A DNA stretch of 41,997 bases, taken from the NCBI GenBank assembly GCA_022340905.1, contig JAJDNB010000225.1, forward strand, positions 1-41,997. Direction: 5' to 3'. The DNA is from Deltaproteobacteria bacterium. GTDB lineage: Bacteria; Desulfobacterota; Syntrophobacteria; BM002. The translations under genes were made by a program, and so were the position numbers. Positions 1-41,997 of this stretch are shown here, piece after piece. How positions within the stretch are numbered: the stretch's first letter is position 1; every line of letters starts with the position of its first letter. Under the pieces are notes generated by a model. That model had not been told where the DNA came from, searched no databases, and saw only the letters and a program-made list of their open reading frames with translations.

Positions 1-675
1 GTGGCAGCGGTTGAGCGGAACCCGAAAACCTATGAACACATCCAACCTGAGTTAATTGGCAACCGACGACGTGTTCTGGTGTCGGACCTTTCTGGTCGCA
101 GCACCATTAAGCAAAAAGCTGATCAATACGGCATTGAGATCTCCAGTAAAGATCCCGTTGCCATGCAGGTTCTGGAAGAGCTCAAAGAGCTTGAGCACGA
201 AGGATTTCAATACGAGGCGGCGGAAGGGTCTTTTGAGCTCCTGTTGAACCGCGCCCTTGGAAGGGTGAAGCGGTACTTTGAACTCGTGGGCTTTAGAGTC
301 CTCGTATCCAAGACGGATGAATCCCAGCCTTCCGAGTCCGAGGCTACGGTAATGGTCAAGGTGGGAGGGAAGGTGGAGCACACAGCCGCCACAGGTGTGG
401 GGCCGGTGAATGCGCTGGACAACGCCTTGCGTAAGGCTTTGGGGAAATTCTATCCCGAACTCTCTCACATGAGACTCAATGATTACAAAGTGAGGGTTTT
501 GCCAGGAAAGGAAGGGACGGCCGCCAAAGTCCGGGTGCTCATCGAGTCGCTGGACAGGGACAGTGTCTGGGGCACGGTGGGAGTTTCGGAAAATATCCTA
601 GAGGCAAGCTGGCTGGCTCTGGTGGATAGCATCAACTACAAGATGTTCAAGGACGAGCAAAGCCAAAAGCAGTAA
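1..675 (+). CDS. cimA: (R)-citramalate synthase, C-terminal part (5' end outside window)
   Basis: The last 224 residues of a LeuA/CimA-type enzyme. The first third matches the end of the catalytic half (ELIGNRRRVLVSDLSGRST). Residues about 85-215 form the LeuA dimerisation/regulatory domain, with the pattern ATVMVKVGGKVEHTAATGVG followed by ALDNALRKAL. Full CimA of this long type is about 520-540 aa, so roughly 300 residues lie upstream, and the GTG at base 1 is an internal valine rather than a start. The family condenses acetyl-CoA with pyruvate to citramalate, the first step of the threonine-independent isoleucine route. Homocitrate synthase or 2-isopropylmalate synthase is possible, but the spacing and the absence of an extended C-terminus favour the citramalate synthase branch. 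It ends in TAA and is followed by a repeat-rich spacer. Confidence 0.85.
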   Translation: MAAVERNPKTYEHIQPELIGNRRRVLVSDLSGRSTIKQKADQYGIEISSKDPVAMQVLEELKELEHEGFQYEAAEGSFELLLNRALGRVKRYFELVGFRVLVSKTDESQPSESEATVMVKVGGKVEHTAATGVGPVNALDNALRKALGKFYPELSHMRLNDYKVRVLPGKEGTAAKVRVLIESLDRDSVWGTVGVSENILEASWLALVDSINYKMFKDEQSQKQ

Positions 676-732
676 CGATTTACCCTTTCCTCCAGATGTC
701 CACCTTCAAGAAAGAGAAATGGAGCTTCAGTG

Positions 733-824
733 ATTTCGGATTTGGGATTGCGGATTGCGGATTTATAAATAGAAGTTATTTGCATCGTCTTTTAATCTGC
801 AATCAAGAATCTCAAATCTGCAAT
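733..824. repeat. Imperfect inverted repeat of GGATT(T/G)-type words
   Basis: The left arm 733-763 and right arm 794-824 are both 31 nt, and 24 of 31 positions are complementary; four of the mismatches would be G-U pairs in RNA. Each arm is itself a run of near-tandem words (GGATTTGGGATTGCGGATT). The loop is 30 nt. It fills the spacer between the citramalate synthase gene and the comEA-like gene. Related words recur at 2760-2864 and near 29590. Confidence 0.7.
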
Positions 825-871
825 GATCAACTTCCATGGGGGCACTCCTTCCTCTTGGTTCCCAAGAGCAA

Positions 872-1453
872 ATGAACTCTTTCTCTCGCACACAGGCACT
901 CATTGTTTTATTGGTGGCTCTCGTTCTGCTCTCTGTTTACGGCTGGAGTTACCTTAATCAGCAGGGCAGATTCAGACAATCCCCTCTACTTTCAGCTCAA
1001 CAGGTCTTTATCCAAGTGTCCGGGGAAGTAAAAAGTCCGGGAATATATTCATTCGACCAACCTGTGACACTGAGTCAGGCAGTGGCCAGAGCTGGAGGGC
1101 TGCTGGCTCCCTTGAGACCGGCAGACCAACGAGAATGGGCTAGTGAGCCGATCAGTAACAGCAGCAGAATTCACCTAATTGAAAATTCTAAGGGTGTCAT
1201 CCATTTAAAATTGGGACAAATGGCGGTTCCCAACCGACTGGCTTTGGGAGTGCCACTGGATATAAATGAGGCCTCTGTGGCTGAGTTGAGCCAAGTACCT
1301 GGCATCGGTCCCAAGTTGGCACAGGGGATTGTGGCCCTGAGGGCCCGTAGAGGAGTGTTCTCGAAGCTAGAGAATCTCCGCGAGGTAAAAGGGATAGGGC
1401 CGGCCACAGTCAGGAGGCTCAAGCCGTACCTTACACTAGGCACTAAGGACTAG
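872..1453 (+). CDS. ComEA-like helix-hairpin-helix protein with SLBB domain
   Basis: A 193-aa protein if started at ATG 872. The ATG at 836 would add 12 residues and has no better ribosome binding site. Residues about 8-27 are one hydrophobic membrane segment (ALIVLLVALVLLSVYGWSYL). A short SLBB-like stretch follows (VFIQVSGEVKSPGIYSFDQP, about 50-110). The C-terminal 60 residues form a double helix-hairpin-helix, with DINEASVAELSQVPGIGPKL and then VKGIGPATVRRLKPYL. This is the ComEA architecture: a membrane-anchored, periplasm-facing, non-sequence-specific DNA-binding protein used for DNA uptake in competent bacteria. No comEC or other competence genes are visible nearby, so a competence role is inferred from the family only. 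The gene appears monocistronic. Confidence 0.8.
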   Translation: MNSFSRTQALIVLLVALVLLSVYGWSYLNQQGRFRQSPLLSAQQVFIQVSGEVKSPGIYSFDQPVTLSQAVARAGGLLAPLRPADQREWASEPISNSSRIHLIENSKGVIHLKLGQMAVPNRLALGVPLDINEASVAELSQVPGIGPKLAQGIVALRARRGVFSKLENLREVKGIGPATVRRLKPYLTLGTKD

Positions 1454-1469
1454 CACCAGGCACCGCCAA

Positions 1470-1551
1470 GCAGGCAGCGAGCAGCGGACAGCATGCAGCA
1501 GTATAATGAGACTAGAAATCTACCTGCTGCTAGCTGGCAGCTGTCAGCTGG
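1470..1551. repeat. CAGC-word imperfect inverted repeat
   Basis: 1470-1502 is a run of CAGC/GCAG words (GCAGGCAGCGAGCAGC) mirrored at 1522-1551 by CTGC/GCTG words (CTGCTGCTAGCTGGCAGCTG). It sits between the convergent comEA-like and PAS-kinase genes and touches the kinase stop codon. It could act as a terminator, but there is no T-tract. The same word family occurs at 4080-4139, 4273-4290, 5445-5466 and near 36400 and 36596. Confidence 0.65.
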
Positions 1552-1552
1552 T

Positions 1553-2641
1553 TTACAGTCGTCTCACTCTAATAGGTCTGCGCTTTTCCCGGGGTATTTC
1601 CAAGGTAACCGTAGTTCCCTTTCCCACTTCGCTCTCGATTTCAATACTTCCGCGGTGATCATTAATGATTCTTTGGCTTATAGTAAGACCAAGACCGACG
1701 TGCTCGTTTTTTGTAGTGAAAAGAGGGTCGAAAACGCGGTGTAGATTTTCTGGCTCGATCCCACGGCCATTGTCACTCACGCTAAATTGTATGCGGTCTC
1801 CTTTCGCAGCCACAAAAAATTTGATCACCACACTTGGGTCTCCAGATTCTAGAGCATTAATGAAGACGTTGGCCAAACATTGGGCGAGGATTTCCAGGTC
1901 CATAAAGGCATGAAACGAACGAAGTTGTTCGCTGGAAGGTGCATGCCATTCCGAAGCTGCCGCCAGTAAACCGTCGGGAACCATATCTTTTGATCGCTTC
2001 AAAAGGTTGTCAAAATCATTTTCTGTCATGGCGGGGAGGGGAAGTGTGGTGAAACCGGCCAGACTCTTGAGTAGATTGTCCAAACGGCTGGCTTCTTGAT
2101 AAATGATTTCCTTGTATAGCCGTCTATCTTTTTCGTCCAGGCCCTTTTTGAGCAAGCGGGCGGCAAATCCGCCAATTGCAGCTATTGGGTTGCGGATGTG
2201 ATGGGCCATCTGATCCACCACTTTTGCCATGGACCGCACCCGCTCCGTTTCAATGGACTCGCGCTGAAGGGTTTTTAGGTTTCCAATATCCTGGATGGTT
2301 AAAACAATAACGTCCTTCTCACTGCCGCGGTAAACAAAGGTGGTGAGATAGGCAAAGAACTTTCGCTCTTTTCTGTCCCGGAGAAGAGCCTCCCCCTCAA
2401 AGCTTCCTTTGTCCAGGGTGAGTTTTATTATATTTGGCAGAAAGATATCGTAGTCATCTTCCAAAAACAAGCAAGAGATCTCGTGGTTGCTACACTCGCC
2501 TGGCTGGAATCCAAAAAGTTGTTCGGCAAAATTGTTGGCAAATAGCATCTGTCCTGAGGGCTCAAATAGGACCAGACCGTGGGGTATTGACTGGAGAATT
2601 TCTTCTAACAAGGCCTGATGGAGATGGCTGGGGTCGGTCAT
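1553..2641 (-). CDS. Cytosolic PAS-domain sensor histidine kinase
   Basis: A 362-aa protein from ATG 2641; a longer frame would need a TTG at 2707. There is no membrane segment. Residues about 12-120 are a PAS domain (SIPHGLVLFEPSGQMLFANN). The HisKA domain has AHHIRNPIAAIGGF, with H147 in the phospho-acceptor position; the residue after it, usually Glu, is His. The C-terminal HATPase has an N box (NVFINALESG), a G1 box (DNGRGIEP), an F box (FDPLFTTK) and a G2 box (GLGLTIS). It would autophosphorylate in response to an internal signal. No response regulator is adjacent, so the partner is encoded elsewhere. It is convergent with the comEA-like gene. Confidence 0.87.
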   Translation of the reverse strand: MTDPSHLHQALLEEILQSIPHGLVLFEPSGQMLFANNFAEQLFGFQPGECSNHEISCLFLEDDYDIFLPNIIKLTLDKGSFEGEALLRDRKERKFFAYLTTFVYRGSEKDVIVLTIQDIGNLKTLQRESIETERVRSMAKVVDQMAHHIRNPIAAIGGFAARLLKKGLDEKDRRLYKEIIYQEASRLDNLLKSLAGFTTLPLPAMTENDFDNLLKRSKDMVPDGLLAAASEWHAPSSEQLRSFHAFMDLEILAQCLANVFINALESGDPSVVIKFFVAAKGDRIQFSVSDNGRGIEPENLHRVFDPLFTTKNEHVGLGLTISQRIINDHRGSIEIESEVGKGTTVTLEIPREKRRPIRVRRL

Positions 2642-2759
2642 CGTGAGTTTCCGCAATGGATTAGGCAAAAGAAGGAAAATACCAGCTGATTCTAGAACGG
2701 AAAGCAATTTGAGTCAACGGGCCAGCACGAGTTATTCAACATATGGGCCAGATAATATA

Positions 2760-2864
2760 GGATTGTAGATTTAAGATTATAGATTCCAGACTGAGGTGCA
2801 TGCATTCTTTAACACAGGTGTTGAGCTTTCAATTCTGCAATCTGCACTCTAAAATCTACAATCC
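2760..2864. repeat. Inverted repeat between PAS kinase and moaA
   Basis: The left arm begins at 2760 with GGATTGTAGATTT, and its exact complement AAATCTACAATCC ends at 2864. Over 30 nt, 25 positions pair. The 45-nt interior also has AT-rich words (TCTGCAATCTGCA). It lies between moaA (3' end at 2940) and the start of the PAS kinase (2641), both on the minus strand, so it may attenuate or terminate moaA transcription. Confidence 0.65.
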
Positions 2865-2939
2865 CTTTGGTGGCAGACCGGTTCTCACCTCCTGGATGCT
2901 CTATTCTCATGAATTCTGGAAATCACCGATCAGTGCGGG

Positions 2940-3932
2940 TCAGCCACCTATGGCAACCATTGGTCGGTTTTGGCATTTACGAAAAACGTCAGGCTGGAGG
3001 CTATGTTTTTCGGGCTTGTTGACGATGGAATCTTTGAGAAACTGAGACAGTTCAGAATCTGTTGCTCCTTGACGGAGAGGGGATTTAATGTCCATTTCCT
3101 GGTCGGAAAAAAGGCAGTTACGCAACTTACCGTCGGCAGTGAGACGTATTCTGTTGCACGAGGGGCAAAAGTGGTGGCTCACTGGACTTATGATGCCTAT
3201 CATGCCTGGCGCATCGGGCCAGCGGAAATGGCGAGCAGGACCATTAGTGTCTTTGGCGACAACCGGTTCCAGTGCTTCCACTCCTCTGAGCTTCTCTAGG
3301 ATCTCATCGGCGCTAAAGTAATGCTTGAGGGTCCATTGGCTATCGTTGTTAATAGACATGAACTCTATGAAGCGAATGTGATAGGGGTGATGGAGGCTCA
3401 GTCTGGCGAGATCCAAAACCTCGTCATCATTGATCCCCCGCATCACCACGACATTTATCTTTACCGGATTGAACCCGACTCGCTCGGCAGCCTGGATTCC
3501 GCGCCAGACCCTGTCGAACTCATCACGACGGGTGATGCGAGAAAATTTCTCACGCTGGAGAGTGTCAAGACTTATATTGATGCGCCGAATACCGGCTGTG
3601 TAAAGATCTTGGCCGAGTTCTTCCAGTAGTACTCCGTTAGTGGTGAGGCTTAGACTCTGGAGACCCGAGATTCCGGTCAAACGGCGACAGAAATCGACGA
3701 CTCCTTTCCGGACGAGCGGCTCTCCGCCAGTAAGCCGAACCTTGTTTATACCCATATTCACCGCTATTTGAATGAGGCGGAGGAACTCCTCGTATGAGAG
3801 GATATCGTCATGATCCAGTTTGACTGTACCCCCTAAGGGCATACAGTAGAGACACCGCAGGTTGCAACGGTCGGTAATGGAAACCCTGAGGTAGTCAATA
3901 GGTCGTTGGTAGCTATCGGTGAGCAGAGCCAT
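2940..3932 (-). CDS. moaA: GTP 3',8-cyclase MoaA (molybdopterin biosynthesis)
   Basis: A 330-aa radical SAM enzyme of the usual MoaA length. The N-terminal cluster is C23-x3-C27-x2-C30 (DRCNLRCLYCMPLGG), followed by the SAM-binding LTGGEPLVRKG. The second, C-terminal Fe-S cluster that binds GTP is seen as FCPSCNRIRLTADGKLRNC. The chain ends in the family's essential Gly-Gly. The enzyme converts GTP to 3',8-cyclo-7,8-dihydro-GTP, the first step of the molybdenum cofactor pathway. No other moa/mog genes are in the window, and no Moco-riboswitch-like structure was evident in the 446-nt upstream spacer. The start at ATG 3932 fits the family's N-terminus. Confidence 0.96.
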   Translation of the reverse strand: MALLTDSYQRPIDYLRVSITDRCNLRCLYCMPLGGTVKLDHDDILSYEEFLRLIQIAVNMGINKVRLTGGEPLVRKGVVDFCRRLTGISGLQSLSLTTNGVLLEELGQDLYTAGIRRINISLDTLQREKFSRITRRDEFDRVWRGIQAAERVGFNPVKINVVVMRGINDDEVLDLARLSLHHPYHIRFIEFMSINNDSQWTLKHYFSADEILEKLRGVEALEPVVAKDTNGPARHFRWPDAPGMIGIISPVSHHFCPSCNRIRLTADGKLRNCLFSDQEMDIKSPLRQGATDSELSQFLKDSIVNKPEKHSLQPDVFRKCQNRPMVAIGG

Positions 3933-4378
3933 TAAAATATTCCAGGAATGAGCCGAGGATAATCCACCGCAACTCGAAAAACAGGGTTTTTGATGTCACT
4001 TTTGTCATAATAAAAGAGCAGGTAAATGAAGTCAAGAAATTTGGCGCATGCATTAGCCGCATGCGCAGCAGGCAGCATCCAGCGGGCAGCGAACAGCAAT
4101 CAGCGGGCAGCGAACAGCAATCAGCCGGCAGCAGACAGCAGGCAGGGAAGACGAGGTCGAGGGCAGATGCAGGGGATCCTGAAAATGACATCCAGAAACA
4201 TTGTTTCCGGATAGAGAGTGGTTAATTAGACTAAAAAAGAGTAAGATCAGTTCTGCCCTTGGAGGGTAACGGAAACTGCCAGCTGCCAGCTTGTCCTGAG
4301 CGGAGTCGAAGGGCTGCACGCTCTCACGTCTTTGGTCGGTTAGGGTGGGCACCGTGAGAAACTAACGAGGTAAGATTT
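3933..4378. other. Repeat-rich spacer between divergent moaA and tsaD
   Basis: This holds a perfect 8-bp palindrome (GCGCATGC at 4044-4051 with GCATGCGC at 4059-4066), a CAGC-word array (4080-4139), the complementary CTGCCAGCTGCC words (about 4275-4290) and a CCTGAGC-NNN-GTCGAAGGG word at 4295-4313. Open frames here are translated repeat words (Ala/Cys/Asn/Gln-rich) and are not believable genes. The promoters of moaA and tsaD must lie here, but I could not pick convincing boxes. Confidence 0.6.
4080..4139 (+). repeat. 21-bp tandem repeat (2 exact copies plus a degenerate third)
   Basis: The unit CAGCGGGCAGCGAACAGCAA plus T occurs exactly at 4080-4100 and 4101-4121. A partial third copy, CAGCCGGCAGCAGACAGC, follows at 4122-4139. 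It belongs to the CAGC word family seen in several other spacers of this window. Confidence 0.9.
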
Positions 4379-5449
4379 TTGAAAGTACTGGGAATAGAGA
4401 GTTCTTGTGATGAAACTGCTGCAGCTGTGGTGGAAGATGGGCACCGCATTCTTTCCAGTATAGTTTCCTCACAAGTTGCAATTCATCGCCCCTATGGTGG
4501 TGTGGTCCCAGAATTGGCCTCAAGACAGCACGTCAAAATGATCATCCCGGTGGTTGCAAAAGCCCTGCAACGGGCAGGTCTGAATATGACCTCGGTGGAT
4601 GGCATTGCTGTTACACAGGGACCGGGATTGGTGGGATCACTTCTGGTAGGCATTGGGGTGGCAAAGGCATTGGCTTTTGCCACCGGCAAACCGCTGGTTG
4701 CGGTGAATCATCTTGAGGCTCACATTCAGGCGGCTTTTATAAATGAGTCGCAGCCTTCCTTTCCTGTGGTTGCCCTGGTAGTCTCCGGGGGGCACACCAA
4801 CCTTTATCTTGTCAGGGATTATGGCAATGCTGATTTGCTGGGGCGGACAAGGGATGACGCCGCTGGGGAGGCCTTTGACAAAGTGGCCAAATTTTTGGAC
4901 CTAGGCTATCCTGGTGGGGTAGTTATTGATAGCCTCTCGCGAAAGGGGAATCCTCAAGCCATTTCTTTTCCGCGAGCCTATTTAGAAAAGGACTCCCTGG
5001 ATTTCAGTTTTAGTGGGATCAAAACCGCAGTAGTCAATTATGTCCGCAAGTATGTTGACACCAGCAAGCAAAATGAGGCTTCCACGCCCGGAGTGAGTGG
5101 GTTTACCCTGAAGGAGTTGCCGCTGCCGGTTGCCGATATCGTGGCCAGCTTCCAGGAGGCTGTGGTTGAGGTTTTGGTGGAAAAAACTTTCACTGCGGCG
5201 AAAAACTTTAAGGTGGGTCAAGTGGTGGTAGCTGGGGGAGTGGCCGCCAACAGCCGTCTGCGCCAAAAGCTCCTGGACGGAGCGGCTGCCCTTGGACTTG
5301 CCTTGAATTTACCCGAGACGGAGCTGTGCACTGACAACGCAGCCATGGTCGCTGCTGCCGGCTTTCATAAACTCAAGAAAAGTGACATCCCCTTGAGCCT
5401 GAATTTCGACGCAATTTCTCGTTGGCCGGATAAAGTAGCGGGCAGCTGA
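4379..5449 (+). CDS. tsaD: tRNA threonylcarbamoyladenosine transferase subunit TsaD
   Basis: A 356-aa protein, typical of TsaD (Kae1/YgjD). It transfers the threonylcarbamoyl group to A37 of tRNAs reading ANN codons, together with TsaB and TsaE. The N-terminus LGIESSCDETAAAVVEDG is the family's ASKHA signature. The metal-binding H111 and H115 lie in HLEAHIQA, followed by VSGGHTNL and the C-terminal GGVAANSRLR. The start is TTG 4379: a GAGG at 4367-4370 is 8 nt upstream and the next residues match the conserved N-terminus exactly. It is a single-gene unit flanked by repeat-filled spacers. Confidence 0.97.
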   Translation: MKVLGIESSCDETAAAVVEDGHRILSSIVSSQVAIHRPYGGVVPELASRQHVKMIIPVVAKALQRAGLNMTSVDGIAVTQGPGLVGSLLVGIGVAKALAFATGKPLVAVNHLEAHIQAAFINESQPSFPVVALVVSGGHTNLYLVRDYGNADLLGRTRDDAAGEAFDKVAKFLDLGYPGGVVIDSLSRKGNPQAISFPRAYLEKDSLDFSFSGIKTAVVNYVRKYVDTSKQNEASTPGVSGFTLKELPLPVADIVASFQEAVVEVLVEKTFTAAKNFKVGQVVVAGGVAANSRLRQKLLDGAAALGLALNLPETELCTDNAAMVAAAGFHKLKKSDIPLSLNFDAISRWPDKVAGS

Positions 5450-5781
5450 CAGCTGACAGCGAGCAGATCCCCTTCTTTTGCTTTGCCCTTTTATCATTAT
5501 ATATTTAGGTACAAACCAAAATGTTCATCGCTGTCTGAGAAAGGTGCTTGTTGACTGGCAGGTTGAAGAAAAAGTCGGTATCTTCATCGCCAGAGCCAAG
5601 TTCGTCATTCCGAAATCCGTCGCCGGCGGATATCCGGAATCCAGAAAAAAACCATACCTTACTGGATAACTCTTCGACTTAGCTCAGGGTGGTGAGTCTG
5701 TCGAACCATGGATCTCGCCCGCCTGCGGCGGACTCGTCCGGTATGACGCATTCAGATGGAAAAATCGGGAGGCCAATAGCA
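5450..5781. other. Repeat-filled spacer between tsaD and the SDR gene
   Basis: Starts with CAGCTGACAGCTGACAGC words (about 5443-5466). It then carries a CGTCATTCC...GGAATCCAG palindromic element (5603-5644) and a TTCGAC-TT-AGCTCAGG word (5673-5688). A GC-rich CGCCCGCCTGCGGCGG stretch lies near 5716. The short frame across 5478-5669 has no ribosome binding site or recognisable product, so I do not call a gene. Confidence 0.6.
5603..5644. repeat. CGTCATTCC...GGAATCCAG palindromic repeat (diverged copy)
   Basis: The arms ATTCCGAAATCCG and CGGATATCCGGAAT can pair around a short GC-rich loop. The flanks CGTC and CCAG match the flanks of the copies at 18308-18334, 28855-28881 and 28908-28935. This is the kind of palindrome seen widely dispersed in other genomes, for example the Neisseria dRS3-like consensus. 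Confidence 0.6.
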
Positions 5782-6756
5782 ATGGCTGAGAATCATGGAA
5801 AGGTACTACTGACAGGAGCCACCGGTTTTGTAGGGGGGCGCTTGCTGCACGCTCTAACAGGGCATGGCATCAATGTGCGGTGTCTTGTGCGCTCGCCCGA
5901 AAAACTCAAAGGCAATCTTTTTTCCGAGGAAACGGTAGAAATAGCCAAAGGCGATCTGCTTCAGGAGGAAACCTTGGATTCGGTCCTTGAAGGGATTGAG
6001 GTGGCCTATTATCTGGTCCACTCCATGGGCGGTCGCACTATTGGAGAGAACAAAATCTTTGCAGAGCGGGACCGAGTAGCGGCGACAAATTTTGTCCGGG
6101 CTGCGGATAAAGCCGGAGTGAGTCGGGTAATTTACCTGGGAGGCCTTGGTGAGACCGGCGAGCATCTTTCCAAACACCTGGCCAGTCGACAAGAAGTGGG
6201 CGAGATACTGGCTTCAGGCCAAGAGCAAGCTACCGAACTCCGGGCGCCCAATATTATGGGTGCAGGCGGAGCGCCCTTTGAAATGCTTCGCTATTTGGTT
6301 GAACGTCTGCCAGTGATGGTTTGTCCCAGATGGATCGAAACACGTTGTCAACCCATCGATATTCGCGACATGGTAAACTATCTTATCGGTTGCTTTCGAG
6401 AACCTGCCACTGCTGGCCTGTCTTTGGATGTGGGGGGCCCTGATATTGTCACCTATAGGAAGATGATGGAAATATATGCCAAGGTGCGCGGTCTTAAGCG
6501 GCTGATCATAACAGTACCGGTGTTGACACCTAAACTTTCCACCTATTGGGTTAACATGGTGACGCCGGTTCCCTCAGGTGTTGTCAATCCTCTGGTGGAA
6601 GGGTTGAAAAACGAGGTGATATGCAGGGAGAATCGAATCCGTGAACTCATACCCATGAAGCTCACAAGTCTCGAGGAATCAATCTGTATTGCCTTGCAAG
6701 AGGTGGAAAAAGGTCCGGGAAAACTCATTTCCCGGCAGGCTTGTTTTCTCAAGTAA
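5782..6756 (+). CDS. NAD(P)-binding SDR/NmrA-like epimerase family protein
   Basis: A 324-aa protein from ATG 5782, preceded by GGGAGG (5768-5772 region). A longer frame reaches 5689 but reads through repeat DNA, so I reject that extension. The Rossmann motif is TGATGFVGG at residues 11-19. Further segments are YYLVHSMGG, DRVAATNFVRAADKAGVSR and IYLGGLGE. The last resembles atypical SDRs of the YbjT type, which often carry a C-terminal DUF2867 domain that is absent here. These proteins bind NAD(P)H and act on uncertain substrates (quinone- or sugar-related). The fold is clear but the reaction is not. It is convergent with the methyltransferase gene. Confidence 0.8.
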   Translation: MAENHGKVLLTGATGFVGGRLLHALTGHGINVRCLVRSPEKLKGNLFSEETVEIAKGDLLQEETLDSVLEGIEVAYYLVHSMGGRTIGENKIFAERDRVAATNFVRAADKAGVSRVIYLGGLGETGEHLSKHLASRQEVGEILASGQEQATELRAPNIMGAGGAPFEMLRYLVERLPVMVCPRWIETRCQPIDIRDMVNYLIGCFREPATAGLSLDVGGPDIVTYRKMMEIYAKVRGLKRLIITVPVLTPKLSTYWVNMVTPVPSGVVNPLVEGLKNEVICRENRIRELIPMKLTSLEESICIALQEVEKGPGKLISRQACFLK

Positions 6757-6808
6757 TCAATGTGGGTCTCGAAAATTTGACGATCCCCCAAGTTATAGTT
6801 GAGAAAGC

Positions 6809-6852
6809 AGGTTTCAGGAAAAAGAGAATGGGAGATGAAACCTGACACCTTT
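6809..6852. repeat. TGAAACCTGACACCT-word hairpin between convergent genes
   Basis: AGGTTTCA at 6809-6816 pairs with TGAAACCT at 6836-6843, and the word continues as GACACCT. The same word makes the longer hairpin at 17769-17833 and occurs at 31953-31976. It lies between two convergent genes and may serve as a weak bidirectional terminator. Confidence 0.55.
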
Positions 6853-7858
6853 ATCCCACAATACCCTCTTTGAGAGCGTGGAGACTCGGAACCGGCACTG
6901 ACATGCACTGGTCGCGATCTGGGTTGTAGGCAAAGCGATAGGACATTCCCATGTTGCCCTGCCGATACATGACCTCCCAGCCTCTCACCAGAAACGGGCA
7001 TGTATCGTTAAAACAGACAAACAAGAATTCCATGTCCCATTGGGTAAAAGGGTTCTGAGGCAATTCCCACTTCAGTAAACCCTCATTGCAGTGGGGGCAC
7101 CGTAACGTATCTTTTGTCGCTTTTTTTCTGCCCTCAAGTTGCTCTGGATCAGGTAACTCCGTGAGAGGCCAGATCACTGAGAGGTCAGGCCGTTTGCTCT
7201 CACCACCTCCACTTTTCTCGGCATATACTGCGTAGATGGGGTCACTGGGGATACCAAGATGACCGTATTTGTCTTCTTTGGGTCTGGGCTTCCCTTTTGA
7301 GACGAAGACCCATGGACTACTATAGATTCCAGCCCGGTTGAAAAAATCTTCAACCAACAAAACCCGCTCTTCCTCTCCGGCCTGGCGCCAGATTTTGACG
7401 GCTTTTTGCTCGAACATGCGATTGGAAAAGATTACCAGAAACAGACCGCCCGGTTTGAGAATTCTGCCCACCTCACGAAAAACCTCGAGAGGTCTGGTCA
7501 TGTAGTCTATGGATACCACATTGAGGACAGCATCAAAAATGTTGTCTGGAAAAGGTAGAGAAGGGTTTTCATTCAGATCGTGATAAACCCAATCGGTGAG
7601 GCCTCGGTTGCGCGAAAGTTCATTACGGTTGAGACCAAGTCCCACAACTCTCTCGGCTTGAATGGTGGAAGGGATGTGGGAATCCCAGCCAGCCATCAAG
7701 TCCAGAATAACTTGATTATCCCCAATGACTAGCTCTCCTATTATCCTTTCTACAGTGGACAAGGCAAGAGAGTCTATATGCTGAACGAATCGATCAGTAG
7801 CATAGAATATAGAGTCATCTGATTCGTCCAACCTGGAAAAAGAATCATCACTTTTCAT
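6851..7858 (-). CDS. SAM-dependent methyltransferase with C-terminal Cys-rich (zinc-ribbon-like) tail
   Basis: A 335-aa protein. ATG 7858 begins one base after the bcp stop, with GGAGG in the end of bcp about 6 nt ahead, so the two are translationally coupled. A longer open frame overlaps bcp and is spurious. The class I methyltransferase core has motif I-like VILDLMAGWDSHIP, then VVGLGLNRNEL, FDAVLNVVSIDYM and the post-motif LKPGGLFLVIFSNR. After about residue 240 it carries CPHCNEG and, about 25 residues on, CFNDTCPFLVRGWEVM, resembling a zinc ribbon. The motif I glycines are partly replaced (DLMAGWDS for DxGxGxG). The substrate is unknown. The link to peroxiredoxin suggests a redox or stress setting, which is inference. 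Confidence 0.8.
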   Translation of the reverse strand: MKSDDSFSRLDESDDSIFYATDRFVQHIDSLALSTVERIIGELVIGDNQVILDLMAGWDSHIPSTIQAERVVGLGLNRNELSRNRGLTDWVYHDLNENPSLPFPDNIFDAVLNVVSIDYMTRPLEVFREVGRILKPGGLFLVIFSNRMFEQKAVKIWRQAGEEERVLLVEDFFNRAGIYSSPWVFVSKGKPRPKEDKYGHLGIPSDPIYAVYAEKSGGGESKRPDLSVIWPLTELPDPEQLEGRKKATKDTLRCPHCNEGLLKWELPQNPFTQWDMEFLFVCFNDTCPFLVRGWEVMYRQGNMGMSYRFAYNPDRDQCMSVPVPSLHALKEGIVG

Positions 7859-7859
7859 C

Positions 7860-8324
7860 CTACGCCTCCAGGGCCTTGAGGGCCTTAGGTATAGTATCTT
7901 TGGGACTGACCTTGTACCAGGTCTGCACCACGTTCCCCTCCTCGTCCAGGAGCAGAGCGGAGCGGATGATGCCCTCATACTTCTTGCCATACATCGATTT
8001 CTCTCCCCAGACTCCGTAGGTTTTTGCCACCTTGTTGTCCTGGTCGGAGAGCAAGGAAAAACCAAGGTCGTACTTGTCAGCGAATTTTTTCTGCTTACCC
8101 GGCGCATCCGGACTGATTCCAATAACGTCGACCCCAAGATCTGCCAGTTGCTCCTTGGCGTCTCTCACATTGCACGCCTGTTTGGTGCAACCAGGCGTGT
8201 CCGCTTTCGGGTAAAAGTAGAGAAGAAGTTTCCTCCCTTTGAAATCCTGGAGGTTCACCTCCTTTTCATCCTGATCAGAAAGCTTGAAGTTAGGGGCCTT
8301 ATCTCCTGAATGTAATTTGGCCAT
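7860..8324 (-). CDS. bcp: Thioredoxin-dependent thiol peroxidase (Bcp/PrxQ)
   Basis: A 154-aa protein, the usual Bcp length. The start is ATG 8324, with GGGAGA about 8 nt upstream; an upstream in-frame ATG at 8342 lacks a site. The peroxidatic C46 and resolving C51 lie in PKADTPGCTKQACNVRD, the C-x4-C spacing of the atypical 2-Cys PrxQ group. It reduces H2O2 and organic hydroperoxides using thioredoxin. It is the first gene of a two-gene minus-strand operon with the methyltransferase. Confidence 0.95.
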   Translation of the reverse strand: MAKLHSGDKAPNFKLSDQDEKEVNLQDFKGRKLLLYFYPKADTPGCTKQACNVRDAKEQLADLGVDVIGISPDAPGKQKKFADKYDLGFSLLSDQDNKVAKTYGVWGEKSMYGKKYEGIIRSALLLDEEGNVVQTWYKVSPKDTIPKALKALEA

Positions 8325-8524
8325 ATGATCATCTCCCTGCAAACAAACGTTCGAAAAATGCTATTGAAAAATAATCAGACTACTCTTTTTGTCAATACGG
8401 AGGCAAAGAGGGGCACTCAATAAACCACTAGAGTAAGCCTTGCGAGAACCACCCAGAGAAACATTCCGCACTCTTTGTAAACGGGAGAGCGGGGCGGTTT
8501 AGATCCTTTTCCCATATCTTCGAA

Positions 8525-8606
8525 TGTTGAGAAAATCCACCTACTAAGTTGCAAAGTGCTACTGAAATGGTGGTTTTTCGTATTGAAAAAGGTTCTATTA
8601 AAGTTA
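8525..8606 (+). repeat. 82-bp direct repeat, copy 1 (upstream of flavin oxidase)
   Basis: It aligns without gaps to 10359-10440, with 70 of 82 positions identical. The best-conserved parts are TGTTGAGAAAATCCAC at the left and TTTTCGTATTGAAAAAGGTT near the right. It ends 70 nt before the oxidase start codon. Copy 2 ends 98 nt before the tautomerase start, in the same orientation. The TTGAAA in the conserved right part could be a -35 element. Confidence 0.9.
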
Positions 8607-8646
8607 GGCTCTTGGAATTAGGTCTGCACAATGTCGTGCCGGATTA

Positions 8647-8663
8647 GAGTCTTCGTAAGACTC
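8647..8663 (+). promoter_or_regulatory. Perfect 7-bp hairpin just before the oxidase ribosome binding site
   Basis: GAGTCTT (8647-8653), loop CGT, AAGACTC (8657-8663). The AAAGGGG ribosome binding site begins 1 nt later. A stable stem abutting the binding site could influence translation or mRNA stability. There is no T-tract, so it is not a simple terminator. Confidence 0.5.
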
Positions 8664-8676
8664 AAAGGGGTATATC

Positions 8677-10059
8677 ATGCTTGATGCAACTACCATAGAG
8701 AAGTTCAAGGCGAGCCTTCGGGGCGAGCTTATCCAACCCAGCGATGAGGGCTACGATGACGCCCGTAAGGTCTGGAACGGTATGTTCGACCGAAAACCTG
8801 CAATTATCGTACGATGTGTGAGTACAAGCGACGTTGTCAGCGCCGTAAATTTCGCCCGGGACGAAAGTCTCCTAATCTCAGTAAAAGGCGGCGGGCACCA
8901 CGTGGCTGGCACTGCTGTGTGCAACGACGGCATGATGATCGACCTCTCGCACATGCGGCAGGTAACGGTGGATAAGCGAAATAAGACGGCCCGGGTGGAC
9001 GGGGGCGCTCTATTGAGTGACGTTGACCACGAGACCCAGCTTCACGGTCTGGCCGTATCAGCGGGTATCGTCTCTCACACGGGCGTAGGCGGGCTTGCCT
9101 TGGGCGGAGGGTTCGGTTGGATCAGCCGCAAGCACGGCCTTTCTGTCGACAATTTGATCTCGGCCGAGGTCGTCACGGCGGAGGGCAACTTGGTCACAGC
9201 CAGCGCTGAGGAGAATTCGGACCTTTTCTGGGGTCTACGTGGAGGCGGTGGCAACTTCGGAGTTGTCACATCATTCGAGTTTAAGTGTGCGGAGATAGGC
9301 ACCGAAGTCTATTCGGGCCTGATCATCAAGAAGTTCGAGGACGCCAAGAAGTACATGCAGTTCCACAGTGAATACCTCCGGAAACTACCAGACGAGATGA
9401 CGGTGTGGATGGTGGTGCGTCACGCTCCCCCGCTACCGTTCCTACCGAATGAGATGCATGGGAAGATGGTAGTGGTGGTCCCGTTCGTGTGGCTGGGTGG
9501 GCAACAGGATGGTGAGAAACTCCTTAAACCAATTCGCGAGATCACAGAGTCGCATGGTGAGGCCATTGGCATGAACTCGTGGGTGGGCTGGCAATCCGGT
9601 TTCGATGGGCTCGTGGCTCATGGCGCCCGGAATTACTGGAAGTCGCACCACCTCCAGGAGCTCTCCGAAGGTTGCATCGACAAGATCATTGAGTTCGCCG
9701 GGAAAATGCCGAGCGACGAGTGTGAAGTGTTCATCCCGCACATGGAAGGGGCTCCAAGTCGGGTGCTGGAAAACGAGACGGCCTTTGCGCACCGCAAAAC
9801 ACCATTCGTTCTGAACATTCACACCCGGTGGCGGAACGCTTCCGACGATGAGAGGTGCCTGGCTTGGGCGAGGGATTTCCACAGCTCAACCCAGGATTAC
9901 GCCAAGGGCGTCTATGTGAACTTTCTCAGCGATATGGGAGAGGAGCGAGCCAAGGAAGCTTACAAGCCCGAGGTCTGGAATCGCCTCGTAGAGCTAAAGA
10001 ACAAGTACGACCCGCAAAATATGTTCCGACTGAATCATAACATTCCACCGAGTGTTTGA
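8677..10059 (+). CDS. FAD-linked oxidase with berberine-bridge-enzyme (BBE) C-terminus
   Basis: A 460-aa protein started at ATG 8677, with AGGGG about 6 nt upstream. The N-terminal PCMH-type FAD-binding domain (about 35-210) includes ISVKGGGHHVAGTAVCNDG, where H74 is in the position that bonds FAD through 8-alpha-histidyl. It is followed by GVGGLALGGGFGWISRKHGL. The cysteine of bicovalent family members is not present in that loop, so a single linkage as in 6-hydroxy-D-nicotine oxidase is expected. The BBE segment is at the end (GVYVNFLSDMGEE...YDPQNMFRLNHNI). The family oxidises alcohols, sugars or amines with O2. The substrate is unknown. Its base composition is visibly more GC-rich than neighbouring spacers and it is flanked by the 82-bp direct repeats, which together hint at acquisition by transfer. 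Confidence 0.88.
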   Translation: MLDATTIEKFKASLRGELIQPSDEGYDDARKVWNGMFDRKPAIIVRCVSTSDVVSAVNFARDESLLISVKGGGHHVAGTAVCNDGMMIDLSHMRQVTVDKRNKTARVDGGALLSDVDHETQLHGLAVSAGIVSHTGVGGLALGGGFGWISRKHGLSVDNLISAEVVTAEGNLVTASAEENSDLFWGLRGGGGNFGVVTSFEFKCAEIGTEVYSGLIIKKFEDAKKYMQFHSEYLRKLPDEMTVWMVVRHAPPLPFLPNEMHGKMVVVVPFVWLGGQQDGEKLLKPIREITESHGEAIGMNSWVGWQSGFDGLVAHGARNYWKSHHLQELSEGCIDKIIEFAGKMPSDECEVFIPHMEGAPSRVLENETAFAHRKTPFVLNIHTRWRNASDDERCLAWARDFHSSTQDYAKGVYVNFLSDMGEERAKEAYKPEVWNRLVELKNKYDPQNMFRLNHNIPPSV

Positions 10060-10177
10060 GCTGGAGACGGTGAGCAGTCAACTCCTGCAGAGCCGCCCCC
10101 AGTGTAGATTACATACTTAGATCCCCACTTTTCCCCTTGAGACCGATCTACAATATCTAGGTTTAAGCTTAGAAAAT

Positions 10178-10203
10178 GCGGAGTCCGTGGCTCCGCTTTT
10201 TTT
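10178..10203 (+). terminator. Rho-independent terminator after the flavin oxidase
   Basis: GCGGAG (10178-10183), a 7-nt loop, CTCCGC (10191-10196), then seven T. It lies 119 nt past the oxidase stop and isolates that gene from the tautomerase. Confidence 0.85.
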
Positions 10204-10358
10204 CTTCTCAACATCTTGTGCCTAAGCAGATCCTAGGGGAGTGTGAATTAAGGGATGTTATGTTTAGTCCTAGCGAACCAATAGGAAACTTTATATAGCT
10301 CGATCAAATCGCTCAAACCCATCCATACTGCCCACTCAGTCTCCCCGGTTGTCCACCT

Positions 10359-10440
10359 GTTGAGAAAATCCACATACTAAGGTGAAAAATACCACTAAAA
10401 CGGTGGCTTTTCGTATTGAAAAAGGTTCTACTGGAGTTAA
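10359..10440 (+). repeat. 82-bp direct repeat, copy 2 (upstream of tautomerase)
   Basis: The same length and orientation as 8525-8606, with 12 mismatches and no gaps. A small CCAC...GTGG hairpin (about 10393-10407) sits in the middle; copy 1 keeps the pairing through a T-G wobble at one position. The position upstream of a second gene suggests a shared regulatory element or the footprint of a duplication. Confidence 0.9.
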
Positions 10441-10538
10441 CCTTTATGATGGCAGGATGCAACAATACCACGTATGTACCTATCTACATATTTGAGTCGG
10501 ACTCACCACTATAGGGAGAAATTGAAAGAGAGGTTTCC

Positions 10539-10766
10539 ATGCCATTCGTCGAAATAAAAGTGTTTGAGGATGAACTCTCCGAAGAACAGAAACATGAGAT
10601 GATTCAAAAGATCACCGAGGTAGTGGTCTCTTTTGCAGGTGAGAATCTCCGTCAGGCTACCTGGGTCGTAGTCCAGGAGGTGAAAAGTGGCCATTGGGGA
10701 GTGGGAGGAAAACCACTGACTCTTAATGACATCAGGGCGATACAGGCCGGCAAGCCAGGATCTTAA
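10539..10766 (+). CDS. 4-oxalocrotonate tautomerase family protein
   Basis: 75 aa; starts MPFVEIKVFED, so after Met removal the catalytic Pro-1 is N-terminal as the family requires. GAGAGG is 7 nt upstream. The length is close to the 60-75 aa of small tautomerases. These enzymes move a proton between keto and enol forms, using Pro-1 as base. The C-terminal part (WGVGGKPLTLNDIRAIQ) fits the YusQ/praC-like group. The substrate is not evident. It is followed on the same strand, 100 nt later, by the DUF1326 gene and may be cotranscribed with it. Confidence 0.85.
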   Translation: MPFVEIKVFEDELSEEQKHEMIQKITEVVVSFAGENLRQATWVVVQEVKSGHWGVGGKPLTLNDIRAIQAGKPGS

Positions 10767-10866
10767 TGGTGAGCAGACCTTTTGCGATGCCATCTTTTGA
10801 ATTTCCTCTTCGCTCGATGGGACTGGGAATTAGCACTCGTAAGTAAGGATAACAAGGAGGCTCAAA

Positions 10867-11469
10867 ATGGCGTATCGACTGGAAGGAAAGCTATTAGAGG
10901 TTTGTACTTGCAACGTACTCTGTCCCTGCTGGGTCGGAGCGGACCCGGATAACGGTACCTGTGATGGGACATTATCGTGGCATATTGAGAAAGGGGAGAT
11001 TCAGGGTGTAGATGTCTCGGGCCTTACCGTAGCCGTTCTTTGTCACATCCCTGGAAACATCCTAAAAGGTAACTGGCGCGCCGTTGTCTTTCTCGATGAC
11101 CAAGCCTCATCACAGCAGGAAGAAGCAATCCTGAACGTATTCACCGGCAAACTGGGCGGTCCCGTCGCAGATTTTGCCAGTCTCATTGGCGAAGTAGTTG
11201 GAGTGGAACGGGTACCTATCACCTTCGAGGTGGAAGAAGGCAAAGGGAGGTTGCGACTTGGGTCTGCCGTTGCAGCCGACTTGGAACCCTTCCAAGGTGC
11301 CACTGGGAAATCCACAACCCTTCACGATTCTATCTTCACCACAATTCCCGGCTCACCGGCTTATGTGGGAAAGGCGCCCGTTTACAAAGCGACAAGCCCA
11401 GCTCTCGGCCTCAACATTGACCTACAGAATCACAACGCAGTTCAGGGTTCTTTCCTGATCGAGGGTTAA
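10867..11469 (+). CDS. DUF1326 domain protein
   Basis: 200 aa, preceded by AAGGAGG. It matches DUF1326 by its N-terminal Cys-rich signature YRLEGKLLEVCTCNVLCPCW (C13, C15, C19, C21, then C32), ending in the family's NHNAVQGSFLIEG. There is no signal peptide or membrane segment, so it is probably cytosolic. The CxC-x3-CPC pattern suggests metal or redox chemistry, but the function of the family is not known to me. DUF1326 genes are commonly found beside DUF2182 genes, as here (37-nt gap), which supports a joint function. Confidence 0.87.
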   Translation: MAYRLEGKLLEVCTCNVLCPCWVGADPDNGTCDGTLSWHIEKGEIQGVDVSGLTVAVLCHIPGNILKGNWRAVVFLDDQASSQQEEAILNVFTGKLGGPVADFASLIGEVVGVERVPITFEVEEGKGRLRLGSAVAADLEPFQGATGKSTTLHDSIFTTIPGSPAYVGKAPVYKATSPALGLNIDLQNHNAVQGSFLIEG

Positions 11470-11506
11470 ACGCTCTTTCACTGATTTTTTGCGGAAGGAC
11501 TCTTAC

Positions 11507-12292
11507 GTGAGGACGGCGGCTGGTAACAGAACTTTTCTGGCGATTATGGGGGCATTGATTCTCCTGGCCTGGCTTACGCTTTGGGCCTGGGAACACTCCC
11601 CCTACAGTCGCTACCTTCAACACGGACTGTGGGGGCAGACTAGTCATGCAGGTCTGAGCATGCACTCCCATGGGTTTTCTGTCATTCTTTATCTCGTTGG
11701 CTGGACATTGATGACAGTTGCCATGATGCTTCCGAGTACCCTTCCTCTGATCGAAATTTTTCGCCGTTTGACGATCAGGAAAAAGAACCACCTGCAACTC
11801 GTGGTTCTGGTTATCGCTGGCTATATCATTGTTTGGGCCGGCTTCGGCATTGTGGCCCATCTAGGCGACTGGGGCTTATATCAACTAATTGGCCGGGTTC
11901 CCTGGATTCAGTCCAATGGCTGGGTGCTTGGCGCTGGCATTCTTGTGTTGGCGGGGTGCTTCCAGTTTTCCTCTTTGAAATACCGCTGTCTGGACAAATG
12001 TCGGGCACCATTGAGCTTCGTCATGCAGTACTGGCGAGGAAGACGCAATCAATTGCACTCTCTTATGCTCGGGATACATCATGGAATTTTCTGCGTGGGT
12101 TGCTGCTGGGCGTTGATGCTTTTGATGTTTGTTGTTGGTACCGGAAGCGTTGGATGGATGCTGGCCCTTGGAGCAATGATGGCCCTTGAAAAAAATATGC
12201 CCTGGGGTCGTAAAATGAGTGCTCCACTCGGCGGTGTTCTCATAGGTTGGGGATTGCTAGTTCTCGTAAGTCAGTCTTGGCTTTGGGCTTAA
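11507..12292 (+). CDS. DUF2182 predicted metal-binding integral membrane protein
   Basis: 261 aa from GTG 11507, chosen because GGAAGG (11493-11498) is 8 nt upstream. A TTG at 11489 would add 6 residues but has no site. About six to seven membrane segments are visible. The family signatures are TVAMMLPSTLPL, then LKYRCLDKCRAPLSF, then GIHHGIFCVGCCWALMLLMF. Conserved Cys, His and Met residues placed in or next to membrane helices underlie the predicted metal binding. Together with the DUF1326 protein it may form a metal transport or insertion module. That is inference from co-occurrence only. Confidence 0.85.
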   Translation: MRTAAGNRTFLAIMGALILLAWLTLWAWEHSPYSRYLQHGLWGQTSHAGLSMHSHGFSVILYLVGWTLMTVAMMLPSTLPLIEIFRRLTIRKKNHLQLVVLVIAGYIIVWAGFGIVAHLGDWGLYQLIGRVPWIQSNGWVLGAGILVLAGCFQFSSLKYRCLDKCRAPLSFVMQYWRGRRNQLHSLMLGIHHGIFCVGCCWALMLLMFVVGTGSVGWMLALGAMMALEKNMPWGRKMSAPLGGVLIGWGLLVLVSQSWLWA

Positions 12293-12312
12293 TAGAAAAT
12301 CGAAATGAATGA

Positions 12313-12332
12313 CCCTGCAGCAAGCTGCAGGG
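12313..12332. terminator. Hairpin between convergent DUF2182 and PPOX genes
   Basis: CCCTGCAG (12313-12320), loop CAAG, CTGCAGGG (12325-12332), a perfect 8-bp stem with a tetraloop. There is no T-tract on either strand, so termination is suggested mainly by its position between convergent stops. Confidence 0.5.
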
Positions 12333-12370
12333 GATCGCACCTAATTCGAACAGTTTGAACGGTGAGTTCA

Positions 12371-12862
12371 TTACTTGACGTGAAGCTCCATGACGTTTTG
12401 GAATCTCCTCACCAGGTAGTAGGTTTGCACCTCCACCCGCAAAAGAGCACAGGTGGGGGAACGGACAAATTCTTCCAACATGGGATGCTTGGTCAGGTAA
12501 ATGGCAAGAACCTCATCTCTCTTGGAATCCACCACCTCTTTTGCTCTGCCGGTTGCGGTAACAGCTGCAGCTTGAGAAAAGTCAGAGTCCTGATTCGAGC
12601 GATTGTCGATCAACACAGTTACTCTGGCATCGGCCTCGATGTTGGCATACTTGCGAGTGGCGCGAGCTGTGGCAAAGTACAAGCTTTTTAGGTCGTCGCT
12701 GGCGGCAAAGGCTATGAGGTTGGCATAAGGCTGGCCCTTGTTTTGGGTGCCCAAAACTGCGAATTTTTGCGATACAAACAATTCTCTTATCAGCTGTTCC
12801 AGCTCCGATTCCTCACTCAAAAGAGTCTTTCTCTTGGAACCTGAACCAGTGATCTCATCCAC
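12371..12862 (-). CDS. Pyridoxamine 5'-phosphate oxidase-like (PPOX-fold) flavin/heme-binding protein
   Basis: 163 aa from GTG 12862, with GGAGG 6 nt upstream. The split-barrel pattern is LFVSQKFAVLGTQNKGQPYA, then LKSLYFATARATRKYANIE, VTVLIDNRSN and AVTATGRAKEV. This places it in the broad PPOX/FMN-binding family, which includes F420- and heme-handling members. It is not the true PdxH: it is short and lacks the PdxH C-terminal domain. It starts 12 nt after the uvsE stop and is likely in one transcript with it. The function is unassigned. Confidence 0.78.
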   Translation of the reverse strand: MDEITGSGSKRKTLLSEESELEQLIRELFVSQKFAVLGTQNKGQPYANLIAFAASDDLKSLYFATARATRKYANIEADARVTVLIDNRSNQDSDFSQAAAVTATGRAKEVVDSKRDEVLAIYLTKHPMLEEFVRSPTCALLRVEVQTYYLVRRFQNVMELHVK

Positions 12863-12874
12863 CTCTCACCTCCA

Positions 12875-13762
12875 CTAGATCCAACGTTTTTCCTTCAAAA
12901 TCTTGAGTCCCTTAAGAGCGCTCGTTTCCTTATCCTTTATCTCCAGCATCAAATCAAAGTCCAATCCTCTGGTCTCTTGGAGAAACTTTTTGAAGCTTGC
13001 TGTGTTCAGCGTCTTTGCGTGCGATCCCGACCGTTGGCCTCTCTGCTGACTACTATAGTCTACCATGGGAATGCCATCTGATTCTTGCCAGGTACTGGCA
13101 GAAAGTTCCAAGCCTTGTCGCAATGTTTCACCGTTGTGGAGGCATTGGTGATGAAAGGCGTCAAAAAGTATGGGAATTCCAATTTTTTGATATACCGACA
13201 AACAATCCTCCAAACTATACGATCTGTCGTCGTTCTCGATCACCAACCTTCTTTTGAGCGACGTGCTCAAAGCGTTGTATCTGGCAATAAACCTATCGAT
13301 GGCGGAGCTTTTGTCGCCATATACTCCGCCCAGATGAATCTGAATTTTTGCCGTTCCATCGAGTTCCATTTCATCCAACACAGTGCAATGGTATTCCAGC
13401 TCTCTGATGCTTGCCTCAACAACATCGTCTTTGAGCGCATTGATGATTACAAATTGATCAGGATGCATGGAGATCCTTATGTTGTGCTCTTTTATGAACG
13501 CGCCGACTTTTCTGAAGTGTCCACTGAAATGACCGGCCCAGTCATAGGTGCAAACGGGATGTGAGGCGAACGGGACCAGGTCGGAACTTATTCGAAAAAA
13601 GAAGAAACCATTCTGAACATTGTACCGCAAGATCTTGAGCAGACAATCCAAATTGTTTTCCACCTTCTCGACTAGGCGTTCTTCTGTGTAGGAGGCGAGT
13701 CTGAAGGTGGAATTGCTTGTGCAACCAATTCCTCGATTTATGCAGGGATATCCGATTCTCAT
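12875..13762 (-). CDS. uvsE: UV DNA damage endonuclease UvsE
   Basis: 295 aa from the second ATG (13762), which is 6 nt from GAGG; the first ATG at 13765 is only 3 nt away. It begins MRIGYPCINRGIGCTSNSTFRLAS, the UVDE N-terminal signature. Metal-binding positions of the TIM barrel are visible in ISMHPDQFVIINA, YHCTVLDEMEL, IQIHLGGVYGDK, LVIENDDRSYS and FDAFHHQCLHN, then DYSSQQ and LMLEIKDKE. The enzyme nicks DNA 5' of UV photoproducts and some other lesions, an excision route independent of UvrABC. It is the first gene of a minus-strand pair with the PPOX gene. Confidence 0.95.
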   Translation of the reverse strand: MRIGYPCINRGIGCTSNSTFRLASYTEERLVEKVENNLDCLLKILRYNVQNGFFFFRISSDLVPFASHPVCTYDWAGHFSGHFRKVGAFIKEHNIRISMHPDQFVIINALKDDVVEASIRELEYHCTVLDEMELDGTAKIQIHLGGVYGDKSSAIDRFIARYNALSTSLKRRLVIENDDRSYSLEDCLSVYQKIGIPILFDAFHHQCLHNGETLRQGLELSASTWQESDGIPMVDYSSQQRGQRSGSHAKTLNTASFKKFLQETRGLDFDLMLEIKDKETSALKGLKILKEKRWI

Positions 13763-13930
13763 CATAATCCTCAGTGAGTTAGCTTTTGATAACTAACTCA
13801 GAGAATATAGTGCTGAAATGGTCAACTTACAATGGCCCATTGAGGTAAAGTTCGCTGGATCAGTAAAAATTTGATTGACCCATGGGGAGGGGAATGTAAT
13901 AATTTTCTGTAGCAAAAAAATCAGCCAGCC

Positions 13931-13959
13931 TTGACTGGCGAAAAGCGAGTACTTAGCAT
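13931..13959 (+). promoter_or_regulatory. Sigma-70-like promoter for the 53-aa orphan gene
   Basis: TTGACT at 13931-13936, a 17-nt spacer, TAGCAT at 13954-13959. This puts the start of transcription near 13966, about 75 nt before the ATG at 14042. The -35 box overlaps a small GCCAG...CTGGC dyad (about 13924-13938), a possible operator. Confidence 0.5.
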
Positions 13960-14041
13960 TACTCACAATAATCAAAATGTTGCATTCGCAATATTTTTCC
14001 ACTACTAACAAACAAACCAAAATGGAAGGAGGGGAGTAGCT

Positions 14042-14203
14042 ATGGCAGAGCCAACAAAAAGTTCACTTGTTTATGTTTACGACAAGGAAGGGAATGCTTA
14101 CATCTGTGACATGGATGATTTGCGAGATGCCTCAACCGTAAGCGATGAGGAGAAAGCTTCCTGTACCGATCTGGATCGGGGCGGGTTTAGCAGAAACGAA
14201 TAA
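14042..14203 (+). CDS. Small acidic hypothetical protein (53 aa)
   Basis: The start is ATG 14042 after GGAGGGGAG, an unusually strong ribosome binding site, with a strong terminator 31 nt after the TAA. These signals make a real gene likely despite its size. The product is soluble and acidic, beginning MAEPTKSSLVYVYDKEGNA, with two Cys (positions 22 and 41) and a run of Asp/Glu in the middle. I recognise no family. A similar stand-alone, well-expressed mini-gene style is seen at 28576 and 29124. It is separated from uvsE by 276 nt and from the transporter by 242 nt. Confidence 0.72.
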   Translation: MAEPTKSSLVYVYDKEGNAYICDMDDLRDASTVSDEEKASCTDLDRGGFSRNE

Positions 14204-14234
14204 GTTTTTAAAAATTCTCCCTTTAACAAAATTA

Positions 14235-14262
14235 GGCGAGTGATAGCTCACTCGCCTTTTTT
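14235..14262 (+). terminator. Strong Rho-independent terminator after the 53-aa gene
   Basis: GGCGAGTGA (14235-14243), loop TAGC, TCACTCGCC (14248-14256), then six T. A perfect 9-bp GC-rich stem. Confidence 0.92.
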
Positions 14263-14330
14263 GTCGCCAACCTCTAGGCAAGGATTTCCGCTCATAGAGA
14301 TTTTTTTGCCAACCAAATACCTTAACGGAC

Positions 14331-14359
14331 TTTCCTTGACACGTCATTTCCTTGACATG
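14331..14359 (+). promoter_or_regulatory. Tandem TTTCCTTGACAYG boxes upstream of the lipid cluster
   Basis: TTTCCTTGACACG at 14331-14343 and TTTCCTTGACATG at 14347-14359, spaced 16 nt apart, about 90-115 nt before the transporter start. Each holds a consensus TTGACA. The second could pair with TATCAG at 14374-14379 (16-nt spacer). They may be two -35 elements or paired binding sites for a regulator of the lipid cluster. Confidence 0.4.
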
Positions 14360-14445
14360 AATCTTCCAGTGATTATCAGACCGTAGCGAAAATTTAATCG
14401 CCGGCAGGACGAGCAAAACAAAAGATAGGAAATTTTGACAAGAAG

Positions 14446-15849
14446 ATGAAAATTAAACAATCAGATAGGGTTCCCATAGCCAAGAAACTGGCCTATGCGG
14501 CTCCGGCATTTGCCCTAGCGATTGTGGGAATACCCGTTTACGTTTACATCCCCAAGTTTTACACTGACGTGGTGGGGGTAAACATCGCCATGCTGGGTTA
14601 TTTGCTCCTAGCGGTGCGACTTTTCGACGCTGTGACCGACCCGGCAATAGGCTTTCTTTCCGACAGGACACAGACTCGCTTCGGCAGGCGCAGACCTTAC
14701 ATTGCCGCTGGGGTAATTTTTCTCTCACTGTCAATGTATTTTCTCTTCAATCCACCTGAAGCCTCTCCAGACTCCGAGACTATCTGGTTCGGGGTGACCA
14801 TTTTCTGTTTGTTTCTTTTCTGGACAGCGATTGTGGTTCCTTACGAGTCTCTGGGGCCTGAGATCACCTTTGATTATGACGAAAGAACTACCCTGCTGGG
14901 CATGAGAGATGGAGCCCTGATTGCAGGCACTCTGGCGGCGGCAAGTTCACCGGCGGCAGTGGCCTGGGGCTTTGGCCTGCCGCCAACCGATGAAGGTGAG
15001 CGGGCCAAATTTTTCTGGATTGCTGTTCTCTATGCCCCTCTGTTGCTAGCCTTCTGTTGGTGGTGTGTGTTGGCGATCCGCGAAAGGCCACAACTTTTCC
15101 GAGGAGAGAAGCAAAGGCTGCTGCAAGGGCTGAAAGAAGTGTCACAAAACAAGCCCTTTGTAATTCTGCTGATTTCTTACATCGTAGCCGCCTTTGGCAG
15201 TAATCTACCTGCTACTTTGATTCTCTACTATGTGGAATATGTTCTCCAGTCCAAGTACGCTGATCTTTTCCTGCTCATTTACTTCGTTACCGGCGTCCTT
15301 TTTCTGCCTGCCTGGATTTATATGGCACGGAAGCTAGAGAAAAAGGTTACCTGGCTTACTGCCATGGCAATAAACACCGGCGCTTTTTTAGGGGTTTTTT
15401 TTCTCGGGCCTGGGGACGGACACATCTATGGAGTCCTGTGTTTTCTCTCGGGAATCGGCTTCGGTGCAACCCTCGCCATACCCTCTGCCATGCAGGCTGA
15501 TGTTATCGACTATGATGAGCTTCTCTCAGGCCAGAGACGAGAGGGCCAATACATTGGCATATGGTCTATAACCAAAAAGCTTGCCGCTGCACTGGGAGTT
15601 GGCTTGGCGCTATCCATTTTGGGTGGAGTCGGTTATGAGCCCAACGTTGAGCAGTCAGAAAAGGTGCAATTAACTCTCAGAATCCTCTATGCATTGGTGC
15701 CCTCTCTGTGCAACATTGCTGCTTTTGTCATCGCCCTGGCATATCCTGTTAGCCGCAAGATTCATAAGGATATCCTGGCGGCCATCCAGGAGCGGCGCAG
15801 TGGAAATACGGTTACAGATCCTCTCCGTCCAAACCAGACACTCGGATAA
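14446..15849 (+). CDS. GPH-family (MelB-like) MFS transporter
   Basis: 467 aa with about twelve membrane segments. The GPH signature is near the N-terminus (MLGYLLLAVRLFDAVTDPAI, then GFLSDRTQTRFGRRRPYI), with the Asp residues that bind the coupling cation. The second half keeps ADVIDYDELLSGQRREGQYI. Members such as MelB carry sugars with Na+ or H+, but homologues inside CFA/DUF1365-type lipid clusters are common and probably do not carry sugar; LPS or lipid movement is a reasonable guess. It is first in a plus-strand run with DUF1295 (39-nt gap) and the coclaurine-type methyltransferase. Confidence 0.88.
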   Translation: MKIKQSDRVPIAKKLAYAAPAFALAIVGIPVYVYIPKFYTDVVGVNIAMLGYLLLAVRLFDAVTDPAIGFLSDRTQTRFGRRRPYIAAGVIFLSLSMYFLFNPPEASPDSETIWFGVTIFCLFLFWTAIVVPYESLGPEITFDYDERTTLLGMRDGALIAGTLAAASSPAAVAWGFGLPPTDEGERAKFFWIAVLYAPLLLAFCWWCVLAIRERPQLFRGEKQRLLQGLKEVSQNKPFVILLISYIVAAFGSNLPATLILYYVEYVLQSKYADLFLLIYFVTGVLFLPAWIYMARKLEKKVTWLTAMAINTGAFLGVFFLGPGDGHIYGVLCFLSGIGFGATLAIPSAMQADVIDYDELLSGQRREGQYIGIWSITKKLAAALGVGLALSILGGVGYEPNVEQSEKVQLTLRILYALVPSLCNIAAFVIALAYPVSRKIHKDILAAIQERRSGNTVTDPLRPNQTLG

Positions 15850-15888
15850 TGGATGGGGGGGGTGGAGCTTTAGCGAGAGGAGAAATGA

Positions 15889-16683
15889 ATGGAGTTTTTA
15901 TCTTCCATTTACGTTGCTAACCTCTTAGTGGTCATGACCTTGATGACCGGGGTGTGGCTGGTGAGTTTGACTAAACAAGATGCCAGCATAGTCGACGTGT
16001 TTTGGGGGCTGGGATTCGTTGTCGTTGCCTGGCTTACTTTCCTGCGACCGGATGGGTACCTGGGTCGAAAAATTTTGCTCACTGGGCTTATTACTCTCTG
16101 GGGACTGCGTTTGGCGATTTACATCTTTATTCGGAACTGGGGACACGGGGAGGATCGCCGCTACCAGGCTTGGAGAGCCCAACACGGCGCCCGGTTCTGG
16201 TGGGTTAGTCTATTCACCGTCTTCTGGCTTCAGGGTGGTCTTTTGTGGATAATTTCGCTGGTGGTGCAAGTAGGTGAGCTCTCGCCAGAGCCTGCCAGGC
16301 TCACCTGGCTTGATTTGCTCGGCACTTTGGTCTGCCTCTTTGGTTTCGCTTTCGAAGCCGTGGCCGACTGGCAACTGTACCGTTTCAAGGCCAATCCTGA
16401 CAACAAAGGCAGAGTGATGAACAAGGGGCTGTGGGGTTACACCCGACACCCCAATTATTTTGGGGAGTCTCTGGTTTGGTGGGGACTGTTTCTTATCACT
16501 TTGGCCACACCGGGAAGCGGCTGGGTGGTGATAAGCCCGCTGCTTATAACCTTTCTCTTGCTGAAAGTCTCAGGCGTTACTCTGTTGGAAAAGACGATTG
16601 TAGATAGTCGGCCCGAATATGAGGAGTACATAAAGAGCACGAGCAGCTTCATTCCCTGGTTTTCAAAAAAGGAGAAGCCATGA
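15889..16683 (+). CDS. DUF1295 / steroid 5-alpha-reductase-like membrane protein
   Basis: 264 aa, with GAGAGGAG about 7 nt before ATG 15889. There are six to seven membrane segments. The signature is the C-terminal motif RVMNKGLWGYTRHPNYFGE, shared by DUF1295, isoprenylcysteine methyltransferases and 5-alpha-reductases. Other conserved stretches are KQDASIVDVFWGLGF and RNWGHGEDRRYQAWR. The family is presumed to reduce or methylate lipids in the membrane using NADPH or SAM; the actual reaction is unknown. Its TGA overlaps the next ATG by four bases (ATGA), so the two are coupled. Confidence 0.88.
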   Translation: MEFLSSIYVANLLVVMTLMTGVWLVSLTKQDASIVDVFWGLGFVVVAWLTFLRPDGYLGRKILLTGLITLWGLRLAIYIFIRNWGHGEDRRYQAWRAQHGARFWWVSLFTVFWLQGGLLWIISLVVQVGELSPEPARLTWLDLLGTLVCLFGFAFEAVADWQLYRFKANPDNKGRVMNKGLWGYTRHPNYFGESLVWWGLFLITLATPGSGWVVISPLLITFLLLKVSGVTLLEKTIVDSRPEYEEYIKSTSSFIPWFSKKEKP

Positions 16684-17708
16684 GATTTGCCATTGAACTA
16701 GCAGAACGTGGCCTACTTCCAGATAGGCTCATCCGCTGGGGTATACGTGAATTGGACAAGAAAAGATTGCGCATGGAAGATCTGGGCGACACGGAAAAGC
16801 AACGGGAGGCATTAGCACGTTTCGTTGATGAACTCAGGAATAGTCCCATTGCAGTGCAAATAGACAAACCCAAGGAACAACATTACGAGGTCCCCCCAGC
16901 TTTTTTTGAAAAAGTCCTGGGCAAATGGATGAAATACAGCAGTTGCTATTGGCCCCAGGGAGTTAACTCTCTCGACGAGGCAGAAGAGGCAATGTTGGAG
17001 TTGACCTGTGACCGGGCCCAGATAGAGGATGGCATGGAAATACTAGAGCTCGGCAGTGGCTGGGGCTCCCTTTCTCGATGGCTGGCAGAGAAATACCCAA
17101 AGAGCCGGGTGGTAACGGTGTCCAATTCCCGACCGCAAGGGGAGTTCATCAAGGCGAGATGCGCAGCCTCGAACCTCGATAATTTAGAAGTGGTACGTGC
17201 TGATATGAATGATTTCGAAACTGATCAAACCTTCCACAGAATGGTATCTGTGGAGATGTTTGAACACATGCGCAACTGGGAAAAGCTTCTTGCTCGCATT
17301 TCCACCTGGCTGAAACCGGATGGAAAACTGTTTCTCCACATTTTCACCCACAGAAAATTTGCCTACATTTTCGAGGAAGAAGGTGAGGACAACTGGCTGG
17401 GGCGGTACTTTTTTACTGCTGGATTGATGCCTTCCCATGACCTGCTATTCAATTTTCAGCAAGATCTCGAGGTGGAAGACCACTGGCGGGTGAACGGAAT
17501 GCACTACAAGAAGACAGCCGACGCCTGGCTGAGGAATCTCGACGGAAGGCAGAATCAGATCTTACCCATATTGGCAGAGACCTACGGCCAAAACCAGGCC
17601 GAACGCTGGTTGCAGCGGTGGCGCATTTTCTTTCTTGCCTGTTCAGAGCTCTGGGGCTATGGAAATGGCGAGGAATGGCTGGTTTCACACTACCGCATGA
17701 CGAGGTAA
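16680..17708 (+). CDS. CFA-family SAM methyltransferase, coclaurine N-methyltransferase-like subgroup
   Basis: 342 aa. The entry motif QHYEVPPAFFEKVLGKWMKY followed by SSCYWPQG is that of the coclaurine N-methyltransferase-like branch rather than classical CFA synthase. The SAM motif is EILELGSGWGSLSRWLAEKYP, followed by VVTVSNSRPQGEFI and MVSVEMFEHMRNWEKLL. It lacks the roughly 100-residue N-terminal lipid-binding domain of true CFA synthase. The second CFA paralogue at 20269 has that domain. In related clusters a methyltransferase adds a methyl group to an unsaturated fatty acyl chain, and that role is plausible here but not proven. It overlaps the DUF1295 gene by 4 nt. Confidence 0.87.
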   Translation: MRFAIELAERGLLPDRLIRWGIRELDKKRLRMEDLGDTEKQREALARFVDELRNSPIAVQIDKPKEQHYEVPPAFFEKVLGKWMKYSSCYWPQGVNSLDEAEEAMLELTCDRAQIEDGMEILELGSGWGSLSRWLAEKYPKSRVVTVSNSRPQGEFIKARCAASNLDNLEVVRADMNDFETDQTFHRMVSVEMFEHMRNWEKLLARISTWLKPDGKLFLHIFTHRKFAYIFEEEGEDNWLGRYFFTAGLMPSHDLLFNFQQDLEVEDHWRVNGMHYKKTADAWLRNLDGRQNQILPILAETYGQNQAERWLQRWRIFFLACSELWGYGNGEEWLVSHYRMTR

Positions 17709-17768
17709 AAAGGGGAAAGCCCCATGAGTCTACAAAGCTAAGTCGTACATAACAAGTCTCATTAGGAG

Positions 17769-17833
17769 AGGTTTCAGGTTTCAGCCTTCGCCTTAGATTC
17801 TTATTTTTTTCTGACACCTGACACCTGAAACCT
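17769..17833. terminator. Long hairpin from TGACACCTGAAACCT words between convergent genes
   Basis: AGGTTTCAGGTTTCAG (17769-17784) pairs at 15 of 16 positions with CTGACACCTGAAACCT (17818-17833), followed by TTTTT on the plus strand. The 33-nt loop contains a T-run. The DUF2177 stop codon is immediately beyond. It probably terminates the methyltransferase transcript and perhaps DUF2177 as well. Confidence 0.6.
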
Positions 17834-17835
17834 TT

Positions 17836-18243
17836 TTAAAGTATTTGCCTGGCAACGAGAAAGCCGCCGGCTGAAACAAGGCCACAAAGTACCATTCCCC
17901 AAAGGATATCAACCACCACAATCTTCACCGGCCAGTCTTTGAGGGTAGCCAGATTAGTGAGATCATAGGTTGCGTAGGTGAACAAACCGTAAAGTATACC
18001 GAGGATGACGGTTCGAGCAAACGAACCTCCATCGATTCCAGGTAAGAGGGCGAAGATCAGTATTCCCAGAATGTAAAGGGAATAGAATATGAAGGCAGCA
18101 GCCCAGTTGACCCGTTCTCTGAAAAAACGCCCTAGATGTCTATTGTAGAAGCCCTTGGCAACTACACCCAACCAAAGAATGTCAATTGCGAAGAAGAACA
18201 GAGCAGTTATTATGTAAAGCTGAATAAGTTCAGTGGCAGTCAT
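17836..18243 (-). CDS. DUF2177 family membrane protein
   Basis: 135 aa from ATG 18243, with AAGGAGAG about 6 nt upstream; an in-frame start at 18285 adds 14 residues but lacks a site. There are four membrane segments. Family hallmarks are AIDILWLGVVAKGFYNRHLG, then YGLFTYATYDLTNLATLKDW and VDILWGMVL. Function unknown. DUF2177 genes are regular members of bacterial clusters with CFA synthase, DUF1365 and flavin amine oxidase. It lies between convergent and same-strand members of that set here, with the exported protein gene directly upstream. Confidence 0.88.
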   Translation of the reverse strand: MTATELIQLYIITALFFFAIDILWLGVVAKGFYNRHLGRFFRERVNWAAAFIFYSLYILGILIFALLPGIDGGSFARTVILGILYGLFTYATYDLTNLATLKDWPVKIVVVDILWGMVLCGLVSAGGFLVARQIL

Positions 18244-18307
18244 AAGCTCTCCTTGGATAACCAATATTTTACCTTCGAAAGTCACGTGCCCATGTTTTAA
18301 ACAGTGC

Positions 18308-18334
18308 TGGATTCCCGCCTCCGCGGGAATGACG
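18308..18334. repeat. ATTCCCGC-loop-GCGGGAAT palindrome, copy A
   Basis: ATTCCCGC (18311-18318), loop CTCC, GCGGGAAT (18323-18330), with flanks TGG and GACGG. It lies between DUF2177 and the exported protein gene. A near-identical copy occurs at 28855-28881. Confidence 0.85.
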
Positions 18335-18349
18335 GAAGAGGCAGGTCAG

Positions 18350-19090
18350 CTAGCTCTCGTAGGAATAGGTTATTGTGACTTCTTTATGTTTGCCTTGGAT
18401 GTCTTCTAAGTTGGAAACACCTTTGTAGCGTAGGAGATGGCGCGTTCTCAAATCATATTCCACATCAATATGGGGCGCGAACAGCCTGAGCAACCAATTG
18501 TCCACTTCCAGACGGATAAAGATGGTATCATCTTCAATTTTTTGCTTGCTAATTCTGAATTCATATTGATCCAGACGGGAAGGCAAAACCATCAGCACCT
18601 GAAAAATCTCCCCTTGGGCTATTTGTTCGAGGTTGTGGACGATAAATTGGTGAAAACCCTGGCCTACTATTTGATTGTCTTCTTTGACAAGATACTTGTC
18701 CTCGAGGGGTGCTTCCGGGCTTTGCTTTCGAAAAAGCCAAATCCTGTCCAGCCCCACTTTCGCACCATCCTGGTATTGGGCACGTCTGTCCAGGAAATCA
18801 TAGCTCCCAAACTGGGAACCAAAAGAATATTCTGAAACTAACTCTCCAATTTTGTTTTGATTGGCATCGTAATAAATTGTTTGGCTTTCGCTCACCTTGC
18901 CGTCTATGTAGGTAACAGTGTGATACTCAGAGTATTCAAGGGAGCCCTCAGAATTTACTGCTTTGCCAAAAAATAGTTCTCCCTGTGCTTCGGTTCCAGA
19001 GCTACCGAGACTAAAGGCCAGGACAGAGAAGAGAGCTACAACAAACTGGGTTGATTTTCTTTTTGACACGGAAACGTCCTTGCGGAGCAT
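18350..19090 (-). CDS. Exported hypothetical protein of the lipid cluster
   Basis: 246 aa from ATG 19090, with GGGGAG 9 nt upstream; a TTG at 19117 would add 9 residues. A signal peptide is clear: KRK at residues 10-12, then FVVALFSVLAFSLGSSGTEA with probable cleavage after TEA-35. The mature part is beta-rich with no Cys. It has segments such as YHTVTYIDGKVSESQTIYYD and VDNWLLRLFAPHIDVEYDLR that read like a periplasmic or outer-membrane lipid-contacting fold (a DUF6134-like look, stated with low confidence). It is presumably upstream of DUF2177 in one transcript. Its presence inside the cluster suggests a role in envelope lipid handling. Confidence 0.7.
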   Translation of the reverse strand: MLRKDVSVSKRKSTQFVVALFSVLAFSLGSSGTEAQGELFFGKAVNSEGSLEYSEYHTVTYIDGKVSESQTIYYDANQNKIGELVSEYSFGSQFGSYDFLDRRAQYQDGAKVGLDRIWLFRKQSPEAPLEDKYLVKEDNQIVGQGFHQFIVHNLEQIAQGEIFQVLMVLPSRLDQYEFRISKQKIEDDTIFIRLEVDNWLLRLFAPHIDVEYDLRTRHLLRYKGVSNLEDIQGKHKEVTITYSYES

Positions 19091-19128
19091 ATTCAAAATC
19101 TCCCCTTTTATGTACAATAAAATATTTT

Positions 19129-19149
19129 CCCCTCCCCTAGCGGGAGGGG
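19129..19149. repeat. CCCCTCCC...GGGAGGGG palindrome
   Basis: CCCCTCCC (19129-19136), a 5-nt loop, GGGAGGGG (19142-19149), in the spacer between the exported protein gene and the divergent DUF1475 gene. There is no T-tract next to it. Confidence 0.75.
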
Positions 19150-19377
19150 ATTAAAGATATATGACTTCTCTTCTGGTAATGCCTCCAGGAAAATGCGGTT
19201 CAGTAAAGTTGCCGCAAGATAAGGCTTAAAATGGCGATGTCAAATGGGAGGACAAGGTTGTAGGATTAACCTACCATTCTACTCTATTGTTATTGGTATT
19301 GTTTACTTGATAATCCGACCTATTTTTAAAATGGTAATTCAATTTTCCATGCACTAACGAAGGTGAGAAGAAAGAAG

Positions 19378-19728
19378 ATGAATAAATCGAGTCTTTATTT
19401 CTTGAAAGCATTTTTTACTGTTACTCTTATGGCCATGCTTTACGTAACAATTACTGCGACCAATAATCAAAATATTTTCGAAGCCGTGGGAACTATCTGG
19501 CCCAATTGGTGGTTCAGGGCAACCCTGATTGATGCCTACTTAGGATTCCTGACCTTCTACGTCTGGGTGGCCTACAAAGAACTACACCTGTGGCGCAAAA
19601 TACTCTGGTTTGTTCTGATCATGCTTTTGGGAAATTTGGCAATTTCCTCATACATGCTGCTCGAACTCTATAAACTTCGAGTAGGCGATACTTTTGCAAT
19701 CTTGCTTACGAGGCGCAATGGAAAATGA
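19378..19728 (+). CDS. DUF1475 family small membrane protein
   Basis: 116 aa from ATG 19378, after a purine-rich GAGAAGAAAGAAG. Three membrane segments are visible (residues about 8-28, 44-62, 73-95). Recognised by the conserved block WFRATLIDAYLGFLTFYVWV followed by AYKE and by WFVLIMLLGNLA. The function is unknown. Its last 11 nt overlap the start of the DUF2062 gene, so the two are translated together. Confidence 0.78.
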   Translation: MNKSSLYFLKAFFTVTLMAMLYVTITATNNQNIFEAVGTIWPNWWFRATLIDAYLGFLTFYVWVAYKELHLWRKILWFVLIMLLGNLAISSYMLLELYKLRVGDTFAILLTRRNGK

Positions 19729-20203
19729 TCACAGGTTTTTTTACAGGAAAATAGTTGAGCCTGTAGTTGCACTAATCAAACAGGGTATTTCTCCCGAGAG
19801 AATCTCCCTAGGCATGGCCGGCGGAATTATTCTTGGGGTATTCCCGGCTTTGGGCGCTACCACCATTTTATGCGGGCTTGCAGCGATTATTTTTCGACTG
19901 AATCTGCCGGCCACTCAGCTGGCAAACTACTTGGTCTATCCCTTACAAATCATGCTCATCATTCCTTTTTTTCATCTTGGTGGGCTATTATTTCAGGTGG
20001 AACCCCCTCCTCTTTCTGCTCAAGAGCTCATAACCTTATTGCGCTCCGATCTGTTGGGTACTATCAGCTCTTACTGGAGCGCCACCCTACGCGCCATTGT
20101 GGCCTGGCTGCTGTTTGGCCTGCCAACTTTCTTAATCTCGCATTTCAGTCTTCTTCGGCTTATAAAGACACTTGAATTTGCCGGCACTGGTGCAAAGAGG
20201 TAA
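19718..20203 (+). CDS. DUF2062 membrane protein
   Basis: 161 aa from ATG 19718, inside the end of the DUF1475 gene; a frame start at 19694 is less likely. The DUF2062 pattern is GISPERISLGMAGGIILGVF followed by PALGATTILCGLAAIIFRLN and then ANYLVYPLQIMLIIPFFHLG. It has about four membrane segments. DUF2062 domains often sit beside glycosyltransferases or lipid enzymes and are probably involved in envelope assembly. It is convergent with the CFA synthase gene, with a 65-nt gap. Confidence 0.85.
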   Translation: MENDHRFFYRKIVEPVVALIKQGISPERISLGMAGGIILGVFPALGATTILCGLAAIIFRLNLPATQLANYLVYPLQIMLIIPFFHLGGLLFQVEPPPLSAQELITLLRSDLLGTISSYWSATLRAIVAWLLFGLPTFLISHFSLLRLIKTLEFAGTGAKR

Positions 20204-20268
20204 GACGCGCAATCACTTGGAGCAAAACCCCAAAGAACGTCATTATTCCCTGAGACCAGATGATGCGG

Positions 20269-21552
20269 TTAGGTAACAAGGGGTGTTAATAGTGGTGGGC
20301 GGCGGCAAAGGGGTTTGGTAAGCAGCATCTGTACGTCCCCCAGGTATCGCTCGGTAAAACCGGCCTCGCAGTAACAAAGATAATAATCCCACATGCGAAT
20401 GAAGGTCTCTGGATAGCCCAAACTGCGCACTTTGTCTATGTTGATAAAGAACCTTTGCCTCCAGGTGCGGAGAGTCCTGGCATAGTGAGGAGTGATATCC
20501 TCCAGGTGAAAAATCTTTAAGTCGCTGGCGCGGGCAAGGGATCTGCTCATGGCCGCAATGGAAGGTATGCAGCTTCCCGGAAAGATATACCGCTTGATGA
20601 AGTCCACACTTCGTCTATGCCGGTCAAAAAACTGGTCGGCAATCGTTATTGCCTGAAGGAGCATGGTGCCGTCTTGGTGCAGAAGTTTGCTGCAAGAGCG
20701 GAAAAAGGTGTCCAAATACTTGTGGCCCACGGCTTCTATCATTTCTATGGAGACCAATTTGTCGTACTTCCCTCTCAGATCCCGATAATCCTCTAAAAGC
20801 AATTCTACCTTGTTACCCACTCCGGCCTCGGCAATTCGTTCTTTTGCCAGATCATATTGGGCCGAGGAAATTGTGGTTGTGGTTATGCGGCAACCATAAT
20901 TTTTGGCTGCGTAGATAGCGAAACCTCCCCAGCCAGAGCCAATTTCAACTATGTGGTCTCGGGAGGATACATCCAGCTTCTGGCAGATACGAGCGTATTT
21001 GGCCATGGAAGCCTGTTCGAGGGTGCTGTCCTCGCCCTCGAATATGCCGCAGGAATAGGTAAGTGTCTCATCGAGAAAGAGTTCATAGAAATCGTTTCCC
21101 AGGTCGTAGTGGGCAGCGATGTTGCAGCGGCTTCCTTGTTTTGTGTTGCTCCGGAAATAATGAAAAATCAGATGGAGAGGGGTGGTTAGCCAGGCCAGAC
21201 CCTTTTCCATTCCCTTCAGCACTTCTCGATTCAAGATGATGATGCGCACCACCGTGGTCAAGTCGTCGGTTGACCACTGGCCTGCCATGAAAGCCTCACT
21301 GGCGCCAATACTGCCGCCAAACACTATAGAACTGTAGAAGCGGCTGTGGTGAACGGTGATGGTGGCTTCAAGGGGAAACCTGTCGCTTTTTTCACCGAAA
21401 ACTCGCCGGGCTGTGCCGTCGATTATGGTGAGTTTTCCCCACCGCAGACCACGGAGGAGAGAAAAAAGTAATTTCTTGGCGAGTTCGTCAAACCGACTTG
21501 GTTTAGTCTCCTCGATAGCACATGCCTTCGCAGGCACAATGGAGTCACTCAT
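20269..21552 (-). CDS. cfa: Cyclopropane-fatty-acyl-phospholipid synthase (classical type)
   Basis: 427 aa, the length of full CFA/mycolic acid cyclopropane synthases. The N-terminal domain (about 25-130) has FGGSIGASEAFMAGQW. The catalytic part begins AHYDLGNDFYELFLDETLTY, then VEIGSGWGGFAIYAAKNYGC and LVSIEMIEAVGHKYLDTFF, with FIKRYIFPGSCIP and the closing MWDYYLCYCEAGFTER. These are the SAM site, bicarbonate/glutamate region and lipid pocket signatures. It transfers a methylene or methyl group to cis double bonds of membrane phospholipids. It is the last gene of a tight minus-strand operon after the flavin protein and DUF1365 (gaps of 2-3 nt). Confidence 0.93.
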   Translation of the reverse strand: MSDSIVPAKACAIEETKPSRFDELAKKLLFSLLRGLRWGKLTIIDGTARRVFGEKSDRFPLEATITVHHSRFYSSIVFGGSIGASEAFMAGQWSTDDLTTVVRIIILNREVLKGMEKGLAWLTTPLHLIFHYFRSNTKQGSRCNIAAHYDLGNDFYELFLDETLTYSCGIFEGEDSTLEQASMAKYARICQKLDVSSRDHIVEIGSGWGGFAIYAAKNYGCRITTTTISSAQYDLAKERIAEAGVGNKVELLLEDYRDLRGKYDKLVSIEMIEAVGHKYLDTFFRSCSKLLHQDGTMLLQAITIADQFFDRHRRSVDFIKRYIFPGSCIPSIAAMSRSLARASDLKIFHLEDITPHYARTLRTWRQRFFINIDKVRSLGYPETFIRMWDYYLCYCEAGFTERYLGDVQMLLTKPLCRRPPLLTPLVT

Positions 21553-21555
21553 GAT

Positions 21556-22314
21556 CTACTCTCTTTTTTCTGGGTGGACGTAAAAAGGCGTCCCCTTGGA
21601 CCATAATCTGAGGGCCTGGAGATAAATCATAGTGGTGACCTTGAGGGTCATGAGGGGATAGGCTAGTAAGACTCTGTTCAAGGCATAGCTGTCAATCTCC
21701 CTTCGATTCAGGGTCAAGGTGGCATCGAATAGCTTTTTCCCCTTTTCAGAGTTGTTCATGTGCACAGTCAATGATGTGCCGGGTTTTCTAAATCTCCAGT
21801 CGTACCAAATATCCATGTCCATAAAAGGCGAAATGTGGAAATTCTTATTGAATTGGTAGCGCTTCCAACCTCTCATGGGATGCTCATTCAGATCCTCACC
21901 AAGGACGTAGCAATATTCTTCACCCCACGGCGTGTTGTGAATCTCAGCCACTATGGTCTCCACCTCCTCGTCGGATTCATCATAACAGTAATAGAAACTC
22001 ACAGGATTGAAGCAGTAGCCGAAGTAGCGCAAGTGAGTGAGCAGACGAATGGACCCCTTTGGCCTTTTTTGCAATCGACCTTCCACAAGGTCACGGACAG
22101 CTTGCTGGAGTGGAACTCGCGGATCGCCCAAGTGATCCCGACGGCGCAGATAAGCCAGATTAACCCGATCGTGTGACCAGAAAATAGTATTACGGAACAG
22201 TTCCGGCAGTTCCTCCAGGTCGAGGAACATAAAAAAAATGCGATAGCGAAATGAGTTCTCCACTGGTCGGAAGCGACGGTGGCGGACATGACCCTCGTAG
22301 ATGCAGCTATTCAT
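21556..22314 (-). CDS. DUF1365 family protein
   Basis: 252 aa. Starts MNSCIYEGHVRHRRFRPVEN and contains LRYFGYCFNPVSFYYCYDE, the family signature, plus NTPWGEEYCYVL and FNKNFHISPFMDMDIWYDWR. It has no signal peptide; a hydrophobic segment near the C-terminus (VLLAYPLMTLKVTTMIYLQA) could touch the membrane. DUF1365 proteins are almost always encoded between a flavin amine-oxidase-like gene and a CFA-type gene, as here. The gaps to its neighbours are 2 and 3 nt, so the three are one translational unit. Function unknown; a part in fatty-acid modification is inferred. Confidence 0.92.
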   Translation of the reverse strand: MNSCIYEGHVRHRRFRPVENSFRYRIFFMFLDLEELPELFRNTIFWSHDRVNLAYLRRRDHLGDPRVPLQQAVRDLVEGRLQKRPKGSIRLLTHLRYFGYCFNPVSFYYCYDESDEEVETIVAEIHNTPWGEEYCYVLGEDLNEHPMRGWKRYQFNKNFHISPFMDMDIWYDWRFRKPGTSLTVHMNNSEKGKKLFDATLTLNRREIDSYALNRVLLAYPLMTLKVTTMIYLQALRLWSKGTPFYVHPEKRE

Positions 22315-22316
22315 GT

Positions 22317-23561
22317 TTACAAGGTTTTCCCAAAATGTTCACCCACAGCCAGAGCGCTGTTGACGCCGTCTTCGTGGAAGCCATAGCCCCAGTAGGCCCC
22401 ACAGAAATAGGTGCGATTGACACCGTTTATCTCCAGGCGACGCTTTTGGGCCATAGGCCCCCGGGGAGAGTAAACGGGATGGTGGTAGTCGAACTCTCTG
22501 ACGATCTTGCTCCGATCAACAATATCGGGACGATTCAGGGTTACGCAAAAATCGACTGGAGAAGTGAGACTTTGAAGCATGTTCATGTAGTAGGTCACAG
22601 CCACTCTCCCCAAGTCCTCTCGGGGAATATGGTAGTTCCAGCTTGCCCAGGCGGCTTTTCTTTTGGGCAGCAGGGAGGAGTCCGTATGCAAGATCGCTAG
22701 ATTGTCCTGATAGGGAATGGCTTCCAGTATCTCCCTTTCCGCATTTGAAGGATCGGCCAGCATGGCAAGGGCCTGATCACTGTGGGCTGCTATTACAACC
22801 TGATCGAATCTTTCAACCTCGCCGTTGCGTGGGGTCACTTCTACATGGTCAGGGTGACGTTTAATGGACTCCACAGGACAACTGAGCCGCACCTTGTCCT
22901 TGTAAGACCCGGTAAGAGGTTCAACGTAACTTTTTGAACCACCTTTGATTACCTGCCACTGGGGCTGGTCTTTTACTTTAAGGAATCCGTGGTTGTTGAA
23001 AAACTGGACAAAGTAATGGGCCGGAAACTCATTGAATTGCTTTGGGTCTGCCGACCAGATTGCCTCCCCCATGGGTATGATGAAATGATGGATAAAGGTC
23101 TGGGAGTATCCCTTTCCCTCCAGATAACCTCCGAGGGTGGTTTCGTAGTCGTCGGCCTGCAATAGCTCTTGAGCCTCCCGGCGAAAACGAAATGCCTCAA
23201 CAAGCATGCGATAAAAAGAAGGCCGTAGCAGGTTGCGCCTTTGGGCGAAGAGAGAGTTAAGGCTGGTTGGGCAGTACTCCAGATCTGTTTTTTCGCTCTG
23301 GACGCTGAAGCTCATGTTGGAAGGCTGCCAGGCCACACCCAGCTGCTTCATCAGTTTTACGAAGTTGGGATAGGTGTGCTCATTAAAAACGATGAAACCA
23401 CTGTCAACAGGGTAGCTCGCACCATCGAGTTCGACATCGATGGTGTTGGTGTGCCCGCCGATATAGTCGTTGGCCTCGAAAACCACGAGATCGTGGTCCT
23501 GGCAGAGGAGATAACCGGCAACCATTCCTGAAATGCCGGTACCCACAATAGCGATTTTCAT
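22317..23561 (-). CDS. Flavin amine-oxidase-like protein (NAD(P)/FAD-dependent oxidoreductase)
   Basis: 414 aa, with AAGGAGAGAGG before ATG 23561. The N-terminal dinucleotide fold is IAIVGTGISGMVAGYLL followed by DLVVFEANDYIGGHTNTIDV. The C-terminal FAD contact is FCGAYWGYGFHEDGVNSALA. This is the family of predicted NAD/FAD-binding proteins found with DUF1365 and CFA synthase. The Rhodobacter homologue set is tied to furan fatty acid formation, where a flavin desaturase acts on a methylated acyl chain. A desaturase role here is therefore plausible, but the assignment rests on context and family only. It is the first gene of the three-gene operon. Confidence 0.9.
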   Translation of the reverse strand: MKIAIVGTGISGMVAGYLLCQDHDLVVFEANDYIGGHTNTIDVELDGASYPVDSGFIVFNEHTYPNFVKLMKQLGVAWQPSNMSFSVQSEKTDLEYCPTSLNSLFAQRRNLLRPSFYRMLVEAFRFRREAQELLQADDYETTLGGYLEGKGYSQTFIHHFIIPMGEAIWSADPKQFNEFPAHYFVQFFNNHGFLKVKDQPQWQVIKGGSKSYVEPLTGSYKDKVRLSCPVESIKRHPDHVEVTPRNGEVERFDQVVIAAHSDQALAMLADPSNAEREILEAIPYQDNLAILHTDSSLLPKRKAAWASWNYHIPREDLGRVAVTYYMNMLQSLTSPVDFCVTLNRPDIVDRSKIVREFDYHHPVYSPRGPMAQKRRLEINGVNRTYFCGAYWGYGFHEDGVNSALAVGEHFGKTL

Positions 23562-23784
23562 GGCACCTCTCTCCTTGTCTAATCCTCGGCAATCTACAAG
23601 CTACATTCTGCAAACTGAAATCAAAGAAGTCAGTAATCAACGGTCAGGGGTAAACGGAAAATCGTTAAAACCGTTCAAGTCGTTCAAACCGTAGAAACCG
23701 TAGAAGCCTTCACGGCAGTTCATAAGGACAGATCATCAGTATAACGAATAACTAATAACGGATACCCATACTGCCAGCTGCCCG

Positions 23785-25020
23785 CTAGCCCTGAGCATGT
23801 CGAAGGGCTGCCGCCTGCCTGCTGGCTTTTTTGGGTGGTGCCCCGGAATTCAGCCACTCAACCGCCCTCCGTATGCCAGCCAGGGTGAGATCTTCCATGG
23901 GAAAGATCTCGCCTATTTGGAAAATAGTTTGGCTCTCCCGGGGCCATCGATGTCGGGGGATGGGGTTGAGCCACACACTGTGACCGAAGTAGTCGCGAAC
24001 TTGCCAGAGCCAGTCCCGTCCGGGCACTCTCACCTTGGAGAAATAATCGATGGCGCCATCAGAGAGCATGAGCTCGGCCGGGGCCATGTTGGCGTCACCT
24101 ATGATGATCACCCGGGTTTCAGGGTCCCGTCTCAACATCTGGTAAATGGGGTAAGGGGTCAAACGCTGAGCATCACTATAGACGCAGCCGTATATGCAGT
24201 TGTGAAAATAGTAGTAGTCCAGGTCCTTGAACTGGTCGCGCATGAGACCAAAGATCAGCTTTACCAGGTCCAAATAGGGTCGCATGGAGGCGCCACCATT
24301 GTCCAGCAAAACCATCAGCTGAATGCGATCTCTTAGTTCTCTTGTAAATACCAGATCGATCTCCCCGCCGTTCTTGCAAGTTTGATCTATGGTTGCATCA
24401 ACGTCTAGTTCGGTGGGCGGACCTGCCGGGGCCATGTGTTTGAGTGCCCCCAGGACCTGGCGGAGATTCTCGGCTCGAAGAGTGGCACTAGCAGCGTAAT
24501 CCAGATAGCGGCGAGACTCTATGACCTTCAGGGCTGACCCGTGGAGGGAGTCACCCTCAACCCGGATGCCTTCCTGTTCTGCCCCTGTGTGGCCGAAGGG
24601 AGAGGTACCTCCGGTGCCCACCCAGGTGTGGCCACCACGGTGTTTTTCTCGCTGCTCCATGGCCACTTCCCAAAATCTTTGAAGCAACTCTGTCAGAGAG
24701 AGCTTCTCCAGGGCGTCATCAGCAAGGGTCCCTTTCGCGAGCTCTTCTTCCAGCCAGCGGCTGAAATCTTTTTCTACCCACGCCTGGAGAGAGAATCGGG
24801 GAATAGAGTCACCCTCACCACCGAGAAAATAGGCGGCAAAGGCCTGCTCAAAAACGTCAAAGTGTTCAACTTTCTTAACAAAGATTAAACGCATCAAAAT
24901 GAACAGTCGGTCCAGGTCGGGGGCAAGTCCCTTCTCTAGAGCCCGATAGAATTCAAGCACGTATTTCAGACTTACCGGAATGCCCTGGTCACGCAACTGA
25001 TAAAAGAAAGGAAGGAACAT
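23785..25020 (-). CDS. VWA-domain (CoxE-like) protein
   Basis: 411 aa from ATG 25020, which is 8 nt after the MoxR stop with AGAGG close by; an in-frame start at 25152 overlaps the MoxR gene and is rejected. The N-terminal half is helical. The VWA domain starts near residue 255 (QLMVLLDNGGASMRPYLDLV). The metal-site motif DxSxS is degenerate (DNGGAS), though a later YYYFHNCIYGCVY and VIIIGDANMAPAE fit the fold. With the MoxR ATPase it makes the usual chaperone-like pair that inserts metals into, or matures, a partner enzyme. The last ten residues (QAAALRHAQG) are encoded by intergenic repeat words. Confidence 0.85.
   Translation of the reverse strand: MFLPFFYQLRDQGIPVSLKYVLEFYRALEKGLAPDLDRLFILMRLIFVKKVEHFDVFEQAFAAYFLGGEGDSIPRFSLQAWVEKDFSRWLEEELAKGTLADDALEKLSLTELLQRFWEVAMEQREKHRGGHTWVGTGGTSPFGHTGAEQEGIRVEGDSLHGSALKVIESRRYLDYAASATLRAENLRQVLGALKHMAPAGPPTELDVDATIDQTCKNGGEIDLVFTRELRDRIQLMVLLDNGGASMRPYLDLVKLIFGLMRDQFKDLDYYYFHNCIYGCVYSDAQRLTPYPIYQMLRRDPETRVIIIGDANMAPAELMLSDGAIDYFSKVRVPGRDWLWQVRDYFGHSVWLNPIPRHRWPRESQTIFQIGEIFPMEDLTLAGIRRAVEWLNSGAPPKKASRQAAALRHAQG
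23790..23807. repeat. CCTGAGC-NN-GTCGAAGGG word inside the VWA gene's 3' end
   Basis: CCTGAGC at 23790-23796 and GTCGAAGGG at 23799-23807. The same word occurs at 4295-4313, and in inverted form as TTCGAC-TT-AGCTCAGG at 5673-5688. Here it supplies the last codons of the VWA gene. A similar word is known to me from spacers of many unrelated genomes. Confidence 0.7.
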
Positions 25021-25028
25021 CTTCGCCT

Positions 25029-25844
25029 CTAACTTTTTTCTTTTTTGTGATGGAGTAAATCCTGAGTACGCTTTAGCAGGGTTCCAAGGAAAGGAACTGT
25101 ATCTGGAGAAAGTGGTGGTTTCACCCCGTCGAGTTGTAGGGCGCCGAGCCAATCTAGCAGTTCTGCTGTGGCGGGTGGTTTCTCAAATCCCTGTTCCCGC
25201 AACTGATAAAAGACTGCGAGGGCCGAATCCATCAAGGGTGCCGGAATTTCAGGGTAGTGCAGCCGGACAATGCGGCTCATTTCCTCCATGTCCGGAAAGG
25301 GGATATGATGACAGTAGCAGCGCCGGAGAAAAGGATCGGAGAGCTCTCTCTTGGCGTTACTGGTGATAACGGTGACCGGCATATATTTCGCCTTCACCTT
25401 ATGGTTTATCTCGCGAATAATGAAAGATCCGTCTTCGAGCACGTCCAATAAGTTGTCTTGAGTGTCTGAGTCAGTCTTGTCAATTTCGTCCAGCAGAAGA
25501 ACACGCCTGTCGTCGGCCATAAAAGCTCGTCCTATGGGGCCGAAGCTCAAATAATCCCAAATATTGTTAACATCTCTGCCGCTTTCTTCGGTGCCAAAGC
25601 GGGAGTCATTGAGACGCAAGACCGTATCATAGACGTAACAGAGCTCTTCTCCTTTGAAAGTTGACTTGCAGCGAGCCTCTTCCAGAGTCAAGTCCAGAGC
25701 CCGTGAAATCTGGAAGGCCAGTTGAGTCTTGCCGGTTCCGGCTTCACCAGTGACCAACAAGGGTTTCTCCATGGCCATGGCAATGTTAACAATCTCTTTG
25801 AGTTCCGGATTGAGGTAATACTTGTCGGTGCCGTGAAACTGCAT
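25029..25844 (-). CDS. MoxR-type AAA+ ATPase
   Basis: 271 aa, with GAGGG shortly before ATG 25844. Walker A is GEAGTGKTQ (about 33-41), Walker B is VLLLDEIDKTD (about 115-125). Sensor 1 is VITSNAKRELSDPFLRRCYC, which contains the arginine finger region. The length is short for MoxR but covers the AAA core and lid. It is upstream of the VWA gene in a two-gene operon, a pairing known for CoxD/CoxE and other MoxR-VWA systems that mature metalloenzymes. No CO dehydrogenase or methanol dehydrogenase genes are visible, so the client is unknown. Confidence 0.9.
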   Translation of the reverse strand: MQFHGTDKYYLNPELKEIVNIAMAMEKPLLVTGEAGTGKTQLAFQISRALDLTLEEARCKSTFKGEELCYVYDTVLRLNDSRFGTEESGRDVNNIWDYLSFGPIGRAFMADDRRVLLLDEIDKTDSDTQDNLLDVLEDGSFIIREINHKVKAKYMPVTVITSNAKRELSDPFLRRCYCHHIPFPDMEEMSRIVRLHYPEIPAPLMDSALAVFYQLREQGFEKPPATAELLDWLGALQLDGVKPPLSPDTVPFLGTLLKRTQDLLHHKKEKS

Positions 25845-26031
25845 TCATCCCTCTCTTTACATTTTTTATCATGTTTTCCAAAGGTTAAGGTAATTCTATC
25901 GAATTGAAAGGAAAAATGCAATTCACTTACCTGTTTTTCAGATTGCCAGTATCAACCTACACCCTTATATTTAGTCAAGGAATAAGTCGTCAGGAGAAAA
26001 GGTAGTGCCAGAAGGAAGGGGAGGGCGTTAC

Positions 26032-26604
26032 ATGGCAAAGATACATATAGGGGATCAAGCGTACGTTATGCCCATGGCCACCACAATCCTTGGCTGTCGC
26101 CTAAACGACCGTCCTAACTTCATGGCCCTAGGTTGGCTCACCAGGGTCAACTTCAAGCCGCCCATGCTCGGGGTTGCGGTAAACCAGGGTCATGCCTCCC
26201 ATGGGGCAATCGTGGATACGGGAGAATTCAGTGTCAACTTTCCCACTATTGAGATGGTGGAAATAACTGATTACGTTGGTCTGGTATCAGGGAAACGGGT
26301 AGATAAATCGGACCTTTTCAATCTCTTCTACGGCGAACTAAAGAATGCTCCCATGATCAGTGAATGTCCACTTACGGTGGAGTGCAAACTGGTGAAAACG
26401 GTTGAATTGCCCACTAACTCTTTCTTTATCGGCGAGATTGTGGCGGCCTACTCCGAAGAGCGGTTTCTCACAGACGGCGTGCCGGACATCAAGAAAATTA
26501 AACCCTTTTTGCTTACCATGCCGGATAATGGATACTGGTCGGTAGGTGAATTGATCGGCCGTGCCTGGAGCGCCGGCAAGTCAATGCGAAAACAACTCAC
26601 ATAA
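26032..26604 (+). CDS. Flavin reductase-like / flavoredoxin family protein
   Basis: 190 aa from ATG 26032 after GGAAGGGGAGGG. The FMN-binding split barrel is recognised by PMATTILGCRLNDRPNFMAL, then TRVNFKPPMLGVAVNQGHAS and GEFSVNFPTIEMVEITDYVG. Flavoredoxins of anaerobic deltaproteobacteria have this make-up and pass electrons or reduce flavins. It is followed after 140 nt by the Old Yellow Enzyme gene in the same direction, so a redox pair is possible. Confidence 0.87.
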   Translation: MAKIHIGDQAYVMPMATTILGCRLNDRPNFMALGWLTRVNFKPPMLGVAVNQGHASHGAIVDTGEFSVNFPTIEMVEITDYVGLVSGKRVDKSDLFNLFYGELKNAPMISECPLTVECKLVKTVELPTNSFFIGEIVAAYSEERFLTDGVPDIKKIKPFLLTMPDNGYWSVGELIGRAWSAGKSMRKQLT

Positions 26605-26744
26605 CAGACCCCGGGCCACGATGAGAAGTTTGGTCAGTTTATAAAGAAATAAAGGGAGGTTAGGGAGGATTTTGCGGGAGTGCCGCATTGACCTGTGCTC
26701 GAGTCACATCTGAAAACTAACTGAATCCCCGCCAGGAGCTAGAT

Positions 26745-27833
26745 ATGAAGCTTCTCTCTTCTTACCAATTGGGCCCCTACGAACTAAAGAACCGCATGGT
26801 CATGGCGCCGATGACGCGAAACCGTGCCGGCAGAGGAAATGCGCCTCAGCCCATGAATGCCCTATACTACGCGCAACGGGCCGGGGCTGGCCTCATCATT
26901 ACAGAGGCCGCCCAGGTGTCACCCCAGGGGTTGGGCTACCCTGACATGCCGGGAATTTATTCGCCTGAGCAGATTGCAGGTTGGAGGCTTGTAACCGATT
27001 TAGTTCATAAACGAGGAGGAGTTATTTTTCTGCAACTCTTTCACTGCGGACGTATTTCCCACCCTTCCCTTCAGCCTGGCGGGGCAACTCCGGTTGCTCC
27101 CTCAGCCATCAAACCCAAGGGGGACGCCATGACCTACCAGGGTCCCCGTCCTTTTGTTGAGCCGCGAGCCTTAAAGACAGAGGAGATTCCTGAAATTATA
27201 AAGCAGTTTCGCCGGGGGACAGAAAATGCCCGCGAGGCTGGCTTTGACGGTGTTGAGCTACATGCAGCCAACGGCTATCTTATCGATCAGTTTCTCCGCG
27301 ATGGTACGAATCAGAGGAGGGACCAGTACGGTGGTGAGGTGAACAATCGCGCCCGTTTTTTGCTTGAAGTGACAGAGGCAGTGATTAATGTCATGGGAGA
27401 CGGGCGGGTAGGAGTTCACATTTCGCCAGAGAACCCTTTTAACGACATGTACGATTCAAACTCGGAATCACTTTTCAGCCACCTTGCCGAAGGCCTGAAC
27501 CGCTTCCCCTTGGCATATCTGCATGTTGTAGAGATCGATCTTTCCAATTCCGCAGCCTTCAATGGTGCTTTGAATCCCATTACCCAGAAAGTGCGGGGAA
27601 TTTTTAAGGGTACCTACATGACCAACGGGGGATACGACCGGAGTATGGCAGAGAGGGTGCTGGAAAGAGGCGACGCCGATCTTGTCTCTTTTGGCCGTCT
27701 ATTCCTGGCAAATCCCGATCTTCCAGAGCGGTTCAGCAAAGATGCACCCCTGAATGAACCAGATCCCAACACTTTTTACGGAGGAGATGAGAAAGGCTAC
27801 ACAGATTATCCTTTTGTCGCCTTTGCAAAATAA
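26745..27833 (+). CDS. Old Yellow Enzyme family alkene reductase
   Basis: 362 aa, with AGGAG 6 nt before ATG 26745. FMN-binding TIM barrel of the NemA/OYE type: LKNRMVMAPMTRNRAG, LFHCGRISHPSLQPGG, then the hallmark ELHAANGYLIDQFLRDGTNQ with RRDQYGG, and GYDRSMAERVLERGDADLVS. The substrate-orienting residues of classical OYEs are H and N in HAAN. Members reduce activated C=C bonds, nitro-esters and quinone-like electrophiles with NAD(P)H. The physiological substrate is not evident. Confidence 0.94.
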   Translation: MKLLSSYQLGPYELKNRMVMAPMTRNRAGRGNAPQPMNALYYAQRAGAGLIITEAAQVSPQGLGYPDMPGIYSPEQIAGWRLVTDLVHKRGGVIFLQLFHCGRISHPSLQPGGATPVAPSAIKPKGDAMTYQGPRPFVEPRALKTEEIPEIIKQFRRGTENAREAGFDGVELHAANGYLIDQFLRDGTNQRRDQYGGEVNNRARFLLEVTEAVINVMGDGRVGVHISPENPFNDMYDSNSESLFSHLAEGLNRFPLAYLHVVEIDLSNSAAFNGALNPITQKVRGIFKGTYMTNGGYDRSMAERVLERGDADLVSFGRLFLANPDLPERFSKDAPLNEPDPNTFYGGDEKGYTDYPFVAFAK

Positions 27834-28093
27834 CCCATCTGCTATTCGATCGCCCGAAAGACATGGTGGTCTCAATTACCTGAAAATTAGCTGCAAAAAC
27901 ACGACAGAACCTTGACCATGCATTTTTTTCTTTACCTAAATAAAAAAAAGCATCATAATTACCCGTCATTTTACTCAACAATATAAAGATGCAGTGATTT
28001 CAATAGTATATTCAGAGCAAAGAATCCTGACCCAAAGGACCAGGTTTTAAATGTTGAATAAAATAAGTACTGACTGTAGTTGAGAGCGTAGAG

Positions 28094-28516
28094 ATGGCCC
28101 TTTCAGAAAAAACCAGAGAACATTTGCGCACCTTACTGGAAGGTATGCGCCAGGAAATGCTCGACGAGGTTAAAGTCCAAAATGACAGGGCCCGTAGTGA
28201 GGAGTACGTGGGAGACCTAGGTGATTATGCAACTTCAGATATGGTTGCAGAGTATGCGCACCTCTTTGGTGAGAGATTGAGACGGCGACTTATATTAATT
28301 GAAGAGGCCCTGGATGCCATTGAAAACGGCGATTACGGCTTGTGTGAAGAGTGTGAAGAACCAATCAGCGAGAAACGCTTGCAGTTGATGCCCTTTGCCC
28401 GGTTCTGTGTTCGCTGCCAGTCAGAATTGGAGCGGCGCGCCAAAATGCGGGGCGAAACTTTTACGGACTTGAACCACATAGGATATCGTTTTCCAGAAGA
28501 ACCGGAGTATGATTAG
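28094..28516 (+). CDS. TraR/DksA C4-type zinc-finger protein
   Basis: 140 aa. Coiled-coil N-terminus (TREHLRTLLEGMRQEMLDEV) with the DYATSDM-type turn, then the four-Cys finger CEECEEPISEKRLQLMPFAR followed by FCVRCQ. This is the DksA/TraR family, which enters the RNA polymerase secondary channel and adjusts transcription with or without ppGpp. It is shorter than E. coli DksA (151 aa) and lies beside two tiny Cys-rich proteins. It may be a paralogue rather than the main DksA. A cotranscribed mini-gene begins 59 nt later. Confidence 0.92.
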   Translation: MALSEKTREHLRTLLEGMRQEMLDEVKVQNDRARSEEYVGDLGDYATSDMVAEYAHLFGERLRRRLILIEEALDAIENGDYGLCEECEEPISEKRLQLMPFARFCVRCQSELERRAKMRGETFTDLNHIGYRFPEEPEYD

Positions 28517-28575
28517 ACTATGAGCCTGACTGTATTTTAGCCCTATTTATACATAAAAGGTCTGGAGGAGATTTG

Positions 28576-28749
28576 ATGAGCGAGCACGTATGTCGAGGGG
28601 ATCATTCAGGTCATTTATGTGTTCTTGCCAGTTGCGGCAACTTCGACAAGATAAAGGAACTCACCAAAGAGCCCAACTATATATGTTTCAACTGTGGACG
28701 AGTAGCAATCTCCGGCGACTATCTCTGCAATCCCATGAAAAATGAATAA
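28576..28749 (+). CDS. Small Cys-rich, probably zinc-binding protein (57 aa)
   Basis: ATG 28576 follows GGAGGAG by 5 nt. The product has six Cys in 57 residues (positions 6, 15, 20, 37, 40, 51), including a YICFNCGRVA zinc-ribbon-like knuckle and HSGHLCVLASCGN. It is likely to bind zinc or an Fe-S cluster. No family is recognised. It lies 59 nt after the DksA-like gene, in the same direction and with no terminator in between, so cotranscription is likely. It is too short for routine gene calling and may be absent from other annotations. Confidence 0.72.
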   Translation: MSEHVCRGDHSGHLCVLASCGNFDKIKELTKEPNYICFNCGRVAISGDYLCNPMKNE

Positions 28750-29123
28750 TTGAGACTGTCCAACATTTTTTTAGAATGATAAATCAACCACGGATGACGC
28801 TGTGTTTTGAGTAGTTATCCCCAAAAGATTTTCGGTAAAAGCCTGTTTATTCCCTAGATTCCCGCTTTCGCGGGAATGACGATATTTAGCAATCTTAGCA
28901 ATCGCCCGTCATCCGCGCGCAGGCGGGGATCCAGGTGCGTCATGCCTTCAATTCATCCAAAGACTGAATTATTGAACAGTCGCTAATCGGTGAATTCGGT
29001 AAAAAAATGCCGGTCCCCTTGCCAACTTATAGATAAATGTTTATCCTATACTGTAAGTAGGGTATAACCCTCCTTGTCTGTTAATACCCCCTCAGGCTAA
29101 TGGCCCGGCCGAGGGGGTTCTTT
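28750..29123. other. Spacer with dispersed palindromes and a possible small RNA
   Basis: Contains two ATTCCCGC-type palindromes (28855-28881 and a reverse, diverged copy 28908-28935). Then come a GATAAATGTTTATC dyad near 29030, a short AGGGTATAACCCT hairpin and a strong plus-strand terminator ending at 29125. No protein-coding frame is convincing. Confidence 0.6.
28855..28881. repeat. ATTCCCGC-loop-GCGGGAAT palindrome, copy B
   Basis: ATTCCCGC (28858-28865), loop TTTC, GCGGGAAT (28870-28877), then GACG. It matches copy A at 18308 in both arms and the downstream flank. A third, inverted and imperfect copy (CGTCATCCGCGCGCAGGCGG) lies at 28908-28935. Confidence 0.85.
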
Positions 29124-29125
29124 TT
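29055..29125 (+). ncRNA. Candidate small RNA ending in a Rho-independent terminator
   Basis: A TATACT box at about 29046-29051 could start a transcript near 29058. The transcript would fold as an AGGGT-ATA-ACCCT hairpin (about 29059-29071) and then the terminator CCCCCTC (29087-29093), a 17-nt loop, GAGGGGG (29111-29117), TTCTTTTT. The terminator points on the plus strand, yet the nearest plus-strand gene ends 340 nt earlier. It could instead be the end of a long DksA-operon transcript. Confidence 0.35.
29087..29125 (+). terminator. Rho-independent terminator (plus strand)
   Basis: A seven-base GC-rich stem CCCCCTC/GAGGGGG followed by TTCTTTTT. It overlaps the last codon of the minus-strand mini-gene at 29124. 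Confidence 0.82.
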
Positions 29126-29306
29126 AGAGCTCTTTACTGCAGCGGTTGCAGATATATTTTTCATCCCCTTGAATCTTGTCTTGGGTAATGACCTCTTCTT
29201 CGGGAATATGGGACAATTCTTCCTCTTTTAGACAGTCTCTACAGATGATCTCTCCTTTACTTGAATCAATGAGTCCGAGTATGTCATCCACGTCTATATT
29301 TGTCAT
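29124..29306 (-). CDS. Small zinc-ribbon-like protein (60 aa)
   Basis: ATG 29306 is preceded by GGGAGGCGAAGG. The product begins MTNIDVDDILGLIDSSKGEI and has two CxxC knuckles, CRDCLKEEEL (residues 22-25) and CNRCSKEL (53-56), separated by 27 residues, so a single zinc site is likely. It is very acidic. No named family is recognised. It is convergent with the DksA/Cys-rich unit and may belong to the same functional neighbourhood of small zinc proteins. Confidence 0.75.
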   Translation of the reverse strand: MTNIDVDDILGLIDSSKGEIICRDCLKEEELSHIPEEEVITQDKIQGDEKYICNRCSKEL

Positions 29307-29648
29307 GCCTTCGCCTCCCTCAGATCAATCAATAGGCCAGTTACCAGCGAGGTAATGGGTTTATCCGTGTCAGCAGGTGCATCTTTCGGGTATTTATCAA
29401 GTACTATCTAGACTTTTGTTTTATCCGTAAGCAGAATAGCCCGAAGCCCCATAGATTGTCAAACTAGCCTCCAATGGTGGGGGGCAACAAGGAGCTGCGA
29501 TCAAAGAAAGGTAATCCTTGCTTTTTTCCCGTGTTTTCGCGAGTATGGTCTGCTTAAGGGAAAAGAATGTTTATGGGCAAAGGATTGCGGATTTCGGATG
29601 TGAGATGTGGGATGTGAATACTATGGTTATGGAAGGATGACAGTCTCA
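29307..29648. other. Spacer before the HAD gene
   Basis: Carries a TTACC-AGCGA-GGTAA dyad (29342-29356) and, near 29585-29617, GGATTGCGGATTTCGGATG-type words similar to those at 733-763. I see nothing else that can be named. Confidence 0.5.
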
Positions 29649-30401
29649 ATGGAACAGATAAAGGCATTCGGCTTCGACCTTTTCAACACTCTCATTACTA
29701 TGGAAATGGACGCACTCAAAGATGCGCTGTCCAGGCTTACCGGCAGTCTCAAAGGAAATGGTTTTGCTATCGAGCACACTGCTTTTGTAAAGGCCCACAG
29801 CGAAGCTGTCCTCGCGTTTCTGGAGCAGACGAGGCGAGACGGAAAGGAAAGCCACAATCGGTTTTGGATAAGCACTGCCCTAGCAAAGTTGGGCCATGAC
29901 GTATCCCCGGACAGTCAATACATCTCAGAAGGCGTGGAAACATACTTTTCTGCCTTTATCCAATATGCCACACTCATTCCGGGAACCAAAGAGATGCTCA
30001 CCACCTTGAAGCACGATTACCCTATTGGGTTGCTTTCCAATTTCACCCATCCGCCTGCTGCTACCAAAATCATCGCCGAACTGGGTCTGGATCACTTCTT
30101 TGACGTTGTTCTCATTTCCGGCGATCTAGGTTACCGCAAACCCCATCTTTCTGTGTTCGAAGCGCTCATTGACCAGTTAGGGGTGGAAAGTGAAGAGATC
30201 GCCTTTGTGGGGGATGATCCGGAGGCGGATGTGGAGGGTGCCTTACGAGCTGGCTTACAGCCGGTCTGGACAACCTATGTGCGAGATAACAACATTACCC
30301 CTGCTCCCGGAGTGGTGGGCAAAGGCCAAGGAGATCCGGACCCAACCATACCAAGGATTTCTCATTGGCAGGATTTGCTTGCACTGCTGCACAGACAATA
30401 G
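29649..30401 (+). CDS. HAD-superfamily hydrolase (haloacid dehalogenase-like, subfamily IA)
   Basis: 250 aa from ATG 29649; ATG 29637, directly abutting GGAAGG, is an alternative. Motif I is FGFDLFNTLI: the nucleophile Asp is kept, but the second Asp of DxDxT is Phe, as in dehalogenase-like members. Motif II is IGLLSNFTHP, motif III has the Lys in YRKPHLSVFE, and motif IV is FVGDDPEADVEGALRAGLQP. Without the second Asp, ordinary phosphatase action is less likely. The substrate is unknown. A repeat-filled 288-nt spacer separates it from the aminotransferase gene. Confidence 0.85.
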   Translation: MEQIKAFGFDLFNTLITMEMDALKDALSRLTGSLKGNGFAIEHTAFVKAHSEAVLAFLEQTRRDGKESHNRFWISTALAKLGHDVSPDSQYISEGVETYFSAFIQYATLIPGTKEMLTTLKHDYPIGLLSNFTHPPAATKIIAELGLDHFFDVVLISGDLGYRKPHLSVFEALIDQLGVESEEIAFVGDDPEADVEGALRAGLQPVWTTYVRDNNITPAPGVVGKGQGDPDPTIPRISHWQDLLALLHRQ

Positions 30402-30689
30402 TGCTATTCCGGGCTAGGAGACGAGTGTTTTATTCAACATTGAAAACCTGGTCCTTAGGGCCAGGTCAGATCGCATAGAGCATAGCGCATGGCGCATAGC
30501 AAAAAAAAGAGTGAGCGGTAAATGGTGAACGGTGAACTGTCCTGGAGCCAGCGCATAATCTGTTTACCGTTCACCGTTTACTGTTCACCTCCCGCTCTGC
30601 GCTTGGCGCTTTGCGTCATGAGCCGGGTCCTTTGGGTCCGGATTCTTTACTAAGCATCCAAGGGTTTCAGTTGGAAAAGGTGGAGAACC
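30402..30689. repeat. Word-structured inverted repeat region before the aminotransferase
   Basis: Starts with CCTGGTCCTTAGGGCCAGG-type dyads (about 30448-30466), then GCATAGAGCATAGCGCATGG words. GTAAATGGTGAACGGTGAAC (30518-30537) is complementary at 18 of 20 positions to GTTTACCGTTCACCGTTTAC (30562-30581). Mirrored GCGCTTGGCGCTTTGCG words follow near 30600-30615. The whole can fold as one long nested hairpin. Confidence 0.7.
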
Positions 30690-31778
30690 ATGGAAATGTA
30701 TGAAGTCGGTCTGGTTCCTGGACCCGTTGCCATACCATCAGAGTTGAGAGCGGTCTTTCAGATCGACTATGGCAGCCCGGATTTGGAGGAAGAATTTTTT
30801 GCTCTCTACAGTGAATGCGCATCTCAGCTAGGAAAAATTCTGGCAACAAGAAATCGCGTGGCAATCCAGAGTGGTGAGGGGATGTTAGCCCTTTGGGGTG
30901 CACTCAAGAGTGTCCTCCGGCCGGGAGACAAAGTTCTTGCAGTGGCCAACGGTGTTTTTGGCTACGGCATCGGTGACATGGCTCGCCAGTTGGGAATGGC
31001 GGTGGATGTGGTTGGTTTCGGATATGACGAGGTTCCTGAACCACAACAAGTGCGTGACGCGGCGCAACGTTTTCGTCCTCGACTGATAACTGCAGTGCAC
31101 TGCGAGACCCCGAGTGGCACACTTGCCCCTCTTCAAGAGATAGGGGAGATCTGCCGGGAGGTAGAAGCCCTCTTTTACGTTGATTTTGTCTCAAGCGGCG
31201 GTGGCGTGGAGGTGCGCGTTGACGACTGGTTCATCGATCTCGGCTTATTGGGAAGCCAGAAGGTGCTGAGCCTGCCTCCCGATCTTGCCATGGTGACGGT
31301 TAGCGAACATGCCTGGTCAGTTATAGAGGAGAATGCTTATGTTGGATACGATGCACTGGCTCCGTGGCGTGAAGGGATTGAGCACCAACTCTTACCCTAC
31401 ACCCATAACTGGCACGCCATGGCCGGGTTGCACCTGGCCACCAAGATGATTCTGGATGAGGGGTTGTCAGCAGTTTTCAGCCGTCATGCCAGAGTGGCAG
31501 CTTATTGTCGCAGCCGGCTGCGGGAAATGTCCGTTGAGCTATTTCCCGTGGAGGAGAAAATTTGTTCACCTACGGTAACAGCAGCCAAGGTGCCTGTAGG
31601 ATGGACGTGGCCGGGCTTTGACAGGGCCCTGCGTGAGAGAGGGATGGCAGTTGGTGGGAGCTATGGTCCTTTGGCAGGTAAGGTTTTTCGCCTTGGTCAC
31701 ATGGGCAGCCAAGCAAGAGACGATCTAGTGGAAAAGGGAATGAATATTCTTGAAGAAGTTCTCAGGAGAGGTAGATAG
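30690..31778 (+). CDS. Class V aminotransferase (alanine-glyoxylate / serine-pyruvate type)
   Basis: 362 aa, with GGTGGAG 6 nt before ATG 30690. The fold-type I PLP family is recognised by LVPGPVAIPSELR near the N-terminus, then VAIQSGEGMLALWGALKSVL and HCETPSGTLAPLQEIGEIC. VDFVSSGGGVEVRVDDWFID contains the PLP-binding Asp, and the Schiff-base Lys lies in GSQKVLSLPP. The C-terminal RLGHMGSQARDD is typical of the AGXT/PucG group. Likely amino donors are alanine or serine and the acceptor glyoxylate or pyruvate, but an ureidoglycine or aminoethylphosphonate specificity cannot be excluded. Confidence 0.88.
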   Translation: MEMYEVGLVPGPVAIPSELRAVFQIDYGSPDLEEEFFALYSECASQLGKILATRNRVAIQSGEGMLALWGALKSVLRPGDKVLAVANGVFGYGIGDMARQLGMAVDVVGFGYDEVPEPQQVRDAAQRFRPRLITAVHCETPSGTLAPLQEIGEICREVEALFYVDFVSSGGGVEVRVDDWFIDLGLLGSQKVLSLPPDLAMVTVSEHAWSVIEENAYVGYDALAPWREGIEHQLLPYTHNWHAMAGLHLATKMILDEGLSAVFSRHARVAAYCRSRLREMSVELFPVEEKICSPTVTAAKVPVGWTWPGFDRALRERGMAVGGSYGPLAGKVFRLGHMGSQARDDLVEKGMNILEEVLRRGR

Positions 31779-31839
31779 TAAGATTTGTGCAAACAAACAG
31801 AGTAATTTGCTCTGAGACTGCGAATCCAGTACTAATTCA

Positions 31840-31980
31840 AGTTAGATATGAGATGTGGGATGTGAAATTTGGCATAGGGCATAGAGCAGAGGGTCAGAGG
31901 ACAGATGACAGACGACAAAGGCTATTCTCCTTCGCTATGCGCTATGCGAATGGCTGACACCTGAGACCTGAAACCTTGAA
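31840..31980. repeat. Word repeats before the GT39 operon
   Basis: GATATGAGATGTGGGATGTG words, then GCATAGGGCATAGAGC mirrored by GCTATGCGCTATGCG (about 31934-31948), a GACAGATGACAGACGAC stretch, and TGACACCTGAGACCTGAAACC at about 31955-31975. That last word also makes the hairpin at 17769-17833. Confidence 0.65.
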
Positions 31981-32059
31981 AATTGCTTCTTGAGATATAG
32001 GACATTGGATCTCTGCGAAGATGTTGATTCCATGGCACATCCCACTGTAGTGAACGGTT

Positions 32060-33715
32060 ATGGCGCAGAAAGATTATAAGGGACTGAAGCAGTATCTTGG
32101 ATTGATACTCCTTTGTGTCGTTTTGTATATTCCTGGCTTAACCACCTTGCCACCAATTGATCGGGACGAGTCCCGGTTCGCTCAGGCCTCTCGTCAGATG
32201 CTGGAGAGCGGGGATTTTATTCGCATCCGTTTTCAAGCAAAACCTCGCCACAAGAAACCAATTGGTATCTATTGGCTTCAAGCTGCAAGTGCTGCGGTCA
32301 CCGGTTCACCCAACCAGATTTGGCCTTATAGAATTCCCTCTGTGCTGGGAGCGCTGGTGGCGGTACTGCTCACCTTTGTTTTTGGCAAAAACCTGTTTGA
32401 TCGGCAGACAGCTCTTTTCGGTGCGATTGTTACTGCCAGTACGCTGCTTTTAGTAGTGGAGGCGCATCAGGCCACCACCGATGCAGCCCTACTCGCCGCA
32501 GTCGTGGCAGCGCAAGGATCTCTGGGAACTCTATATGTGCGGAATCGCCATGGCCAAACCGTTGGCTTGGGTATGGCCCTCACATTCTGGACTGCTCAAG
32601 GCATCGGTATATTGTTGAAAGGACCGATAGTGCCGCTGGTGAGCTTGCTTACTATCCTTGCTCTCCTGGCGGTTGACAGAAGTGCGGTACACCTCCGGGG
32701 CTTGCGGTTGAAACTGGGAATTCCCTTGGTGGTCGTACTAGTTAGTCCTTGGGCAATCGCCATCACTAAGGCCACTGGCGGCACCTTTTTTGGCGATGCC
32801 ATCCGATCAGACCTGTTGCCAAAACTGATCTCCGGCCACGAATCACACGGCTTTCCACCGGGTTATTATGTGCTTGTTGTTGCCTTGACCTTTTGGCCGG
32901 GGTCGTTGTTCCTTTGGCCGGCGTTGCGAAAGGCAATAAAGCTGCGATCTCGCATCGGAGAGCGGTTCTGTCTAGCATGGATAATACCGGCATGGATAAC
33001 ATTTGAACTCATTCCTACTAAGCTTCCCCATTACATCTTACCCCTTTTCCCTCCATTAGCTCTGGTTACAGCGCGTCTGATTCTGGCAACTACCACAGAG
33101 TATTGGAACCTTTCTCGCTGGTCCCTGGCGCGAGTTGGATTTATCCTCTGGATAATAGTCAGTTTAGCTCTGGCGGGAGCGATTGTGGCATTGCCGCTTT
33201 ACCTCAACGGTCGCTTTGAAATGATCACACTCTGGCCCGCTTGCGCTGGCGTTCTTTTACTCATATTGCCTAGTTGGAATCTCTTTCGCGGAGCTTTGGT
33301 TGAGGCAGCAATGGGTGCCATACTCTTAGAGGCTCTCATGCTTGCCCCGACACTGCATGTTGTTTTGCCAAATGTAAATGAACTTTGGCTCAGTCGCAGC
33401 GTAGCGAAAGCGGCTGAGCGCTACAAGGGATCACCCGGTGACCCGAACCCGGTTATTGCAGCCGCTGGGTATCATGAGCCTAGCTTAGTGTTTCTTTGCG
33501 GAACCAAGACAAAATTGGTATCCGTTCAGGAGGCTGCTTTGCACCTGGAGCAGGACCCAAAGGGCCTCGTCGTTGTTAGAGAAAAGCTTGACCCCGCGTT
33601 CCACAAAGCACTTCGCAATTCCGTTGGCTCAGCTAGGCTATTGGAGAAGATGGAGGGCATTAACTATACAAAAGGTAAAAGGATAACGTTGTATCTCTAT
33701 GGAAACTCACCATAA
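32060..33715 (+). CDS. ArnT-like glycosyltransferase family 39 (PMT) membrane protein
   Basis: 551 aa with about ten to twelve membrane segments. The N-terminal loop PPIDRDESRFAQASRQMLES contains the acidic catalytic pair of ArnT/PMT enzymes, followed by PRHKKPIGIYWLQA; TKLPHYILPLFPPLAL is the other family block. These enzymes move a sugar from undecaprenyl phosphate to lipid A or protein on the periplasmic side. With the GT2 and LAB_N genes downstream, lipid A decoration is the best guess. The ribosome binding site is poor. The next gene overlaps by 17 nt. Confidence 0.9.
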   Translation: MAQKDYKGLKQYLGLILLCVVLYIPGLTTLPPIDRDESRFAQASRQMLESGDFIRIRFQAKPRHKKPIGIYWLQAASAAVTGSPNQIWPYRIPSVLGALVAVLLTFVFGKNLFDRQTALFGAIVTASTLLLVVEAHQATTDAALLAAVVAAQGSLGTLYVRNRHGQTVGLGMALTFWTAQGIGILLKGPIVPLVSLLTILALLAVDRSAVHLRGLRLKLGIPLVVVLVSPWAIAITKATGGTFFGDAIRSDLLPKLISGHESHGFPPGYYVLVVALTFWPGSLFLWPALRKAIKLRSRIGERFCLAWIIPAWITFELIPTKLPHYILPLFPPLALVTARLILATTTEYWNLSRWSLARVGFILWIIVSLALAGAIVALPLYLNGRFEMITLWPACAGVLLLILPSWNLFRGALVEAAMGAILLEALMLAPTLHVVLPNVNELWLSRSVAKAAERYKGSPGDPNPVIAAAGYHEPSLVFLCGTKTKLVSVQEAALHLEQDPKGLVVVREKLDPAFHKALRNSVGSARLLEKMEGINYTKGKRITLYLYGNSP

Positions 33716-34364
33716 CGGCAATGATTCCAGCCGAATTTCTTTCGATAAGGCAAAGAAATTACTATTAATCTCTTTCCCTATTGTAGTGTTGTTTTGTATT
33801 ATCGGTTACTTCTTCATAGACTTGATTGTAGCTAAATACTGCGCATCAATTTTTGCGGATATCAAAATTAGAAGGATTCTAAAAGATATTTCTAAGCTGG
33901 GATTGGCAACATTTTACCTGCCTTTTGCGGCTATATCTTTTGTGTTTTTTAGATTTATCAAGAAAAAAAAAGTGTGGTCAAATCGAGGTTTATTTGTCTT
34001 TCTATCCATATCATTCTCAGGTATCCTAGTGATTATACTTAAATTTATTTTTGGAAGATACCGCCCAAGGATGTTTTTCAAAGAGCAACTGTATGGCTTT
34101 CAATTTTTCCAGCTGAAAGGCAAATTAACTTCTTTTCCATCTGGGCATGCCAGCACTATCGTTGCTTTAATGCTATCCTTGTATTTCATCAGTCCCAAAT
34201 ACAGGGCTATTTATTTTGCTATTGCTTTGGTAATTGTTATTAGCAGGGTGCTGGTGTGCCATCATTATTTAACTGACGTGGTTTTCGGTGGTTATGTGGC
34301 AGCGGTTACTACAGTGTGTCTCAAGTATTATATGGAAAAGAAGGGACTGCCGATTCAGGAGTAG
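33699..34364 (+). CDS. PAP2 (type 2 phosphatidic acid phosphatase) family membrane protein
   Basis: 221 aa with about six membrane segments. The three PAP2 motifs are present: KFIFGRYRP, SFPSGHAS and SRVLVCHHYLTDVVFG, each with the catalytic Arg/His residues. It may remove phosphate from lipid A (LpxE-like) or from undecaprenyl pyrophosphate. It starts 17 nt inside the GT39 gene. It is clearly richer in A+T and in Phe/Ile/Lys codons than its neighbours, which suggests a separate origin for this gene within the operon. A 64-nt gap leads to the GT2 gene. Confidence 0.92.
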   Translation: METHHNGNDSSRISFDKAKKLLLISFPIVVLFCIIGYFFIDLIVAKYCASIFADIKIRRILKDISKLGLATFYLPFAAISFVFFRFIKKKKVWSNRGLFVFLSISFSGILVIILKFIFGRYRPRMFFKEQLYGFQFFQLKGKLTSFPSGHASTIVALMLSLYFISPKYRAIYFAIALVIVISRVLVCHHYLTDVVFGGYVAAVTTVCLKYYMEKKGLPIQE

Positions 34365-34428
34365 AGAATCATATTTCTGTTTCCTCACGGAACAATGAGT
34401 CGGTTGACCTTCCGGTATAGGCTGGGCA

Positions 34429-35169
34429 GTGGAGATGGATCTTACAATAGTTGTCCCGGTGAGGGACGAAGAAGCAAATATAGCCCCTCTGATAGATGAA
34501 ATATGTTCGTCTCTGGAAGGTCTCTTAGAGTATGAGATCATTTACGTTGATGACGGGAGTTCAGATAGAACCTGGGAAAACCTTGTCCAACTGAGTGAAA
34601 CACTGTCTCAACTCAGGATTGTCCGGCACAACAGAAGTTTTGGCCAGAGCACTGCCATTCACACCGGGGTCAAAGCGGCGCGCTCTCCTTTAATTGCCAC
34701 ACTTGACGGAGACGGGCAGAACGACCCGGCTGACATACCCCGGTTGTTGGAGGTTTTCAACTCAGAGGACAGTCCGGTTGGTTTGAAACTCGTAACAGGC
34801 CACCGTCGAAAACGGCAGGACAGCTGGGTTAAGCGGGCTTCAGCACGGGTGGCCAATAGGGTAAGAGCCTTTCTTCTCAAAGACCGCACCCCGGATACGG
34901 GGTGTGGTCTCAAACTTTTCCCCCGAGATACATTTTTGGAGCTACCTTTTTTCGACCACATGCATCGTTTTCTTCCGGCACTGATTTTACGGAGCGGCGG
35001 AGCGGTGTTCTCAGTGGAAGTCAAGCACCGACCGCGAAAGCACGGACAGAGTCATTATGGTATTTGGGATCGTCTGTGGGTGGGGCTGGTAGACTTGGTA
35101 GGTGTTATGTGGCTACAAAGGCGGGGCAAGACTGCCGAGGTGGAGGAGGTAAAAAACTTTGAGCGCTGA
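34429..35169 (+). CDS. Family 2 glycosyltransferase (DPM1/ArnC-like, without C-terminal membrane anchor)
   Basis: 246 aa from GTG 34429; ATG 34435 is an equally possible start. The GT-A domain has LTIVVPVRDEEANIAPLI, IIYVDDGSSDRTW, and IATLDGDGQNDPADIPRLLE with the metal-binding DGD. VKHRPRKHGQSHYGIWDR ends the domain. The two C-terminal membrane helices of ArnC are missing, making it resemble dolichyl-phosphate mannose synthase. It would make undecaprenyl-phosphate sugar for the GT39 enzyme. It overlaps the LAB_N gene by 11 nt. Confidence 0.9.
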   Translation: MEMDLTIVVPVRDEEANIAPLIDEICSSLEGLLEYEIIYVDDGSSDRTWENLVQLSETLSQLRIVRHNRSFGQSTAIHTGVKAARSPLIATLDGDGQNDPADIPRLLEVFNSEDSPVGLKLVTGHRRKRQDSWVKRASARVANRVRAFLLKDRTPDTGCGLKLFPRDTFLELPFFDHMHRFLPALILRSGGAVFSVEVKHRPRKHGQSHYGIWDRLWVGLVDLVGVMWLQRRGKTAEVEEVKNFER

Positions 35170-35440
35170 TTACCTTTGGTTGACCATAGGTTTTATAGGG
35201 CAGGCAGCGTTTGGCATGCGCTTTTTCGTTCAGTGGATTTACAGCGAGAGGCACGGCCGTAGCTTGATTCCCATCGCCTTCTGGTACTTGAGCCTCGCCG
35301 GCGGAGTCATTTTGTTCAGTTATGCCGTTCACAGGCGAGATCCAGTATTTATAGTGGGACAGTGCACCGGGGTTTTTATCTATGCCCGAAATCTCCATTT
35401 CATTTACCGGGAGCGAAGACAAAAGGCCAATGCGGGATAA
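35159..35440 (+). CDS. Lipid A biosynthesis N-terminal domain (LAB_N) membrane protein
   Basis: 93 aa starting at TTG 35159: GGAGGT at 35145-35150 is 8 nt away, and the frame begins in the end of the GT2 gene. It has three membrane segments. The LAB_N signature is GFIGQAAFGMRFFVQWIYSE followed by RHGRSLIPIAFWYLSLAGG, and QCTGVFIYARNLHFIYRER. LAB_N is known as a small domain fused to or beside lipid-A-disaccharide synthase and ArnC-like transferases. Its position supports lipid A or lipid-linked sugar modification for the whole operon. Confidence 0.9.
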   Translation: MSADYLWLTIGFIGQAAFGMRFFVQWIYSERHGRSLIPIAFWYLSLAGGVILFSYAVHRRDPVFIVGQCTGVFIYARNLHFIYRERRQKANAG

Positions 35441-35770
35441 GGAGCATGGGGTATAGGGCATGGAGCATGGAGCATGGAGTAAAACGAGACGGGCGAGATG
35501 GGAGGTCGGGCGAGAGGAGGATAAGAGATCAGAGGTCGGAGGTCAGGAGTCAAAGGGCAGACGACAGATGACAGACGGCAGCAAGTCAAATGGTCAATTT
35601 ATCGACTAGGCAAATGGTTATGAATGGCCTCAATGACAAGTCAACGAGTCAACCATTTGACTGTTTGACCAAGTGACTAATTAACGAACTAACGGTTTCT
35701 AGACATTTTAGTCATTTCGAAGGTTGGATTAAGCCCAAAGGCCGAATCCACCAAAGAAGAGATTTAATAC
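35441..35770. repeat. Long word-repeat spacer after the LAB_N gene
   Basis: In order: GCATGGAGCATGGAGCATGG (about 35459-35478), GAGACGGGCGAGATGGGAGG-type words, then GAGATCAGAGGTCGGAGGTC and CAGACGACAGATGACAGACG. Finally GTCAAATGGT (35585-35594) is perfectly mirrored by ACCATTTGAC (35652-35661). No gene is visible. It has the same composition style as 36395-36615. Confidence 0.7.
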
Positions 35771-36331
35771 TTACCAGTAAGGGTATCTGTAAGGGTATCT
35801 ATATGGGTAGGGATAGGGGTACCATGGATATATCCAAGGATCATAATAGGGATAATAAGGGCCCACATATTTTTCCTCATTGGGCCATAGATGAATCTCC
35901 TTTGCCTCAATGACCGGATAGCGATAGGTGAGACTTCCTAATTTCCGCTCCTCACTTCCCCTGACCTTGCCGCCAACGGTAATTCTCCGTTCTTTGCTGT
36001 AAACCACAGGGTCCAGGAATTCTTTACTCCATACCATAAAGCGCCCTTTGGACAGATCGGATGATTCGGGCCGGTTGAGCGAATCCAGCGGTGATTGCAG
36101 CACAGTAAGCCAGGAACCCTCGGGTTTATTTATAGTCTCCAGGATGTACCCACCGATAATGACCACGCGGCCCTTATAACTAGCAGTTCGTTTTTGCAGT
36201 GCTTCAAAGGGAATTGGCTCCCCAGCCTCTTTCCGCAACTGCTTGGAAATAGCAGGGGTACAGCCAGTGACTACACCCAGGACGAAGAACAACCAGAGGT
36301 ATGCTACGAATGAAATTGCAGATCGCCCCAT
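35771..36331 (-). CDS. Slp-family outer membrane lipoprotein with Tyr/Pro-rich tail
   Basis: 186 aa from ATG 36331. Lipoprotein signal: a hydrophobic run ending VLGVVTGC, with Cys 24 as the lipidation site and Thr at +2. The Slp family is recognised by FEALQKRTASYKGRVVIIGG, then YILETINKPEGSWLTVLQSP, GRFMVWSKEFLDP and the RRITVGGKVRGSEERKLG block. The last 30 residues are a Tyr-Pro-Trp-rich repeat (PYYPYYDPWIYPWYPYPYPY). Slp proteins are outer-membrane stress/starvation lipoproteins of uncertain function. It is flanked by word-repeat spacers. Confidence 0.87.
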   Translation of the reverse strand: MGRSAISFVAYLWLFFVLGVVTGCTPAISKQLRKEAGEPIPFEALQKRTASYKGRVVIIGGYILETINKPEGSWLTVLQSPLDSLNRPESSDLSKGRFMVWSKEFLDPVVYSKERRITVGGKVRGSEERKLGSLTYRYPVIEAKEIHLWPNEEKYVGPYYPYYDPWIYPWYPYPYPYRYPYRYPYW

Positions 36332-36788
36332 ATATTTAACCCATCCACATTCAATTTTGCCTAGCAATTGGTGAATTATTATAACATGAACCCCCCAGCA
36401 AGCAGCAGGCAGTGTCGTTATCCGTTAAAGGTTATTCGTTATACGAGTGATTTGCCCCTATGACCTGCCGTCTATCGCAGAGGTCGGAAGTCGGAGATCA
36501 GAGATCAGCTTATACCTGACCTCAGACATCTGATATCTGACCTCTAAGTTCTACCTGCTGTCGCCTGTCATCTGTCCTCTGCCCTCTTTCTTCTGCCAGC
36601 TGCTAGCTGTATTTCCCCATGTCTCATGCCCTGCGTCGGCTCAATTGACTCTCCTCTCCACCATGCTTATGTTTGGCACAAAAACCACAGCATATAGGTA
36701 GGTTTTGTACTGAGCTAATCCGTGTTGTTCACGTAGCCTTCAGAATGTGTGAATAATACGGTCTAACATAGAAAACGAGGAGAGTATA
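36332..36788. other. Repeat-rich spacer and presumed sod promoter region
   Basis: Contains CAGC words (about 36398-36414), GTTATCCGTTAAAGGTTATTCG words and the 29-bp-arm hairpin at 36480-36544. Mirrored CTGTCGCCTGTCATCTGTCC and CTGCCAGCTGCTAGCTG words follow at about 36551-36611. The last 100 nt are less repetitive and should contain the sod promoter, which I could not define. Confidence 0.55.
36480..36544. repeat. Hairpin of GAGGTC/GATCAG words with 29-nt arms and 7-nt loop
   Basis: The left arm 36480-36508 (GAGGTCGGAAGTCGGAGATC...) pairs with the right arm 36516-36544 at 21 of 29 positions, and three of the mismatches are G-U compatible. Both arms are tandem runs of an 8-10 nt word. Confidence 0.7.
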
Positions 36789-37397
36789 ATGTTTACACTT
36801 CCTGATTTACCATATGATTTTAATGCACTTGAACCTTACATTGATGCTAGAACCATGGAGATACACCATGGGAAGCATCATCAAGCATATATTGACAATT
36901 TAAACAAAGCCTTGGAAAAAGCTCCCGCTCTTCAAAGAAAAACCATTGAGCAAATTGTTGGCGACCTTAACAGTGCTCCTGAGGAGGTGCGCACAGCCAT
37001 CCGTAATCACGGCGGAGGGCACTACAACCACAGTTTATTTTGGAAGGCTATGTCTCCTAGTGGTGGCGGGAGGCCAGCGGGGGAGCTTCTTGACAAAATA
37101 GATGCTTCCTTTGGCAGTTTTGAAGCCTTCAAAGAGAAATTCTCTCAGGCTGCAATAAGGCGTTTCGGCAGCGGTTGGGGCTGGTTGAGCCTTAATGGTA
37201 ACGGAGGTCTGGTGGTACATAGCACTCCGAACCAGGACACACCTCTCATGGAGGGTTTCAAACCGATTCTGGGCATCGACGTATGGGAACATGCCTACTA
37301 CCTCCTTTATCAGAACCGTCGTCCGGAGTATGTGAGCAGTTTCTGGAATGTAATTAACTGGGAGCAAGTGGGAAGAAACCTGAAGGAGGCAAGCTAA
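36789..37397 (+). CDS. sodA: Superoxide dismutase (Mn/Fe family)
   Basis: 202 aa, preceded by GAGGAGAG. Metal ligands are visible at the usual places: H26 (in [12 protein letters not shown]), H81 (in [11 protein letters not shown]), D164 and H168 (in [11 protein letters not shown]). Gly at position 77 together with Gln 149 (NQDTPL) is the pattern seen in Mn-preferring enzymes, so I favour Mn, although cambialistic use is possible. There is no signal peptide, so it is cytosolic. It is monocistronic, followed by the convergent small gene. Confidence 0.95.
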
Positions 37398-37473
37398 AAA
37401 GTCAGGGGGTCAGCTCTTAGCAGGGTTCGTTACCAATGGTCCCATGTAAAGGGTTGACCTCGATCCGCTACAC

Positions 37474-37770
37474 TCATAAAACATCCGAAGTATCAATCAT
37501 CTTTTTTCGTTCTGTGTCGGGACACTCCTCCAGTTCCCTAACGAGAGCAGCACTGTCAATGGACATCTGTCTGTCTGGGTACCGGCAAAGATACATTGCT
37601 TCCGGCTCCCTCATATTGGTGTCACCTGTGGAGGTTTTATATTCGTAACTGCCAAGCATCTTCGTTTTGGAGTAAGGACATCGCTCAGAATCGGCAGGGA
37701 AGGTTCTACCAAGGCAATATTTTCGAACGAACTCGAGCTCTTCCTTTAAGGTTCTAAGTATTCTCCCCAC
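37474..37770 (-). CDS. Hypothetical protein (98 aa)
   Basis: Starts at GTG 37770, with AGAGG 6 nt upstream. The product has four Cys (positions 19, 31, 62, 83) and many charged residues. It is predicted soluble and helical at both ends (LRTLKEELEFVRKYCLGRTF at the start, SAALVRELEECPDTERKKMI at the end). I recognise no family. The ribosome binding site and length support a gene, but no homology can be cited from sequence alone. It is just downstream of the tandem-GAF gene, in the same direction. Confidence 0.55.
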   Translation of the reverse strand: MGRILRTLKEELEFVRKYCLGRTFPADSERCPYSKTKMLGSYEYKTSTGDTNMREPEAMYLCRYPDRQMSIDSAALVRELEECPDTERKKMIDTSDVL

Positions 37771-37858
37771 GTAGATCCTCTCCGTTCAAGTACCGTGCTC
37801 AATTCAACACTTTAGTTACGTAATAAGATGGAGATTGTGATTCTATTTTAGGTGATCC

Positions 37859-38989
37859 TTAGGATTTTCCCTCCAATTGCCTCACACATGGAGTCCAGGA
37901 TTTCAGAGGTCTTTTGCAACCCTTACAACTAGGTTGGCCCTGTCTTATTTTGCAGTAACTATCAACCACGTAATCAAAGAGTCTCGCGTTCTTGATTGCT
38001 AGAGCTACTTCGTCTGCAATTGCTGAAAGGAGCTGCTTGTCTTCTTCGCTGAATCCACCATCGCCGATCTTGTTGATGGCCTCAACCACTCCAACCGTCT
38101 CATCTCCGGATATTAGTGGCGCCGCGAGAATGGACTCTGTTTTGAAACCGTGCTCTTCATCGATATTTCCATAAAAATCGGGGCTGTTTTGAGGGTCATT
38201 AACTATAAGGGCTTTACCCTCTCTCAGGGCCCGTCCGGCTATTCCTTTGTCAGCGGGAAAGCGCTCCGTTTGCAACTCTGCACCTGTCTCGCCTACTGCA
38301 GTATAGAATTCGAACTCGTTCGCTTCTTCATCATACAGCAGGATTGACCCCTCCTCTGACGGAAGTTCCGCGGTGACAATGCTTACGATAGTGGTGAGGA
38401 GTTCCTGCAAGTCGCCCACATAGCCTAATGCAGAGCTAACCGTTTGGTACAGTCTCAGAAAGCGGATTCTTTCAGCGTCTTGTTGGTGGCAGATGGTATT
38501 GTGCAGGATACTGGATATAATGGGGACAAAGGAGAACAGTGGGGATTCCCCACCTGTAAGGGACTGAATTGTTGCTGAATCGCTAACAAGAGCAAGAGTT
38601 CCCAAACCGCTGTTTTCAGCCCTTAAAGGAACTGCCACGAGGATAGTTTCTTCTGACTCGGGAACCCTTTGCAGGTCAACAGGGAGCATCTCCCCTTCTC
38701 TTAGGGAGAGAGCCCGTATTTCGTCTCTCGGCTCTGTTGGTTGGCTCTGTTTCAGGAAAGACTTTTGAATCTGTTTGAAGAGATCTTTTGGTACATTTTC
38801 TGTGTGCAGCGAAGGCTTTCTCGTGTTGGTTCCGTGCAATGAGAGCACGATCCCTGGTCCAGGGAAATGCTCTTTTAACCAGCTCACTATCCTCGCGCAT
38901 TGTCTCTCAACATCGACTTCCGTTACCATCCCTGCCAGTTTCGCTATTAGTTGTGTATTCTCCAGGGTTGGTGCTTTTTGCATCATCAT
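37859..38989 (-). CDS. Tandem-GAF-domain protein with C-terminal Cys cluster
   Basis: 376 aa from ATG 38989, the first of three ATG codons, with GGAGGG 6 nt away. The first half is a weak GAF-like domain (about 20-160). The second GAF is clear (about 185-335): SEEGSILLYDEEANEFEFYT, then FPADKGIAGRALREGKALIV and ILAAPLISGDETVGVVEAIN. The end carries four Cys in YCKIRQGQPSCKGCKRPLKS followed by WTPC, a possible metal or Fe-S site. There is no output domain, so it may act as a small-molecule or redox sensor for a partner. The nearby two-component genes are candidates. Confidence 0.85.
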   Translation of the reverse strand: MMMQKAPTLENTQLIAKLAGMVTEVDVERQCARIVSWLKEHFPGPGIVLSLHGTNTRKPSLHTENVPKDLFKQIQKSFLKQSQPTEPRDEIRALSLREGEMLPVDLQRVPESEETILVAVPLRAENSGLGTLALVSDSATIQSLTGGESPLFSFVPIISSILHNTICHQQDAERIRFLRLYQTVSSALGYVGDLQELLTTIVSIVTAELPSEEGSILLYDEEANEFEFYTAVGETGAELQTERFPADKGIAGRALREGKALIVNDPQNSPDFYGNIDEEHGFKTESILAAPLISGDETVGVVEAINKIGDGGFSEEDKQLLSAIADEVALAIKNARLFDYVVDSYCKIRQGQPSCKGCKRPLKSWTPCVRQLEGKS

Positions 38990-39416
38990 GGTTTTCCCTC
39001 CTTCGCTCTGGTCAATCCAGCCAGTCTATCCCGCTTGGTCATACTTGGCCTTCGACCAGCACAAAGAAAGCCCACACATAGAGAACTCTGGAAGGTTTTC
39101 CTGCCGCTAGTCTACTCGTTCAGATAAGCTATCGCAACCGAAAATGTTGACACTTTCTGTGAGAAAATTGTATTGGGTTGGCTTAACCCGGATATTCCAT
39201 GAATTACCTGCTGCGACCACGGATATGGCCGTCCTTCCTGGCGTCCTCGGGTGTCAGCTCCTGCGACGTACCGTTCAGGTACGCCTCGGAACCAACACCC
39301 TGCGGTTGTCAGGTGGCACGCCCATCTCCATGGTCTCGCTATGGCAATGCATGAAATTCCGGGTTAAGGATGATGTCCGGCACAAATTATGGAAAGTTTG
39401 TAAGACAGGCAGGGAA
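38990..39416. other. Intergenic region with a 187-bp fold-back element
   Basis: Between the tandem-GAF and response-regulator genes, both on the minus strand. About 190 nt carry no feature I can name beyond likely promoter sequence for the GAF gene. 39182-39368 is the palindromic element described separately. A 98-codon plus-strand frame across it is only a reading of the palindrome. Confidence 0.6.
39182..39368. mobile_element. MITE-like 187-bp fold-back element with terminal inverted repeats
   Basis: The left end CTTAACCCGGATATTCCATG (39182-39201) matches the complement of the right end (39350-39368) over 18 of 20 positions, with one single-base gap. Similarity continues inward on both arms, for example CACGGATATGGCCGT against CATGGAGATGGGCGT. 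It ends at a central stem GTACC-GTTCA-GGTAC whose loop (39273-39277) is centred exactly at 39275. It carries no transposase and no obvious flanking target duplication. Confidence 0.6.
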
Positions 39417-40790
39417 TCACATTACGCCGTATTTTTTTAGTTTCTTATGAAGGGTCCGCCGAGTAATTCCCAGTCGCCTTGCGGCTTCGCTCTTGTTGCC
39501 CCCCGCCGATTCGAGGGTGTTCAAAATGGTTAACTTCTCTACCTCCTCTAAGGGCAAATCGGCTGGAATTTCCTCCTTGGTCAACTCCGACTCTGGGAAT
39601 TCGATCTCGCTTACAGAGAGGGGAAAATCCTTTTCTGAAATGTATTCGCTCCGGCAGAGAATGACGCCCCGTTCAACCGCGTTCATCAGTTCACGCACAT
39701 TTCCCGGCCAGTTGTATCTCACCAGCCGATCCATGGCCTGCGGGGTGAAACCTTTAACCTGCTTGCGATTTTTTTCGGCAAAGGTCTCTAGGAAGTGCTG
39801 GGCCAAGAGAGGAACGTCTTCTCTTCTTTCTCTCAGGGGAGGCACAGCCAGAGTTACCACGTTCAATCGGTAGTAGAGATCTTCCCTGAATCCCCCCGCC
39901 TCGATCTCTTTTTTCAAATCTCTGTTCGTAGCTGCCATCAATCGGACATCTACCTTTAGGACCTCCTCACCGCCAACTCTCTGAATCTCTTTTTCTTGCA
40001 AAACTCGCAACAGTTTTGCCTGCATGGCGACTGACATCTCGCTGACTTCATCCAAAAAAATACTCCCACCATGAGCCAAGCGGAATCTGCCCTCCCTGCG
40101 GCGATCTGCGCCAGTAAATGCCCCCCTTTCATGGCCGAAAAGCTCGGACTCCAAAAGGGTCTCGGTAATGGCGGCGCAGTTGACCTGCACAAATGGCTTT
40201 TCTCTCCGTGGACTGTTTAAATGGATTGCGCTGGCAATGAGTTCCTTTCCTGTGCCAGACTCGCCGGTAATCAACACCGTTGCTTCGGTTGGAGCAACAA
40301 GAGCAACAGTATCGAGCAACTCCAGCATAACGCGACTGCGGCCTATGATCTCGCCGGTGTTGAAGCCGGATCCGAGCCGTTCTTTGAGGGCACGATTTTC
40401 TTCCTTGAGCCGGCTATGATCCATGGCCCTCTCAATGGCTAACTTGAGTTCGTCGAAATCCAGCGGCTTGCCGAGATAGTCGTACGCTCCCTTTTTTAGA
40501 GCTTCCACCGCCGTATCTACGGAAGAATAGGCGGTCATGATTATTATAGGGATGGCTGGATTGAATTTCTTTATCTCGGGTAGGGCCTCCAATCCAGACA
40601 CCTCAACCATGCGAACATCCATTAAAACCAGGTCGTACGATTTTTCCTGTACTTTTTCGATGGCCCGTCTACCATCATCGGCTTCTTCAACAAAAAAGCC
40701 CCACCCGGCCAAAAGAGTACGTAGCATTGTGCGATGGGCCCGGTCGTCGTCAACTACCAACACGGTGCCCGATACCTTCCCTTCAACCAC
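39417..40790 (-). CDS. NtrC-family sigma-54-dependent response regulator
   Basis: 457 aa from GTG 40790, with AGGAG 7 nt upstream; the ATG at 40811 is an alternative. The receiver domain has acidic VVDDD, phospho-acceptor D58 in DLVLMDVRM, and KPLDFDEL. The AAA+ domain has Walker A GESGTGKEL, the sigma-54 contact loop ERGAFTGA, Walker B GSIFLDEVSEM and FREDLYYRLNVVTL. The Fis-type helix-turn-helix is NKSEAARRLGITRRTLHKKL. It activates sigma-54 promoters when phosphorylated by the kinase encoded just upstream. The GTG start overlaps the kinase stop by 8 nt. It is similar to ZraR/HydG, but the signal is not evident. Confidence 0.95.
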   Translation of the reverse strand: MVEGKVSGTVLVVDDDRAHRTMLRTLLAGWGFFVEEADDGRRAIEKVQEKSYDLVLMDVRMVEVSGLEALPEIKKFNPAIPIIIMTAYSSVDTAVEALKKGAYDYLGKPLDFDELKLAIERAMDHSRLKEENRALKERLGSGFNTGEIIGRSRVMLELLDTVALVAPTEATVLITGESGTGKELIASAIHLNSPRREKPFVQVNCAAITETLLESELFGHERGAFTGADRRREGRFRLAHGGSIFLDEVSEMSVAMQAKLLRVLQEKEIQRVGGEEVLKVDVRLMAATNRDLKKEIEAGGFREDLYYRLNVVTLAVPPLRERREDVPLLAQHFLETFAEKNRKQVKGFTPQAMDRLVRYNWPGNVRELMNAVERGVILCRSEYISEKDFPLSVSEIEFPESELTKEEIPADLPLEEVEKLTILNTLESAGGNKSEAARRLGITRRTLHKKLKKYGVM

Positions 40791-41997
40791 GATGTTGCTC
40801 CTTTTCCCCATCCGGCAAAGTTATGATTACAGTGGTTCCTTCATTTGCCTGGCTTCTCACCCTTATAGATCCACCATGGGCATCTATTATCTTGTGCACT
40901 ATGGCAAGGCCAAGGCCGGTCCCGTCTGGTTTAGTTGTAAAGTAGGGGTCAAAGATACGCTCCTGAGCTGCCGTCTCTATGCCTCGGCCGTTGTCCGAGA
41001 CGCTTATGGTGGTTAATTTCTTGGCATCATCCCTGGAAACATTGACCTGCAAAACGCCTCCTCCATCCATCGCTTGAATGGCATTGAGGTAAAGATTCAG
41101 TAATACCTGATTCATCCTGTCTGCATCCATGAAAGCCTCGGGAAGGCTCGCAGGAAGATCAGCTTTTACCTCAACTCCCTTGGTGCGAGCATCTCCTTCT
41201 ATCAGCTTAAGAGAGTGCTGGATCAGATCATTTAGCCGCACAGGTTTGATCTTGAGAATACTGGGACGGGCAAATTCAAGCAGTTGCCCAATAACCCGGT
41301 CAAGTCTTTCCACTTCCTGAATCATAGTGGTGGCTGTGTCCCGGTCCTGGGGACTGTCCTGTAGTTTATCCCGGAAATAGGTGGCAAACCCCTTGACCGA
41401 ACTCAACGGGTTCCTGATTTCATGGGCCACGCCTGCGGCAAGGCTTCCAAGTGATGCCAATCGCTTAGTTCTTTCCACCTCCTGCTGCAAGCGGCGAACC
41501 TCAACCAGGTCACGAAAAATAAAAACATAGCCGAGAAAACCCTCATCCTCTCCGTGGAGAACAGCAGCGCTCACCTTGAGCGGCACTGCGGTTCCGGATG
41601 CGGTTTGACACTCCAGCTCCTCCTCCACCACGGCTCCCCTGTTTTGCAAGCGTTCGTTTAGTTGCCACAGTTCCTTTGGTAAAACCTTTGCTGCTGACCC
41701 GGCAAATACTGCCTCAGTTGGAATCCCCAAAACAGTCTCTGCCGTTTGGTTGTAAGCGGCTACCTTGCCATTTTCATCTGTAGCAACAAGTCCCATAGGA
41801 AGGTTTTCAACCACCTGATCAGAAAAAGCTCTCACTTTTGCGAGGGCGCGACTGGCCACCTTGTAACCTTGTGCGAGAAACAGGGAAGCCAAGGCCGCCA
41901 TACCTATGAGGAAGACACCCAGGGCCATGGCAATGGTATGACGTCTGGCCTCCACCCTCGCCGATTCCATGGCACTCATATCCAGACCAACAAAGAT
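40783..41997 (-). CDS. Membrane sensor histidine kinase (ZraS/HydH-like), 5' end outside window
   Basis: The frame stays open through the window edge (reading IFVGLDMSAMESARVEARRH), so the N-terminus is missing. The visible part has one membrane segment (TIAMALGVFLIGMAALASLF), which would be the second of two. Next come a PAS domain (VVENLPMGLVATDENGKVAA onward) and a HisKA domain with AAGVAHEIRNPLSSVKGFA. The HATPase has NLYLNAIQAMD, SDNGRGIE, FDPYFTTK and GTGLGLAI. The missing part should be a periplasmic sensor with the first helix. It forms a coupled pair with the sigma-54 regulator. Confidence 0.95.
   Translation of the reverse strand: MFVGLDMSAMESARVEARRHTIAMALGVFLIGMAALASLFLAQGYKVASRALAKVRAFSDQVVENLPMGLVATDENGKVAAYNQTAETVLGIPTEAVFAGSAAKVLPKELWQLNERLQNRGAVVEEELECQTASGTAVPLKVSAAVLHGEDEGFLGYVFIFRDLVEVRRLQQEVERTKRLASLGSLAAGVAHEIRNPLSSVKGFATYFRDKLQDSPQDRDTATTMIQEVERLDRVIGQLLEFARPSILKIKPVRLNDLIQHSLKLIEGDARTKGVEVKADLPASLPEAFMDADRMNQVLLNLYLNAIQAMDGGGVLQVNVSRDDAKKLTTISVSDNGRGIETAAQERIFDPYFTTKPDGTGLGLAIVHKIIDAHGGSIRVRSQANEGTTVIITLPDGEKEQHRG

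Follow-up and report, generated by a model that had tools for sequence, protein, structure and literature searches.

A Probable Promoter Class Before a Flavin Oxidase Gene and a Tautomerase Gene in One Family of Uncultured Desulfobacterota

Two Enzyme Genes and a Direct Repeat

The window (the whole stretch of DNA analysed, 41,997 nucleotides from a Deltaproteobacteria bacterium) carries on its forward strand a gene for a BBE-type FAD-linked oxidase of 460 aa (8677..10059; PF01565 and PF08031) and, further downstream, a gene for a 4-oxalocrotonate-type tautomerase of 75 aa (10539..10766; PF01361, E 4.1e-17). Both are preceded, in the same orientation, by a copy of an 82-nt direct repeat, copy 1 (8525..8606, +) lying before the oxidase ATG at 8677 and copy 2 (10358..10439, +) before the tautomerase ATG at 10539, an arrangement that the initial annotation had correctly recognized. 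The ungapped alignment of the two copies contains 70 identical positions out of 82. The existence of the repeat and this degree of identity stood as first described, but the second copy had been placed one base off, at 10359–10440, where the ungapped identity is only 31/82. The ends of the repeat are better conserved than its middle, as had also been noted. When copy 1 was compared with the whole 4.1-Mb genome, its best non-self match was copy 2 (E 1.6e-20), so the repeat is not a product of chance; further short matches were obtained as well, the better ones all falling across the same 16–39 nt. Judging from the sequence comparisons described below, the repeat is most likely a promoter region, and neither a 5' RNA element nor an insertion scar. 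Copy 1 would be the promoter region of the oxidase gene and copy 2 that of the tautomerase gene, each recognized by its 70/82 identity to the other.

The Core Element and Its Promoter Boxes

The related sites have in common a core of 25 nt, AAAATRGTGGTTTTTCGTATTGACA, the 3' end of which is a sigma-70-type −35 box. In the logo of 64 sites, which also served as the profile set (6 of 70 sites had been dropped beforehand for excess similarity to others), the conservation of this core was found to be far above that of the flanks. Positions that the search pattern left free were also conserved, with T at −2 in 60, R at −1 in 62 and C at +17 in 50 of the 64 sites. In copy 1 the core occupies 8564..8588 (+) and is matched by profile R1 at 8562–8589 (32.2 bits, E 3.8e-7 in its own genome), and in copy 2 it occupies 10397..10421 (+), with a profile match at 10395–10422 (25.5 bits, E 5.2e-5). 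The −35 hexamer is TTGAAA in both copies (8583..8588 and 10416..10421, +), and it is followed after a 16-nt spacer by −10 hexamers that match TATAAT weakly, TAGGCT in copy 1 (8605..8610, +) and TAACCT in copy 2 (10438..10443, +). The transcription starts predicted from these boxes lie at about 8617 and about 10450, respectively.

The position of the −10 box was evaluated over the related sites. A TAnnnT box 16–18 nt past the −35 box was present in 48 of the 64 sites, with shuffled sequences giving a mean of 6.1 and a maximum of 14 (n = 1000). For the sites found later with the profile, which stops short of the −10 box, the value was 23 of 39, the G022 site, the one outside the family, being left out of this count (shuffles: mean 3.0, maximum 10, n = 2000). 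Extending the distance to 16–19 nt, the box was present in 88 of 109 sites and absent from 21, and the commonest −35 boxes among the 109 were TTGACA (51), TTGACT (17) and TTGAAA (12). With their 16-nt spacers, both window copies have the geometry of sigma-70-type promoters, in which the −35 and −10 hexamers stand 16–18 nt apart. A generic sigma-70 scan reported neither window promoter. This result and the poor −10 boxes fit the need for an activator, but they also count against a strong promoter. The shared promoter/operator suggested at the outset as one reading of the repeat is supported by a family-wide core with positioned −35 and −10 boxes and by the retention of this core before the oxidase gene in relatives. 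A part of the promoter outside these boxes, GTGGTTTTTCGTA, would be a putative operator.

The small hairpin that the initial annotation had pointed out in the middle of the repeat proved to be real. It reads CTAC-N7-GTGG in copy 1 (8559..8573, +) and CCAC-N7-GTGG in copy 2 (10392..10406, +), and its stem recurs in related sites; the two arms in copy 1 are possible operator half-sites. The consensus dyad, CYAC-N7-GTRG, has its centre some 20 nt before the −35 box and occurs in about a quarter of the sites. Four-pair stems at the same offset were found in 17 of the 64 sites with a loop of 7, and in 0–6 sites with loops of 3–6 and 8–25. Similarly, exact CYAC stands at the dyad offset in 15 of the 64 sites, and at any other offset in four at most.

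The mechanism favoured here is that a dedicated putative factor would bind the core beside RNA polymerase carrying the housekeeping sigma factor. An activator that offsets the poor −10 boxes is preferred for this role, a repressor or an unusual sigma factor being possible as well. The related proposal, that an alternative sigma factor reads an extended −35 element with no separate activator, is considered unlikely. The −35 region is long, asymmetric and nearly invariant, the −10 box is weak, and one G009 site has a sigma-70-family gene (507 aa) at a distance of 826 nt on its downstream side, all of which would agree with such a factor. That gene, however, is far from the site and separated from it by other reading frames, and the combination of TTGACA or TTGACT with TAnnnT at 16–18 nt is ordinary sigma-70 geometry. 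Moreover, the partial dyad lies in the upstream half of the element, and its half-sites, 11 bp apart, would suit a dimeric DNA-binding protein.

Distribution Among Genomes

The search pattern GTGGTTTTTCGTATTGA, with at most one mismatch, was found at 11 sites in the genome that holds the window (G000), and a reversed-pattern control (R at the first base) gave 0 sites in the same genome. Among 40 genomes, sites matching the pattern were present in 10 of the 12 genomes of the family (G000 included) versus 2 of the 28 others. The profile made from the 64 sites, which was built from sequence only, recovered sites with an E-value of 0.01 or less in 11 of the 12 genomes of the family versus 1 of 43 other genomes of the same bacterial class, with 15 sites in G000 and 1–19 in each of the other positive family genomes; members of the promoter class number 5–19 per genome in 9 of the 12. 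The family genome without a profile match at this threshold was G011, and the sole match outside the family (G022) sits within a 441-aa reading frame. In the GTDB contig collection the core 20-mer ATRGTGGTTTTTCGTATTGA has 15 occurrences; 14 belong to records whose titles name Deltaproteobacteria, Syntrophobacterales or Desulfobacterota, and one to a record titled only 'uncultured bacterium'. Taking the whole explanation together, both copies probably belong to a single promoter class restricted to one family of uncultured Desulfobacterota. A viral origin was rejected: a search of 2.9 million viral contigs yielded a single exact 19-mer match, which in L195 falls within a 308-aa frame of the opposite strand and is probably due to chance.

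The Genes Downstream

The proteins encoded near the sites were characterized by Pfam scans of 60 proteins from a subset of the 109 sites, some of them products of second genes downstream. The scans identified MscL, MscS-type channels, OsmC, Cu/Zn superoxide dismutase, 1-Cys peroxiredoxin, universal stress protein and dodecin, as well as isocitrate lyase, malate synthase, an AMPK-type glycogen-binding protein, ATP sulfurylase and a SulP transporter. CBS, cyclic-nucleotide-binding and GAF proteins and a SpoIIE-type phosphatase were identified too; among the regulator-type proteins encoded close to sites are a GAF-sigma54 activator and the cyclic-nucleotide-binding proteins. Several of the 60 proteins scanned had no Pfam family. 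No convincing same-strand gene was found near L127, L133, L135 and L337, the contig ending in L127 and L337.

The initial annotation had named many copies unrelated to gene starts as an observation that would favour a plain dispersed repeat. This was examined with blastp and the copies were found to track genes, since downstream genes recurring in at least two genomes formed 14 clusters with 58 of the 109 sites versus 10 clusters with 24 of the 109 for upstream neighbours; the dispersal of a repeat nevertheless contributes to the picture as well. Each of the three MscL genes found in the 12 genomes is preceded at 150 nt by a site, the one in G004 with 2 mismatches, and malate synthase bears the core in different genera (G009 and G010). 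As expected of a regulon, the motif therefore lies upstream of homologous genes in several genomes, as the clusters and the MscL genes demonstrate.

The earlier description of the two window genes as catabolic-looking enzymes was too narrow, as the genes taken together look more like a set for stress and the stationary phase. We read the downstream genes as a general-stress-like set, a reading taken from the list of families without a comparison with the genome background. Mechanosensitive channels, OsmC, superoxide dismutase and the glyoxylate shunt are targets of general-stress regulons, and in activator-dependent promoters a site abuts or overlaps the −35 box and the −10 box is poor. The class described here resembles both in its conserved site at −35, its poor −10 box and its target genes of this type, and differs from them in that no known regulator was matched to the motif here. 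The putative factor would turn on this general-stress or stationary-phase set and, in the window, the flavin oxidase and the tautomerase, although these two enzymes are not known to be stress proteins.

Spread of the Promoter Region

The pairing of the oxidase gene with this promoter was found in G000, G006 (before both of its oxidases, of 44% and 48% identity), G007, G008 and contig CAMYLW010000175. The site lies about 90 nt before the oxidase start in G000, G006, G007 and G008 and 70 nt before the start of the second G006 oxidase, the range for the four family genomes being 70–92 nt. The spacer and −10 pattern of copies 1 and 2 recur in four of the five other oxidase promoters, the exception being that of the second G006 oxidase. 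Two oxidase fragments in G005, an assembly with masked stretches, had no listed site. Of the other 11 family genomes, 5 hold relatives of the tautomerase, all of them distant (best 35–40%). The spacer AAGGTTCTAC..GAGTTA is common to copy 2 and the oxidase promoters, and a region of 196 nt (10243..10438, +) is 86% identical to the oxidase promoter region of G008. Because of this common spacer and the 196-nt match, copy 2 would have originated by copying of an oxidase-type promoter, as far as the −10 box, ahead of the tautomerase gene. The copy 2 region stands before the tautomerase gene in G000 and before the oxidase gene in G008, the strains compared not being close relatives.

The flanks of the 109 sites, with all genomes pooled, were then compared. 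Shared upstream flanks were found in 129 pairs, whereas five shufflings gave 0 each, and 113 of the 129 pairs (41 sites involved) had neither a common downstream flank nor a homologous downstream protein. Shared downstream flanks were found in 50 pairs, 27 with homologous proteins and 23 without, although no gene was called at some of the latter. Upstream flanks are common to unrelated genes and downstream flanks mainly to orthologues, and because of this difference copy 2 appears to be a propagated oxidase promoter. The two window copies are themselves alike (85% over 82 nt) before non-homologous genes within one genome; other upstream-similar pairs within one genome were found in G003, G004, G005, G006, G007 and G009, where the downstream relatedness was checked for only some.

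A MITE-like dispersed repeat with inverted ends (10108..10261, +), holding an internal terminator hairpin (10178–10196) followed by a T-run, adjoins copy 2 and belongs to a repeat family of its own. It has 16 matches in G000 and 0–24 in the other family genomes, with none in G010, in G011 or in the 3 outside genomes tested, and its distribution among genomes is nearly the same as that of the core. Much of the sharing of upstream flanks is accounted for by this repeat. At 23 of the 109 sites its right end precedes the core in the same orientation (57–155 nt away, and 57–69 nt away at 15 of them); it was found on the opposite strand at 3, downstream at 0 of 106 and far upstream at 0. This association, together with the upstream flanks shared by unrelated genes, is what would be expected if the direct repeat were part of a MITE-like intergenic family without a regulatory role, its promoter-like boxes being incidental. 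Such a reading is nevertheless decidedly improbable, as the MITE-like end is absent from 86 of the 109 sites and the core is conserved far better than the flanks. In addition, the −10 box lies outside the shared stretch and yet is positioned, and homologous genes in different genera bear the core, such as malate synthase in G009 and G010. On the promoter explanation, some promoters may have spread together with the MITE-like repeat, most standing without it. A more far-reaching version, held tentatively and with low confidence, is that a lineage-specific general-stress regulon was assembled by the spreading of a terminator-plus-promoter cassette, consisting of the MITE-like repeat, which would stop transcription arriving from upstream, and, at a near-fixed distance, a promoter dependent on an undescribed activator, so that new genes such as the tautomerase gene would be wired in by copying. 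A further dispersed module was noticed at 10240–10310, with 81–90% identity to contigs C184, C56 and C266 of the same genome.

Comparison With Known Systems

Putative mobile promoters, or 'promoter propagation', are described by Matus-Garcia, Nijveen and van Passel (2012) and by van Passel, Nijveen and Wahl (2014), both as represented in the excerpts of PMC5906472, PMC8049555 and PMC11111574. As far as those excerpts describe them, the present class agrees with them in having similar promoters before non-homologous genes in one genome, the upstream sequence being shared and the downstream sequence different. It differs in being a lineage-wide class with a 25-nt core, partly related targets and many copies that are diverged and not near-identical. 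The Correia repeat enclosed elements of Neisseria are small repeats that supply promoters (PMC2649163). They share with the MITE-like repeat of the window the form of a small inverted-end repeat able to give its neighbours a promoter at its end. In this comparison by description, the window repeat differs from them by containing a terminator hairpin; the promoter, for its part, stands some 60 nt or more past the repeat end and mostly occurs without the repeat. The cited passages on the two systems do not describe the present element. A promoter provided by the repeat's own end, as in the Correia type, was not what was found, the end being 57–155 nt off and present at only 23 of 109 sites.

A literature text search for the core letters GGTTTTTCGTATTG gave no match. 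The promoter class, probably real in one family, would be ordinary in kind, undescribed as far as the literature searches go, and present in the window as a duplicated copy. It can be regarded as a lineage-specific new example of two known kinds, the regulon promoter motif and the 'putative mobile promoter'. With this class, a family whose named records in the present searches are all uncultured bacteria or metagenome-assembled genomes gains a promoter element that is defined and can be searched for, together with candidate target genes. It is also a case where the sequence itself may show how a regulon grew as its promoter was copied. The factor, if found, would probably turn out to be a transcription regulator whose binding site is undescribed.

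Insertion and RNA Readings

The two copies had also been read as the scar of an insertion of the GC-richer oxidase gene, and it is true that direct repeats bracket this gene and that its GC content (0.56) exceeds that of the window (0.49). This is highly improbable, since copy 1 behaves as the oxidase's own promoter elsewhere too: the oxidase genes of G006, G007, G008 and CAMYLW010000175 have one copy in the same place and none behind in the stretches compared. Besides, the homology stops on the right at the −10 box, similar cores stand singly at many other genes, and no empty site was found in a relative, the neighbouring DUF1326-type gene occurring only in G007, at contig ends.

A riboswitch-like 5' RNA element common to both mRNAs, the remaining early suggestion, hardly deserves consideration in spite of the small hairpin in the repeat and the GAGTC..GACTC hairpin in the oxidase leader, because the predicted transcription start comes only after the conserved part and the repeat, ending at the −10 box, would not be transcribed from this promoter, Rfam gave 0 matches above the gathering score in the window, and the leader folds are ordinary (z about −1). 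The leader hairpin in question, GAGTCTT-CGT-AAGACTC (8647..8663, +), lies just 5' of the ribosome-binding site in a leader with a fold z of only −1.0. Similar weaker hairpins were seen in the oxidase leaders of relatives, in an alignment judged by eye. Known RNA families were rejected more widely as well: in 20 of the loci, the matches were limited to tRNAs, a group II intron and a SAM riboswitch, and no match was assigned to a site as its product.

Apart from the promoter class itself, some stretches downstream of sites attracted attention. L166, L124 and L153 (in G003, G004 and G007, respectively) have long conserved leaders with no clear gene, followed by a cyclic-nucleotide-binding gene. 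The downstream stretch at these three loci is possibly a small non-coding RNA; the leaders align, but the loci are orthologous. In G009, the stretches that follow the sites at L177 and L178, which have no Rfam match, contain reading frames with similar translations, one of them ahead of a sigma-70-family gene.

Follow-up and report, generated by a model that had tools for sequence, protein, structure and literature searches.

What lipid would be produced by a member of the Desulfobacterota that carries, side by side, two enzymes of the cyclopropane fatty acid (CFA) synthase family, a DUF1365 protein, and a flavoprotein of the amine-oxidase type? These genes lie in the window analyzed here, a stretch of 41,997 nucleotides that constitutes an entire contig (C72) of a 4.1 Mb genome, which is 94% complete and distributed over 278 contigs. 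The original prediction described ten genes of named families on both strands, from a GPH transporter to the flavoprotein. An ORF check of the window located all ten where they had been predicted, between positions 14446 and 23561, and a profile search of the ten proteins returned an agreeing Pfam match for nine (MFS_2, DUF1295, CMAS, DUF2177, DUF1475, DUF2062, CMAS, DUF1365, and Amino_oxidase); it gave no Pfam match for the exported protein of 255 aa, termed EXP. The genes are as follows:

14446 to 15849, + strand: GPH-family (MFS_2) transporter (PF13347, E 2e-96; TIGR00792 over cut-off).
15889 to 16683, + strand: DUF1295, membrane protein of the steroid-reductase/PEMT group (PF06966, E 8e-75).
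16680 to 17708, + strand: CFA2, coclaurine N-methyltransferase-like methylase, probable FufM (6gkv, E 4.5e-74, full-length; E-x-x-E-H kept).
17836 to 18285, - strand: DUF2177 membrane protein (PF09945, E 6e-46).
18350 to 19117, - strand: EXP, exported, predicted beta-rich protein with a distant LolA/DUF1849 (EipB)-like fold (signal-like N terminus; AlphaFold/Foldseek).
19363 to 19728, + strand: DUF1475 membrane protein (PF07343, E 5e-7, weak but over cut-off).
19694 to 20203, + strand: DUF2062 membrane protein (PF09835, E 2e-12).
20269 to 21552, - strand: ufaM, putative SAM-dependent C-methylase of cis-vaccenoyl chains (CMAS, E 1.4e-83; E236/A240/Q266 signature).
21556 to 22314, - strand: ufaO, DUF1365, putative O2-dependent furan-forming enzyme (PF07103, E 1.5e-85, full length).
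22317 to 23561, - strand: ufaD, putative FAD-dependent acyl desaturase, first gene of the ufaD-ufaO-ufaM run (Amino_oxidase, E 2e-28; N-terminal dinucleotide motif).

They form four transcription units: GPH-DUF1295-CFA2 (+), EXP-DUF2177 (-), DUF1475-DUF2062 (+), and ufaD-ufaO-ufaM (-). The DUF1295 and CFA2 ORFs overlap by 4 bases, those of DUF1475 and DUF2062 overlap too, and the genes of the ufaD-ufaO-ufaM operon (23561-20269) are separated by 2-3 bases, with ufaD ending 2 bases before ufaO. We propose, with a probability of roughly 84%, that these genes constitute a locus for furan fatty acid (FuFA) biosynthesis, a system of a known kind in a host where it is surprising.

The FuFA core has been proven in Rhodobacter and Rhodopseudomonas (PMC7380195). 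UfaM methylates vaccenoyl chains in phospholipids and UfaD desaturates the product (Lemke et al., PMC7380195), converting 11-Me-18:1 into 11-Me-18:2; UfaO, a DUF1365 protein, forms the furan with an O2-derived oxygen atom (PMC7380195). In R. palustris, RPA2571 (ufaD), RPA2570 (ufaO), and RPA2569 (ufaM) are sufficient for monomethyl FuFA (PMC7380195), and their order, RPA2571-2570-2569, is that of the window. We assign the three window proteins as putative counterparts of the assayed ones on the basis of family, gene order, context, and active-site residues. By analogy with these homologs, UfaM would use SAM to methylate an unsaturated acyl chain (cis-vaccenoyl) on a phospholipid of the membrane, leaving a shifted trans double bond; UfaD, with FAD, would desaturate this product to a conjugated methyl-diene; UfaO would insert an O2-derived oxygen atom and close the furan ring; and CFA2, probably a FufM, would place a second methyl group onto the ring to give a dimethyl-FuFA. 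In the membrane, the furan would then scavenge singlet oxygen along with other reactive oxygen species, and we infer that the strain may produce such a lipid.

AlphaFold models UfaO with confidence (pLDDT 95) as a beta-rich fold that carries a long helix at its C terminus. A Foldseek search with this model found no close solved fold; its matches, which were lipocalin/nitrobindin-like, were weak (E of 0.007 at best), and for this reason we derived no mechanism from them; a PDB sequence search with UfaO gave no match. In relatives of the same class, UfaO and UfaM are fused as one polypeptide.

Both CFA-family enzymes of the window match the CMAS family, and the host belongs to a little-studied clade that may seldom meet O2. 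Both could therefore make cyclopropane or simple methyl-branched chains, which the DUF1365 protein and the flavoprotein would modify in some way other than by forming a furan. The active-site residues of UfaM make this improbable. Relative to E. coli Cfa, the window UfaM carries G236E, H240A, and H266Q, and among the 94 UfaM ORFs of furan loci aligned to Cfa, E236 is found in 94, A240 in 92, and Q266 in 93, the sole exception at 266 being a frameshifted copy (L039). A separate, canonical CFA synthase is encoded elsewhere in the genome (contig C217) and has G, H, and H at positions 236, 240, and 266, as in E. coli Cfa. Of the residues that form the bicarbonate site of CFA synthases, C139, E239, H266, I268, and Y317 (E. 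coli numbering), the window UfaM keeps four, with H266 replaced by Q. Since these substitutions are shared by the UfaM group but are not seen in the separate CFA synthase on C217, a cyclopropane is an unlikely product of UfaM. A sensible reading is that altered proton abstraction in UfaM would lead to a methyl-alkene instead. The complete ufaD-ufaO-ufaM operon and the assignment of CFA2 to a group other than the CFA synthases also argue against plain cyclopropane or methyl-branched chains. Of the proposed kinship with furan and methyl lipid loci, the furan part is supported; the suggestion of a cyclopropane or plain methyl-branched product is not, given the complete operon and UfaM-type rather than CFA-type active-site residues. 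E236/A240/Q266 may be used as a three-residue signature to separate UfaM-like enzymes from cyclopropane synthases in annotation.

The second enzyme, CFA2, matches coclaurine and pavine N-methyltransferases over its full length (6gkv, E 4.5e-74) and keeps the E-x-x-E-H site. The Arabidopsis protein LIME1 belongs to this coclaurine N-methyltransferase (CNMT)-like group. The published FufM, R. palustris RPA0924, makes dimethyl-FuFA (PMC7380195) and is 38% identical to LIME1 (AT4G33110; PMC10940516). Because CFA2 is CNMT-like and FufM is related to LIME1, CFA2 is probably a FufM catalyzing the second furan methylation, and a dimethyl-FuFA is therefore predicted as the end product. In one relative (G002), CFA2 has been lost save for a C-terminal remnant and the other locus genes are retained, as expected of a tailoring step. 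We also considered that the two CFA-type genes could be duplicates with the same function; this was rejected, as UfaM and CFA2 fall in different groups. The window UfaM is 24.5% identical to a congener's CFA2, a distance similar in kind to the 26% identity between the published FufM and UfaM.

A neighborhood comparison, which could have spoken against a cluster, favored it instead: a second genus of the family (L034) has all ten genes in a block of inverted orientation, and three congeners (L027, L028, and L029) each have nine of them together. The genes are under purifying selection (pN/pS of 0.13-0.36). The block is not a chance grouping.

We then considered how far the locus extends beyond the family. 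A scan of named genomes with UfaO yielded at least 585 relatives, of which the best 80 were analyzed; these are the closest to the window and not a random sample. According to the names in their records, these best 80 of at least 585 loci span at least seven phyla, with Desulfobacterota, Nitrospirota, Gamma- and Betaproteobacteria, Acidobacteria, Planctomycetes, Gemmatimonadetes, Latescibacteria, and others represented, and the nearest named UfaO match comes from a delta-proteobacterial symbiont. Among the same 80, ufaD, ufaO, and ufaM are contiguous on one strand in 76 and ufaD lies directly upstream of ufaO in 77. Within 10 kb of these three genes, CFA2 was found in 61 of the best 80 and DUF1295 in 57; a MerR-like regulator (20 of 80) and a photolyase (14 of 80) also occurred within 10 kb.

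The host is what makes a furan pathway surprising. Its genome contains reductive-type dsrA and dsrB, beside which we read by eye apparent dsrD, dsrN, and dsrC genes; sulfate or sulfite reduction is thereby indicated, and the host is a probable sulfate- or sulfite-reducing bacterium. From these reductive-type genes a mostly anaerobic lifestyle would be expected, which would leave UfaD and UfaO without O2 and speaks against a furan product. However, the genome also encodes the cbb3 oxidase subunits CcoN and FixO, adjoining an apparent alternative complex III, and with this O2-reducing oxidase an O2-dependent lipid is feasible under microoxic conditions. An O2-linked lipid pathway is thus less out of place in this organism than had been supposed. 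A furan-type lipid could also be made without O2, with UfaO using another oxidant in an anaerobic variant of the pathway. Several UfaO matches among the best 80 of at least 585 do belong to sulfate-reducer-like MAGs (Desulfobacteraceae, Desulfocapsa), and the dsr genes of the host fit such a variant. We nevertheless regard it as most improbable, given the cbb3 oxidase in the host genome and given that O2 supplies the oxygen atom used by the published UfaO and that detection of the UfaD product was limited to aerobic conditions (PMC7380195). A search of the genome for a source of the unsaturated chain found neither FabA above cut-off nor an acyl desaturase, which also weighs against the furan reading. 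A literature search for furan fatty acids in Desulfo- taxa returned nothing relevant. With the O2-dependent furan pathway as the preferred reading, the locus puts a complete, probably dimethyl, FuFA pathway in a lineage that probably reduces sulfate or sulfite.

As for its control, the lack of an adjacent sigma/ChrR pair, as originally noted, extends to the whole assembly: ChrR (TIGR02451) was not found in the 94% complete genome, and a Caulobacter control was positive. A pattern search of the window for ChrR-type sigma promoters gave three matches, all of them away from the operon starts. Both results count against the furan reading. Alignment of the regions upstream of ufaD, GPH, and DUF1475 across congeners revealed no evident shared motif.

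The genes outside the ufaD-ufaO-ufaM core were more difficult to interpret. DUF1295 (reductase-like), DUF2177, DUF1475, DUF2062, GPH, and EXP would be accessory, and our guess is that they may handle or traffic the modified lipid in the envelope. It is possible, though on balance doubtful, that the functional unit comprises only ufaD-ufaO-ufaM, with or without CFA2 and DUF1295, and that GPH, DUF2177, EXP, DUF1475, and DUF2062 are unrelated neighbors, which would be compatible with a furan core. Such a view is consistent with their separate transcription units, with the presence of DUF1475 in a relative that lacks DUF1365 (G026), and with the rarity of these genes in the best 80 of at least 585 furan loci, where homologs of EXP were found in 7, of DUF1475 in 7, of DUF2177 in 6, of DUF2062 in 2, and of GPH in 1. 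Their positions elsewhere argue for a connection with the furan genes. A Thiotrichaceae locus carries EXP and DUF1475 in an operon-like run of a single direction (UfaD-UfaO-UfaM-DUF2878-DUF1295-DUF1475-EXP), and DUF1475 lies directly after CFA2 or before DUF1295 in Planctomycetes, Acidobacteria, and Nitrospinaceae. The Nitrospinaceae arrangement is ufaD-ufaO-ufaM-CFA2-DUF1475 with DUF2062 nearby, and two Nitrospinaceae furan loci have DUF2062 beside CFA2/DUF1475. Furan loci on plasmids of Mesorhizobium, Shinella, and Legionella also contain DUF2177, and several relatives of the same class carry GPH. Among 60 relatives, EXP is confined to the locus-bearing family and sits at the cluster wherever the two share one contig; one relative (G005) has a truncated EXP and half the cluster, without ufaD-ufaO-ufaM. 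The first gene of the Stenotrophomonas operon described below also encodes a periplasmic protein, in the position taken by EXP. DUF1475, DUF2062, and EXP had been viewed as peculiar additions to this cluster, yet all three recur in distant furan loci, and together with DUF2177 they accompany ufaD-ufaO-ufaM in other phyla.

EXP is modeled by AlphaFold as a beta-rich protein (pLDDT 83), for which the best Foldseek match is 6ntr (DUF1849/EipB of Brucella, E 3e-5), followed by periplasmic LolA carriers, with TM-scores of at most 0.4. A role as a lipid or lipoprotein carrier is therefore a lead, not a result. A literature search for DUF1475 returned nothing relevant. A bolder proposal, which we consider speculative and rather unlikely, is that DUF1475, DUF2062, DUF2177, GPH, and the LolA/EipB-like EXP act as one module in the envelope for moving or positioning furan lipids, controlled by some regulator that is not ChrR, by which a sulfate- or sulfite-reducer survives light and oxygen at oxic interfaces. 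The locus gives a testable context to DUF1475, DUF2062, DUF2177, DUF1295, and an exported family without Pfam match, and the furan locus, accompanied by a recurring set of uncharacterized proteins that are exported or in the membrane, occurs across at least seven phyla.

Several known systems can be compared with the window. That of R. palustris, RPA2571-2570-2569 plus fufM (RPA0924), has the same three families in the same order and likewise a second, distant methylase (PMC7380195); fufM is unlinked in R. palustris, whereas the window has its CNMT-like gene in the locus, which also includes five accessory genes besides DUF1295. R. sphaeroides (RSP1087-1091 plus RSP2144, under RpoE/ChrR) shares the UfaD, UfaO, and UfaM families with the window, but its ufaM is unlinked and control is exerted by an ECF sigma/ChrR pair, in contrast to the ChrR-less genome studied here. 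The nine-gene operon of Stenotrophomonas maltophilia (smlt2375-smlt2367), whose gene identities we assigned from their order and from synteny with a Luteibacter locus (L113), resembles the window in that a single block encodes a periplasmic protein, a flavoprotein, a protein placed where DUF1365 would be, two enzymes of the CFA type, and two membrane proteins; it differs in being controlled by ChrR and in having a lipocalin and an acyl desaturase (PMC11832516). By the same synteny, its first gene may be an EXP homolog. The gene table of that study lists no GPH, DUF1475, DUF2062, or DUF2177 (PMC11832516). Loss of ChrR raises expression of this operon 165- to 697-fold, and deletion of the operon abolishes the menadione tolerance gained by that loss (PMC11832516). 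In Chlamydomonas, CFA1, CFA2, DUF1365, DUF2177, and DUF1295 genes are induced by singlet oxygen via SAK1, so that families like those of the window respond together; these are, however, dispersed eukaryotic genes, and the available part of the report describes no furan lipid, unlike the furan reading of the window (PMC4067076). Arabidopsis possesses UfaM-, UfaD-, UfaO-, and FufM-like proteins as the window does (AtUFAMD1, AtUFAO1, and LIME1/FUFM1), but these proteins are found on lipid droplets and have UfaM and UfaD joined in a single chain, whereas bacterial relatives of the window fuse UfaO to UfaM (PMC10940516). In summary, the locus would represent a known FuFA system with an extended gene set in an unexpected host.

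Beside the furan fatty acid locus, the window holds the following features:

12875-13765, minus strand: UvdE, a UV endonuclease, adjoining the locus
14042-14203, plus strand: conserved 53-aa ORF, beginning MAEPTKSSLVYVYDKEG, upstream of the MFS_2 transporter gene (GPH)
23785-25844, minus strand: VWA/MoxR-type AAA gene pair, abutting the ufaD start

The position of UvdE, which also adjoins the furan locus in relatives, is consistent with a light-stress setting. The 53-aa ORF is followed by a terminator-like hairpin and then a T run, and the VWA/MoxR-type pair keeps its place beside the ufaD start in congeners.

Two congeners lack parts of the cluster. In one, only a C-terminal remnant of the CNMT-like methylase CFA2 is left (L027:5989-6108), with the remaining cluster retained. 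In the other (G005, L146:11828-18134), UvdE-GPH-DUF1295-CFA2-DUF2177 are retained, ufaD-ufaO-ufaM is missing, and the exported protein EXP is reduced to its last 103 residues, reflecting either a real deletion or a misassembly.

As for the unsaturated chains supplying the pathway at 16680-23561, a search of the whole genome (G000) revealed no FabA above the cut-off and no acyl desaturase. This genome carries both reductive-type dsr genes (L140:1671-6746, contig C197) and a cbb3 oxidase (L128:4100-6405, contig C121), so the host is possibly an O2-respiring sulfate or sulfite reducer.

In three class relatives, UfaO (DUF1365) and UfaM form a single polypeptide of 600-670 aa:

L037:8686-10698: UfaO-UfaM fusion
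L038:8204-10210: UfaO-UfaM fusion
L039:9695-11503: UfaO-UfaM fusion, apparently frameshifted
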